In this document: one piece after another, positions 1 to 64,000 of the stretch | Numbering within the stretch: position 1 is the stretch's first letter | How the letters are laid out: the number at the start of each line of letters is the position of its first letter | From: Torymus aiolomorphi | Taxonomy: Eukaryota; Arthropoda; Insecta; Hymenoptera; Torymidae | Reading direction: 5' to 3' | Assembly: GCA_036365515.1 (NCBI GenBank) | Contig: CM070877.1 | Coordinates: 118,207,321 to 118,271,320 of the forward strand | DNA length: 64,000 bases | The notes under the pieces: generated by a model | What the model saw: the letters and a program-made list of their open reading frames with translations, nothing else | Told to the model about the DNA's origin: nothing | Database searches by the model: none | Program-made: the position numbers and the translations under genes

Positions 1-1690
1 TAAGGGACGATTCTAGAGTGACGCCTGGAAAAAATGAGCTATTTTTAATGAATTTTCTTTTTAAAATTATTGCATTTATCGGTACAAACTTTTTTTTCAC
101 TGTAAGGTACACTCTTAGAGAATAGAAAACAATTTTTAGTAGTTGCATATAAATTTATATTTATCTAACAATGCATTATTATTTAAGTCCATGAAAAAAG
201 GGTGTTGCTGGCGGCGGTGTCCTTGAAATTTTGACTCAAACTTTGCAGAATTTGGATAAGTCGTTAATCGTAGTAGCAATCGAGTTATAACGAATTACTG
301 CCGTCCAGCTTATATGGTAGGTTGCATAATAGAGGTCCATATTCTACACCCCCTTAGGTACATAATTCTTTTGAATACGATTCAATTAATAACTAAAACT
401 AAATTTTTTTCTGCGTTGTATCTAAGAAAAATATATGTTCAATTATATGTTCAAAAATATATGTAAAATTTTAATTCTGAACGTAATCTGACTTTAGATT
501 ATACCTACTTACATTTTAGATGTACTAGATGTATAATAACATTTATAGTAGAGTGTTTTAAGCAAAACTTATAATTCTTGCAGTTGTGTAATTTTTACAA
601 GCCTCTGCGACAGTTGCTCTCCAGAGAATAATACAAACTAGCGAGTGATGAGTCTGGTTTCACATAACCTGCAATGTGTCGAGCTGAGCCCATGACAAAT
701 GTGACAATTTAAAAATCTTATATATCATTATTCGTTGATCATTATAGTGTGATGACTTCCAATATGGCACACTTGATTTTGGATGGCTATAAAAATTGAA
801 CAAAATATTATGTTAAAATTTCAGACTGATCAATCTCTAGAGAAATGTATTAAAAATAATATATCAGAGTTTTTAAGTGATGACGTAAGTAATTAAAAGA
901 ATACACCCTAAAAATGGAAATCAATAAAATTTCACAATTTTGAAAAATTGGTTTTTAATATGGATCTCTTTAATAAATTATGAAAATTTTTTAAAGAAAC
1001 ATACATTTAAGTATTTAAATATGTTTATTTGTATAAGAAGACAAGAAGCGTTCTCCGTATTCTAAGATTGTACAGTTACTTTATTATAACAAACAGTAGG
1101 AAATTATATAAATGCAGAGATTTATATAAATATCACTATAAAGGATTTTTCTGCAACAATAAATATAAATTATATTAAAAACATATTTATATTTTAATTT
1201 TAGAGAACATATTTTGAAAACATTCTATCCACGTGCCTCGTAGCCATCAAGAGAACAATTTGAAGGAAAAATTGTCGCATTAAAAAAGTACTTCAAGAGT
1301 ATCGTTATTAGTTTCTCCCGATTCGCTATCAGAATTTGAGTTCCAGACCGAAAAGGATAATTTAAAAATCGTAATATCACTACTACTTTTCGGATCATAC
1401 CGTCTTGGTCAGAGTTGTACCAAACTGCGGAAAACGACGTGACATAATATATACGATTCATTTCCGATCTAAATTAAACATCAATGCAAATCTAATAATG
1501 TAAGAAAATTGGATTCATTTTAGATTGACAATTGAATTATTATAAATGTAATTTTATTTAGTAATCAGACAGCTTGAATCACAACTCCTTTTGTGACTTA
1601 AATAAATAATGTTTCGCTGTTGATGATAATAATTATTCAGTGCCATCGCACGGCACAATCAGTGGCAAACTAGGTTAGGAATTGTTGCAG
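1..1690. other. AT-rich DNA without recognisable gene
   Basis: AT-rich sequence. Its only long reading frame, on the minus strand at 1225-1461, has no recognisable domain and low-complexity codon use, so I treat it as chance. No repeat structure is obvious. Confidence 0.5.
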
Positions 1691-1694
1691 GATT

Positions 1695-1840
1695 TTGTGA
1701 AAATACATGTAGGATTTTCAACAAAATATCCTATAAAATTTTCTATAGGATTGTCTACAGAATTCTCTATAGGATTCCTACAGAATTTCCTATAGAATTC
1801 TTACAGGACTTCCTGCAGAATTTTCTAGAGCATTTTTTCA
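1695..1840. repeat. Degenerate short tandem/palindromic repeat (CCTATAGAATT-like)
   Basis: The words TCCTATAGAATT and TCTATAGGATT, with variants such as CCTACAGAATT, alternate about every 15-20 bases. The unit is itself nearly palindromic, so the stretch could form cruciform-like structures. No coding potential. Confidence 0.6.
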
Positions 1841-2085
1841 TAAGGGAGCAAAATTCCATGAGGATTTCCCTGTTAAATCTTTTAATCTTTTAATAAGTAG
1901 AATACACAAACTAATTCTTAGTCACAGTAATGTTAAAATCCAAAAAGAATTATTTAGAAAAAATCAATCTTAAAAAATATGCTTTCCAAAGCATAAAATA
2001 TTTGCCCACTACCTCGACCCATGATACCAATTAGGATGAAAATACATTCGAAGCAGCTCGTTTTAGCTTACCCATACTCACCCTC

Positions 2086-2373
2086 GTCATCTTGTAGGCG
2101 AAGAATATTTTCCGAGGCGTAGAGAAGGAGGAGTAACGCCAGCCGCTTGGTAAAAGGAAAGAGGAAGGAGAGAGAAATCGCTCGAGCGCAATAAGTCAAA
2201 TCTTGTTTGCGAGCCGAGTTCTACTTTGGTTAAGGCAGAGAGAAGGAGAGGGCGCGCAAGCTTTCGGTGCGCTCGGGAGAGAGCTTGCACGCCGTGCCCC
2301 TGAGAGAGAAGCAGCATCTCTCGCTATCTCTCTCTCCCTCCCTCTCTCTTGCTCTCCCTCTCCCTCCCTCTCG

Positions 2374-2404
<31 letters not shown>

Positions 2405-2676
2405 CCGCGCTCGGATATGCTGGCGGCGAGAAGGACCTTTCTCATCGAGCGTATAATTAAAGCGGGCGCTGATTAAAAAAGTTGCCAGGCCCGTAAGATC
2501 ATTACGCGGGGCGACGCCGCCCTGCTAAGGTACTGCCCCCTCGGCGACGAGCAAGATTCTGCAGCGCGTGCGAGGGACCTAGACGCGCTCGCGTCGCGAT
2601 ATCCCAGGCTAGAAGTGCTTGCTCGCGCAGCTCCCCTCGGCGAATACACGGGCGTAATCCGGTTCTTCGGCTTTCC

Positions 2677-2707
<31 letters not shown>

Positions 2708-3230
2708 CTCATTGCAACGCGCGCGCGGCCTTCCTTTTTATATGTACACATTTTTCCTCTCTTTCTCTCTCTCACGCTTCTTTCTTTCTTCCTTCTTTCG
2801 ATTCTTCCTCTGTGCTTCGCTCCGTCTTTCTCGCTGCAATAATTATTCCAGCGTGAGCCATTGTTGCTGGCCCGTCTTGCGGAAATTCGAGACGAGCCAG
2901 GAAATGAAACGATCGCAAACGAAAGAGAAAGAGAAGCTGTGGGAGGGAGCAGCACCGGTGAGGGGGCTATTTCGTTTCGCGGACTGAGGGAGAAGAAGAG
3001 GAAAAAAGTTGGAGGATTCGCGAATAAACGAGCCGAGTGGGCTTAGGACTCTCTTTCTCTCTTGCCCCCCCCGTCTCTCTTCCTCCCGCTTTTTATTTAA
3101 ATCATTAAGAAGAGCCTTTTGTTCCGCAACCAGATTATTTGTTCTTTCCTTGAGTTCAGCGCGGCTATGCTCTTATCTGCTCTTTCATTTCCCGAGCCGC
3201 AGTGTGCTATTTCGCCGCTAAAGGAAAATT
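2086..3230. other. GC/CpG-rich island with (CT)n tracts
   Basis: Base composition switches abruptly from AT-rich to GC-rich with many CpG. Long pyrimidine tracts lie at about 2325-2404 and 2673-2710 and looser CT-rich DNA at 2750-2840. Between them is non-repetitive, TAAT-containing sequence (about 2440-2620). The several overlapping reading frames are Ser/Leu or Arg/Glu homopolymer translations of the tracts and not genes. It could be a regulatory island; no exon with convincing splice sites was found. Confidence 0.5.
2325..2404. repeat. (CT)n microsatellite
   Basis: Imperfect then perfect CT dinucleotide repeat. A second shorter tract is at 2673-2710. Confidence 0.9.
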
Positions 3231-5095
3231 AAATAATTGATTATCCAGCCACAACAAGAAGAAATGTATTTTACGATTAAAGGCCAAGGCATTTATTTCT
3301 TGTGTTTGCGCAAGATAACAAGCAATGCTTTGCATAAACATCTCTGTTTCGTTTCGACTTCGAAGATTATTTTCCTATTAGCTTGATGAACATTTCTTTG
3401 TAATTAATGAAGATATATTTTTTCTTCCCGTTTTTATATTATTCTGCTACATCTCATGCTCCAGATTCAAAAACTGACATTTCAAAACTAAGGAGTATTT
3501 ATATGATTTTTCATTTTCAAAAGGGAAGCTTTTTTACACAGTACCGCTATGGGAATCCGAGAGTAATTGAATGGAGCGATCTTATGCAAATCGAAGATCT
3601 TTTTAGCGAATTGTTTTTTTCATCTGTCAGGGAAGTAGATATCACATTTTGAAATAACGCATATTTAAACAATTGGTTGACCATGGCGCTTTTTTATTTT
3701 TTAACGGTCGAATTTTCCGATATTTCTTATAAAATATGTGGCCTGCAGAAACAGCGTACAAAATTAACAGAGACGCGTCGGACCAGAAGTGACATTTTTT
3801 ATCGTTTTAATCATACAAAAACTAACACTTTGGTGTAAGAATTCAATCGGTACATTTTATAATGAATAGAATATTCATATTTGAAGATATTTTAATCCCT
3901 CGGGTCGATTTGTACAAAATAATTGGTGCGATCTTGGATCTTTTCGCAATCCGACAGTACCGACAATATTCTTGGAACGCTCTCAGCAACCTTCATTTGC
4001 ATGAAATTTTCATAGGCGATGGCGTCGTAATACAAACAAAGCAATCAGGATTGTTGTGAGTTACTATAGAACAATACATTTGTTGTTTTTACCACGTAAA
4101 CAAGTAAGAAGATCTTAATATATCGGTTGTGTTATTCAGTGCAAGTCGCCAAGTCTTCTTTAAAAAATTGGAGAAAGAACTACGAAGTTACATTTTGCTA
4201 CGTAAAGAAGTTAATGTATTATTAGTTATTGTTTATTCTTCTAATTATTAGAAATTTAGATGGACAGCCTGAGAAGTCAGAGATTCGCAAAGATTACTTA
4301 TTGGTTCGTGCATTGCAATATTTCATGCTATCAATCGTTGTTTACGCATGAAACCGATTCGCAATCGTTACATGTTTTCAATACTCGAAATTCTGCCAAA
4401 TAAAGATAATTACGAATATGTATTAATCAATATGTAAAATAGGAAAAATAGGTTAAATAGCTTCTTTTTATTTTTATACGTTGATTTGAGTGATTTTATA
4501 TTAATTTCCAAGTTGCCTCTAAGCCATGTACAATTTGGCCCCTATTAATTAGGGGTGAAGTTATACAAAGCAGTTATTTTCAAAGTAAAATTAAAATTTT
4601 TTTTAATAAAATAATCATCTGAAAAATTCACAGTCTCTGAAAACCTTAAAGGTAACTCCTGTTCACGAGGGAATTAATTTTACGTAAACTAGACAGAGTG
4701 AAAAATTATTAAAAATGAAGCATACAAAACCGCCCCACTCTTCTTCTACAGTAAATTTCTTTTTTTATAAGACAACAAAATTTACTTATTTTTCATCATA
4801 ATTCCTTTAATTCAATCAATTTTTAATAAGTATAAGATGTTTGAGGACGGTAAGTAGAAAGGGGTTTATAACGGTTCTAAACTTTTCATCTAGTTTAATG
4901 GAAAAATGAAAAGTTCGCCTCGCCCTCTAATAATCCACTTAGGCGAAATTCAAAAACGTATGTTAATATCAGCATTAAATGTACGACTAAAGATTATCAT
5001 AATTCCATCGTGAAACTTGAATGGGAAACCGAGGAAAGTTATTACTCGCATCTGCATGCTTTAGCGGTGGAAAATTTTCTCAATTTTAGAAAACT
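3230..5095. other. AT-rich DNA without recognisable gene
   Basis: AT-rich; the short plus-strand frames at 3407-3652 and 3862-4059 lack domains and look random. I see no repeat or RNA gene. Confidence 0.5.
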
Positions 5096-5462
5096 CACGT
5101 TCGAACGTCGGTGCGCCGTCTCCCCGTTTACTCCATCGTTTTGCTGGGCATGAAGTTTCCATCACTCACCCCCGGCCGGAGCGCCATTAAAACGAGAGCC
5201 CGGCCGCGCGCAGACTTATACACTCTCTCGGCGCTCTGCTCGCTTCGGCTAAAGGAAAAAATCTACCTACAGAGAGCAGCCCCGGGACGGAGGAGCAAGA
5301 CTCTTGTAGGGTGCGCAAACGAGTTATTTGCATCGGAAAATTGCAATATAAGAAGAGTCGAGAATCGATGAAGCTCCTACCTTCCCAATCGAATATCGAG
5401 CCGGTCGCTCTAACGAATTTCCCTTTACACGCGAGTATCTTGAAGCCCTTGCCACTTTTCAT
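5096..5462. other. Small GC-rich island
   Basis: A CpG-containing block between AT-rich flanks. Overlapping frames exist on both strands but none shows a domain, and they are probably fortuitous. Candidate non-coding regulatory island. Confidence 0.4.
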
Positions 5463-6235
5463 TCGATATTCTTTTAATTCATTTTCCCAGCGAAAAAGTC
5501 TTCATGATAAGTTTAATTGGAAATATTGAGATTTCATTTTATTGAATTTCAAATGTAACTTCAATTTTATTTATACTTTTTCTAATGAAAACTATCGGCA
5601 TATGTTAATTCAACAGTGCTGCATCTGTTACGAGTAGAAGTTTTCGACGGATAATGTTCAAGCTCAATGATGATATATGAATTTTTTCGACCAACTTATT
5701 AATCGAAACTTAACTCATTCATATACGTAACGCATCATTAAATTAAAAATAAAACCTGTTCGAAATATATAATTTTTCAGGATGTTATATATTTTTATAT
5801 CTTTGTAAATAAATTATAATGATCTTCCTTCATTTATTTGGGGTTAACGTATGCCAATGAAGGCATGCAATATAACATCAACTTCATCTTAAAAATATTG
5901 GAAATTTTATCTTATGCTACCCCAACGAACTCTTGCAGGTATTGAATAAAAACATATCGTTGTAATTATATAAACAGATTTTTAAAGATTTAGTGAATAG
6001 CATGGTAGAGTAATGATAAGAAGAATCCTAAAACACAATTAATTTCCAATATGATTTCTGTAATATCCGGTGTACATGAAATTAAAAGAATATAAAAAAT
6101 AAGCTGTATAATGTAAGTCAGAAATATGAAGCTTTTAAAATGAACGTAGTAAATACATTTGCTCGTTAACTAAAAGAGTGGCAAGATTTTTGAAGCACCC
6201 TCATTTCGGCATAATTATCCGAAAAATGCTTAATA
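5463..6235. other. AT-rich DNA without recognisable gene
   Basis: Nothing recognisable: no long frame, repeat or RNA-like structure. Confidence 0.5.
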
Positions 6236-7480
6236 AAAAATCTCGGCCGGGTGACCTTTGAAATTCTCGCATTTCCGGCGAGTCGGGGCGAACGGCATTA
6301 TCAGCGCCCATTTCATGAACTCCCTCCGCATCCACACTCCCTTGCTCTCCATCCTCCTCCCCGGCTCCGTCAAATTATACGTCCATATTTTTATTATCTC
6401 GGTTCTCAGGGGCGCGCCCCCGCGACCAAACGAACCCGGCCGCCGCGAGCGAGACAGAGCGAGGGACTTTCTTAAAATTCAATATTAGCCCGCGGGCCGC
6501 CGTCCTTCGCCATCTTCGTTGCGCCAAGTTGCGCGGGAGCGAGCGAGACAGCGAGCTTGCGCACGAGCGTGAAAGGGAGAAGCAGTCGGGAGAGGAGAGA
6601 GAGGGGAAAAATATAATAAAAAAGACGCACGCGACAATGACGGAGCGCGGAGTGGGCATAAATGAAATGCACGCTGAGAAACAATGAGCGGTGGAAGAGA
6701 GAGAAAGAGAGAGGGGGGAGGGCGAAAGAAAATTGTGTAACGTCGAAGAAAGTCGAGTCGGGCGCTTTCTCGCTAAATACAGAGATAAGGGATCGGCGAG
6801 ATAGAGCGAGAAAGAAAGCTGAGGGCTGCGCGAGCGGGGGCAGGAGCCCGCGCCATCCACCCTCCCGCTCGGCTCTTTCTCCCTCGACGGCCCCGGCGGA
6901 ACCACCCTTCTCGCCCCGCCGCGTCGTGGCGCGGGGCTCACCAGGGCGAAAGAGAGAAAGCGCGCGCCGTTACCATGGCGATTCTTTTGCTTGACAGGTG
7001 GCGACCCTGCCGGGGCGCGCGGCCGCGCGAACCAATCGCGCACGGAGAAAAAATATTCAATCACGCGTCAAGGACTCGCAGGGGGGTTGGCGCCGAGCTA
7101 CGGGGGTGGCCGGGGCGGGAGGGGGAGCAAAGGAGGCGCGCTCTTTTTCTCCGTCTGACGTGCGCTCTTTTGCAAAGGGGCTCGTGCCCCGGCGCTCCAA
7201 CCCCCGCCTACTACCCCCCTCCTCCCGCCGGGGAGAGAAAGAGAAAGACCACTCGATGCGGGAATAATAAAATGCCCGGGATTACATATTCAAAATCAAT
7301 GGCCGAACAAAGGGGGTGGCTCCCGAGGAGAAAGAGAACCGAGCCCTGAAAGAAATCGCCCTCGGACGGCCGACATTTTGCCCCCCGCGATTGCCAAGTC
7401 CAGTTTTCCTCATTTTTTCCTGCTCCTTGGAATTTTTACTCCATTTTTTCCAGGCGTTGACTGCTCTCACTCCCGTGTCT
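6236..7480. other. GC/CpG-rich island with GA-rich strand asymmetry
   Basis: Strongly GC-rich, purine-biased on the plus strand (GAGAGA, GGGG), with many CpG. The minus-strand 229-codon frame at 6375-7064 is Ser/Leu/Arg-rich low complexity and lacks a domain. Non-repetitive patches near 6960-7070 and 7250-7300 look like possible conserved non-coding elements. No gene is called. Confidence 0.5.
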
Positions 7481-8430
7481 TCGCTGCACTGAAAAATATT
7501 AATACCGTTAGATCAAAAAAATATATATAATGTGAAATTTATCGTTATTACGAGATTAGTATAGCTTAATAAAGATACTATAAGAAAAAATTTAGAAGTT
7601 GTAAGATGAAAAATACATCTTCCGGGAGATATAATCCGAAATAAGCCCCAACGCGATAAAAAGTACATAAAAGTGTCAAGTTTCGCGTAAAAAGTTTATC
7701 ATGATGCGAAGTTGAACGCCAATCGCGACTTTACAGTCTGGGATGACACGTTATCCAATCACCGAAAAAATTTACATACGCGTCATTAATTATAACTATA
7801 AAACACATTGGGTTGATCGTGTCGCGTTTATGTTACGCACGTAATAGCATGCGCAATACGTAAAACTTTTGGACCAACAAAAAAAAAAATATACAGAGTT
7901 TCGAGATTGCGCACAAGTGCTTATAGGAAAAGTAAATTACTTATTAATATACGCGCACTTGGAAATATACGCATACTTGGAAATATCCTTTAATTTCTTC
8001 ATTATCTGATAACGAGAAAATTAACGAGCAAGCTCATTACGAGATAATGAGAGCGGCACTCGGCAGCAGAGCTCCAGAATTTATTTACTTTCGTACTAAT
8101 ACGAACTGCTCTTTAAATTTGCCTCTGCTTTTAATTAGTAAAAACTCGAAATAACAGTGGTTGTTTCCATTAAATTCCATTTTTGATTTCTTAAAACGAA
8201 TTAACGAGAAATGTTTTGAAAAACCAAAAATCAACCACATATACCACTAAACGAATAATAAGCAAAGATTACACTACTAGAGCATAATAAAAGATAGAAT
8301 TATATATATATATAGCAATGCATTAATGATGTTCATTCAACAAAATTTCTGCTAATATAATATAAATTTACGTATCATAAGTTTTATAACTTAACGTATA
8401 TTTTAAAGTTCCTAATTAATATAGTTCGCG
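7481..8430. other. AT-rich DNA without recognisable gene
   Basis: Nothing recognisable beyond A/T runs and a short (TA)n near 8300. Confidence 0.5.
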
Positions 8431-9190
8431 CGCACTTCATTGTGCACTTATTTTTTTTAGCAGACGAGCAAAAAACGTACCGACGAAAGAATAGAAAAGC
8501 GCAGACGTGGCGTATAATCCCGTAACTCGCCGGTGGGCTCATTAATCACAGGCTGCTTAATAATGATGTAAACTCTCTTCCCTCGAGGAAGCATTTTCAA
8601 TTATTAGCCGTTTAGAGCCCGTTTGTTATACAAGCGATTTAACGAGAATGACTTGCCGGCGCGCGCGCTCCAGGGGGAAGCGTGCTCGAAAGAGCGAGAG
8701 AGAGAGAGAGAGAGAGCGATAGAGAGAGAGAAGCGCCATCACGGCGACTAGCTTTTAAAGTATCCACGCGGAGAGAATCGGGCTGAAGGATAATTTCACA
8801 GACAATCGGCCAAGAAACGCCCCGGAGATACTTTACTCTGGCAGGCGAGCGCGCGAGTTAATCAGGAGTCTAATTGACTACGCGGACAATGAGATTAATG
8901 GCCGCGTCCTCATCGTCGAGCGACTAGCCGCGTCGATATCGACTGAACGAAGGGAAAAGCTGCCCGCGTGAGTTTGTAAAAAATTCATTCAGAAAGGAGA
9001 CGATCACTCGCGGAAGACATCCCACCATCCAGATAACTCGAGGAAAATTGAATTCTCGTCCGCGAAATTCGCCAGTCGTCATGTAATGTGCGCTCGTTCA
9101 TTCCGCGATTATAATCGAGAATTTTACCTTTTTCACTATGAGCGCAGACAAGCAAGCAGGAGGACGACGTTTTTTTTCTTGTTATCGACA
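8431..9190. other. GC-rich island with TAAT-bearing non-repetitive blocks
   Basis: Contains a (GA)n tract at about 8692-8731. Two information-rich patches (about 8520-8660 and 8800-8950) are non-repetitive and carry several ATTA/TAAT cores, as homeodomain-bound enhancers often do. That reading is inference; conservation in related genomes would decide. No coding frame of merit. Confidence 0.4.
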
Positions 9191-9271
9191 TAATGATTTA
9201 TGAGTTTTTACATAAAATGTAAAGTTGATCATTATCATTGATATTTAGTGGATTAAAGACAGCAAGACGGC

Positions 9272-9297
9272 CATTATATATATATATATATATATAA
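9272..9297. repeat. (TA)n microsatellite
   Basis: Perfect TA dinucleotide tract. Confidence 0.9.
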
Positions 9298-9364
9298 CTT
9301 ATATTTGAAACACTTTGACTTGAGAAAAAATGAGTAAAACTGATAAAATTACAGATAAATATTT

Positions 9365-9575
9365 TTAAGGTGATGTGATACCCACGCTATTACTCAATTA
9401 TCGGTTCCCGTTTTTCTCCTTCAATTTTAAACTTTTTGAAAAAAACTCTTTGACACGTTTTAAATTAAATAAAGAACTACAACGTATCAAAGAGTTTTTT
9501 TCTTAAAATTAAAAATTGAATGAGAAAAACGGGAACCAAATTTTGGGTAATAGTGTCAGTATCGCATCACCTTAA
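9365..9575. mobile_element. Foldback MITE with TTAA ends
   Basis: About 211 bp whose halves are inverted repeats. It opens TTAAGGTGATGTGATA and closes with the inverse TATCGCATCACCTTAA. The TTAA at both edges suits a piggyBac-type target duplication. No coding capacity, so non-autonomous. Confidence 0.75.
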
Positions 9576-10010
9576 AGATTGGAAAGTGATTTTATTAACA
9601 TTTCTTCAATCGATTTTGGCACTGCATTTAAAATAATAATAACTATATAACGTTTTTTATATACAACGTGGCTAATTAAATTACTAATTGATCACTGCAC
9701 ACAAAGTCGCTCGCTGTCGTTGCATAAATTATATGATCAGGTGAAGTATACAAAAAATAATTCCGGTTTTTGCTTTCAAAAATAGATTTATGTACGTATA
9801 ACCGAAGAAACTTTGAATAATTGCTCTGTATCACGCAGACCTTCCATGTTATGCAATTGCTGTTTTCTTCCTTTGCAAACTTAAGAGGTTCATATCCATA
9901 CATATATAGAATTATTACACCGTAACTTGAACTGTCGATATGGAACGTGAACTTGACAAACAAAAAAAATGATTAAAAATGGCAAGGAAAATACCGAACA
10001 AATAAGGATC
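9576..10010. other. AT-rich DNA without recognisable gene
   Basis: A minus-strand frame (9676-9963) is open but shows no domain. Nothing else seen. Confidence 0.45.
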
Positions 10011-10335
10011 GCGTTGGGCGAGCGCACACAGAGATGAAATGAAAGCCGCATGGTTATTCGGATGGCCGGCCGATTGTAAACTGGCCCCTTGCATTTTGCA
10101 TGAGGAACGAAAGGGTTACCCTTTCGTCGCCGCTTACGCACTCGCACACACACACATACGTGGAGGGGACGTCGAGAGAGCGATGTGGACCGCGTCCGGC
10201 ATATAAGATTTTTGCGTATACCCCCGTCTCCATGTGTTTCTTTTGAAATGCGCTCATTGGGCGAGAGCCCGGATACCACTCTTTCTTTCTCTTCTCTCTT
10301 CCTCCCTCTTCCTCTTTAGCATTCGCCATCAGAAA
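10010..10335. other. GC-rich island with pyrimidine tract
   Basis: CpG-containing block ending in CT-rich sequence (10278-10318). Overlapping minus-strand frames are unlikely to be coding. Confidence 0.4.
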
Positions 10336-11914
10336 TACCATTAGAAATTAATCTAAGCTTGTATTAATATGTAAACAATGCACTAGGCAATCATACTTTC
10401 TATTCATATTTGATATTGCAGAGATAAAGCTTCAACATAGTTATTTGAACTGTCAGTTCATTGCAATTATAAATTTGCACATTACGTACTCTACAGATAA
10501 ATATTCGGTAATAGTGATTACAGACGAGATAAACAATGACGTTTATCTCAAAGTTGTTTAGAAACATCTTTGTACGTGAATAAGTTAAAAAAAAATGTTA
10601 TGTGCTTGCGCATATTTGTATATGATAGATGTGTGTTATTTAAGCAGTTCAAATTGTTTTTGTCTATATTACATTTTTTGTATAATTGAGGTCTTATTCT
10701 TTCATTATCTTACATGTTTATAGACAAATTTTTTATTTTATTATATAGTTTTAATGATTAAAAATATGCAACTCATATGAGATATATTTTTGTAGTACCA
10801 AGAAAGCCATTTGCTAAAATTACTTTACTTTTAGATTACAAAATAGGAAAAGAGATAGAAAATGTAACATATTACCGTTGTATCTGTAAGTTAGTAGGTA
10901 CAAAATAAAACATTTTAATTATTGAAATACGATTTAACAAAAATTGTATAATTTCTTTTAAATTTATTTATATTATAACTGTAGTCGCTAATATAATCTG
11001 TGATGCAAATTTGCAATGATGCAAAATAAAGATACTTTATATACAAGTTCCTTAAAAATAATTTAATATTTAATTTCCGAAAAACGTATTTCTTAAAACA
11101 GTATATTAAAAACATGTTAAGTTAAATTCCTATTAATTTTTTGTCAATTTAGTATACTAAATATAATCAGCGAACTTCAATTTATACCGTTGCTTCTAGC
11201 AGTACGATATCGACAATGTGGCTATATAGCCACGCAATGGCGGCGATTCTCCGCTGCCCTTTCATGTCTTTGATCCGAACTGTACTTAATAAAATATGAA
11301 ATATCTTTTAAAAACAATATTGAATATTAAAATTATAAATATGAAACTAATGTTTTATATAAATATTTTTCGGTACATTTACACCGATGTTAATTTAGGT
11401 TTTTACCGTACTAAATTGATTTTACTGTACTTTTTCACAACTAATATTGGGAGAATTTATTAATATTAACGTAACACATAACTTTAATTAGATTGAGTTT
11501 ATCTATCTATTTATATATTTTTTCGTAATTCTCTGAAGGAATATATATATTCATGACTGGTCTAAATGCCCGTCGATGAGACTTCAAACTATAAATTATG
11601 AATATTTCAAAAGCTAATGATTGAATCTTGGTGAAATTTCACATTTCATATATTTCCTACATTATGCATTACTCCTACTATAAATTTAAAGTTGATTTAC
11701 GAATTTATTTCTGAGAAATAACAATTAAAAAAAAATCACACAAAAATTTTTATCTCAAATATCTCGAAAAATTATTATTTCTATAAACTACAAACTACAT
11801 CATAGAGCAGCAAAAATACTACCTCTCCATAAAATTTAATTTAATACATTTTTGAATATCAGTATAATGCACTTTGAATCTATTTATTTTAATTCGGAAA
11901 TATTTCTGTTTATT
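10336..11914. other. AT-rich DNA without recognisable gene
   Basis: AT-rich; no frame with a recognisable domain, no clear repeat. Confidence 0.5.
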
Positions 11915-12520
11915 CCCTGGTGGAAACTGACTTCATTATTTGCCTAATAAATAGCTAGTTTTAGTGGGGTATAACCAAAAACTAGCCACTTTTCTTGGAT
12001 ATTTCTATCTATCAATGAAATAATTTTTCCAACATTATTCGACCATTTAATAGATTGAAAATAGAAAGACGTTTTTTAAAGATTTACACAAGCTTATTTT
12101 TAACTATTTCAAAGGTATTAAAATTGGAGAGAAAAAGAAACTGTTGGTCAGTTTTTTTAGTTAGAAAATGGCTAGTAGAAGGCTTGTTCTTATGACGAGG
12201 AGTGAGAGAGACAGAATCTAATAGAAAAATATGGGTTTCAGTTAATATCTAAGAAAGGAGTGCTGTAAATCATTTTTTAGTTTGCGTTTATTGTTTACAT
12301 TTTTGTAAGCTATCTATTACAATTGAATGCTTTTAAATGTAACGTCAAGTCTATGAATAAATTTAAATTGAATATTTTGAGGTTATACCATTCTGTTTCC
12401 AATCTATTAAATGGGCGAATAATAGAGGAAAAAGCGTTTCAATATGGCCATTAACTATACATTTATTCTAGCTATTTACTGACTTTCTGACCATTTCGTA
12501 ATAGGCAAATTTCTACCAGG
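11915..12520. mobile_element. MITE, CCCTGGTRGAAA family, about 0.6 kb
   Basis: Starts CCCTGGTGGAAACTGA and ends with the inverse-type TTTCTACCAGG. Internal sequence, including GAGTGAGAGAGACAGAATC, is shared with the two copies at 30.9-32.0 kb. No coding region. The ends resemble the 0.25-kb elements at 17.9 and 38.1 kb. Confidence 0.75.
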
Positions 12521-12944
12521 ATTATATAATAAAAATACTATAAAATGTTAACGTTTTTAATTTAGACCACTTTCGAAAGTCTTTGTATGAGCTATATACA
12601 GCTTGTTAGAATACGTTGTCCAGTTTCTTTTATTTACTGTAATGGAGGCAATTATTGATTAGTACTCAAATAATGATCATTTCTCACGAAAATGGTTTTA
12701 CCTGTTGTGAATGATGAAAATTGAATATTAACGTCATTTAACTACAATTACTTGTAGAAAAATGCAGGTGGTGTATATAAAAAGTTTTATTAATATACCC
12801 TTTTAAAGATATAAAATTGCTCATAAATTGGATCTTGTTGTTTGCTTAGTTGATCATTATTTGGGTTCGTGACAGTATTATTTTTGTAACAACAATTGTA
12901 TTGTTTATATTGTGGCACACTCTTTTACAATTGGCATACACAAG
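12521..12944. other. AT-rich DNA without recognisable gene
   Basis: Nothing recognisable. Confidence 0.5.
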
Positions 12945-13381
12945 CTCCTGGGGGGGTGGGGGGTTCAAAGTTTAGACGATTCACTTTAAAATTGAAATCA
13001 ACTATAGACGTTTTTTAATTCGACATATGGTACTGCAGATTGTTCTTAATTTCGAGATTCTGAATTACAAAAATCATATTTTCGAATCTAACAATTCACC
13101 TACTGTCCAAAACATCGAATTTCATTAATAGAATTTTAATAGGGATACAATAAAGATATTTCGAAATAAATCATTAGAAACAAGTTATATTTGCTTTGAA
13201 ATCGTATTGATGAAATTCGATGTTTTGGACAGTAGATGAATTGTTAGGTTCGAAAATATGATTTTCGTAATTTAGAATTTCGAAATTAAGAACAATCTGT
13301 ATTAGCATATGTCTAACTGAAAAACGTCTATAGTTGACTTCAATTTTAAAGTCAATCTTCTAAACTTTGGACCCTCCCAAG
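12945..13381. mobile_element. Foldback element, about 0.43 kb
   Basis: Two inverted arms of roughly 180 bases, e.g. CAAAGTTTAGA near the left end and TCTAAACTTTG near the right, and TGTCCAAAACATCGAAT mirrored by ATTCGATGTTTTGGACA. They meet near 13150. Typical non-autonomous hairpin element; class unknown. Confidence 0.75.
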
Positions 13382-13680
13382 CTCTTTATATTGATGACTT
13401 CGTATTACTTGTCATATGATGAAACAAATAGCAAAAAAGAGCAGTGTATTGGTACATCATCGAGAATATCAAAGTATCATTTATGTAATTTTGAATTTCA
13501 ATGTTCTAGATTTGAATGTTGTACGTATTTTCCGATTGGCAGACATAATTTCCATAATGGATAAGCGTCACTAAATCCCTGTAAATATAAAAAACGATAT
13601 ATGTAACCGTAAGCATGAAATTCCATTTCTATGCTTGGAAAAGCGACAAAAAATGCCACAACAGTACAGATAGCCGCAAA
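13382..13680. other. Unannotated AT-rich DNA
   Basis: A 65-codon frame at 13367-13564 overlaps the foldback end and has no domain. Confidence 0.4.
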
Positions 13681-13801
13681 GCGCTTAGAGAAAGATTGAG
13701 ATGCGCGAAATTAGCCATAGGGCCAGTAGGCCAGTAGACAAAAGCTAAAAAATTTTTTGCCCCGGGGCAGCTGGAATATTATTGAAGGCTTAAGAATGAA
13801 C

Positions 13802-13869
<68 letters not shown>

Positions 13870-14060
13870 GTGAGAGAGAAGGACAGCGTACTTAATGAAC
13901 GAGTGAGCATCCGGGGTGCGGTCCAGCCATCATTGTTTTTCATCTCTTCGTATCGGCAAACGGTCGCCCGAGTCTGTGTATATATGCACACAAGCTTGGC
14001 ACGCGCGCACGCGCACGCGAGCGAAAGGGTTGAGGGTCCGAGGGGCTTACGGGGATTAAG

Positions 14061-14099
<39 letters not shown>

Positions 14100-14350
14100 A
14101 TGGAGAGAACGATATGCGCCATAGTCATAGCTGGACCCACAATGGACACCTGGAAGTGTGGAGAGAAAAAATTGAAAAATCGCTTCTAAAGGGCTTGTCG
14201 CAATGGCCATGGACGTTCCTGACCCGCGCCTGGAAAGGGTTACTACGAGGTTTGGGCAGCCGGCAGCTGCAGTGCGTGACCGCCTGCTCACTACCTCGGA
14301 AATTTTCACGGCCGTTTAGTGACCGACATTTGTGCGTGCTCGTCTCTTAA
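13681..14350. other. GC-rich island with two (GA)n tracts
   Basis: Perfect GA repeats at about 13804-13866 and 14061-14092. The segment 14110-14345 is non-repetitive and GC-rich. The minus-strand 176-codon frame across it is mostly Ser-Leu translated from the GA tract, so I do not call it a gene. Confidence 0.5.
13804..13866. repeat. (GA)n microsatellite
   Basis: About 60 bp of uninterrupted GA. Confidence 0.95.
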
Positions 14351-14646
14351 TCTACTTTTCGAACATTAGAGAACGTCATAGTATGGCATTATAATGATTA
14401 GTTGTGTGCTTTGAAAACGTGATATGTCTGTAATAGAGAAAAAAAAAACATTATAAGATTGCAATGTGGAAATACGTATAATAATAATTTGTAAATTATG
14501 TCTGTTGATGTAGCTTATATGACTAGATTAATAAAGAAAACAAACATTATTTATATTATCAATATACAGTAAATCTAAATACTTATTCTTTATTGTTTTT
14601 AAATGAAAAATATTTAACCAACAACTATATGGAAGTATGCATAATT

Positions 14647-14774
14647 GCTTCCTCATAGAGGAAGCTTTGTGGTAGTAAAAAAAAAAGTTTATGAGATAAT
14701 GTGTTAGAAATGTTATTTAGCAAATTTGGAATCGAAATACACTATTTTTAGAAAATGTCCGTATGGATGTGTGT

Positions 14775-14860
<86 letters not shown>

Positions 14861-16016
14861 CCGTATACGCTGATATCTCATGATCTACTCGACCGATTTT
14901 AACGGGAGAGTGATCATTTTTTTAGATTTTGCTTCCACAATTGGGGTCAATATTCTATTTTTGTAAAATTTAATTTTTTTTTTTTATAGCCATTTTTTAA
15001 TTTTCAACATTTTTTTCGATTTTTTAAATATTTAGAACAAATATTGTTTATATATCATGAATTCTCTGTATGTAGGATAAAATTATCTACAATTTAAAAA
15101 AAAAAAAAAGTTGGTAGCTATATTTCGTCATAAGTTATTGATGAAAACGTAATTTTTTGTAAATAGGTTATATTTCGAAATTAAAAAAAGATATTAACAT
15201 GAATATTTTTTTGGTTATAAAGGATATTAAGTACTATAACTTATTAAATTTTTAGGTTTTTTTATTCATTATTTTTTGAGAAAAAAAATAATTTATAAAA
15301 AAAAGTGATTTTTTTTTGTCGTTCAATAACTATAGTAAAATTGGCTTAATCACTTTGAAATTCTTTGTAGGGGTAGATTTTGTATAACAATCGAGTGAGT
15401 TCTTTGGGCAAAAGGATTGATCCATAAATTTCGAAGATATTTGAGGTTAAAATTTTTTTCATTTTTTTTTTAAATCGTAATTTCTCGAGAACGGCTCTAT
15501 GTATCTAAATGGGGTGGGTGGTATTCGAAAGAGAATTAAATTACCTATATTTTCTAAAAAAATTAATTCTCTAGCTATCACGGTTCTTTTGTTATTAACA
15601 AAAACGTAAAAATTGAAAAATGAAAAAAATGAGTTTTATATGTTCAACTATTACAAGAGTAAAATTGTCTTATTCGCTTCAAAATTTATTGTAGAGGTAT
15701 ATTATTGATAGTTCTCGGATGAGTTCTTTTGGCAAAGTGATTGGTTCATAAATTTCAGAGATATTTGAGGTTAAAATTTTTCTAGACATTTAGCTCTAAA
15801 TATCAGTTGCAAATTTATAGGCAATTGTGATATATATTTTATGTATGTGAAATTTTGTGGAAATGTATAATCTATAAAAATTTGAATAAATTATGTTGGA
15901 GTTTTGTTATTTCTGTCTTTCTGAAGTATTAAATTTTAAATATTGGAATTAAAAATTAAACAAAAGAATCAGTAAATTAAGTTTGAGGAATCTACGTGCC
16001 AATGAATTGGCAGCGG
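14647..16016 (+). mobile_element. Repeat A: microsatellite-bearing element, copy 1
   Basis: Opens with the palindrome GCTTCCTCATAGAGGAAGC, followed by a long (GT)n tract. It ends CGTGCCAATGAATTGGCAGCGG, which contains a second palindrome, then a T-run. The inverse of this architecture recurs at 20.45-22.35 kb and 27.22-28.52 kb. Internal sequence is AT-rich and non-coding in this copy. Superfamily not recognised; the terminal hairpins are notable. Confidence 0.75.
14766..14856. repeat. (GT)n microsatellite inside repeat A
   Basis: Near-perfect GT tract of about 90 bp. The matching inverted (AC)n tracts in copies B and C show it is an inherited part of the repeat. Confidence 0.95.
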
Positions 16017-16320
16017 TTTTTTTTATTGAAGCATTTCTCACATGTATAATAAGTAAAAATACTATATCTGTATTTTATCATGCAAGCGTAAAAACTTCTC
16101 TGAAGGACATTATAATGTAGAAAGAGAATTTCAAAAATGAAAATTCTTGTTTGTGTTAATACTTTAAAAAGCTTATTTTGTGCGATTTAATTAACTCATT
16201 AAAATGGGTGAATTTTGTAAAAATAAGTTGTGTCTTGTAATATAATACTGGGTTGGACAGTACAGAGGACACTTTCCCGAGAGCATAAAATAAGAATTTT
16301 CGCCTAATTTTCCGTCAGAC
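16017..16320. other. Unannotated AT-rich DNA
   Basis: Nothing recognisable. Confidence 0.4.
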
Positions 16321-17340
16321 TTGGTTGAGCCGTCGTGTGTTTGGGTCTGCTGCCAAGTACACACTAGTGCGCGGCGGTCCTTCGTTTTTAAATCCACAAA
16401 CGTCGCCCCTCGCTCCCTTCGTTATGCCAAGTTTTTGCATTCATAAAGGACCACGCGCTTGCTCGCGAACGCACGCAACGCAAATTTCAACAAAAAACTC
16501 AACGAACCGAGGACAGCGGTCCAATCTCGTAATTCCATTATAAAACAGAGGCGAGCGTGCTCCTCCCAGTTTGCACTGCGCGCTTCTATGTGTATATATA
16601 TGTACTCACTCGAGAGACGGAGAATTACGCGAATCGATACGAACTGTATTGCACGGAATAAAAATTAGACAGGACTCTGACGTAACGATGCCGGCGACGC
16701 TCGAGGGTGAGGCGCATGAAACAAAGGGAAGCTAGAAGTCGCGGGGCTGAGAGGTGGAGGATAGCTATATAGCAGAGCGAGAGAGAGAGAGAGAGACGGA
16801 GGTGGAAAGACGGGGAGAAAGGGCGAGGAGAGGCAGACAAAGGAGAAATGCTCCCGGTTAAAAGGAAAAAAATCAGAGGAAAAAAAACGCCGGCGAAGTC
16901 GGTGGAATGGGCATATCGTGCCGGGTACGCGCTCCTCGGAATTACGCGGCCTCTCCCTCGCTTCTTCCCTCCCGGCGGCCAATGTCTTGGGAACTAGCTC
17001 AGTCGCGCTCCCTCTCGCTTCTATATGCGCGTACAACGCGAAAGAGTCTCGAGAGAGTGCGCGATACGCGATGTACAAAAGCCGGAGCGCGCGCGCGCAC
17101 GAAAAAAACAAGGGCAAAAAATCGAGCGGTGAAATGAGCAGGGCCAGATAGAGGGACAGATAAGGGTCAGATGTATACGCGCGAGAAGTAGTATCGCGCG
17201 CTATGGAGAACGCCAGTGAGAGAGCGCGCGGAGGGTTGAGCAGGTGGGGCCGCGCGCAAAAAGCTCCCAGAGTCTTATTGTATCGCGGGCGCGTGATATT
17301 GGCTCGGCCCAGCAGCAATTCTTAGCCTCGGCATGAAGAT
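16321..17340. other. GC/CpG-rich island
   Basis: GC-rich, with GA tracts near 16777-16800 and CG alternations near 17087-17100. Overlapping frames on both strands, the longest 217 codons on minus at 16665-17318, are low-complexity Ser/Arg/Leu and are rejected as genes. Possible regulatory or promoter island. Confidence 0.5.
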
Positions 17341-17914
17341 AAAAATTTCAAATTTATTGTTCGTCTTTTTTTGCTTGGACAGACTGGCTCTGTCGTATTG
17401 TCCCCCGCTACGAAACCACTTTTTGCCGTGGTGCGAAGTTGTGAGAACGCGCATGGGCATGAAACATTTTTGCGCTCTTCATCTCCGTAGGGAAAAAATT
17501 ATAATTTATGAATTGCTTCCTTCTATACAGAATTTAATGTTGAAATGCATGATTTCCGTGTTTATTCCGATTATATTAGAAATATTTTTAAACAATAATG
17601 GCTTGATAGATAATTTTTTTTATAATAATATTTGGAAATGTGTATTTATAAACAAAGACAATGATTTAATGTTTAATGACATTAAACTTTTCAATGGTTT
17701 ACTAATCTCTATATATACATGTTTTATAAAGAGTATTTATATCCAAATTTTAATGTGCAAATATGGAGCAAGAAACTATGTTTCGGAAAGTGACAAGATT
17801 CCATTACTAAACATCAAATTTCTAGTTTGGCTATTTATTCATGTTACGGTTTATCAAATTGTCGGACGCTTTTTTAAAACGTTAATCTGATCTTATTACT
17901 AAAAACTGGCCATA
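17341..17914. other. AT-rich DNA with an unconvincing 185-codon frame
   Basis: A plus-strand frame runs 17333-17890. It is rich in Phe, Ile, Leu and Asn as expected of translated AT-rich DNA, starts in the GC island, and shows no domain. Probably chance; transcript evidence would be needed to keep it. Confidence 0.3.
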
Positions 17915-18168
17915 CCCTGATAGAAATGTTAACCAGAAGCTAACTATTTTTCAGTTAACTTTATGGCTAAAAAAGAACATTGCTTGTATTTCATAATTAT
18001 CTACCAATCAGAGATAAATTATGGCATTTACACTTGATAAAATATGTATTTTAAGTAATAGTAGAATTTTTAGATGAATTATATTATTTTTGTATTATGA
18101 TTTTTGCTCAAAATGCTTCCATTTAATTAACACGTTAGGTATAAGATATACTTAATTTTCTACCAAGG
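17915..18168. mobile_element. MITE, CCCTGRYAGAAATG family, 254 bp
   Basis: Begins CCCTGATAGAAATGTTAACC and ends TTTTCTACCAAGG. The same sequence, near-identical throughout, recurs at 38120-38373. No coding potential. Confidence 0.8.
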
Positions 18169-18560
18169 TATGAGAATCATTTATATTTTTGTTCGTTGTG
18201 TAATGATACATATATTACTTACTTAAAAAAATAATTGCAATGACACAACTCTTCTTAACAATATTTTTTCCAGCACCAATTATTATATATCATACTTTTG
18301 CATTCATATAGACATAATTTTAAATTAAGAATCATCAGAATGATCTGAAATTTTGCATAATTATATGTATACCAAAGTTCACAATGATCGAAAGAGAACG
18401 CGACTTCGGAATAAACCTTAAGCTGTCTGTGATGAAAAAGTTTTTTGAAAAGACTAAACGTTTCATACACATGAATAAAAATCTAAGCCTAATAAAAATG
18501 TTAAGACGACAGATAGACAGATATGATGTATACAACATGTGCAGGTCGCGTGTAGTATAG
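18169..18560. other. AT-rich DNA without recognisable gene
   Basis: Overlapping minus-strand frames (18255-18622) show no domain. Confidence 0.4.
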
Positions 18561-19260
18561 TTGAGAAATAACGAAAGAATAACGCTATTGAGCAGAAAAG
18601 ACAAGCCGACAAGCAGCGACATTCGCGAGAAAAATCCGTATACTTAACGAGTAGGATGCATAAATAACGTCATATACAATTGTACCGCGCATCATCGCGT
18701 CTGGCAGCTGTTGGAAGCGTATGCGCGTCGCGTTCGCACATAAGTACATTCTTACGCGACAGGTTCCCTCGCCGTACAGGTTTTCTTGAGTTTCACACAA
18801 CGGCTTACGCGTGTGCGCGCGATTTCTCATCGTCCCAGTATGAGTACACACGGCTTACACAGGCCGCATGCTCTTTCTCTCTACCCCTTTCTGTGCATGC
18901 GCCGCTCCGTACAGAGAGTGGCCCGGCATTGTTTTTACCTCAGCGAGACCAGTTTTTGTTTCTGCGCGCGCGCGCGAGCTCATTATAAATACGCGCGCAC
19001 TCGATGGGTTAGGCGCTCTGAATATTATCGTGTGTGTATGTGTGTGTGTGTTCGCACGCGCGAAATCGGGGTACTTGCTGCGAGAGAGGGAGCGAGAGAG
19101 TGGCTAGGCAAGTCTTCCGCAGAGCTACGCGCAGAAAGAGAGAGAGAGGGATGAGATAATAGGAAAGGACAATGTAGAGACTTGAAAGAAGTGCGGAAGT
19201 AAGAGGGAAAAAATGAGTGAAGGGCAAATCTAGGGAGAGCGCAAGTTACGATGTAGATGT
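18561..19260. other. GC-rich island with a TATAAATA word
   Basis: CpG-rich block. TATAAATA at about 18984 is embedded in GC-rich sequence and would fit a core promoter, but I see no transcript start or exon to attach it to. GT- and GA-rich tracts at 19029-19052 and 19080-19150. Confidence 0.4.
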
Positions 19261-20257
19261 AGAAATGTCCTGTGTTCTTACTTTGAGAACGAATACGAAA
19301 TTCACTTTGATGTTTTAGGTATTCGACGATACCAAATTTATGCTGAGGAGTAGGGCGCGTTATATTATTTTTCAATTAACTTGATGCTTGAAAGAGTTGC
19401 GTAGTGCAATAGTTAAATAATGGTATTTTTGTTTAATAAAGTAATCATTAACAAATGTATATATGAAGAATCGTTAGGAAAAAGCTAAAAGAAAAAATAT
19501 ATTTCTAAAGAGTAAATGAAAATTCACTAGTGAAAATATACCATTCAAAGGGCCTTTCTTTACGCATCAAGAACTCGTCTGGTAACACGTCTCACGTTGG
19601 TGTATAAAAAAGAACTAGTGCTACTACTTTGTAGAAATACAAAGGGAAATACCGAAACAAAAAAAGGTATTCTACATCCTATGAGAAACTATATATATAC
19701 ATATGCAAAGCAATAGATCTTTTTGATTTTTAGTGCATTATTCAATTATGTAATTTTAAGAAATGTAATCATTTATTTATTGTGATTAGAAAAACGAGCC
19801 GAGTGAATCTAAAATAATTTCATGGAGAAGTATTAAAGTGAAATATGAGAATGAATGAACACAAGTGATGAGAATTATTAATAGACGATGATTAAGGATC
19901 GAAATTTTGGCTTAAAACGTGTTAAAATTTGAATGCTAATAAGATTATTGAGCAAGAGATTCCAGGTTCTTCTCAAACGGTTAATCGTGGAGTGGAATCC
20001 AAAGTTAGAATATGCTGAGGTTTCACTCAAGACTATCTGATTACGTAAATTGTAGGAAAGACTGCGTTTGGTAAATAAACTTAAAGTAACTCAGGACAAT
20101 GTATGAGATTGTGAGCAATTTTAAAAGTCAATAGACAATCATGGAAGCGATGAAGTAACGTAATGGTCTGGATATTACAAAATCCAGCTATTTCGTAGTA
20201 GATGTGGTAAAGTTTCTTCATAGGTCTATTCGATTTGAAGGCTATGTATAAGTAATT
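19261..20257. other. AT-rich DNA without recognisable gene
   Basis: Nothing recognisable. Confidence 0.5.
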
Positions 20258-20449
20258 TATGGCCGAATCCATCTCAAATCAGGTGGACCACGTATGCCTA
20301 TGTCACCGATCATTTTTGGATTAAAGTATTCATGTTTTTTTCCAAAAATTATTTGACCCGTATATTTTTATTTTTTTTTGTTGCATCACAATTTCATGCG
20401 TTCAGCAATGCCGAAAAATTCCGAGAAAATCCTTACTTAGAAGAAAAAA

Positions 20450-22159
20450 ACCGCTGCTAATTTATTATTAGCCCGTGGCTTCCTCAAACTTAATTTGCTT
20501 ATTCCTTTAATTAAGTTCTAATAACAAAATTTATAATTTTTGCAACAATTTATGACATAATTATAATTAAATTCATTTATGAAGATTAAAAAGTATTAAT
20601 TTTTAAATTATGTATAAAATATAAATAAAATAATAGGTATGATTTTTTTTAAATTATGTGTGAAAAATAAATAAAATAATTGATTGTAATATTATCGTCA
20701 AAACCTTTTAAAATTTCTAAATAACCTTTACTTCAAATTATATTTTCTTTGTGAAATTTCACACATAGGGTACTTGTCTCTAGTAGTATGCCTGTCCGTA
20801 TTTGTGTGCTCTTTCTGGAATTTCCGATGTAAGAAAAAGGTTCTAACCTTAAAAATAATAAATGGCTATTACAAAACAAAAGCAGGTACACAACACGCGC
20901 GCATAGCGCATAGCGCATGTCATTTCCATTTTCTAGTATACATAAATGCGTTCCCGAATAATAACGATTTTAAAAGGGGACTAAAATAGTTTTAATCTCA
21001 AATATATCTGAAATTCATAAACGAATACTTTTACCTTAAGAACTCTTCTAATAAATAATATACAAACTCTGCATCTCCACCACATATCAAAGAAATTAAA
21101 ACAATTTTAATATAGTTATATTGTGCGACAACAAAGAAAGTCATTTTCAAAAATACTAAAATTTTAAATATCAAACATCTCAAAAAATAACCATATAATC
21201 TTAATGAAATTTTACACAGGTATTACCTATATCGCATACAAAATAGTCTATAAATTTCAAGCTGATACATGAAGTCGTCATTGAGAAATTAGGATTTTGA
21301 AAAAAACCGTAAAAAATTTTAACTTTAAATATCTCTAAAAATCATGAGACAATTCTTTTACCTAAAGGACTTATACGATAATATATAAACTCTACATCTC
21401 CACAAAATTTCGACATGATTAAACAAATTTTTGTTTCCTCTACTTATCATGCGACAAAGAAAATGACTTTGTAAAATACAAAAATGTTCAAAATCATATA
21501 TCTCAAAAAAGAATCGTACGATCTAGATGAAAACTCGCACACATATTATCTATATCACATAGAAAATTGTCTATAAATTTGGAGCTGATACATGGAGCCG
21601 TTCTCGAGAAATTACGATTTGAAAAAAAAGGTTAAAAAAATTTTAACCTCAAATATTTCTGAAATTTCTGGACTAATCATTTTGCCCAAAAAACTCGACT
21701 GAATTAAGTCAATTTTACTCCCGTAATCGTTGCACATACAAATCTCATTTTTTTTATATTTCAATTTTTTTCTTAAAAACTAGTCGACAAAATAGATTCA
21801 CATTTTTACAGATTACAGCTATTTATATTCTGCATTATCATGATTTTTTTCAAAAAAATTGACCGTTTGGTTTAGGAGTTATAAACTTTAAAAAAAAAAC
21901 ACGTTTTTGTTAATAACAAAAGAACCGTGAGAGCTAGAGAATTTTTTTTTTAGAAAATATAGGTATTTTGATGCTCTTTCGAATGATATCCATTCGATTC
22001 AAATATCTCGATCTTATCATTAAAAAAAAGCATAAATCAATTTTAAGAAAAACGCATCGGCGAATCAAAAAACGAATTTTTGACCCGCCATCACACAAAA
22101 AAGCAAAAGAAATGAGACCTGTCCGGTTAAAATCGATCGAGTAGAAGCTAAGATCCAGG

Positions 22160-22218
<59 letters not shown>

Positions 22219-22350
22219 ACACACACACATCCATACAGACATTTTTTAAAAATCATGTATCTTGATTCCTAACACCTCGAAAAACAATTATAACATGTTT
22301 TTACAACAACTCAAAAAATTACTATCACAAAGCTTCCTCTAGGAGGAAAC
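20450..22350 (-). mobile_element. Repeat B: microsatellite-bearing element, copy 2
   Basis: Inverted relative to copy A. It starts CCGCTGCTAATTTATT and ends GCTTCCTCTAGGAGGAAAC, with an (AC)n tract at about 22164-22232. Comparison with the uninterrupted right arm (near 28950) shows it was inserted into an A-rich site of the left arm of the composite transposon. No coding sequence. Confidence 0.75.
22164..22232. repeat. (AC)n microsatellite inside repeat B
   Basis: Near-perfect AC tract. The Cys/Val frames on the minus strand are artefacts of it. Confidence 0.95.
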
Positions 22351-22704
22351 AAAATTTTTCAATGTAATTTTCAAACAGCTACTGTTTCACCAGTTTTTTA
22401 AGCTTTTTAACGTGTAACACATAATTTCACTAAGGTTTGAGCCCTCTTTCACGTTCTTTATGTTATTTAAAAAAAATAAAAAATGCACGAATTATGCACT
22501 TTTTACTGAAAAATGCAGTTTTTAGAAAAATGCATTTTTCTCGAAAAAGCCTATTTTTTTCTCAATTTTCTTTTGTCGTGATAGAGGACGTAAATACCTA
22601 TCTAGACGTATTTATGAGATTCGGGGGATTTGCCCTGGGATAGCGATCACTAATGAGATAACACACAAACAAATTTTTCACGCTTAACGCTTATATATCG
22701 TCGG

Positions 22705-22905
22705 CTGGATGCAAGATCGCTCTATCTCAGCGCCCGCTTCAAGGATGCCCTATCTCGGCTGCCGCTTCAAGAATGCCCTATCTGGGCTGCCGCTTCAAGA
22801 ACGCCTTATATGTCGGCACCCGGTCCAAGATCGCCCTATTATATCTCAGCGCCCGCTTCAAGAACGCCCTATCTCGGCTCCGGATTCAAGAACGCCCTAT
22901 CTCAA
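22705..22905. repeat. Minisatellite, CGCTTCAAGAACGCCCTATCTC-type unit
   Basis: Imperfect tandem units of about 27-33 bp with GGCTGC/GGCTCC/CAGCGC spacers. The reading frames here are repetitive shadows. The inverse copy at 24185-24275 has fewer units, so unit number changed after the two ends arose. Confidence 0.8.
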
Positions 22906-23133
22906 ATGAGATTTTGTTTCTCAGATTTTGTAGTGGCAGAACACGCGTGTCACTCGATTTTAAAATACGGCTTTTATAGGCATCAGATATGTGTCTAAAA
23001 TTCTGAAAAAAAATCAGAATTGCTTATTTAATTGCCTTTGCTTCGTAATAAAAATTTATATCTTTAAATGAATCAGATTCAACATTATAGTTGATCTAAT
23101 TATTTTTTACAGCTATATCTATAGACATGCATT

Positions 23134-23816
23134 CCAGGCGGAAATAACTTTTTCATAAAACTGTCAATAAAAGCAAATAAATGCTAATAACAAATAATAA
23201 CAGGACGTTTTGGGACGCTTGTAACAGCTAGTAAGTGTTGTGAATTCCTATAAATATTTGTAAGTATTTATTTGCATTTATTTGCTTTTTCTGATGGTTC
23301 CATGTGAGAAATGGTTTTAGGATACAAAAGAGCAAATAACAGTTAATAACTGTTATCCAGTGTTACTTATTGTAAATAATCAATTTTAACTGTTATTTAT
23401 TGTTATTAATAGTTACTATTATTTATTTGAATTTATTAACACTCTCTTGAAAGTATTATTCTTTAATGCACATAACTGCTAATAATTGTCAGTGACTGTT
23501 ATTAATTTTAAGTAACAATTTTACGTTAATAGTACTTTTTGGTAGTTAATTATCAATTATTATCATAAAATACAACATAATTTATATTAAATATATAATG
23601 AAATTTGTAAAGGAAATAATATATTAAATTTAAAAATATACATTTTCGATTTTTGATTTTGTTATTTTATACAAAGGTTTTACCATTTCAAATGGGAAAG
23701 CAAAAAAAACTGTAAATTTAAATTACTTATTCAGATAGTCACTACTTTCTAGTTAGTATAAAATAAAACTTATATTTAGTTATTAACAATTGTGTACATA
23801 ATTTATGTCCGCCTGA
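23134..23816. mobile_element. MITE inside the nested element
   Basis: Short inverted ends: CAGGCGGAAATAA at 23135 and TTATGTCCGCCTG ending 23815. The interior is a degenerate series of TAACAGTTATTA-like words (23150-23560). No coding region; boundaries approximate. Confidence 0.5.
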
Positions 23817-24339
23817 GATATTTTGCATGCATTTTCAAACTGAGCTCGCGCTGCGCGCGCATCTTGTTCACGCAGATTCAGGTGGCAAAGGCTAGGGCCC
23901 TTATTCTATAAGCATGTCACTTGTGAGATAGACGATATTCTCTTTAAAGGAGCTCTCTGATTGGTCTAGACCACTTGTCTCACGCGTGTCACTCGATGAG
24001 ATAGTTATGAAAAAAGCCCCCGGGGGCTTATATTGTCTATTTCATAAGTTAATAAGCAAAGGCAATGTTAAATAAGCAATTCTGATTTTTTTCAGAATTT
24101 TAGACACATCTGATGCCTGCAAAAGCCGTATTTTAAAATCGCGCAGTGCTGCCACTACAAAATCTGAGAAACAAAAATCTCATTTGAGATAGGGCGTTCT
24201 TGAATCCGGAGCCGAGATAGGGCGTTCTTGAAGCGGGCGCTGAGATAGAGCGATCTTGCATCCAGCCGACGATATAGTGATATAACAATGATGTAACAGT
24301 CAATATAAAAACGTTTATCTTTGGCCGTATATAAGTAAT

Positions 24340-24508
24340 ATACATGTACACCCGATGGACATTGATTCGTGTCGTTAGTGATCGTCATGCATAACCTTTT
24401 CAATTGTTTTATCATTTCTTATGTATGTTAACGTTCAAAAGGTTATGCGTGACGGTCACTAACGGGCCACGTTCGACACGAATCAATGTCCATTGGGTGT
24501 ACATGTGT
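24340..24508. repeat. Hairpin-forming inverted repeat
   Basis: ACATGTACACCCGATGGACA on the left is mirrored by TGTCCATTGGGTGTACATGT on the right, with arms of about 60 bases around an AT-rich loop. A second short palindrome, CAGCGATGCCAAAA/TTTTGGCATCGCTG, follows at 24514-24562. Confidence 0.75.
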
Positions 24509-24562
24509 ACATGCGCAGCGATGCCAAAAGGTGGAGAATTCTCAAATTTTGGCATCGCTGTA

Positions 24563-25144
24563 CATGCGGCTACTTGTATGAATTTATGTACTAATACATT
24601 TGTCCGCTAGATGGCTATCGTTTGCTTAACATTTGCGATGATAAGTTCGGTTTCTGCTATATGTCACACCTCTAGTCTTTTTTAAAACTATGTTCTAAAC
24701 TTTCTGCCACATATCACCTTTACCTACCTATATAAATTACTCATCTATTTTTCTGTCTAATAAAGTCATTCTATGCGTCTTAACAACTAACTTAAGATAA
24801 ATGGTTTTTTATTCCTAGCGAAGTTTTTCCCCATTCTACACTCCACATAGTAGTTCAGCCATACAACCGTTTTTGCTCTATAACTTCTGATAGTGTGGAA
24901 ATGCCCTCACAGGACAACGCACAACTTCCTCTTTTCTGATTTCCTTCTTCAAAGAGAGGTAACTGGAATCGCCCAGGCTCCTCTTACGTGGATTCATTTC
25001 TACGTAAGGGGCTCCTGGACGGTGATCCGGGCAGGCTATACCTCACTGGTAGGGGGCGACGGAGGGGGCCCCCACCATCCCTTCTTTCTTTCTTTTGTTT
25101 AAAACTATCATCTTTTTGAAAATTATTACATATTTACACCTTAT
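24563..25144. other. Interior of the composite transposon, no gene recognised
   Basis: Short frames only, including one at 24893-25102 without a domain. Possibly untranslated leader of the transposase. Confidence 0.35.
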
Positions 25145-25157
25145 TATCTTAACTACG

Positions 25158-27036
25158 ATGTCTTAAAGTTACTCAACGAAGAGAATCAAATGTGCCGATT
25201 TTTTACATAAGCACAGAAAAATCTGTTTCAAATCTAATTCCGCACGTTTCAAACAACTTGAGGATCTGTCTCATTCATTGAAGCACCTCTATCCTGATTT
25301 ACCTTTAACACCCTCTACATATCTGTGTAAAGATTATTACAATGGTGTTTTAGAATTGGTGAGTAGCACTGACAATGAATTTACAACGGATAATGAAGTT
25401 ACCGACAACGTAGTCGATAAAGATGAAGATTTTTTATCAAATACTCCAGAACGCATCGAAGAATTTAATAATGAAATAAGTACATCTTTCTTAGGTTCTG
25501 TATCGCCTCTTAAGAGAAAAAATCTTATACGTGAAAAATCAATGGAAAATTACGTAAGAAAGAAGAACAAAAATATACTTTCAACATTGTCTAATGCCCT
25601 CGATGTGAAGTTGAACAATGTTTATGACGTTTCTATAAAAGTAAACGAATCAACTGCATGCCGTTGAACAGAATGGGTACAAAATGTTGGTTTAGCCTTG
25701 CAAAAGTATTCTACGGTATCAGAAAAAATAAAAATTCTGACTTTGCTACCCTCATTCTTAACGAAAAATGAAATTTCATCCTTATTTCCAGGCATAACAA
25801 TGTACATGATAGAAAGAGCGACAAGTCTTTCACAAGAAAAGGGAAATTTATTCGGAACCAGAAGCGTACACAGGCCATCCAATTGATGAAAGGATCGAAA
25901 AAATTGTTATGGAATATTATATAAATGACGATTTTAATTGTTGAAGAAAGTTAAACGTCTTCTTACTCGAAGTTTGAAAGCAACGTATGAAGCATTTAGA
26001 AATGATTACCCCGAATTCAGAATTGGTAGATCGAAGTTTTATAGTTCGCGACCAAAATATGTCTTACTTAGCCCCATCAAAGAAGTTTATCTGTATCTAT
26101 TAAGCAAATTATGATTTATTTCTTACGAGCTTAATTCATTTCAGAGGGAGTAACGTTACAGAGTTGGATGAAATTCGGTCAGAAATAATAAACGCAACAA
26201 TGTGTTCTGAGCCACCTGATTTATGTTATTTACAAGAATGTAAAATTTGTCCAGGCAGTAACGGAATTACGTTTCATGTTCTAAAACTGCAAGATATAAA
26301 AGGCACAGAAGAAATTACATGTACTTTGTGGGATAATAGTAACTTGATTAAAAAAACAGTGTCAATTTCTGCTTTTAAAGATGAAGTTTCGGTTTGGATC
26401 ATGAAGGTTAGTACTCACATGTATGTAAAAAATATACAACGCAAAGCTATAAAAGCAGAAAGAGAAAATGCTAAAAAAGACCCATATCATTTAGTTCTTC
26501 AAATAGACTTCGCTGAAAACTGGGCTGTGATTCATAATAAAGCTGTTCAAGGAAATCATTGGGTTAATGATCAAAATTCTATTTTCACAGCAGTATCTTA
26601 TCAAGGGGATTCGATACAAAGTTTCGCAGTCATAAGTGATCACCGAAAACATGATTCAGCATATGCTTTGCTAGCAGTAGAAAAAATTATAATCTACTTG
26701 AAAGACGATTGTTGTGATTCAATAAAAAAAATTATCAGACGGCGCCGCTAGCCACTTTAAAAATCGCTTTCAATTATATGAATTAAAACGAGCACCATTT
26801 GATATAAAGTGGCTGTTCTCTGCTACTGGGCACGGCAAAGGAGCTGTAGATGGTGTGGGTGGACTTATAAAGCATTATGCTACTTCGCATAATCTTCAAG
26901 AGCCCCATGAAAAATCCATTCAAAATGCTAATGATTTTGTAGAGCACGTTCAAAAATATACAGATGCAATTAAAATAATACATTTACAAGACGTTGACGT
27001 AGAAGAGTTTAGAAAAGTAAAAAATGTTGATTGACT
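25158..27036 (+). pseudogene. Decayed DDE-like transposase of unassigned family
   Basis: Protein-like segments follow one another in order. 25158-25664: an N-terminal basic region, ended by an in-frame TGA but continuing in the same frame to about 25850. Then, in shifted frames, a region with IGRSKF and RPK words (about 25940-26110) and 26164-26751 with a CKIC pair and IDFAEN (residues 114-119). After another shift come SDGAASHF and TGHGKGAVDGVGG, ending at 27036. The invariant Asp-containing blocks suggest an RNase H-fold transposase. I recall similar uncharacterised proteins in arthropods but cannot name the superfamily. At least three frame breaks plus the in-frame stop make it inactive. 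It lies between the arms of the composite element and is its likely mobilising gene. Confidence 0.65.
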
Positions 27037-27220
27037 TCCTACTCCTAAGTATCCTGGAATTCAAAAAACTCATTTATGGATTTAAGAAACGTGTAATGAT
27101 AAAGTACATTGTTTGACAGGAAAGACCGCTGATCAGCCCCTTACCGAAAAGTAAGAATATTGAAGCAGAAAAACAAAGGTAGTTATAAAAATAAAAAATC
27201 TAAAAGAAAAATATAAAAAA

Positions 27221-28356
27221 CCGCTGCCAATTCATTGGCACGTAGCTTCCTCAAACTTGATTTACTGATTCCTTTAATTAATTTTTACTTCCAATATTTA
27301 AAATTTCATACTTTATTTTGTACGATGTAAACGGCTTTTCTCTTTCAAATGCTACCCATCACATTCAGATACATAGAGCCATCCTCAATACATTTAAAAA
27401 AAATTGGGAAAATTTTATGGAAAATATTAACTTGAAATTTTTTTAAATATCTTTGAAATTTAAGGACCAATCATTTTGCCCGAATAACTCGACCGAAAAC
27501 TATCCAAAATCCACCTCTACGAGGAATTTTGAAGCGCTTAAGTCAATTTTTACTCCCGCAATAGTTGGACATACCAAACTCATTTTTTTCATTTTTCAAT
27601 GTTTACGTTTTTATTAATAACAAAAGAACCGTAATAGCTAGACAAATAATTTTTTTAGAAAATATAGGTCTTGAAATTCTCTTTCGAATGCCGCCCACCC
27701 GATTCAAATACATAAAGCCGTTCTCGAGAAATTACGATTTAAAAAAAAAGTGAAAAAAATTTTAACCTCAAATATCTCCGAAATTTATGGATCAATCCTT
27801 TTGCCCAAAGAACTCAATCGATTTTGATACAAAATGTACCACTAAAAAAAATTTCAAACTGATTAAGCTAATTTTACTCTAGTTATTGAACGACAAAAAA
27901 AAAACACTTCTTTTTATAAATTATTTTTTTTCTCCAAAAATAATGAATAAAAAACCTAAAAATTTAGTAAGTTATAGTACTCAGTATTCTTTATAACCAA
28001 AAAAATATTCATGTTAATATCTTTTTTTAATTTTGAAATATAACCTATTTACTAAAAATGACGTTTTCATGAATAACTTATGACGAAATATAGCTAACGG
28101 CTTTTTTTTTTTTTTTAAATTGTAGAAAATTTTATTCTGCATACAGAGAATTTATCGTATATAAATAATATTTGTTCTAAATATAAAAAAAATTGAAAAT
28201 AAAAATTTTGAAAATTTAAAAATGGCGATAAAAAACAAAAAAATCGATTTTGACAAAAATAAAATATTGACCCCAATTGTTGAAGCAAAATCTGAAAAAA
28301 TGATCACTCTCTCGTTAAAATCGGTTGAGTAGATCATGAGATATCAGAGTATACGG

Positions 28357-28396
<40 letters not shown>

Positions 28397-28516
28397 CCAT
28401 ACGGACATTTTCTAAAAATGGTGTATTTCGATTCCAAATTTTCTATACAACATTCCTAAGACATTATCTCACAAACTTTTTTTTTTACTATCACAAAGCT
28501 TCCTCTAGGAGGAAGC
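27221..28516 (-). mobile_element. Repeat C: microsatellite-bearing element, copy 3
   Basis: Starts CCGCTGCCAATTCATTGGCA and ends GCTTCCTCTAGGAGGAAGC, with (AC)n at 28363-28396. Same orientation as B and opposite to A. The interior matches the inverse of copy A, e.g. TTGGGGTCAATATT in A and AATATTGACCCCAA in C. It sits just inside the right arm of the composite transposon. Confidence 0.8.
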
Positions 28517-29249
28517 AAAATAAAATACATACATATGCGTATACCTGTATATTACGCACAAAGATAAACACCTTTATATTGACTGTTATATCATTGACTA
28601 TATACAAGCGTTGAGCGTGAAAAATTTGTTTGTGTTATCTCATTAGTGATCGCTATCCCAGGGCAGGGCAAATCCCCCGAATCTCACAAATACGTCTAGA
28701 TAGGTATTTACGTCCTCTATCACAATAAAAGAGAATTGAGAAAAAAAATAGGCTTTTTCGAGAAAAATGCATTTTTCTAAAAACTGCATTTTTCAGTGAA
28801 AAGTGCATAATTCGTGTATTTTTAATTTTTTTTTTTTAAATAACATAAAGAATGTGAAAGAGGTCTCAAACCTTAGTGAAATTATGTGTTACACGCTAAA
28901 ATGCTTAAAAACTGGTGAAGCAGTAGCTGTTTGAAAATTACATTTAGAAAATTTTTTTCTAAGTAAGGATTTTCTAGGAATTTTTCGGCATTGTTGAACG
29001 CATGAAATTTTGATGCAACAAAAAAATTAAAATATACGGATCAAATAATTTTTGGAGATGAACATGAATACTTTAATTCTAAAATAATCGGTGACATAGG
29101 CATACGTGGTCCACCTGATTTGAGATAGATTCAGCCTTATGATGAATGAATTCAAGCTTGGTTTTTAAAATATTAGTAAAAGCCACGCATAGATTGGTGA
29201 ACAGTAAGTTAAATTAGGTATTGCAAGAGTTTAATATACATGAACTATT

Positions 29250-30518
29250 GCAGATATATGTGCAATTCTCTGAAAATTTCTCCTAATTCGGTCATAAAAC
29301 GACGAACAAAAAAAATGAGGCACATCTCTGCAATAAGGTTTGTCTTATTCTATAGACTACACTATGCCCGAAAAAACTTTGGTACACAGGAAAACGGTCT
29401 TGTGACACAGTTTTAGCCGCACATTAATTTTTCTTATGGAAATTTAACATGGGAAAATGGACGAAAAGACTTACTGATGATTAACTGACGAAGAGACTCA
29501 CTGATGATTAACCAATAGCAAGCTCTTAAAAGTGCCAACGAATATTCCACAAAAAAAAACAATTGAAGTAGAAGAAAAGAGCTTTAATTTAAGGAGATTG
29601 GCTACCCAAATGAAAATGGTTACAGATCATCCCAAAAACTTAATATTGTTGTTCTTCGATTCATTTTCTATAAGTGTGCGAAATTTCAGATCGTTTGTCA
29701 ACTCGGTTATGGAATAATTCAACTTCGAAGTTCAACTCGTATACACGGGTTTTTATGGAAGTAAAACCATAACCTTAGTAAAAACACGAGACACTTAGGA
29801 TGCGATTCTTTAAAAAGGGTAATAACGAACCAAAAAACTATAGAAAATATACAGGAAAATGTGTTATACGAAATCTGAAAACGACGTATAACACCGATTC
29901 TGAGTACTGCGGCAAAACGTAAACAAACTATTGAGTTCGTCAACTGTGCGAGCGGAGCCATGCGCGCGGTGCAAGGGGACTCCTTCCCCCTGCCCCGCAC
30001 GAGCAGAGGGTAGCCAACCACCTTAAGCTAAAGATCGTTAAAATCGGTCGGTTCTGTGGGAAGTTACGTGCATTTAAAAAACGCAAAAAGATGATAAAAA
30101 TCTTAAGAATTACGTAAATTTGTTCAAAATCGCTTATTTTTGTCGATTTTGAAATGCACGTAACTTTGCACAGAACCGACCGATTTTGGCGATCTTTAGC
30201 TTAAATTAAAGCTTTTTTTCTTCTACTTTAATCGCTTTTTTGTGAAATATTTGTTGGCACCTTTAAGAGCTTGCCATTGGTTAATCATTACTGACTACTT
30301 TTCGTCCATTTCTCCCATGTTAAATTTCCATAAGAAAAATTGATGTACGGTTAGAACTTTGTTACAAGACCGCTTTCCTGTGTTCCAAAGGTTTTTCATG
30401 TATTGTGTTGTCTATAGAACAAGAAAAACCTTATTGCAGAGGTGTGCCACAAATTTTTTTTTTTCGTCGTTTTTATGACCGCATTAAGGGAAATTTCCAG
30501 GAGAATTGCACATATTGC
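29250..30518. mobile_element. Foldback element, about 1.27 kb
   Basis: Ends mirror each other: TGTGCAATTCTC with GGTCATAAAACGACG on the left, and CGTCGTTTTTATGACCG with GAGAATTGCACA on the right. Arms are about 300 bases and include CCATTGGTTAATCAT-type sequence on both sides. The centre holds a GC-rich patch (29930-30010) and an independent hairpin at 30023-30204. No coding region recognised. Confidence 0.75.
30023..30204. mobile_element. 182-bp hairpin MITE with TTAA ends
   Basis: Starts TTAAGCTAAAGATCGTTAAA and ends GCGATCTTTAGCTTAA. The arms also share GGTCGGTTCTGTG and its inverse. The TTAA at both edges suggests a target duplication like that of the 9.4-kb element. Nested in the larger foldback element. 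Confidence 0.7.
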
Positions 30519-30890
30519 GAAAATATACATTGGTTATACGCTTTACTAATCCTAGGGTTTTGAGTGACTTAGAAATAATGAGATTAATATGGAGAATAAA
30601 AGATGGAAAAAAAAAATTACTCCAAGATCCTTAAGCGTATCAGCACGTTGTAGGTTCGCATCATTTATATAGTATAGTTATATAAAATGGGTGCCTTACT
30701 TTTATGGTTTTCGAAAGAATAATGAATTGTAGAAGATTCAGCTTATAAATTGAAAAAAAAGGACGGTCAGTTCATCGGTCGCGATGAAACACTCTTTTTC
30801 ATATAGTCGATAATACAATATATTGAAACTACAATCACGTACATCATCACTTTATAATTTTTTATAACTTTTTAATAAAAATTATTTATA
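30519..30890. other. AT-rich DNA without recognisable gene
   Basis: Nothing recognisable. Confidence 0.4.
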
Positions 30891-31479
30891 CACTGGTGGA
30901 AATCCAAAACATTTTATAACTAATAGCTGACTATTTATTTTAGAAACTTGCTAGAAAATGGGAATTTATCTTGTCCAGTTTCTAGCTCCTGGTAAAACGC
31001 TTATTCCCCTATTGTATTGCCATTTAATAGATTGATAAATAGAATGAGCTTTTCGAAGACAAGTCCAAGCTTGTTCTTGAGTATTAAAACTGATCAGTTT
31101 CTTTACTCTGGAAATAGCTAGTAGAAAGCTTGCTGTTATGACAAAGAGTGAGAGAGACAGAATCAGATGAACAAATAAAAGTTTTGCTGAATTATTCATA
31201 GAAGCAGTACAAGAAATGTTTTTTTAGTTAATATTATTTATTTATATTTTGGTAAGCCATCCAATGCATTAAAGAATATTAAAGAGTATTAAAGAATACT
31301 CTTTCATATATGATAGAATTAGTAAGAAAATCAAATACGATTATTTTGTTGTGACGTCAATCTAAGAAATAGGCAAATAATGGTCGAAAAATCGTTTCAT
31401 CATAGCTATTATTTAGCCAGTTTCACTAGCTATTTTCTAACTTCTTAGCCATTTCATATAGATGAATTTCTGCCAAGGT
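30891..31479. mobile_element. MITE, CCCTGGTRGAAA family, about 0.59 kb
   Basis: Starts CACTGGTGGAAATCC and ends GAATTTCTGCCAAGG. It shares internal GAGTGAGAGAGACAGAATC with the 11.9-kb copy. It abuts the next copy with only two bases between them. Confidence 0.7.
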
Positions 31480-31481
31480 AG

Positions 31482-32038
31482 CCCTGGTAGAAATTAGTCC
31501 ATTAAAAATGGGAAGGAAAACAGAAACTGGCCATTAGAAATGGCTAGTTATTAGACAGACATGTAACGCTTTTTTTCATCAACTTATCCCATTTTATGGA
31601 ATGGCCCTAACCTGAAAATCTTTACATTAAAATTTCATAACAATTCAATCATATATTTTAAAACTTATACCCTTAAGAGATAGTTTACCGGGATATAAAC
31701 AAAATTTAGTAGTCTTTCTACTATTTACAGCTTTATTCTATAAGATATAAACCAAAATCGTTATTTTGACACGTGACTCTATCTCTCTTGCTCATCGCCA
31801 TAACAAATCGCTTGTTACTAGATTTATAATGGCTTCATCGACTACCTATTTTAACTAGCATTAAAATGCCAAATTAATAGATAGTACAAAATTGTGACCA
31901 TCTTTGCGGCCAATAAATGTGAAAAATAGGTTAAAAAAATCGTTACACTTATGGAAGAAAACTGGAGTCCATTTTTTTGCCATTTTGGATCAAACTAGCC
32001 ATTTACTGCTCAAAAAATGATTTCAATTTCCACCAGGG
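31482..32038. mobile_element. MITE, CCCTGGTRGAAA family, about 0.56 kb
   Basis: Starts CCCTGGTAGAAATTAG and ends AATTTCCACCAGGG. Placed directly behind the preceding copy, so two related elements lie head to tail. Confidence 0.75.
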
Positions 32039-34700
32039 AGTATGTCTGTACATTTATTATACCAACGTGTGCAAACAAATCAATTTATAACGATGATTAT
32101 TGACTATCATTATAATTAATAAAAAACATGATTGATTTCAATATTTTTTGTCTCTTTCTGCAGAAAAAAATAATTGATAATATGTTATATACAATTTAAA
32201 AGGTATTTGTGTCGTCTACGAATTGCTAACCTTTTACGAATTAAATCTCCAGAAAAAAAAATAATAAAAAAAAACGTTTTTCGTTCTGCCAAGATAATTG
32301 GAGTAAAGTGTACTTGATCTAGATTTGAAATTTCATGTAAAGTATGCATATCTATTGAATGAGTTAATTAAAATTCGACAATTGGTTCTTAAGTGATTTG
32401 AAGTAAAAGGTCTTTGCCAAATAATTGACACATGACGAGGGGATCACAGGATCTATTAGACCTATTTTGACCAAATTAGGTTAATTATTTTTGTTTTTGA
32501 TTACATAGTTGGCTCAAATTTTGCTCTAATGTCAAATTTGTTTTCAATTACTTTATAACGATTTTTAGCGATTTTAGACATTTTATTTTTTTATTTTTTT
32601 AATACTTTGAAGTCAATATTGCTTATGTATTGCACAGACGTTCGTGCACTAGAAATAGGATAACATTTTATACACTGTACAAAAAATAGTGTATATAACT
32701 ATAGGCAATCTTCAGTTATTCTTGAAAACGTTATATTTCGATTGACCTGCTTCTAAAATCAGTCTAGGTATATCTGTGGAGTTTTGAAGTTTCCAGTAAC
32801 ATTCTTCCTGACGAAATATACAAAAATTAAAAATTACTCAAAGTATGCCTGTGATGAAAAACCGTTGCGTTCATCTGTATACAATACAATTGCTTATGAT
32901 TATGGAGTAATATACATATCCTTTCTCAGCCCACAAATGTATCTGATACATAGGAGTTCTGCAATCTCCTCGGCAATCTCTATAGCTTCGTTTTTTGGTT
33001 GTTCATGGCGTCCAGTAAAATAGTAGAACAGTAATCTAACTTAAAAAAGACCAGTACTACGACGAGGGGCTGTCGGAGTATTTTAATAGTGCACGGCCGT
33101 ATGATGTGCAAGCACACGCTCTGGATCAGACTACGAAGATACCTCTAATAATATTGAAAGAAAAAAAAGATAAGAATACCGGTTAGGGCAAAGTTACATT
33201 AATCATATACATTATCCAGTACATTGAACCGGAGATTACGATAGCCACTACCGGACTACTCCGGTCTGTCTATATACGTACACATAACCTCGTAAAATAT
33301 TAATAATGTGGAATTTTTTCAAAATTTTTTTGAGGTGAATTTTTTTTACCGTGTTACCTGTAAAACTAAAAACGATAAAAATTAATAAAAAAATCAGTTT
33401 ACTGCAATATAAAATTTCCTCAAAAATTTCACATTATTCTATAGTAAACCACAAATATTTTTCCTTATTGGAGTCTTTTTCGATCTTTTTAAATTTACAA
33501 TTAAATCGCAACTGTAAACAACGCAATTTTTTTCATAAAAAACAGCATAACTTTCTTAATTTTTCATCTAGAATATAATTAAAAAAAGAATGAAAAGCTC
33601 GTAATCAGATCATTAAAATACTTTTGATAAAATTATCGTACGATAATTTTTTATTGAACTGTATGCGTTTAAAGTTAGACAGAAAATTTACAATTTTTTT
33701 ATATTTTCAAATTGCCGATTTAAGCGTAGAAGCAAATGCATTAAAATAAAATTTTAAATCATCTGTCTACGATTTTCACTTTTGTGAGATATAAAGTCGG
33801 AAAATTTTATTTTAATATTTCTCGACGAAGAAAAATCACATTCATATAATTATGAATTCTGTAAGGCATGGCTAGTACTATACAACACCACTGGTCAAAT
33901 AATTAAAAAAAATTTGTTGACCTTGCTATGAATACATCTCAACATTTTTTAATTTAGAGATCTTTAAAAATCCTTGTCTGATAAAACGAAATTGAAGTCA
34001 TATCTGGGTTTACTAGCTCAGAATATATAACAATACTAAGGTCTGACCCGCTGGACCTGCCTCTTTTCTTTTGTTATGTCCGTGTGTTATTGGATCAATA
34101 CGCCATATACACCATCGAAAAGACAGAGAAAAACTTTTGAAATATACGCTGGATGGGTTTTTAAGGCTGATTTTATATTTGTATAAAACTTTTCGTTTTA
34201 CTTGATTTTAATATTAGGGTGGCAAAAGTTATTGAGCGGCAGTATTATATGTTCGATGAAAAAAGGACTTTTCGAGAAAACAATGTAGAAACATGTTTTT
34301 TTGAGTTAAAATACATTATTTAAAAATGTCATGTATATATAATTAAAACTTACTAACAATATTATTATTATGCATTGCAAAATAATAACTATAGCTATAG
34401 ATAGCATTATCTAAATTCATTCTAAATTTTCTTTCTTCGATAAACTACAACCGTGCGTGAATCACCCGTTTCACGAATTCGTATCAAAATCTACTATTGT
34501 TATTATCACAAATCTTCCTCTTGGAAGAAGCGATAATTTGTATAACTATACTTATATTAAATTTAAGTGATCATTTCTTGATTATTGTCGAAATTATGAA
34601 ACAGGAAATAATTCTCCCACGTATGCATCATAATGCTAATGCCGACCATAGATAAAATTTGGAGGAAGGCTAGAATAATAAATTTTTGTATGCTTTTGTG
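32039..34700. other. AT-rich DNA without recognisable gene
   Basis: AT-rich with short domain-free frames. One short piece, ATCACAAATCTTCCTCTTGG at about 34507, resembles the hairpin end of repeats A-C and may be a solo end. Confidence 0.45.
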
Positions 34701-35705
34701 TCAGAGCCACGTTTCTCTCTCACCCACTTCCCACCACGACGAGAAAATGTCCTTTGTGCACACTTTATTGCTACTGTCGTAATTCACTGTTAAACTTTTT
34801 TAATTCCATACTCTAATATGCGCAAAAAAAGGCGAAAAAGGATACGCATGCACGCGAGGGAGAGTACACAGTTGAGAGCGAGTGCGAGCGCGAGACATAG
34901 AGAGAGAGAGGGGGATGGGGGGTGGGGGGAGAGAACACAGAGTGGCAACGCGGGAAAAGGGTTGAACCGGCGAATCCGGTCAAACGGTTGCACGCGAGGC
35001 TCGAAAAAAACGGGACAATGGGCAGGGGTTAAAGTTGTTACAATTGCGAAACGGCACGCATACGCGCGGGTCTGCTTCCATGGCCCAGCTACAACGAGCG
35101 CGTACATGCCTGATTTATATTTGCAGTCACCCCGCGGGGCGCGTCATTGTCTTCGGGCCTTTTAACGAGGAGCGCGCGAGCGCGCAAGCCAGCGAAGACC
35201 CTCGGCGCGAATCACTCGCGGACCACCTCGTTGGCGCGAAAATTTCATTGAGAAAAAGTTCACGCGAGTGCCACTCCCTTGACTTCGTGCAAAAAAAAAC
35301 TCTCGGGCGCTGGGCGACCGGCGCGCAAAAAAACGCGCAAAAAAGCCATTGGGCGCGCAATGCATGGCGCAATTCGCATGCGACTCTCAACGGTGCCTAT
35401 TAACAATTAGATTTTTTTATCCTTTGGAAAGGTATGCGCGCGCACAAGGAGAAGTTAGTGCCGCCGCCGCCGTGGTGGGCCCGCTTTAATTAAGGGAGGG
35501 ACATTTGGCTATATTGGAAGTGCCATCGCACGGAAACTGCCCCTCGGTGACACATAGAAGCGACAGCTTCTGTGCCTGCGTACCTACGTATAATGCACCC
35601 GAGGGAGGCATACATCACACCGTGAAATTTGATGGCAGCGGCGAACGAGAGGCTACACGTCGCACTAAATAGCGCTGGCTTCCCTCCGCTTCTTACATCA
35701 ATAAT
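34701..35705. other. GC/CpG-rich island
   Basis: GC-rich block with GA tracts (34860-34930), a (GCC)n stretch near 35460 and non-repetitive CpG-rich sequence at 35100-35400. The overlapping frames on both strands show no domain. Candidate regulatory island. Confidence 0.45.
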
Positions 35706-35901
35706 TGCAATAGAAGCGTCATTATAGGAGAGAACTTTTATTATTCTGAGTATTTACCATCTCTGATCAGAAAGATCTATTAGAATGGCATTTTCAATGG
35801 CATTTTTTAATTATAAGCGCATTGTCTTCTCTCTAAAGTTGAATTAGTGAAAAAACCACTAATTATTAGTTAAAATAACTCCACCGTAGAATTAATGAAT
35901 A

Positions 35902-36904
35902 CACTGAGAGAAATGTTGTAGTAAAATTTATTATAAACATAAGAAAAATTACTATATTTTGTAGGAACGGAGGGACAAATCGAAATTATAACAATTTTTG
36001 CTATGCAACATAGTCATTTTTATGAATGACCTTAAATTTCAAAAAATTAAATTTTTTCTCGTTCTTCCTGTTTTCAGAACTATTTTCAGACTCTAATCAT
36101 ACAATATTTAATGTGAAAATAAATTAAAATGAGAAATAAAAATATTTTTTTTACGAGCGTTGGGATCGAACCTGCAACCTTCACCGCGGCAATCGGACGC
36201 GCTAACCACTTACCCAAATAGGATTCTTGAGTGTAAAATTTTGGAACTTGTACATGTCAAACCATCGATTTCAAGAAAATTTCAGATAATATTAAATAAT
36301 GACAACAAATAACTTTGATAACACAAAGAAACTTATCATTAATGTGCATAATATAAAAATAAAATAATTGAAGTAAGGTTTTGAATGTTTTGTAAACTTA
36401 AAAGCAAGGCAAAGTGAAATTCCCGTAGAAACATAACCTCAATCAGACACGTGGGCGCCTTGATCTGCGCAGAAAGTACTAATGTTGTAGCAATTTTTAC
36501 TATGTTGGATAGCAAACTTTCTTATGGCCTGTAGCAATTTTTGAATGTGGCACTTTTTACTATGTTTATAGTAATTTTTAATACGCTACAGAATAAAATT
36601 TATACGCTACAAAATAAAATTTAAACACTACAAAATAAAATTTATATTCTATTCTAATAAAAATTAAAAGCATATATTTTAAATTTTATTATATCACAGT
36701 TTTTGCTATGTGTATAGCAATTTTTCTTTTATTTCATAATACTTTCTAATCAACAACTGTCATAAAAATTACAAGAAATTTTGTAATTATTCATACAATT
36801 ATAATAAAAATGCAGCATAAAGTGTATTTGTCTCACCCTTCCTATACTTTATAGTAATTTTTATTACAGTTATAATAAAATTTACTACAACATTTTTCTC
36901 AGTG
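35902..36904. mobile_element. Inner MITE, CACTGAGA ends, TA target duplication, about 1.0 kb
   Basis: Starts CACTGAGAGAAATGTTGTAG and ends CTACAACATTTTTCTCAGTG, flanked by TA on both sides. Interior includes ACTACAAAATAAAATTTA-like repeats and a tRNA-like segment on the minus strand at 36153-36218. Ends resemble the 63.06-kb element. Confidence 0.8.
36153..36218 (-). other. tRNA-like sequence (degenerate)
   Basis: Read on the minus strand, GTAAGTGGTTAGCGCG resembles a pol III A box and GGTTCGATCCC an exact B box, about 35 bases apart. The acceptor stem does not pair, so this is a tRNA-derived relic rather than a functional tRNA. Confidence 0.5.
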
Positions 36905-36969
36905 TATTTACTAATTTTACGGTGGTGCAATTTAACTAAAAATTAGTGGTTTTTTCACTAATTCAACTT

Positions 36970-37680
36970 CGGCAAGCATTTATTAATTATTTGTTAATGA
37001 CTACGACATAATAAGATACACATATAATTTAGAATAGCCTTGGTAGAAATGTTAACCAATCGTTGGCGAACTGTTTGTCAATTTTTAAATTAAAAACGTC
37101 ACACCATGATTACATGTTGCTATTGCCGACGAAGAATAACTATTTATAAATGTGAAAATATTATATTATAGATGCTTTAAAATATAATCAAAGTTTTAAT
37201 CAAACTTTGATATTAATCTTATATAAAGTTCCTTATGTAAAGTTCTTATGTAAAGTTCCACTTTAAATAAGTATATGTCGTAGTTATTATAATTATAATG
37301 ATTTTTGCATGTGTCTTATGGCACAAACCCCTTTTACAATATAATACTTTAATTAGACTGAATGCAAACATCCAAAGTTCAATACACATGAGACTTGTTA
37401 AAGTACTCTTAAACATGTACAATACATTGGAGTCAACCATCTCAATTTAAATAAGTGAAATTTTTACTTATCTTACAAGTGCACACTGCTTTGGATTTCA
37501 AATAAGTTAAATTGTCAACATAAGTATTTCTCTTGTTAGCAAAAGTGCGACAGTAAATCAGAAATAATGCTATCAGTTCTTATAAATAGTACTGCAATAA
37601 TTGCAGCAGTGTTAAGTTATAAGTTGCAAAATTATGGAAATATTACTATAAACATGTATGTGTAAACAGCCCTGTTGCGA
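36970..37680. other. AT-rich DNA, possible MITE end
   Basis: GGTAGAAATGTTAACCA at about 37051 matches the 5' tip of the 254-bp MITE family, without a clear partner end. Otherwise nothing recognisable. Confidence 0.35.
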
Positions 37681-37692
37681 GTCAGCTATTGC

Positions 37693-37785
37693 AACTTTTA
37701 ATGGTAAAAAGTGCCGGAGTCGGGTTTGAATCAGGGCCGCAGACTCGCGAGTCACACTACCACCTAGTCACAGTCGCCACCGCTT
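37693..37785 (-). other. tRNA-like/SINE-like segment
   Basis: On the minus strand GACTAGGTGGTAGTGTG (A-box-like) is followed by TGATTCAAACCCGACT (B-box-like). A mutated T-arm consensus and no clean acceptor stem argue for a tRNA-derived repeat rather than a gene. Low confidence. Confidence 0.35.
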
Positions 37786-38119
37786 GGCTTTTCTACTTAT
37801 CGTCGTTATATTGTAATTGTAAGTACTCCTTGCCTTTTCTTATTCTGCATATTCATACGGATATCCATCCGTAACACCTAAATCATATTAAATTCTGAAA
37901 TTAGAAAAAAAAGGTAAAACTCAAAATTTGTTTCTTCACTTTGTTTTTTTCGCACTTTATGAAATTCTCATACAAATATACTTATACTACGTTACCCAGA
38001 AAAAATAATATATTACTTTTGTATATACATCGTCGAACAATTTCTCCTACATGAATAAATGCATCAATGAAAATTTAATTTATATTTTTACTTGTTCTGA
38101 TATAAATCACTTAGATTTT

Positions 38120-38373
38120 CCCTGGCAGAAATGTTAACCAGAAACTAACTATTTTTCAGTTAACTTTATGGCTAAAAACGAACATTACTTGTATTTCATA
38201 ATAACGTACCAATCCGAAATAAATTATGGCATTTACACTTCATAAAATATGTATTTTAAGTAATAGTAGAACTTTTAGATGAATTATATTATTTTTGCAT
38301 TATGATTTTTTCTAAAAATGCTTCCATTTAATTAACACGTTACCTATAAAATATGGTTAATTTTCTACCAGGG
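38120..38373. mobile_element. MITE, CCCTGRYAGAAATG family, 254 bp
   Basis: Near-identical to 17915-18168, starting CCCTGGCAGAAATGTTAACC and ending TTTTCTACCAGGG. It lies just beyond the 3' end of the LINE fragment. Confidence 0.8.
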
Positions 38374-38400
38374 TTATATTATATTTTACTATATACTATT

Positions 38401-38431
<31 letters not shown>

Positions 38432-38658
38432 TCCAGATTAATTACAGGTATGTAATTCTATAAAGGTAGACGTAGCTACCTGTACATAGACTGGAGGAAA
38501 CATTAAAAATAACTTACATAACTAACTTACTTACTAAGATTTCACCAAAATATATTACTCTTATATTAAAAAACAAACAGTATTAACATTCAATATTTCA
38601 CTTAGAATTGCTACTATGCTTAATCAGTTTAAAATATAGAGTTTTTCAATCTATTTTT

Positions 38659-39060
38659 TTAATTTTTAGACTTATTTTTCTTGCTGACAAATAGTGTCTT
38701 AAGTTCATTAGGCAGGGTATTGAAGGTTTTTAAAGCTACTAAGTAGCTATTCTTATTACTAATAGCCTTCTTTGTTTTAGGTAACTGAATACCCTTTTTT
38801 CTAATTTTAGATGTACTTGCTTTATATATTTCTGACAAATCTTCGTAGTGATAAAGTAGAGCCTCAAGCGTAAATAGTTGATTTACATTTAACGGGATAT
38901 TTGCTAGATATTTGTTTTTACTTATAAGTTTCAATATTCTTGTTTGTATTTTTTGTAAAAGAGTTAAATTGTTATTGTATGTTCCGCCCCAGGCAATTCC
39001 ATAATTTATTAAACTATGAAAGAAGGCGTAGTATATTGTCATTAGTGTTTTAGTATCCAT
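38659..39060 (-). pseudogene. Reverse transcriptase C-terminal (thumb) fragment
   Basis: Frame of 133 codons continuing the LINE protein, with the INYGIAWGG block that follows the RT palm in LINE ORF2 proteins. It is separated from the catalytic fragment by one frameshift near the 5-base run at 39079-39083. Confidence 0.7.
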
Positions 39061-39792
39061 GAACTTTTTGATTTTTGCAAAAATATATATTTTGTTTTAT
39101 TTATAATATATTCAATGTGCTTATCCCATTTCATGTTGTAATCAAATATCAACCATAGGTGTTTGTGGTTTGTTACTCTTTTGATTTTCTGTTTGTGTAT
39201 ATCTATATCGAGTTTTATTGGAACACTATCACTATAGTTACCCATAGTCATGTAAACAGTTTTATTTGTATTTAAGGATAGTTTGTTGATAGCTAACCAG
39301 TTTGCTATATGCTCTAAAGATTTGTTCATTTTTTCCCGAGCAGATGCCCACGTGTTGTCAGCAGCGATGACAACGGTGTCATCCGCATAGGACAGAATAG
39401 TGTCTCTTTGCATATCTAACAGTAGATCGTTAACATATAGTATAAAAAATAATGGTCCTAAAACCGTTCCTTGTGGCACTCCCGTGTCAATTTCATTTTC
39501 AATACTATTTTCGTCTGATATCCTAACTCTTTGTTTTCTATTAGTTAGATAGCTAGTTAGTAGTTCCAATGATTTGCCCCTTATCCTATGTCTTTCAAGT
39601 TTATCGATTAATAGCTTATGGTTAACAGTGTCAAAAGCCTTTGCAAGATCTATAAAAGTGACTATTAGTGGAAGGTTTTTTCTAATTTGTTATAAATGAT
39701 GTCCGAAATTCTGTTTAGTGAGTCTGTTGTTCCTCTACCTTTTACAAAACCTTATTTATTTCTTAGAATATATTTCTTAATATACTGTCGAT
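39042..39792 (-). pseudogene. Reverse transcriptase fragment, catalytic part
   Basis: The frame at 39042-39569 carries GVPQGTVLGPLFFILYVNDL and the catalytic YADD box (residues 61-64), hallmarks of a non-LTR reverse transcriptase. Upstream on the same strand DLAKAFDTVNHK (about 39615-39650) continues the palm domain in frame. Further upstream GFVKGRGTTDS is in another frame, the break falling at a 6-base homopolymer (39676-39681). Clade is probably CR1/L2/Kiri-like, judged by motif wording only. Confidence 0.8.
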
Positions 39793-39795
39793 AAG

Positions 39796-40537
39796 AATTT
39801 GAGTTTCGTAACTACTGAATTTCGTATCAATAAATATCAATAAAACCTCCTCAGAAAAGTAATTTTATATATAAAATTAAATATTTGTATCAATCATTTA
39901 ATCAGTATAGTAGAATTTTAAAAGTTATTTTTTTTAACATTTTCGTAGATGCGTAAGCATGAAAAATCACAGTTAATTCAGTATAAACCCGGTAAAGTGA
40001 GAGGCACACCCTAAGCTCGGAAGGGGCATGTATACAGTGAGTCAGCTTCTTTTTTCGCCATTTTGCTTGATTATATTCGCGCCGGAGAAACACGAGTGCC
40101 ATTGAGATTTACGGCTCGCGACGCAAAAGTGACTCATTCGACGAATCGCCATAAAAGCAAAGACAGACAGGGACCATCTTTTGCGTTTATTTTTCCTTTT
40201 TCAAGGGCTGCCCTTCAACGATGAGACGTCCTTCAGCATCAAAAACTCAGTTATATCCGATCCCCCCCATCAGAGTTAATCGCAGAGTACGTCGCGGAGG
40301 GATCTGCATTATAATGTCTCAATTAATGCGATGCTGTACATATCTAATTTTCTCTCATAATTATCAAAAACACATTCTAATAAATTATTAAATTCAGTCT
40401 AGTAAGAAGTAGACATTTTGAAGCTAAATGCGAGATCAAAAAATAAATTTTATGTAATAGGCGTTCTATGTTAAATTAATAAAAGTCAACAGCAAGTCAT
40501 CTACCTTTGTTACATACTAATTATCTGATGAAATATC
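39796..40537. other. Moderately GC-rich DNA, no gene recognised
   Basis: The block at 40000-40320 is GC-richer and non-repetitive and may be a small regulatory island. The 66-codon minus-strand frame there has no domain. Confidence 0.35.
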
Positions 40538-40699
40538 GTCGCGCGGTACGAAGAAAAGCCAACGTAGAAGAGTCAGACGAAGAAAAGCCAGTTTCGCGCG
40601 AAAAAGCCAAAAATGTGCCCATTCTTTGGCTTTTTTCGCGCGAAACTGGCTTTTCTTCGCCTGGCTCTTCTAAGTTGCCTTTTCTTCGTACCGTGCGAC
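40538..40699. repeat. 162-bp near-perfect palindrome (hairpin MITE)
   Basis: TCGCGCGGTACGAAGAAAAG is mirrored at the other end. An inner AGTTTCGCGCGAAAAAGCCA and its inverse form the stem near the loop. Internal GAAGAAAAGCCA units are repeated within each arm. Long GC-rich stem; the 92-codon frame across it is an artefact. Confidence 0.8.
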
Positions 40700-41555
40700 T
40701 ATATTATGTATGTCAATATGTTTATAATCTTTTATTATTTAATAAACTAACTGATTTTCCAGGCGTCTTATTTCGCATTCTTTAAACTAGTTTGAGCATC
40801 AGAAAATACATTCAATGATTCGGAGTAAAAATGTTATGTTTAGCATAATCTTAAATATAATTAAACTCGATACCATGCATTGCAATCTACGTACACCCAG
40901 CCATTTTCAGAGGAAATTCAATTTTGATCAAGTAAACGTTTTTAGCATAAACTTATACAGGAACGTCATACTTGTTGCCTTTTGAAACAAAAATTCAAAA
41001 TGTTGCTTACGTAATTGACAACTATAATTTATTTTAATCATGTTTAGGTTTTTAATTGTTTTTTTTTCTGAAATCAGATTTAAATGAGTGTTTGTTACGA
41101 ACTTTTACTTTTTTGTAATATTATTTGTAAAATTATTAAACAATATTCTTCTGTAGTTGTTGTTTCGACGAGTTAGCGGCTTAGATTCTCAAAACTTTTA
41201 TTAATCTTCCGTAAATTTAAAAACAAATAAATAGCGTGAAATGAGATTTATTCTGCGAAAATATTTATTTTTAAAACTTCTATTAAATATTCAGATGCTT
41301 TTTTATGAAGGAATCAAATGGAGTGGTTTAATGGAACCGAATGAGAATGGATTTTTTGTACATAGGTAGAACAAGAAAATCTTTTACCAACTTTTCTAAA
41401 AAATTAAATATGCATAGTGTGCGGCATCTGGTAAGTATTTGAAAATAGTTTTCAAAACCACTGTGTTATTTTAGCAAATGAATGAAGAAAAAATTGAAAC
41501 CATAAATATCGCAAATTGGAACTCGATAAAAGCATGGTAAATAGCGGCAAATTGA
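40700..41555. other. AT-rich DNA without recognisable gene
   Basis: Nothing recognisable. Confidence 0.45.
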
Positions 41556-41800
41556 AATTTTCCGCGTCTTCTTGGGTCGGCTGGTTAATAAAAATAGTCG
41601 TAAAAAGTCGCCTCGCTGCCTCGACGACGACGTCGACGAAAGCCCGTAGCCATGGAAGCCGCATCGTTTCCTTCGAAAATCCCGAGGCATCAAACGCAAT
41701 TTCCAATTCTTATTAGAGCCAAATGAGAGGGACCCGCCCGGATCTTCGCTCATCGTCGACGCTGCCGCCGACGTTGAGAAAGGAGGGAGGGAGGGAGGGG

Positions 41801-41876
<76 letters not shown>

Positions 41877-42110
41877 GTGGGGAATGAGAGTGGGTGGGGA
41901 AAAAGAGCGCGTAGAGTCGAGGGAAAAAGCGGAGCCGCAAAAATGAAAGCAAAAAGACCAACACAGCGGGCGGTAAATCGCGTAGAATTACCACGGCACG
42001 TCCTGGCACTTCGATAAAATTCGTCAGTCCATGCACGCAGAGGAAGGAAAAGAGGCTTTCGCTTACCCCTCTTCCCTCTCCCAACCGCTCTCCCGTGTTC
42101 TTTTTCTCTT
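41556..42110. other. GC-rich island with (GA)n tract
   Basis: Non-repetitive GC-rich sequence (41560-41780) followed by a long GA tract at about 41801-41873. Overlapping frames at 41452-42084 are either domain-free or translated GA repeat. Candidate regulatory island. Confidence 0.45.
41801..41873. repeat. (GA)n microsatellite
   Basis: About 70 bp GA with one C interruption. Confidence 0.95.
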
Positions 42111-42740
42111 TCTCTCGCTTCCTATACTTTTCTTCGATTTTATACTTTTTTTTCCTTCATTTCTGTCTGCTTTTTTCACCTTTCTTTCTTTCTATCTTTC
42201 CTATATACGTATATTTCCGGTTTTACCGTACTTTTGTTATATATATATATATATAGTTTAGAGGAGCAAATTTCATCAGAAGAAATTTAAGTAAATTTAA
42301 ATAATTCACTTTACTACTAATAGTTTGGGAATGAAAATTTTGTTGTTTTTTTGAAAGTACGTTACTTTGCTATAATAAAATATTTATGCATTTTAATTTT
42401 TCAAAGTTAGTAACAAAAATTAATATAACAATGTAGCATTGTAAGAATTAATCAAGTTATGAGCAATTTAAGAAATCAATAATATTTGTTTTATAATGCC
42501 TCGATGACTTTCACTGTGCTGTAATACAATAATAATAAATAAAGGGTAGTAGATAAAAATTATAATCTTACTAAATTTGCAAGTCATCATCGCTGATATG
42601 CCAGCTATATACATACTCTATATTTTTATTACTTATTTGCTCTATATCATTCTAATAAAATTATGCATACCAAAGTTAATACTAAACAGCGTACGCGATA
42701 AATAAATAAACAAATAAATGTGATAAAATATTCAACGAGC
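42111..42740. other. AT-rich DNA with (TA)n at 42239-42254
   Basis: Pyrimidine-rich then AT-rich; nothing else recognisable. Confidence 0.45.
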
Positions 42741-44660
42741 TGAAGTTGATTTCAATCCACTCCAATTAATTTCTACATCTTCCCTTCGGCAGCGCTCATT
42801 GTCTTTATCTCTCTCCCCGCTATTTCATTACTTTCTCCTATGGGCGCGCCTGCGTAAAATTAATACAGAAATAAGCCCGAAGCCTCGGAATATACAACAA
42901 TGAAAGCATTCACCTCTCGTAGAAACAAACAGACCGCACTCGAGCTACTCGATACGCCAGTGCGGCTATTAACGTCGATAGATAATTCCCGAAGCCACGA
43001 CAGCGGGAGCAGCGACGGCGGTAGTTCTTCAATATTCTCCGCGGCGAGACTCGCGAAAAACCATGAGTTCGCGTTTGCGTAGCCGAAGAATGAAAGGGAT
43101 TAAAAAAGGAGAAATCCAAGCCCTGGTCGGAACATGAAAAGAGAAGTCAGCGGAGGAGCGAGAAAATCGAGCAGACCATAGTCTGTCTTCTCTTTATTCA
43201 TCCGCGCGACTATGCAGCCCCATATTTGAATGCCTGGCGCGAATAAAGCTCGATGGACGGCCATTAGGAACTTGCCGTGCTAAAGAAAGGGAGAGAGCGA
43301 GGTAGAGGAAGAAGAAGAGATGGCGAAGAAAGGTGGAGAAGAGGGAAAGGAAGGGAATGAGCGCGTATAATCCGGTAGTAAGACGAGGGCAGAAGAGCGG
43401 GGAAAAGAGAGCGAAGCGCGTCTCTCTTATAAGAAAAGGGGATACGGAAAAAAGGATGGCTAGACTGACTCTTTCTCGCTTCTACGCGGCTTCTTTCCTC
43501 GGGGGCGAAAAAGAAAGCGAGAAACAGAGGAGCGGGTGGCCGTAGGGGCCGTATAATGCTTAACAAGCCGACTTGAAAGGGCGTCTGCCATTTTGAGTCA
43601 ATACTTGAAAGTCTTTGCTCATTAAGAATATTTTACGTCCCAAGCCCGGGCTTCCGAAGGCGCGCGCTTGGAGAGAGAGAGAGCGACGCAGCCAAGCCAA
43701 CCCCAGCTTTTTTCCTCCCTCTCTCTCTCGCGCTCTTCTTCATCCGCCGCACCGGCAGAATCGGAGAGCTGCTATACCCGGGCTTGCCGAGAGGCGGGGG
43801 CGGCGGCCGCCTTCGGGAAGATGGGAGTTTTTCAAGCGCGCGCGCGACCCTCCATAGTGCTCGCGCACACACACACACACACACACATACATATACATAC
43901 ACAAAACACAAGCCGGTCTCGGCTCGACCCCATAGCTCTCGCTCCCCTTGCGTTTCTCTCTCCCTTTCCCTCTCTCTCTTTTCTATCCCGGGATGCTGTA
44001 CAGCTCGAAGCTCCGAGCGAGTCCACCCACCGTACAGTGCGGCGAGCCTCGCAAATTCCGTGCGTTTCCTCACTCGCCCGCGCGCAAAAAGGGGCCGAGC
44101 CCTGCTGTGGGCTTCCTTCTTTCCTTCTCTCTTTGAGTGCGCGCCTCACGTTCCCCCACCGAGTATTATGTGTGAGTGTGTGCATGTGTGTGTATATATA
44201 TACAGGCGCATAGCGTACTTTTATACTCCCTCGCGTAGTCAAATTTTTTCGGACCGTTTCGTGTCTGTGTGTGCGTATGTGTATGTCTGTGTGTGTCTGT
44301 GTGCTTGCAACCGTATGCGCACAGGAAGACAGAAAAAGCCAACAGGGTGGAAAACTGGGAGGCTTCCCTCCTCGATTCGCGCTCGTAATCACTGTCCCAT
44401 TTCGCCTTGACTTTTTTCTCCGTCGTCCTCGGCTGTGCGCGCATCCTTCCTAATTCCTACTCAATTCCTTGGCTCTTAGCATTTCAATTTATACGCGCCG
44501 AGCGATTCGTCCACGTCGTCGTTGCCGCCGCCGTTACTTACTGACGCTCGAGTCACCGACTTCTTCACTCAGTCGTTTGCCTCAACGAGAAGAGAGAAGT
44601 GGCAGAAAGATTGACAAGGAAAGAGACGAAAATAGAAAGTGAAAATGTCGAGGCAGATGT
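42741..44660. other. Large GC/CpG-rich island
   Basis: Nearly 2 kb of GC-rich DNA with GA tracts (43285-43330, 43669-43683), (CA)n (43865-43888), (GT)-rich DNA (44170-44300) and (GCC)n near 44520. Long overlapping frames on both strands (up to 208 codons) are low-complexity and lack domains. The densest candidate regulatory region of the window. Confidence 0.5.
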
Positions 44661-45274
44661 ATATTTTGAAGTAAATTGCTGTCTTCTGTTACCATCTCTG
44701 CACAATTATATAAGAATTTAGTTGAAAGTCCTTATTGTCGCTGACAATCAACTTTTTATAAAGGGATATAATATAAATTGTAAATAATTTTCGTCAATAA
44801 ATAGAGTAAATAAATATTATATATTCGTCAGGTCAAAGGAATAAGGTTCCATTTGGGCAACGTGCTACAAAAGGTTCCACATTTCAGACGTACTTTTTTT
44901 TCAAAATTTAAGTTAGTAACTATACAGAATCTTGAAATAGTACATTACGCTACCATGCGGGAAAGCAGATTTTCGTCTCGTGTGATGTTTACACTCGAAC
45001 GAAGCGAAGGTATATTTATGACGTGAAATTTATAGATTTTTTATTTTTTCTGTGCGAGAAATTTAGTTATACAAAATTAAAACGCCAGATAAATATAGTA
45101 AATTGTCTTAGAAAATGTTTTATCACTTTTCTTATGCTCTATACATTATTTGAACATAAAAAACTAAATTCAAGATACCACGAGCATCTATAGAATATTT
45201 TTAACCTTTAAGTAACTTTTGATATTAAAATCATTCGATCTTAAATATATTACTACATCTTTCAGAGATGTGAT
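44661..45274. other. AT-rich left flank of the Polinton, possible hAT relic
   Basis: Immediately left of the insertion, the minus-strand reading frame of the right-hand hAT relic continues for about 30 codons before a stop near 45195, when the target duplication is counted once. Beyond that, nothing is recognisable. Confidence 0.4.
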
Positions 45275-45280
45275 AGCAGT
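45275..45280. repeat. Target-site duplication AGCAGT, left
   Basis: Identical to 62301-62306. Six-base duplications are the rule for Polintons. Confidence 0.9.
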
Positions 45281-45398
45281 AGTAGTAGGGGCAGCGCGGC
45301 TACCGCGCCAGAGCGGCTCCCGCGCCACTTACCCACCGAGCACTACTTACCGTCCGTCGGTAAGGTAGGGTGCAAAGTCACCATGCGAGAGGCCCGGT

Positions 45399-45910
45399 AG
45401 AGGGCGCATTGAACATTTACTCCATCGATAAAATGTGTACGTATGTCATGTTGCAGGGGGCATGGGGCCCTCATGTGATGTTATGTTGTAAGTGAATATA
45501 GAATATTTTTATAATATTCATATAGTGTTTAAATTTGTTAATTATAAGTAGTCTTATATTCCGCGCCAGCCCGGTTGTAGAGGGCGCATTGAACATTTAC
45601 TCCATCGATAAAATGCATACGTATGTCATGTTGCAGGGGGCATGGGGCCCTCATGTGATGTTATGTTGTAAGTGAATATAGAATATTTTTATAATATTCA
45701 TATAGTGTTTAAATTTGTTAATTATAAGTAGTCTTATATTCCGCGCCAGCCCGGTTGTAGAGGGCGCATTGAACATTTACTCCATCGATAAAATGCATAC
45801 GTATGTCATGTTGCCGGGGGCATGGGGCCCTCATATGATGTTATGTTGTAAGTGAATATAGAATATTTTTATAATATTCATATAGTGTTATTTGTTAATT
45901 ATAAGTAGTC
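45399..45910. repeat. 180-bp subterminal tandem repeat, about 3 copies
   Basis: AGGGCGCATTGAACATTTAC recurs at 45401, 45581 and 45761, a period of exactly 180 bases. The third unit lacks a few bases near its end. The right arm has only two units, so this is a copy-number difference between otherwise matching arms. Confidence 0.9.
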
Positions 45911-46440
45911 TTATATTTTATAAGTATATTTTATCTTAGTATATTCAATCAGTATATTTTATATTGTATAAGATTCTACAAAGATATTTTATAAGTTCAT
46001 AGAAATTTTAAAAAGTTAATGATGAGCAATTCAATGAAATTTATATTAACAATATTAAATGACTATTTTTAAATTCAAAAGAAACTTTAAAATATTTAAA
46101 CAAGTTAGTTTTTAAGGAAAATTTTCTATTATAAGAATAAATATTTCATAGAGGGCATTGGGATGTGGAAACGTTAAGGGAAAATAAAAAAGATATGTAA
46201 GATTATTTCATATTTATTAAAAAAGCTTTTTCATATTTATTTAAAAAAGCTTAAAAGTAATACATAGTAGAATACATCTTAATCTACGAGTATAAAAAGT
46301 TTCAAATTAATCTTTCAATCTTACTATAAAAATATATTTAGAAACTAGTGAACATCTTAATTAAAAAGTATTACAATTTAGCAAATAACTTTGAAAATTT
46401 AAAATTAAAGTTAAAGAGAAAATTATCTAAAAACTTATAA
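45911..46440. other. AT-rich subterminal DNA of left arm
   Basis: Between the 180-bp repeats and the 96-codon gene. AT-rich; matched in inverse by about 61304-61850. Probably 3' untranslated and terminator sequence for the outward-facing genes. Confidence 0.5.
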
Positions 46441-46731
46441 TTATATAAATTCTAGAAGGCATCCACCTAAAGATTTGACGAAGACTTCTCTATTAACTAA
46501 TTCTGACTCTATGTTGAGAAGCGCCTCTGGCTTCTCCAGTAATAAAGAATTAACTTTACTTGGAAGGAAAATGTCAAAACTACTGTCTAATTCAAGAACA
46601 ATTTTTAAGCCGTATTTAGTGGATACCTTTTTTAATGAGGTTATCTTATACTGTTTATTTAGCTCCAAGTCCCGTAGTCGTTTTGTGGGCAGGTATGATG
46701 GACTTCTCGCTGCTTCATTTATGAGGTCCAT
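46441..46731 (-). CDS. Small arm protein, 96 aa (possible OB-fold ssDNA-binding), left copy
   Basis: Intact 96-codon frame. It has the wording LNKQYKITSLKKVSTKYGLK followed by beta-strand-like LELDSSFDIFLP. I recall similar short proteins from insect mobile elements with a beta-barrel look, compatible with an OB fold binding single-stranded DNA; that role is inference. It lies downstream of the 176-aa gene on the same strand, 60 bases apart. Preservation of both frames without any stop, while the central genes are broken, suggests arm homogenisation or recent activity. Confidence 0.75.
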   Translation of the reverse strand: MDLINEAARSPSYLPTKRLRDLELNKQYKITSLKKVSTKYGLKIVLELDSSFDIFLPSKVNSLLLEKPEALLNIESELVNREVFVKSLGGCLLEFI

Positions 46732-46737
46732 GACTGA

Positions 46738-46791
46738 AAAAAGAAATGATAAATTATTATTTATATTTTTTTTATAGAATTACTTACTTAT
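46738..46791 (-). other. Likely 54-nt intercistronic intron, left copy
   Basis: Read on the minus strand, a GTAAGT donor follows the stop codon of the 176-aa gene and a CTTTTTTCAG acceptor stands two bases before the ATG of the 96-aa gene. The sequence mirrors 60957-61010 in the right arm. Removal would join the two frames on one short two-gene mRNA without fusing them. Confidence 0.5.
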
Positions 46792-47322
46792 TTATTCTGA
46801 CGTATCAGAACTTTCAGGGGTTGAATATTGCTCTCTCAAGTCTTCCACCCAGCGGTATAAAGCGCAAACTATTTCAACTGAACAATTCTGTTTCCACCCG
46901 GGACAATGATTAATGCAGGCTAGCGGTCGTATAAATCCAGGAGTTCTTATAGATGGACAACCCAAATCCTCCAAGTTTCTTATATTATCGAAATAGGGTT
47001 GCAGCCAGTGTTTTTTGTGTTCACCTTTGACCCAAATTGTTAATAACGACCCCTGCGCTTTTTCTTTCAATTTGTCGAAAGCCGTTGACAGGTATGAATA
47101 CGGCACCTCTCCGTGTTCCCAATGAATTCCGTGCAGATTGGATTGTAAATATCTATTTAAAATTTTTACATTCTGGTCTAAATCACTCCAATCACAGGGT
47201 GGTTGAAATGTCGCAACGTACGGCACCGGATTTAACGCATTAGGATCTATATAAGCAATTTCTTTAAATATAAAATTGCCGTTGTTATCTTTAAAACCTT
47301 GTGTATCTACAATTAGTTCCAT
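46792..47322 (-). CDS. Arm protein, 176 aa (possible RNase H-fold nuclease-like), left copy
   Basis: Intact frame starting MELIVDTQGF, a beta-strand ending in an acidic residue as at the start of RNase H/DEDD exonuclease folds, though the second acidic position is Gln. Later come a W-x-x-G-E turn (HWEHGEVPYSY), LLTIWVKGEHKKHW, and a C-terminal Cys/His group with HCPGWKQNCS. Similar uncharacterised proteins are common in insect genomes and mobile elements. Nuclease function is inference, and loss of a catalytic acid could make it a binding protein. It is transcribed outward from the minisatellite toward the terminus. Confidence 0.75.
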   Translation of the reverse strand: MELIVDTQGFKDNNGNFIFKEIAYIDPNALNPVPYVATFQPPCDWSDLDQNVKILNRYLQSNLHGIHWEHGEVPYSYLSTAFDKLKEKAQGSLLTIWVKGEHKKHWLQPYFDNIRNLEDLGCPSIRTPGFIRPLACINHCPGWKQNCSVEIVCALYRWVEDLREQYSTPESSDTSE

Positions 47323-47394
47323 GATAAGTTATATACTGGAAATGTAGATAACATTATTTGAATATTATTCAAGAAAAAAAAGTAGAGTTAATAT

Positions 47395-49843
47395 AATAGT
47401 GTTAAAAGTTAGAGTGAAAGATGTGATAATAACTTATTAATTCATAATACATGCAATGTAAAAATTAAAGTCCCTACGAAGAGATTGAAAAGTTAAAGTA
47501 CAATAGCTGAGAAAATCTTAGAAAAAAAAATATGAACTCATTATATGTGAAAAAGTTAAAGTAAGAGATGTGAAAATAAATTATAAATTCATGATACGTG
47601 CTATGTAAAAAATTAAAGTCCCTAAGAAGAGACTGAAAAGTTAAAGTTCAACAGCTGAGAATATCTTAGAAAAAAATATATGAATTCATTAAAGTAAGAA
47701 ATTTTAAAGTAACTTATAAATTCATGATACGTGCTGTGAAAAAATTAAAGTCCCTACAAAGAGACTGAAAAGTTAAAGTTTAATAGCTGAGAATGTCTTA
47801 GAAAAAATTAATAAATTATAAATTCATGATACGTGCTATGTAAAAAATTAAAGTCCCTAAGAAGAGACTGAAAAGTTAAAGTTCAACAGCTGAGAATATC
47901 TTAAAAAAAAATATGAATTCATTAAAGTAAGAAATTTTAAAGTAACTTATAAATTCATGATACGTGCTGTGAAAAAATTAAAGTCCCTACAAAGAGACTG
48001 AAAAGTTAAAGTTTAATAGCTGAGAATGTCTTAGAAAAAATTAATAATTTATAAATTCACGATACGTGCTATGCAAAAAATTAAAGTCCCTAAGAAGAGA
48101 CTGAAAAGTTAAAGTTCAACAGCTGAGAATATCTTAGAAAAAAATATGAATTCATTAAAGTAAGAAATTTTAAAGTAACTTATAAATTCATGATACGTGC
48201 TGTGAAAAAATTAAAGTCCCTACAAAGAGACTGAAAAGTTAAAGTTTAATAGCTGAGAATGTCTTAGAAAAAATTAATAATTTATAAATTCACGATACGT
48301 GCTATGCAAAAAATTAAAGTTCCTAAGAAGAGACTGAAAAGTTAAAGTTCAACAGCTGAGAATATCTTAGAAAAAAATATGAATTCATTAAAGTAAGAAA
48401 TTTTAAAGTAACTTATAAATTCATGATACGTGTTATGAAAAAAATTAAAGTCCCTACAGAGAGACTGAAAAGTTAAAGTTCAATAGCTGAGAATGTCTTA
48501 GAAAAATGAATAAATTATAAATTCATGATACGTGCTATGTAAAAAATTAAAGTCCCTAAGAAGAGACTGAAAAGTTAAAGTTCAACAGCTGAGAATATCT
48601 TAGAAAAAAATATGAATTCATTAAAGTAAGAAATTTTAAAGTAACTTATAAATTCATGATACGTGCTGTGAAAAAATTAAAGTCCCTACAAAGAGACTGA
48701 AAAGTTAAAGTTTAATAGCTGAGAATGTCTTAGAAAAAATTAATAATTTATAAATTCACGATACGTGCTATGCAAAAAATTAAAGTCCCTAAGAAGAGAC
48801 TGAAAAGTTAAAGTTCAACAGCTGAGAATATCTTAGAAAAAAATATGAATTCATTAAAGTAAGAAATTTTAAAGTAACTTATAAATTCATGATACGTGCT
48901 GTGAAAAAATTAAAGTCCCTACAAAGAGACTGAAAAGTTAAAGTTTAATAGCTGAGAATGTCTTAGAAAAAATTAATAATTTATAAATTCACGATACGTG
49001 CTATGCAAAAAATTAAAGTTCCTAAGAAGAGACTGAAAAGTTAAAGTTCAACAGGTGAGAATATCTTAGAAAAAAATATGAATTCATTAAAGTAAGAAAT
49101 TTTAAAGTAACTTATAAATTCATGATACGTGTTATGAAAAAAATTAAAGTCCCTACAGAGAGACTGAAAAGTTAAAGTTCAATAGCTGAGAATGTCTTAG
49201 AAAAATGAATAACTTATAAATTCGTGATACGTGCTATGTAAAAAATTAAAGTCCCTACGAGGAGACGGAAAAGTTAAAGTACAACAGCTGAGAATATCTC
49301 AGAAAAAATATGAATTCATTAAAGAAAGTGATTTTAAAGTAACTTATAAATTCATGATACGTGCTGTGAAAAAATTAAAGTCCCTACAAAGAGACTGAAA
49401 AGTTAAAGTTTAATAGCTGAGAATGTCTTAGAAAAAATTAATAATTTATAAATTCACGATACGTGCTATGCAAAAAATTAAAGTCCCTAAGAAGAGACTG
49501 AAAAGTTAAAGTTCAACAGCTGAGAATATCTTAGAAAAAAATATGAATTCATTAAAGTAAGAAATTTTAAAGTAACTTATAAATTCATGATACGTGTTAT
49601 GAAAAAAATTAAAGTCCCTACAAAGAGACTGAAAAGTTAAAGTTCAACAGCTGAGAATATCTTAGAAAAAAATATGAATTCATTAAAGTAAGAAATTTTA
49701 AAGTAACTTATAAATTCATGATACGTGTTATGAAAAAAATTAAAGTCCCTACAGAGAGACTGAAAAGTTAAAGTTCAATAGCTGAGAATGTCTTAGAAAA
49801 ATGAATAACTTATAAATTCGTGATACGTGCTATGTAAAAAATT
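47395..49843. repeat. Minisatellite array of left arm, alternating 130/103-bp units
   Basis: About 20 monomers. Long units (about 130 bp) contain GAATTCATTAAAGTAAGAAA and short units (about 103 bp) lack it; they alternate, giving a higher-order dimer of about 233 bp. Both carry TTAAAGTCCCTA, GACTGAAAAGTTAAAGTT and CAGCTGAGAAT. Unit starts such as 48081, 48211 and 48314 give the spacing. The array stands 5' of the outward-reading arm genes and ends abruptly in the integrase gene. Confidence 0.9.
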
Positions 49844-50476
49844 AGAATTTTATAATAAAGAATTTGAAAGTTTAATGCTAAAATATAATATAAATCTATA
49901 TTCATCCTATAGCAAACTCAAAGCCTCAATTTGTGAACGTTTTAATCGTACATTAAAAAACAAAATGTGGAAAAACTTTAGTTTACAAGGCAGTTATAAA
50001 TGGATAGATATTTTGCAAGACCTAACTTTACAGTATAATAATACTAAGCACCGAACGATTGGTATGAAGCCCGCAGATGTTAATTCTACAACAGTTAATA
50101 AAGTTTATAATCGTTTATGCATTCATCAGAAAACCTCTAAACGTCCTTGTAGGCGTGCAAAATTTAAACTTGGTGATAAAGTTCGAATAAGTAAAAATAA
50201 AACTGTTTTCGAGAAAGGATATACACCAAACTGGTCTACAGAAATTTTTACAATAAATAAAGTATTACCTACATCACCATTTACATATCATTTGAAAGAT
50301 TATCAAGATAAACCAATCGCTGGCGGATTCTATGAAGAAGAACTTATGAAGACTAAATATCCTGTTATTTACTTAGTAGAAAAAATTATAAAAAACATGG
50401 CGATAAAATTTATGTAAAATGGTTAGGTTTTGATAAGTCTCATAATAGTTGGATAAAAAAAGTGATTTATGAATAA
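49844..50476 (+). pseudogene. Retroviral-type (Polinton) integrase, N-terminally truncated, frame-broken
   Basis: The frame 49827-50417 has only array-derived codons before EFYNKEF, the segment that normally follows the second catalytic Asp. KASICERFNRT holds the Glu of the D,D35E triad. It continues as YNNTKHRTIGMKPADV, then an SH3-like region (KFKLGDKVRISK). After a break at the six-A run 50390-50395, a chromodomain-like tail (KWLGFDKSHNSW) is read in another frame to a stop at 50474-50476. The zinc-binding N terminus and the first two catalytic acids are gone, replaced by the minisatellite, so no active integrase can be made here. It faces the polymerase gene. Confidence 0.85.
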
Positions 50477-50519
50477 ATAAAATTGTAAATAAGATGAACT
50501 AATTGTTTTTATTTAATAC

Positions 50520-50714
50520 CTATTTCCTTACATTTTTTACAAGAATTGGATGCAAAATTTCATTAACTTTATCAATTCTTCTCCTAAAACGTTCTCTGTC
50601 ACGAGCAATTTGTTCCCATTCTCCACACCGAGCCTTATGATATGCAAACCTCCACGCATGCATTACATGAACAGTTAGCTTTTCATCAAAATGTACATTC
50701 TTTTTAACACGCAT
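50520..50714 (-). CDS. PPP1R15/GADD34-like PP1-targeting protein, 64 aa
   Basis: Intact 64-codon frame. Residues 5-9 (KNVHF) match the PP1-docking RVxF consensus. Residues 12-24 keep the spacing of the family to Trp21, and 31-43 (GEWEQIARDRERF) match the conserved block that engages eIF2alpha/actin, followed by RRI at 45-47. Members of this family (cellular GADD34/CReP; counterparts in herpes simplex and African swine fever viruses) recruit PP1 to dephosphorylate eIF2alpha and lift translational arrest. The protein is little more than the minimal core. A TTTTAG acceptor at 50722-50728 just upstream means it may be a last exon rather than a free-standing gene. The neighbour upstream on the same strand is the polymerase. 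Confidence 0.8.
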   Translation of the reverse strand: MRVKKNVHFDEKLTVHVMHAWRFAYHKARCGEWEQIARDRERFRRRIDKVNEILHPILVKNVRK

Positions 50715-50721
50715 TGGACAC

Positions 50722-50809
50722 CTAAAATAATAAATTTCTATATTACATATGTAGAATATTTACTATAAATTAATATATAAATTACTATTATACAAAAAAA
50801 TATACTCAC
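50722..50809 (-). other. Candidate 88-nt intron between polymerase end and PPP1R15-like frame
   Basis: The donor GTGAGTATA overlaps the polymerase stop codon (AAG TGA GTA). The acceptor is a TTATTATTTTAG just before the exon at 50721. Splicing would skip the stop and join the frames in phase (two bases plus one). Whether it is used needs RNA. Confidence 0.45.
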
Positions 50810-51317
50810 TTATTATTTATTTTATAATGACCCCATGCTAAAGTATCTATATTATTGTCTTGAACATATCTTTTATCATCATATGGACTTAAGGCAATCT
50901 TTAACTGCTTTATAGTTTCTACATTATGGAGTCGGGATCTTATGGAATACTGTTGTCGTTTTTTAATAGATAAATTTTGCAAACAATCTACAAAATCATC
51001 AAACTTTATAGTTTTTTAACAACTGAAACCTTAATACCTTTTATTTTTTCATATGATGTTCACCATAAACGCGACTACTGTACATTTTACTTCTTAAGCC
51101 AACGAATTCTGTAAGAATCTGACCATTACACTCATCTTTCATAAGACCAACAATTTTTTTATTTGCATGAGGCATATTAAAGATGTTTTCACTGGGATAG
51201 TCTGAAGTATCAAACTTTGAGAGATTTTTTTCATATCAGCATAAAAATCATCACATTCAACAGCATAAATCAAGCTGTCTGTGTCTGTATAAAGAAGCTT
51301 ACAATTTTCTTTATACA
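50806..51317 (-). pseudogene. Polymerase C-terminal part in three further frames
   Basis: Motif C (YTDTDS, 51274-51291) directly follows the first break. Subsequent recognisable blocks are [27 protein letters not shown], a short basic stretch and [11 protein letters not shown], ending in TLAWGHY at about 50825-50845. Frames change at 51225-51231, 51044-51049 and 51012-51017. The final codon is followed by TGA that overlaps a GTGAGT donor. Confidence 0.8.
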
Positions 51318-54300
51318 TTTTTTCATATAACTATAATGAAAATCATAAATCAGAGTTTTAGAAATGTCTAAAACTGAAAGTCCAACGTAAATTGGTTTAT
51401 CTAACAAAACTTCAACTTTTTTAAGCTGGATAGCTACTAAATTTTCATCAAAAATACTAATACTATGAAAAAGGGGACTTGATATTTGTGCTTCTACGCC
51501 ATACCTTCCAGCCCATTTAGTTGATAGCTTGACATCAACACGTTTTCTTACATTCTCCATAGTTTTACCATATACAGCATTATTCATCAATTTGAAAAAG
51601 TTTTTTTCAAAATCAGTTCTTGCTAACGCCCTCATATTACTATTTAAATTGATGTAAGACTTAAGCCATGGAGATTGTTTAAATTTCAATACTTTATGAA
51701 TTTTAACAAGCTGAAGTCCATTTTTGACAGCTTGTTTAAGTGATCGATAGTGTATAACATAATTTTTTTTATACGAAAGTGTAGCCAAAAGTTTTTCCTG
51801 TTTTGATCCCGGTGGTTTTGCTTGCTCAGGACAAAAAGGTAAGTCGTTATGAATGTCATGTATTTCTGAAGGATATTCTAAATCTACTTCTAAAATGTAC
51901 CCGTAAGGTGCATCATCATCTATGAAAAAATCTAAATTTTCACAGTCGTCTATCCACTCAAAGGAATCATAAGGGAGACATTGAGTCATTGCCCAACCAT
52001 ATAAATTATTAGCATCTAAATATATTAGATATGTATTTTCTTTATTTTTATCATAATTTTCAGTCATATATTTATGATTTGCAGCTGCGTAGCGATGAGA
52101 GCACTGACTTAATCCACCTCTTATACCTCTTTCTATGAATAAAATCATATCTATATCAGTTAATAATTTTAATTGTATGCCAGTATACTTTAGCATTGCA
52201 TCCCATGCAAATCCTGGAGTAGTATAATAATGAGCTGGATCTAAACCATATACGTTTATACTTTGATCACGAAAATTTTCAAAAACATCAGCTAATAATA
52301 AAACATCTGTCTTCATATAATAAAGATCTGAATATTCTCCAAGGGTATGAATACTAAAGGTATTCCATACTTTTTGTGCATGTTCATAATCTTCATCAGA
52401 TATGGTTGAACCATTTAGCACACTGAAAAATTTTGTTTTTTCAGGTAACTCAGTTTCATCCAACTTTTCCCACGAATCCAGGTACTCGTAAGGCAGAACG
52501 CCTTTCTTCGTTAAAAGACTGATTTTTTCTTTTTCTAAAGATGAAAACTCCTTTGAAACAATTTTATATTCACTTAAATATGAAGCTAATTTTTCTAAAG
52601 AAGATGGCATAAATCTAAATGAATCTACAAAGCGAAATTTAATATCACTTTTCTCAACATGTTTTGTAAAAGAAATATACTTCTCCTTAGTCAATGGAAG
52701 TAAATCAACATCACCTTTCATATAATTCGATATATCATTAATTATAAAGTGAGCATCATAACCACTTAAGTTATGAAATATCACAGGAATCGTTCTTGAA
52801 TCTTGATAATTCAAATTACAGTTAGCATGAGCAGGACCGCGATATTTTCCTGAGAGATGACAATGATCTCTTACCTTATCACTGTTTTCTAATAATTTGT
52901 TACAAATGTGACAAATTTTTGAATTGAAATAATTAATCATTTCTATCGGTGTTAAAATTGGCATAGATCGTGGGTTTGTATATAAATTAGTAATACGGTC
53001 ATGTATTACCTTCAATTCACTAGCAAACCACATAGCTGGTTTAACCCCACGATAAAATCTATATTCAGATAAAGAGTCATCAAAACTGCACTTCAAATAA
53101 TATCCTATACTAAACATTTCATGTTTTTGAAACGATAAAGTATTAGCCAAACCTTCATCTTCCTGGTTTTCTAGTACAGGCTTTAACAGACATTCACAAT
53201 CTGCATATATTGTGAATGGTAATCTTTCTTTATAATTAAAATTTTTAAAATAGATGATATCTTTACCTTTTATAGGAAGTTTCACCTTGCAATCATTAAT
53301 ATTCTTACATATTCTTTCATGCTCTTTTAAATTATTTTCATTAAAGAAAAAATTTAAACATCTATCACATATATATCGCTTCTTTTTTCTATGTGATAAA
53401 CTTCCTCCTACTAGACGTGATAAATTTTTTATATATATGTAATGTGATTTCAGCTGTCCCTTAATTGTTTTTTCTAATAAAAGAAGATTTACATGATTTT
53501 CTTTTTTTTCATGTGTCAAATAAAAGGGAATCACATTTTTCTCATGCAATCCGAAGACATTAACCGATATTAAAGGGTTTTGTTTTTCAAACTTGAAAAT
53601 TTTTTTTATCGTAACAGGGAATTCTATACCTGTCATATTTAAATTATTTTCATACTGAAGATAATTGCTAACCCTGTTAGGATGATTTTTACGGTTTACT
53701 GGATACAAAGCAGATAATATTGCCCATTTAAAGCATTGATTATCTTTGTTTTGAATATTAATGCAGGCATTTTTTTATCTAAAAATGGTGGTAAAGGTAA
53801 ATATGAATTACCACTGCGCAATGGATTGAACTTATTCATATTAATTTGAATATTAATAATAGAATTTAAAGTCCATCCAGAATCTTTTTCTTGAAATTCT
53901 TCTACCTCAGCCAAAAGTTTATTTAAAACATGATTATCAAACCATTCACTTAAAGATGTACCTAAAACCACTTCAGCGTTTGGCGTATTGAAATGTTTCG
54001 TTTCAATACTTTCCTGTGAATCATCATTTACATCAGAAGAAAGTTTCTTGAATGAACAAGATAGTACAGTGTTAATTTTCATGGCACATCGAATATCTTT
54101 CAAAATTTTCTTCACTTGTTGGCAGAACAATACTGAGGCGTCCTTTAAAAAGGTTGATATATCTATATGTACAAGATTTGCAATTATACTAGTTCTCACC
54201 CTTTTATTAAAAGCACTTTCAATATCAATCCAACGAACTCGATGCTCGATTTCATCCGTTTTTAAATCTGGTACTATTCCATAACCAGTTTTTCCTATAG

Positions 54301-54535
54301 CATCAAGCTTTGCTTTGATACTCTCAATCCTTGCTATGGCGTATAAAATAGATTGTTTTTGAGCTGTTGTCAGCGTTCTTTTTCTCAATAATTCCCGAAG
54401 ACTATCTAATGATAAAACACATTGTTCTACCCATTGTTCAATAACTTCGGAATCCATAGATTTATATATTAAAATATTTTCCACCTCTTCAAAAATTTTC
54501 ACATGTTCCTGACAAAGATCTTTAACTTCATCCAT
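50806..54535 (-). CDS. Polinton protein-primed family B DNA polymerase (whole gene, frame broken at five A-runs)
   Basis: One gene of about 1,240 codons read on the minus strand from 54535. Order: a 260-residue helical N-terminal region, zinc-binding modules, the 3'-5' exonuclease motifs, palm motifs A and B, motif C, and a C-terminal region ending in TLAWGHY. Each break falls on an A-run (plus-strand T-runs 53770-53776, 51318-51323, 51225-51231, 51044-51049, 51012-51017). In every case one missing base would explain it. Either the gene is recently dead or the assembly under-counts homopolymers. The family copies linear DNA from a terminal protein; the arms would be its templates. Confidence 0.85.
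51270..53708 (-). CDS. Polymerase core: exonuclease and palm (open segment, 812 codons)
   Basis: A C2H2-like finger is at residues 114-134. Exo I has Asp170/Glu172 (YADCE). A C-x2-C-x15-H-type module with a [15 protein letters not shown] tail (266-301) resembles endonuclease VII zinc folds found in such polymerases. Exo II is at 311-322 (NLSGYDAHF) and Exo III around Asp468-Asp474. Motif A is [13 protein letters not shown] (562-574) and motif [12 protein letters not shown] (706-716). All exonuclease and motif A/B residues expected of a protein-primed family B enzyme are present. Frame is lost at 51318-51323 just before motif C. Confidence 0.95.
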   Translation of the reverse strand: MYPVNRKNHPNRVSNYLQYENNLNMTGIEFPVTIKKIFKFEKQNPLISVNVFGLHEKNVIPFYLTHEKKENHVNLLLLEKTIKGQLKSHYIYIKNLSRLVGGSLSHRKKKRYICDRCLNFFFNENNLKEHERICKNINDCKVKLPIKGKDIIYFKNFNYKERLPFTIYADCECLLKPVLENQEDEGLANTLSFQKHEMFSIGYYLKCSFDDSLSEYRFYRGVKPAMWFASELKVIHDRITNLYTNPRSMPILTPIEMINYFNSKICHICNKLLENSDKVRDHCHLSGKYRGPAHANCNLNYQDSRTIPVIFHNLSGYDAHFIINDISNYMKGDVDLLPLTKEKYISFTKHVEKSDIKFRFVDSFRFMPSSLEKLASYLSEYKIVSKEFSSLEKEKISLLTKKGVLPYEYLDSWEKLDETELPEKTKFFSVLNGSTISDEDYEHAQKVWNTFSIHTLGEYSDLYYMKTDVLLLADVFENFRDQSINVYGLDPAHYYTTPGFAWDAMLKYTGIQLKLLTDIDMILFIERGIRGGLSQCSHRYAAANHKYMTENYDKNKENTYLIYLDANNLYGWAMTQCLPYDSFEWIDDCENLDFFIDDDAPYGYILEVDLEYPSEIHDIHNDLPFCPEQAKPPGSKQEKLLATLSYKKNYVIHYRSLKQAVKNGLQLVKIHKVLKFKQSPWLKSYINLNSNMRALARTDFEKNFFKLMNNAVYGKTMENVRKRVDVKLSTKWAGRYGVEAQISSPLFHSISIFDENLVAIQLKKVEVLLDKPIYVGLSVLDISKTLIYDFHYSYMKKCIKKIVSFFIQTQTA
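53696..54535 (-). CDS. Polymerase N-terminal region (open segment, 279 codons)
   Basis: Starts [11 protein letters not shown] at the only sensible ATG after an AT-rich leader. Mostly helical, with [20 protein letters not shown], then a conserved-looking [16 protein letters not shown] and [20 protein letters not shown]. The last is the usual sequence leading into the polymerase N terminus in insect Polintons, so this is part of the polymerase and not a separate gene. After the seven-A run at 53770-53776 the last codons are out of frame. It may contain or position the protein primer; no such function can be shown from sequence. Confidence 0.75.
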   Translation of the reverse strand: MDEVKDLCQEHVKIFEEVENILIYKSMDSEVIEQWVEQCVLSLDSLRELLRKRTLTTAQKQSILYAIARIESIKAKLDAIGKTGYGIVPDLKTDEIEHRVRWIDIESAFNKRVRTSIIANLVHIDISTFLKDASVLFCQQVKKILKDIRCAMKINTVLSCSFKKLSSDVNDDSQESIETKHFNTPNAEVVLGTSLSEWFDNHVLNKLLAEVEEFQEKDSGWTLNSIINIQINMNKFNPLRSGNSYLPLPPFLDKKMPALIFKTKIINALNGQYYLLCIQ

Positions 54536-55199
54536 TTTTTCAAATTAAAAAAAGACTTTTTTTCGTAAGTGTATTCTGAAAATTAAAAAATTATGTTATC
54601 ATTTTAAATAATTATTGATAAAAAAAAAAAAAGGGGAAGAGAAATTAAAATAATCAATGATTTTGTATAATATTAGATCAGCATTTGATAATATAGAAAC
54701 AGTTTAGTTGTATTAGGCAGTTATAATTAGATAGTATTTTATAAGATTTAACTTACATTATAATAAAATTAAAGATTAAATGATTGGTATAAAGCCTTAT
54801 GCAATACTTTTAAAATCTTAGCAGACGACGTGGCAGTGGGCCACAAGGGAGGGACGCGTGAGTGAGAGGTATATACTGAGAGTGTAGAGTGGGAGGGGAG
54901 GGGGATACTATCTACTCGAAGAGTTCATATATGCCCCGTAGGGTATAAGAAATGATGCGTGGTAATTATTTTATTAAATATATTTTATTAAATATATTGA
55001 GAGAAGAGGCGTAATTGAATGCCTGAAACGTTGACAAGGTAGATCATTGAAATCATACAAAATTAATTAATAGTTTTAATACAATAATGATTATGCCAAA
55101 TATAGTGTAAATATTATAAAAATTATTTATATACTATTAATAGTGAAATACTATAAAAAAATTATACATAAAATACTATATAAACTTAATTAAACTTAA
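54536..55199. other. Intergenic DNA between polymerase and proline-rich gene
   Basis: AT-rich except for a GC-rich patch at 54825-54920 (GTGGCAGTGGGCCACAAGG and G-runs). This patch is about 300 bases upstream of the polymerase start and may hold its promoter. No gene recognised. Confidence 0.4.
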
Positions 55200-55205
55200 C
55201 TAACT

Positions 55206-55345
55206 CGCGAATTTCATTTTTTAATGTTCGCTTATCCGTTTTTCTCTTTTTTTTAAGGAGAATTTCATTTTTTAATGTTTGCTTATCCGTTTTTCTCTTT
55301 TTTTTTTAGGGAGAATTTCATTTTTTAATGTTTGCCTATCCGTTT
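55206..55345. repeat. Triplicated 3' end of the proline-rich gene
   Basis: GAATTTCATTTTTTAATGTT with CTTATCCGTTTTTCTC recurs three times at about 55-bp spacing. The most upstream gene copy (about 55310-55345) and the next one encode the C terminus and stop of the proline-rich protein. The remainder are non-coding duplicates beyond the stop. Confidence 0.8.
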
Positions 55346-56398
55346 TAGGTTCTTCTATATTTAATATTTTTTTCATTTCTGCACGAACTTTATAGTCTAT
55401 GGTAGGATTATGCGCAGGATTCGGAATTGTTATTAGTTTCGCGGGCGGTGGAGAATTCAATAAATTTAAATCGAATGATTGTGGACTGTATGGCTCTAAC
55501 GGTGGCGTTGACCAGCTACCAAATTCAAACGTAAACGATTCTGGCGTATAGCTCTCCCTTAGCGGAGAAGGTGGTAAAGGCATTTCTTCTATGATATTGA
55601 ATGACTCCGAGGGTTGATCTATTGGTGAAATTACTTCGGGTAGAGGTCTAACTATTGGAAGAAGTTTTTTAAATATATTGGATGTTTTTTCTTGCTCCTG
55701 GTTTTGGACTAGAAAAACATTTTCACTACTTTCCACATGGTTTTGTGATGAATTGAGCTGAAAATAAAAAATATATATTTATAATAAAATATATAGCATA
55801 TGTATCATAAAAAATACTATATTGCTTACCACTTCATTTCTGCGTATACTATACACTACAGGTGATTGCGGTGATTCTTCCTACAAATAAGCATACTTTT
55901 TTAATATAATTTAATTAGAAAAATTATGCATTACTTTATAAAAAGATAAAATATTACATTATAATAAAACACTGTTATGGTATCTATCAAATCATAAAAT
56001 TTTTTCAAATACGATAAAATCTATGACTATAATTTTTAGGTAGTTTTGAAAAAATAAATAAAAAAATTATAAATTTACGTTAAAATGATAGAGAAAATTG
56101 CAATATTTTCATAAAAGCTACAATTTCGCAATTCGCTAAAATAATAATAATTTATTTTGAAACTAATAATAGTTTTTAAACTTACCTGATAGTCCTCACA
56201 CTCATTCAAAACTTCATAACATAGCGTTGGTAGATTTCTTACAATTCTCGGGTCCTTTCTATGATCTTCTGCAAATGGACATATTTCAGGAAGATCTATA
56301 GTTTTTTCCTTTAACTTTTCCCACTCACATTTATGTTGTACACTATTTACAATGATTCTTCTGATTTCCGTCACATAGATCTCTGTACTTTTATACAT
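55272..56398 (-). CDS. Three-exon gene, about 249 aa, proline/serine-rich with basic tail, function unknown
   Basis: Exon 1 is 56398-56186 (71 codons from MYKSTEIYV), exon 2 55880-55830 (17 codons), exon 3 55757-55272 (161 codons plus stop). Boundaries are clean: CAG|GTAAGT, TTTGTAG|GAAG, GTG|GTAAGC, TTTTCAG|CTC, all in phase 0. The protein has a Cys-containing N-terminal region (CPFAEDHRKDPR), a long Pro/Ser/Glu middle (MPLPPSPLRES) and a Lys/Arg C terminus (PKKKREKR) like a nuclear signal. I recognise no domain; a transcription-regulator or terminal-protein role are only possibilities. The frame opens further upstream, to 56503, but an ATTCAG acceptor-like site near 56458 favours the ATG at 56398. 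Confidence 0.6.
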
Positions 56399-56503
56399 TT
56401 TTAACTTTAAAAATTTTCCAAATCGGACGAAGTTGCTTGCGTGAACACTTCCTAAAGACTGAATCTTGTATATTATACGTAGCGAGAAAAGCAACGCTTT
56501 CAA

Positions 56504-57490
56504 TATATAATGCCCTTTATAGAAAAAATTTGGATTTTGGAAAGATTTTCAATGGAGCACTTGGGGTCCTTTGTTTTATGAACGCTTCGAGAGTGACGCG
56601 CGGGTGGACGATATCGTTCACACATGTGCTGGCTCGCTAAACTGCCTTTCCGAAATTTTCTTGAATTTTACTTCTAAACTAATTCTTTATCGGTTGCTTC
56701 GCGAACTAACAATATTAATGATATTTTATTTAATCAATTGTTATTTGAATGAAGCCCTTTCATTTAGTCGAAAAGTATTACATATTTTTGGCTCATTTTT
56801 ATTTTACAGAATAGTTTTACTTTATTGTTATGTAGAAATATATAATAATACATAATAGAATGTACTGTTTCATTTATAATTATCAAAGTTAATTATAGTT
56901 TGCTAAGTTCTAGTATTATACATTTGAATACAAAATTTTAAATAAAATAAACACTTAATTGAAAAGGAATATTTGTGAAATATTGAAAAAATTTAAGTGG
57001 AAAAAGAATAATGAACTTGAGAAAAAAAAGGTTTAAATTAATTTATATTAACTTACCAATTCGTTTTGAACTTAACTAGTGAAAAGATAGACTTCTGCAG
57101 CAACTATCGGTATATTAGATGAAAATCTTTCAAGCTATTTTCAGACGGTAACGAAAAAATACTCTCAAAGCTCAGTAGCACTTGTCAACTTGAAATAATG
57201 AGATGTATCTAAAAAATGTTCAAGTATTATAAACTAATAGCAAAGCATTAAAAAAAAAAAAATTTAATTTTATAGAACTATAAATGATAAAGTATTAGAG
57301 AATTGAAAATTATATATGTTAATACGTTGAAAAGACGAAGTTATTATAATCGAAAACTTTAAGTTACATTAATATAATGAAGAGAAAAACTGAATCATTA
57401 TAAGTTAAACTATAGATCAATAAGCTGTAAGGATTGTATATTAATAAGCTGAAAATCAAAAGTAATTATATGAAATACTTACGTTTGGTA
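56504..57490. other. Upstream region of the three-exon gene with unused-looking donors
   Basis: On the minus strand two strong donors, CCAAAC|GTAAGT at about 57480 and GAATTG|GTAAGT at about 57055, have no coding frame before them. They may end 5' untranslated exons of the three-exon gene. A GC-rich patch at 56580-56640 may be an alternative promoter. The 94-codon plus-strand frame here is AT-rich chance. Confidence 0.35.
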
Positions 57491-58075
57491 AGGAGACTAA
57501 GCCTCATGGGACTGACGCGCAGCCTTTTATCCACTGTCGGTATATAGGTGCGCATGCGCGACAGTTTAAAGATTGATAGATGGCAGTGCACCTGCACGGT
57601 ATAGTTATTCATTTTAGATTAAAGAAGAAAGATCTATAGATGATCGTATGCACATGCGTGGTAACGTAAAAGATTCATAGATGAGTGAGGAAAGATTGGT
57701 AGGTGACGAACTGCGCATGACCGAGAAACTTTTAAGTTTGGGCTGATAAAAAGTATTTACAAACATTTCCTTACTATAAAGGTTAGGCGAGCTGGGTCCT
57801 AGCCACTCGTTTCTTTTTCTTATTTCAGCTCTAATACTTTTAATATAGCATTCTTACAGGTCTTTAATAATTTCTTCTTTCAGGACTTATAATTTAAAAG
57901 TTTTAAAGTCTTGAATCTTAATACAACACTTTTCTTACAGTTATAAAAAGTAAATTCATTTGTCGAATTAATTCTAAGTTATTTTCACGTCTCATACTTA
58001 AACTTTTTCACACTATTCATATTATAAGTCCCTTAGGCATCTTATACTTACTATTTTAAACTTTCAGATACTTTA
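57491..58075. other. Promoter-like and array-edge DNA
   Basis: 57500-57730 is GC-richer, with GCGCATGCGC words and AGATTGATAGATG-like repeats, and may be the promoter of the minus-strand genes. From 57880 the sequence grades into diverged minisatellite units. Confidence 0.35.
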
Positions 58076-58079
58076 ACTT

Positions 58080-60330
58080 TTTACGTATAATGAATTCATA
58101 TTTTTTCTAAGATATTCTCAGCTGTTGAACTTTAACTTTTCAGTCTCTTCGTAGGGACTTTAATTTTTTACATAGCACGTATAACGAATTTAAAAGTTAT
58201 TCCTTTTTCTAAGATATTCTCAGCTATTGAACTTTAACTTATCAGTCTCTCTGTAGGGACTTTAATTTTTTTCACAGCACGTATCATGAATTTATAAGTT
58301 ATTTTCAAATCACTTTCTTTAATGAATTCATATTTTTTCTGAGATATTCTCAGCTGTTGTACTTTAACTTTTCAGTCTCCTCGTAGGGACTTTAATTTTT
58401 TACATAGCACGTATCACGAATTTATAAGTTATTCATTTTTCTAAGACATTCTCAGCTATTAAACTTTAACTTTTTAGTCTCTCTGTAGGGACTTTAATTT
58501 TTTCATAACACGTATCATGAATTTATAAGTTACTTTAAAATTTCTTACTTTAATGAATTCATATTTTTTCTAAGATATTCTCAGCTGTTGAACTTTAACT
58601 TTTCAGTCTCTTCTTAGGGACTTTAATTTTTTACATAGCACGTATCGTGAATTTATAAATTATTAATTTTTCTAAGACATTCTCAGCTATTAAACTTTAA
58701 CTTTTCAGTCTCTTTGTAGGGACTTTAATTTTTTTCATAACACGTATCATGAATTTATAAGTTACTTTAAAATTTCTTACTTTAATGAATTCATATTTTT
58801 TCTAAGATATTCTCAGCTGTTGAACTTTAACTTTTCAGTCTCTTCTTAGGAACTTTAATTTTTTGCATAGCACGTATCGTGAATTTATAAATTATTAATT
58901 TTTTCTAAGACATTCTCAGCTATTAAACTTTAACTTTTCAGTCTCTTTGTAGGGACTTTAATTTTTTCACAGCACGTATCATGAATTTATAAGTTACTTT
59001 AAAATTTCTTACTTTAATGAATTCATATTTTTTCTAAGATATTCTCAGCTGTTGAACTTTAACTTTTCAGTCTCTTCTTAGGGACTTTAATTTTTTGCAT
59101 AGCACGTATCGTGAATTTATAAATTATTAATTTTTTCTAAGACATTCTCAGCTATTAAACTTTAACTTTTCAGTCTCTTTGTAGGGACTTTAATTTTTTT
59201 CACAGCACGTATCATGAATTTATAAGTTATTTTCAAATCACTTTCTTTAATGAATTCATATTTTTTCTGAGATATTCTCAGCTGTTGTACTTTAACTTTT
59301 CAGTCTCCTCGTAGGGACTTTAATTTTTTACATAGCACGTATCACGAATTTATAAGTTATTCATTTTTCTAAGACATTCTCAGCTATTGAACTTTAACTT
59401 TTCAGTCTCTCTGTAGGGACTTTAATTTTTTTCATAACACGTATCATGAATTTATAAGTTACTTTAAAATTTCTTACTTTAATGAATTCATATTTTTTCT
59501 AAGATATTCTCAGCTGTTGAACTTTAACTTTTCAGTCTCTTCTTAGGAACTTTAATTTTTTGCATAGCACGTATCGTGAATTTATAAATTATTAATTTTT
59601 TCTAAGACATTCTCAGCTATTAAACTTTAACTTTTCAGTCTCTTTGTAGGGACTTTAATTTTTTCACAGCACGTATCATGAATTTATAAGTTACTTTAAA
59701 ATTTCTTACTTTAATGAATTCATATTTTTTCTAAGATATTCTCAGCTGTTGAACTTTAACTTTTCAGTCTCTTCTTAGGGACTTTAATTTTTTGCATAGC
59801 ACGTATCGTGAATTTATAAATTATTAATTTTTTCTAAGACATTCTCAGCTATTAAACTTTAACTTTTCAGTCTCTTTGTAGGGACTTTAATTTTTTCACA
59901 GCACGTATCATGAATTTATAAGTTACTTTAAAATTTCTTACTTTAATGAATTCATATTTTTTTCTAAGATATTCTCAGCTGTTGAACTTTAACTTTTCAG
60001 TCTCTTCTTAGGGACTTTAATTTTTTACATAGCACGTATCATGAATTTATAATTTATTTTCACATCTCTTACTTTAACTTTTTCACATATAATGAGTTCA
60101 TATTTTTTTTTCTAAGATTTTCTCAGCTTAATTTTTTACATAGCACGTATCATGAATTTATAATTTATTTTCACATCTCTTACTTTAACTTTTTCACATA
60201 TAATGAGTTCATATTTTTTTTTCTAAGATTTTCTCAGCTATTGTACTTTAACTTTTCAATCTCTCCGTAGGGACTTTAATTTTTTACATTGCATGTATTA
60301 TGAATTAATAAGTTATTATCACATCTTTCA
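58080..60330. repeat. Minisatellite array of right arm
   Basis: Inverse of the left array: units with AACTTTAACTTTTCAGTCTC, AGGGACTTTAATTTTT and GAATTTATAAGTTA, again in long/short alternation. The unit order is similar but not identical to the left, and the two edge units nearest the genes carry a local duplication (60040-60230). Confidence 0.9.
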
Positions 60331-60421
60331 CTCTAACTTTTAACACTATTATATTAACTCTACTTTTTTTCTTGAATAATATTCAAATAATGTTATCTAC
60401 ATTTCCAGTATATAACTTATC

Positions 60422-60952
60422 ATGGAACTAATTGTAGATACACAAGGTTTTAAAGATAACAACGGCAATTTTATATTTAAAGAAATTGCTTATATAGATC
60501 CTAATGCGTTAAATCCGGTGCCGTACGTTGCGACATTTCAACCACCCTGTGATTGGAGTGATTTAGACCAGAATGTAAAAATTTTAAATAGATATTTACA
60601 ATCCAATCTGCACGGAATTCATTGGGAACACGGAGAGGTGCCGTATTCATACCTGTCAACGGCTTTCGACAAATTGAAAGAAAAAGCGCAGGGGTCGTTA
60701 TTAACAATTTGGGTCAAAGGTGAACACAAAAAACACTGGCTGCAACCCTATTTCGATAATATAAGAAACTTGGAGGATTTGGGTTGTCCATCTATAAGAA
60801 CTCCTGGATTTATACGACCGCTAGCCTGCATTAATCATTGTCCCGGGTGGAAACAGAATTGTTCAGTTGAAATAGTTTGCGCTTTATACCGCTGGGTGGA
60901 AGACTTGAGAGAGCAATATTCAACCCCTGAAAGTTCTGATACGTCAGAATAA
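60422..60952 (+). CDS. Arm protein, 176 aa (possible RNase H-fold nuclease-like), right copy
   Basis: Residue-for-residue identical to the minus-strand copy at 46792-47322. Upstream, TACATTTCCAG at about 60400-60410 resembles a splice acceptor, so transcription may begin within the minisatellite. Function as for the left copy: uncertain, nuclease-like at best. Confidence 0.75.
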   Translation: MELIVDTQGFKDNNGNFIFKEIAYIDPNALNPVPYVATFQPPCDWSDLDQNVKILNRYLQSNLHGIHWEHGEVPYSYLSTAFDKLKEKAQGSLLTIWVKGEHKKHWLQPYFDNIRNLEDLGCPSIRTPGFIRPLACINHCPGWKQNCSVEIVCALYRWVEDLREQYSTPESSDTSE

Positions 60953-60956
60953 ATAA

Positions 60957-61010
60957 GTAAGTAATTCTATAAAAAAAATATAAATAATAATTTATCATTT
61001 CTTTTTTCAG
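60957..61010 (+). other. Likely 54-nt intercistronic intron, right copy
   Basis: GTAAGTAATT five bases after the stop of the 176-aa gene; CTTTTTTCAG two bases before the ATG of the next gene. The interval is AT-rich, as insect introns are. Confidence 0.5.
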
Positions 61011-61012
61011 TC

Positions 61013-61303
61013 ATGGACCTCATAAATGAAGCAGCGAGAAGTCCATCATACCTGCCCACAAAACGACTACGGGACTTGGAGCTAAATAAACAGTATAAGA
61101 TAACCTCATTAAAAAAGGTATCCACTAAATACGGCTTAAAAATTGTTCTTGAATTAGACAGTAGTTTTGACATTTTCCTTCCAAGTAAAGTTAATTCTTT
61201 ATTACTGGAGAAGCCAGAGGCGCTTCTCAACATAGAGTCAGAATTAGTTAATAGAGAAGTCTTCGTCAAATCTTTAGGTGGATGCCTTCTAGAATTTATA
61301 TAA
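61013..61303 (+). CDS. Small arm protein, 96 aa (possible OB-fold ssDNA-binding), right copy
   Basis: Identical in translation to 46441-46731. Starts MDLINEAARSPSYLPTKRLR; ends shortly before AT-rich DNA leading to the 180-bp repeats. Confidence 0.75.
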   Translation: MDLINEAARSPSYLPTKRLRDLELNKQYKITSLKKVSTKYGLKIVLELDSSFDIFLPSKVNSLLLEKPEALLNIESELVNREVFVKSLGGCLLEFI

Positions 61304-61850
61304 TTATAAGTTTTTAGATAATTTTCTCTTTAACTTTAATTTTAAATTTTCAAAGTTATTTGCTAAATTGTAATACTTTTTAATTAAGATGTTCACTAGT
61401 TTCTAAATATATTTTTATAGTAAGATTGAAAGATTAATTTGAAACTTTTTATACTCGTAGATTAAGATGTATTCTACTATGTATTACTTTTAAGCTTTTT
61501 TAAATAAATATGAAAAAACTTTTTTAATAAATATGAAATAATCTTACATATCTTTTTTATTTTCCCTTAACGTTTCCACATCCCAATGTCCTCTATGAAA
61601 TATTTATTCTTATAATAGAAAATTTTCCTTAAAAACTAACTTGTTTAAATATTTTAAAGTTTCTTTTGAATTTAAAAATAGTCATTTAATATTGTTAATA
61701 TAAATTTCATTGAATTGCTCATCATTAACTTTTTAAAATTTCTATGAACTTATAAAATATCTTTGTAGAATCTTATACAATATAAAATATACTGATTGAA
61801 TATACTAAGATAAAATATACTTATAAAATATAAGACTACTTATAATTAAC
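61304..61850. other. AT-rich subterminal DNA of right arm
   Basis: Inverse counterpart of 45911-46440; no further gene. Confidence 0.5.
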
Positions 61851-61854
61851 AAAT

Positions 61855-62166
61855 AACACTATATGAATATTATAAAAATATTCTATATTCACTTACAACA
61901 TAACATCACATGAGGGCCCCATGTCCCCTGCAACATGACATACGTATGCATTTTATCGATGGAGTAAATGTTCAATGCGCCCTCTACAACCGGGCTGGCG
62001 CGGAATATAAGACTACTTATAATTAACAAATTTAAACACTATATGAATATTATAAAAATATTCTATATTCACTTACAACATAACATCACATGAGGGCCCC
62101 ATGCCCCCTGCAACATGACATACGTACACATTTTATCGATGGAGTAAATGTTCAATGCGCCCTCTA
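61855..62166. repeat. 180-bp subterminal tandem repeat, 2 copies
   Basis: TTCAATGCGCCCTCTAC occurs at 61971 and 62151, exactly 180 bases apart. One unit fewer than in the left arm. Confidence 0.9.
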
Positions 62167-62300
62167 CCGGGCCTCTCGCATGGTGACTTTGCACCCTACC
62201 TTACCGACGGACGGTAAGTAGTGCTCGGTGGGTAAGTGGCGCGGGAGCCGCTCTGGCGCGGTAGCCGCGCTGGCGCGGTAGCCGCGCTGCCCCTACTACT

Positions 62301-62306
62301 AGCAGT
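62301..62306. repeat. Target-site duplication AGCAGT, right
   Basis: Matches 45275-45280 exactly. Confidence 0.9.
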
Positions 62307-62968
62307 ACGATTTCTTTTAGCTGCGTCTTTTTGTTTGATCAATTTCTCTCCATTAATTTCAATCTTTCGTTTTTCTCCTTTTATCAATACGTTATAAAAT
62401 TTCTCAATTTTATCAACGGAGCTACCAGGCTTACCAATGATAAAATCTTCAAATTTGTTCAAAATTTCCATAGTTGCGTTCTGATGTGCCATTAATATTT
62501 GATCCAAAATTTCATAATACTGTTTTCGATGCAGATCTTCTGGCTTTACAAAAACGTGAAGAGGTCGAATTATCGTCCAGTCGCTTAGGAATCCTCCCTG
62601 TTCTCGGTATAACTGGTTCACCTATGTTTAAGTTCTTATTTTCAGTACATCTCGTCCAGACTGATTGAAATTTTAATTTTCGCATTTCTTTCAAGTTTTC
62701 AGTAACGATGTGAACTTTACTATGCGATTCATTGACGCACAAATCTGATTTGTGCAGCATTCATAATTTCAATTTGTTGAAAGACTTCAATTATTGCTGA
62801 CAAAAGAAAAATTAATTGAAAAGAGTTCATATTTTGTAAAAATTCAACCGCTTTCACTGAATGACTTGAATCTGATTCACGATTTGTATTTAGCATTGTA
62901 AAGAATGCAATCGCAGTTTTATAATTGTCAATAATATATAATGACTTCAGCGACTTGATTTGCATCAC
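62307..62968 (-). pseudogene. hAT-like (ZMYM1/DUF4371-type) transposase relic, C-terminal half
   Basis: Minus-strand frames 62968-62729, 62760-62512 and 62621-62307 read successively as one protein. AVEFLQNMNSFQLIFLLSAI with VFQQIEIMNAA is the typical helical segment of hAT-type transposases, followed by YYEILDQILMAHQ. Shifts between frames show decay. The last frame runs through AAKRNRTA into the Polinton terminus, so the element split it; the continuation is on the left flank near 45250. Confidence 0.65.
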
Positions 62969-63058
62969 CCACCTGAAAAGTATATTTTAAAAAGCGTGTC
63001 TGTTACTTAAACTAAATGAAAATACGATCAAAATTTGTAACCATAAAATATTATTATA

Positions 63059-63604
63059 CACTCAGAAAAACGATCCTCCGATACCAAAATAAAATTTCTT
63101 CCGAAAAAATCTTCCTGCAATAAAAAGGATTTCCTCCCACATGGTAGAATCGTAATTCGATTATAGGGACCGTGGTCTCCTGTTATAGGAGGCCAATTCT
63201 CCTGCAGGAGGAGAATTTTACGATGTGTCAGTAATGGAGGAATGATATTTTGGATCTTAGGTCCCCAAAACTCTATTTTATAAATATCATTAAATTACAG
63301 TGTAAGACAAGTTTTATTGATAACAGATAACATTAGGGCTACTATATTAATATTTAAAATAACTAAAGTCTTTTTATTTCATTCATGTACAACAATTTAA
63401 TTTTTACATTAATTATTTATTTATTTTTTTGTTAATAATTATTATATATACGGGAGGAATTCCTCTTATCGCGACGCGACATTGAACCAAGCGGATATTT
63501 CTACTTCCATAGGAATTTCTGTATTCTCTTGGCCCTATTTTTAACGGAAAATCCTCCTCCGACAGGCAGATTCTCGTTGGTACAGGAAAATCGTTTTCTG
63601 AGTG
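63059..63604. mobile_element. MITE, CACTCAGAAAAACGAT ends, TA target duplication
   Basis: Starts CACTCAGAAAAACGATCC and ends GAAAATCGTTTTCTGAGTG, flanked by TA. Interior has GGAGGAAT/ATTCCTCC words and no coding frame. It separates two parts of the hAT relic. Confidence 0.8.
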
Positions 63605-63758
63605 TAGGAAAAAAGATACTTAACATACCTTGTCGGATAGAACGGAGAAAGTGCAATGATACAATTTTCAGATTGATCTTCTTGAAGTGTTTTTAATTCA
63701 CACAGACGTTTTGGAGAATCACGTATAAATTTATAATTTCTTTAAAATTTCTCATTCT

Positions 63759-63905
63759 TTAAAATTTCGCCTTTGAAGACATTAAGTCTTCAATGGCGTC
63801 CTGTAAGACTAAATTAAGAGAGTGAGCTGAGCAGTGTACGAAAAGTGCACGTGGTTCAAACTCACGAATTTTTGTTTGAAGACCTATAAGGTTTTGGTGT
63901 TCGTA
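63759..63905 (-). pseudogene. hAT-like transposase relic, N-terminal side block
   Basis: Minus-strand frame with PRALFVHCSAHSLNLVLQDA, the hallmark Cys-His block of ZMYM1/P52rIPK-type hAT proteins, ending in a stop at 63759-63761. Same orientation as, and upstream of, the relic at 62.3-63.0 kb; both belong to one former transposase. Confidence 0.75.
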
Positions 63906-64000
63906 AGTGAAGGATGTCGACGAGAAGAGCGGTGCGAAGCAGAAGAGAGAGAATAAGCGACGACGAGGAAAGCGGTGCGAAGCAGCAAGGAAAAGTGAGT
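63906..64000. repeat. GA-rich duplicated segment at window end
   Basis: GCGGTGCGAAGCAG occurs twice about 40 bases apart in a GA-rich context. It interrupts the hAT frame and continues past the window edge, so its nature is unknown. Confidence 0.5.

Follow-up and report, generated by a model that had tools for sequence, protein, structure and literature searches.

The window analysed here, a 64,000-nucleotide stretch of the Torymus aiolomorphi genome, contains a Polinton element of 17,020 bp (45281..62300, no strand assigned). It is a copy of a family that we refer to as F1 and is bounded by long terminal inverted repeats (TIRs) and by a 6-bp target duplication, AGCAGT, at 45275-45280 and 62301-62306. 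The left TIR region (45281..49801, plus strand) holds a tandem array of ~233-bp units at about 47402-49801, and the right one (58069..62300, minus strand) has a matching array (58069-60058); the alignment of the window element to other F1 copies often ends at an array. Of two other F1 copies in which both ends were seen, one is flanked by the 6-bp duplication CCCATC and the other by GTTGAT. A Polinton had been named as the carrier in the sequence-only reading, and this agrees well with the long TIRs, with the 6-bp duplication in all three F1 copies with both ends seen and with the capsid gene of a relative from the F3 family, which is described below.

Inside the element, a PPP1R15-like frame of 64 amino acids lies on the minus strand (50520..50714), with its ATG at 50714-50712 and its stop ending at 50520, and combines the PP1-docking motif KNVHF with the block GEWEQIARDRERF. 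The 64-codon frame that had been claimed is real, and the minus strand can be added to its description. On the same strand, a frame of 834 amino acids from stop to stop (51270..53774) has motifs resembling those of DNA polymerase B, from which it is labelled polymerase-like. The C-terminal part of this polymerase-like gene is distributed over three frames in the window copy (50806..51330, minus), and the sequence suggests a possible 88-bp intron (GTGAGT...TTTTAG; 50722..50809, minus). A frame of 279 amino acids upstream of the polymerase (53696..54535, minus) is, by eye, like a 257-amino-acid frame upstream of the F3 polymerase. A truncated frame at 49824..50417 (plus), which is presumably integrase-like, had weak library support: no Pfam match and a weak match to IS481 (E=0.049). 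The right TIR encodes frames of 176 (60422..60952, plus) and 96 amino acids (61013..61303, plus), which have identical copies in the left TIR at 46792-47322 (minus) and 46441-46731 (minus), respectively.

No library profile matched the polymerase-like or integrase-like frames of F1 and F3 under those labels. In the polymerase-like frame, profiles matched only a zinc-finger-like and an endonuclease VII-like stretch, the latter with 22.7 bits in Pfam (cut-off 23.6) and E=3.4e-4 in PHROGs, and a fold prediction of the F3 polymerase piece from two sequences had a pLDDT of 36.5, which made it unusable. The polymerase-like frame of the window was 61% identical to the F3 piece over the part that was compared. 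In 13 of the 37 F1 sequences that were examined, a single open frame contains three markers of the polymerase tail. The window copy itself looks defective, with its polymerase tail over several frames and its integrase-like frame truncated, and because none of the eight window frames that were scanned matched a capsid gene, it also looks non-autonomous. A frame of 98 amino acids (62196-62492, minus) spans the right end of the element at 62300, and insertion of the element into a coding stretch is therefore possible. Elsewhere in the window, we take the frames at 38659-39689 (minus), from their motifs, to be the reverse-transcriptase-like frames of a non-LTR element.

Copy number and intactness of the F1 family

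The genome from which the window comes (1.08 Gb, 21 contigs) was searched with the frames of F1 and of two further families, F3 and F2, and the best 150 of 612, 633 and 588 candidates, respectively, were taken, a selection that favours intact copies. All of the best 150 F1 candidates of the 612 matched the frame. Of these, 64, the window copy included, had exactly the protein sequence of the window frame and the remainder were 97-100% identical to it, many of the non-identical matches covering residues 1-62 only. An in-frame stop was present in four of these 150 matches and absent from 146. Loci L001-L030 are the top 30 of the 150 F1 rows, and L031-L042 come from seven further rows that were picked by hand. 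When 35 F1 frames were read to their stop, 30 ended like the window frame and five ended differently. Over kilobases, the F1 copies were mostly 98-99.7% identical to the window element, and F1 is therefore a family that was amplified recently; it also seems to be non-autonomous. Such a recent burst has left the copies too alike for selection within F1 to be shown from F1 itself. One copy (L031/L033, C2:8750281-8770280) has ~5 kb unmatched to the window element between the polymerase and the part that follows it.

Homology and key residues of the frame

A phmmer search of the PDB with the window frame returned the human PPP1R15A core at E=4.7e-11 (7nzm) and E=1.3e-7 (4xpn), the African swine fever virus (ASFV) protein DP71L (9nb9) at E=2.1e-5 and PPP1R15B (4v0x) at E=0.02. 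With a profile that was built from four F1, F3 and F2 sequences, these values improved to 1.9e-15 for PPP1R15A, 5.4e-10 for DP71L and 6.5e-7 for PPP1R15B. The Pfam family PF10488 scored 19.3 bits (E=9.5e-4) on the window frame, below its curated cut-off of 26.1; the PDB matches are significant, while for the window copy the curated Pfam threshold was not reached. A weak match to NIPSNAP was seen for two of the four members of the alignment (best E=0.0017). No relative was found in IMG/VR when it was scanned with the window frame, the alignment of F1, F2 and F3 and the polymerase frame.

The docking valine stands 22 residues ahead of the arginine of the R-x-G-x-W block in the window frame, exactly as in the human protein, and this upholds the earlier statement that KNVHF and GEWEQIARDRERF have kept the spacing of the family. 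A manual count gave the same distance in F3 and a distance of 19 in F2. Excerpts of PMC5429092 describe human PPP1R15A with the mutation V556E, W582A or F592A as defective in the dephosphorylation of eIF2alpha-P; V556 and F592 act via the stability of the complex, the effects of R578 and W582 are subtler, and W582 is needed for the selectivity for eIF2alpha and not for the kinetics of PP1 or actin binding. The window frame has an RVxF-type docking motif together with the counterparts of R578, W582 and F592. The counterparts of V556, R578, W582 and F592 were all kept in 34 of 35 F1 frames, 9 of 9 F2 frames and 7 of 8 F3 loci, counts that exclude broken frames such as the F2 loci L045, L059 and L060 and the F1 rows with stops and in which the valine is retained by construction, since the search patterns fixed the docking motif. 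The exceptions were one F1 frame with L in place of W582 and the F3 locus L058 with C in place of R578. By these matches, the window frame is a homologue of the core with which PPP1R15 binds PP1, and it has kept the residues that are important there.

A further stretch of GADD34, the C-terminal W616-R620, is required for its association with actin according to passages of PMC10743859. Its counterpart is missing here, as in our own alignment F1 ends before it and F3 has no W at that place, and for this reason we classified the frames as a short viral-type PPP1R15 core instead of a full PPP1R15. The C-terminal portion of PPP1R15 by itself is sufficient to deregulate the dephosphorylation of eIF2alpha-P in vivo, as stated in a part of PMC5429092.

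Related families in the same genome

The PF10488 profile found at least 34 matches in the same genome among the best 150 of 349 candidates. Of these, 14 exceeded the cut-off, one in F3 (L053) and the other 13 in F2. Twenty rows were read as DNA (L043-L052, the top 10 of the 34, and L053-L062, ten more that were picked by hand), and all of them belonged to F2 (12) or F3 (8).

The F2 frame has 94 amino acids, the docking motif KHVWF and the block SRKGMWEQLARDRERFQRRI. It is located ~1.1 kb past a polymerase tail on the same strand, and this tail, which was present in 8 of the 10 loci that were initially fetched, is 52-53% identical to that of F1. A frame that adjoins the F2 PPP1R15-like gene resembles, by eye, the 96-amino-acid TIR frame of F1. 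The polymerase tail, together with frames that were compared by eye, is the reason why F2 was filed as a putative Polinton. It was found at no fewer than 13 loci among the best 150 of 588 candidates, and one of its 11 full-length frames has a stop.

The F3 frame has 68 amino acids and starts with MSSKRVHFD. All of the best 150 F3 candidates of the 633 matched it with an identity of 85-100%, and 17 of them contained a stop. It had been considered that the frame might be absent or disrupted in all related elements, and this is not so: 146 of the 150 best F1 candidates, 133 of the 150 best F3 candidates and 10 of the 11 full-length F2 frames are free of stops. At the F3 locus L061 (C3:83985000-84004200), the only one at which the wider surroundings were read, in stretches that are adjacent by coordinates and were not joined, the frame lies amid a polymerase-like gene and capsid-, PLA2- and core-like matches. 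The double-jelly-roll capsid domain PF21738 was matched at E=1.1e-41 in the adjoining stretch L064, and next to L061 there were also a domain like phospholipase A2 (1.8e-12), a match like an adenovirus core protein that stayed under the cut-off, and weak protease matches. The ATG of the F3 frame follows the stop of the preceding gene after one base at seven of eight loci and overlaps it at the eighth (L055), and the start of the next gene was recognised at five of the eight. Such packing would be expected where viral genes form a compact cluster, not of a random insert.

Some F3 frames are part of longer open frames of 391, 314 (with a stop), 246, 178 and 174 amino acids, which are sited at C3:142043917-142044120, C1:109194348, C3:161851643, C2:225411403 (L053) and C3:56692232. 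In L053, we take the part upstream of the F3 frame to resemble the end of a Harbinger-type transposase. It is possible that these long frames are chimeric genes with a PP1-docking domain.

Purifying selection within F3 and possible origins of the gene

The flanks of the other F3 loci were 79-95% alike to those of L061 in long aligned pieces, and we therefore treated the F3 frames as orthologues within the element. Seven of the eight F3 loci entered the dN/dS analysis; L058, the frame of which lies outside the search pattern, was left out. In 18 of the 21 pairs dN was lower than dS, and the three pairs in which it was higher were close ones (L054-L055, L054-L062 and L055-L062). The most diverged pair, L056-L061, had a dN of 0.060 and a dS of 0.884, with 18 synonymous and seven nonsynonymous changes, of which 22% would have been expected to be synonymous (binomial, p=1.5e-7). 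Of six pairs to which the binomial was applied among the 21, five had p<0.003 and L057-L061 had p=0.075, in a model with no transition bias and for pairs that share history. The F3 loci L054 and L056 contain a stop, and so some of their divergence comes from decay, which acts in the direction opposite to the selection result. Diverged F3 copies have thus evolved under purifying selection. Between F1 and F3, dN was 0.35 and dS about 1.6, which is saturated; for F1 and F2, dS was not computable. The conservation between F1 and F3 could partly predate separate captures, having arisen in a host gene, but the result within F3 is unaffected by this.

Identities in the PPP1R15-like frame and in the polymerase tail were 0.60 and 0.56 for F1 and F3, 0.39 and 0.53 for F1 and F2, and 0.44 and 0.48 for F2 and F3. 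To the human 15A core, the identity was 0.50 for F1, 0.44 for F3 and 0.43 for F2. The divergence of the frame relative to the polymerase tail in F1 and F3 would be compatible with common descent; the F2 frame, on the other hand, resembles the human sequence at least as much as it does F1, and the gene is at different places in F1, F2 and F3. The gene may have been captured once and moved afterwards, or it may have been captured at least twice. Capture itself could have been simple, as the conserved C-terminus of PPP1R15 is a separate exon and the viral PPP1R15 proteins are conserved over just these 70 residues, as reported in the sections of PMC4394352 that concern these genes. The host PPP1R15 gene was not among the 20 PF10488 rows that were read from the best 150 of 349 candidates; an intron may interrupt it, or it may be among the lower-ranked candidates.

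Discussion

In this study, we attempted to establish what a short frame in an insect Polinton encodes. The reading that we favour, and that we consider probable from the comparison of sequences, is a minimal stand-alone PPP1R15 of the viral type that would recruit PP1 to eIF2alpha on behalf of the Polintons. The K-x-V-x-F motif and the conserved R would bind the catalytic subunit of PP1, the WEQxARDRxRF block would, with G-actin, place PP1 on phosphorylated eIF2alpha, and translation would be kept going during the replication and packaging of the element, as DP71L does for ASFV. Expression, PP1 binding, the effect on eIF2alpha and the benefit to the element are what we infer from this likeness. 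Polintons, like some large viruses, may disarm the shut-off of host translation.

One of the closest known systems is DP71L, which, like the window frame, is stand-alone and short and has K-x-V-x-F and a G-x-WEQ...DRxRFxRRI block. The excerpts of PMC10807198 give the short form 70-72 amino acids and the docking motif KHVRF, and parts of PMC10807198 and PMC5346070 describe it as dependent on an LSAVL stretch. Near the end of DP71L, this LSAVL corresponds to an LHPIL, also LxxxL-like, at the aligned place in F1. DP71L, however, is the gene of an exogenous virus and its activity was demonstrated experimentally, whereas the F1, F2 and F3 frames belong to integrated Polintons and their activity is predicted. 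The cellular proteins PPP1R15A/B (GADD34/CReP) and the PPP1R15 of Drosophila share with them the C-terminal core of ~70 residues and the counterparts of V556, R578, W582 and F592, but the Polinton frames are devoid of the long N-terminal part, and F1 and F3 are devoid of W616-R620. The PPP1R15 genes of insect viruses (coGV-gp036, PMC4394352; baculoviruses, PMC5704228) have the same domain and are carried by large exogenous viruses. Those of baculoviruses are thought to be host-derived in the portion of PMC5704228 that deals with them, which mentions a baculovirus PPP1R15A separately from Polintons. The elements themselves share 6-bp duplications, long TIRs and a polymerase-like gene with Polintons/Mavericks and adintovirus-like elements, and the surroundings of the F3 locus L061 also share the double-jelly-roll capsid and the PLA2-like and core-protein-like matches with them.

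A different function of the same domain is the alternative that fares best, even though we consider it unlikely: the protein would dock on PP1 without acting on eIF2alpha and would either sequester PP1 or redirect it to proteins of the element or to a step in its replication. The absence of the C-terminal actin-associated stretch from F1 and F3 is what one would expect of such a protein, as is the shorter spacer of 19 residues, not 22, between the docking V and the R578 counterpart in F2. This, however, does not account for the conservation between the families of the W582 counterpart and of most of the WEQxARDRxRF block, and the short DP71L acts on eIF2alpha at about equal length.

It is rather improbable that an exon of the host PPP1R15 was caught by chance and has been multiplied by the element as a functionless passenger. 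In a young burst of near-identical F1 copies, intactness alone proves little; the separate host exon for the conserved C-terminus that is described in part of PMC4394352 would make capture easy, and the window copy has a split polymerase tail and no capsid match in the eight frames that were scanned. The gene is nevertheless carried by three diverged families, it is placed compactly at all eight F3 loci, and the purifying selection within F3 largely refutes a passenger there.

To about the same low degree we credit a fusion in F1, in which the domain would be the last exon of the polymerase, reached by splicing of the 88-bp intron, so that the polymerase itself would carry PP1. The donor GTGAGT and the acceptor TTTTAG join both frames in phase and were present in 37 of 37 F1 sequences, a set chosen by a pattern on each side; phase agreement nonetheless has a chance of one in three, and the F1 copies are too young for the conservation of donor and acceptor to mean much. 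In F3, moreover, the polymerase is closed by a stop of its own, and on the opposite strand the PPP1R15-like gene has a separate start. A chance similarity of a short frame, to which the PF10488 score of the window copy below the cut-off might point, can be dismissed, given PDB E-values of 4.7e-11 and 1.9e-15 and the same residues in the related frames of three families.

We therefore return to the minimal viral-type PPP1R15 and its meaning for the elements that carry it. Polintons are usually treated as transposons, and the PPP1R15 homologues known outside cells are those of a few DNA viruses. Since such viral homologues were already known, what is new is the class of element, with the gene in three diverged families. 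The sequence-only reading knew of no described Polinton cargo of this kind, and a literature search that covered the main texts of openly available papers found no report of a PPP1R15-type cargo in Polintons or Mavericks. By term counts, GADD34, PP1 and phosphatase were absent from the main text of a virus survey (PMC11071296).

A PPP1R15-type gene under purifying selection constitutes independent evidence that Polintons encounter a cellular stress or antiviral response that acts on translation. It also implies that there is a phase of high protein production in the life of the Polinton. Whether insect Polintons still act as viruses can now be tested with one small protein in eIF2alpha assays. 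A single genome, moreover, has at least 300 copies (at least 150 of F1 and at least 150 of F3) of a potential brake on the stress response. Put tentatively, as a view that we hold with somewhat less than even confidence, the Polintons of this lineage act like endogenous viruses that fight the response of the eIF2alpha kinases with a PPP1R15-type accessory gene that is recurrent, selected and gained or relocated more than once within the group, and the several hundred PP1-docking frames that the genome has today may lower the stress threshold of the host.
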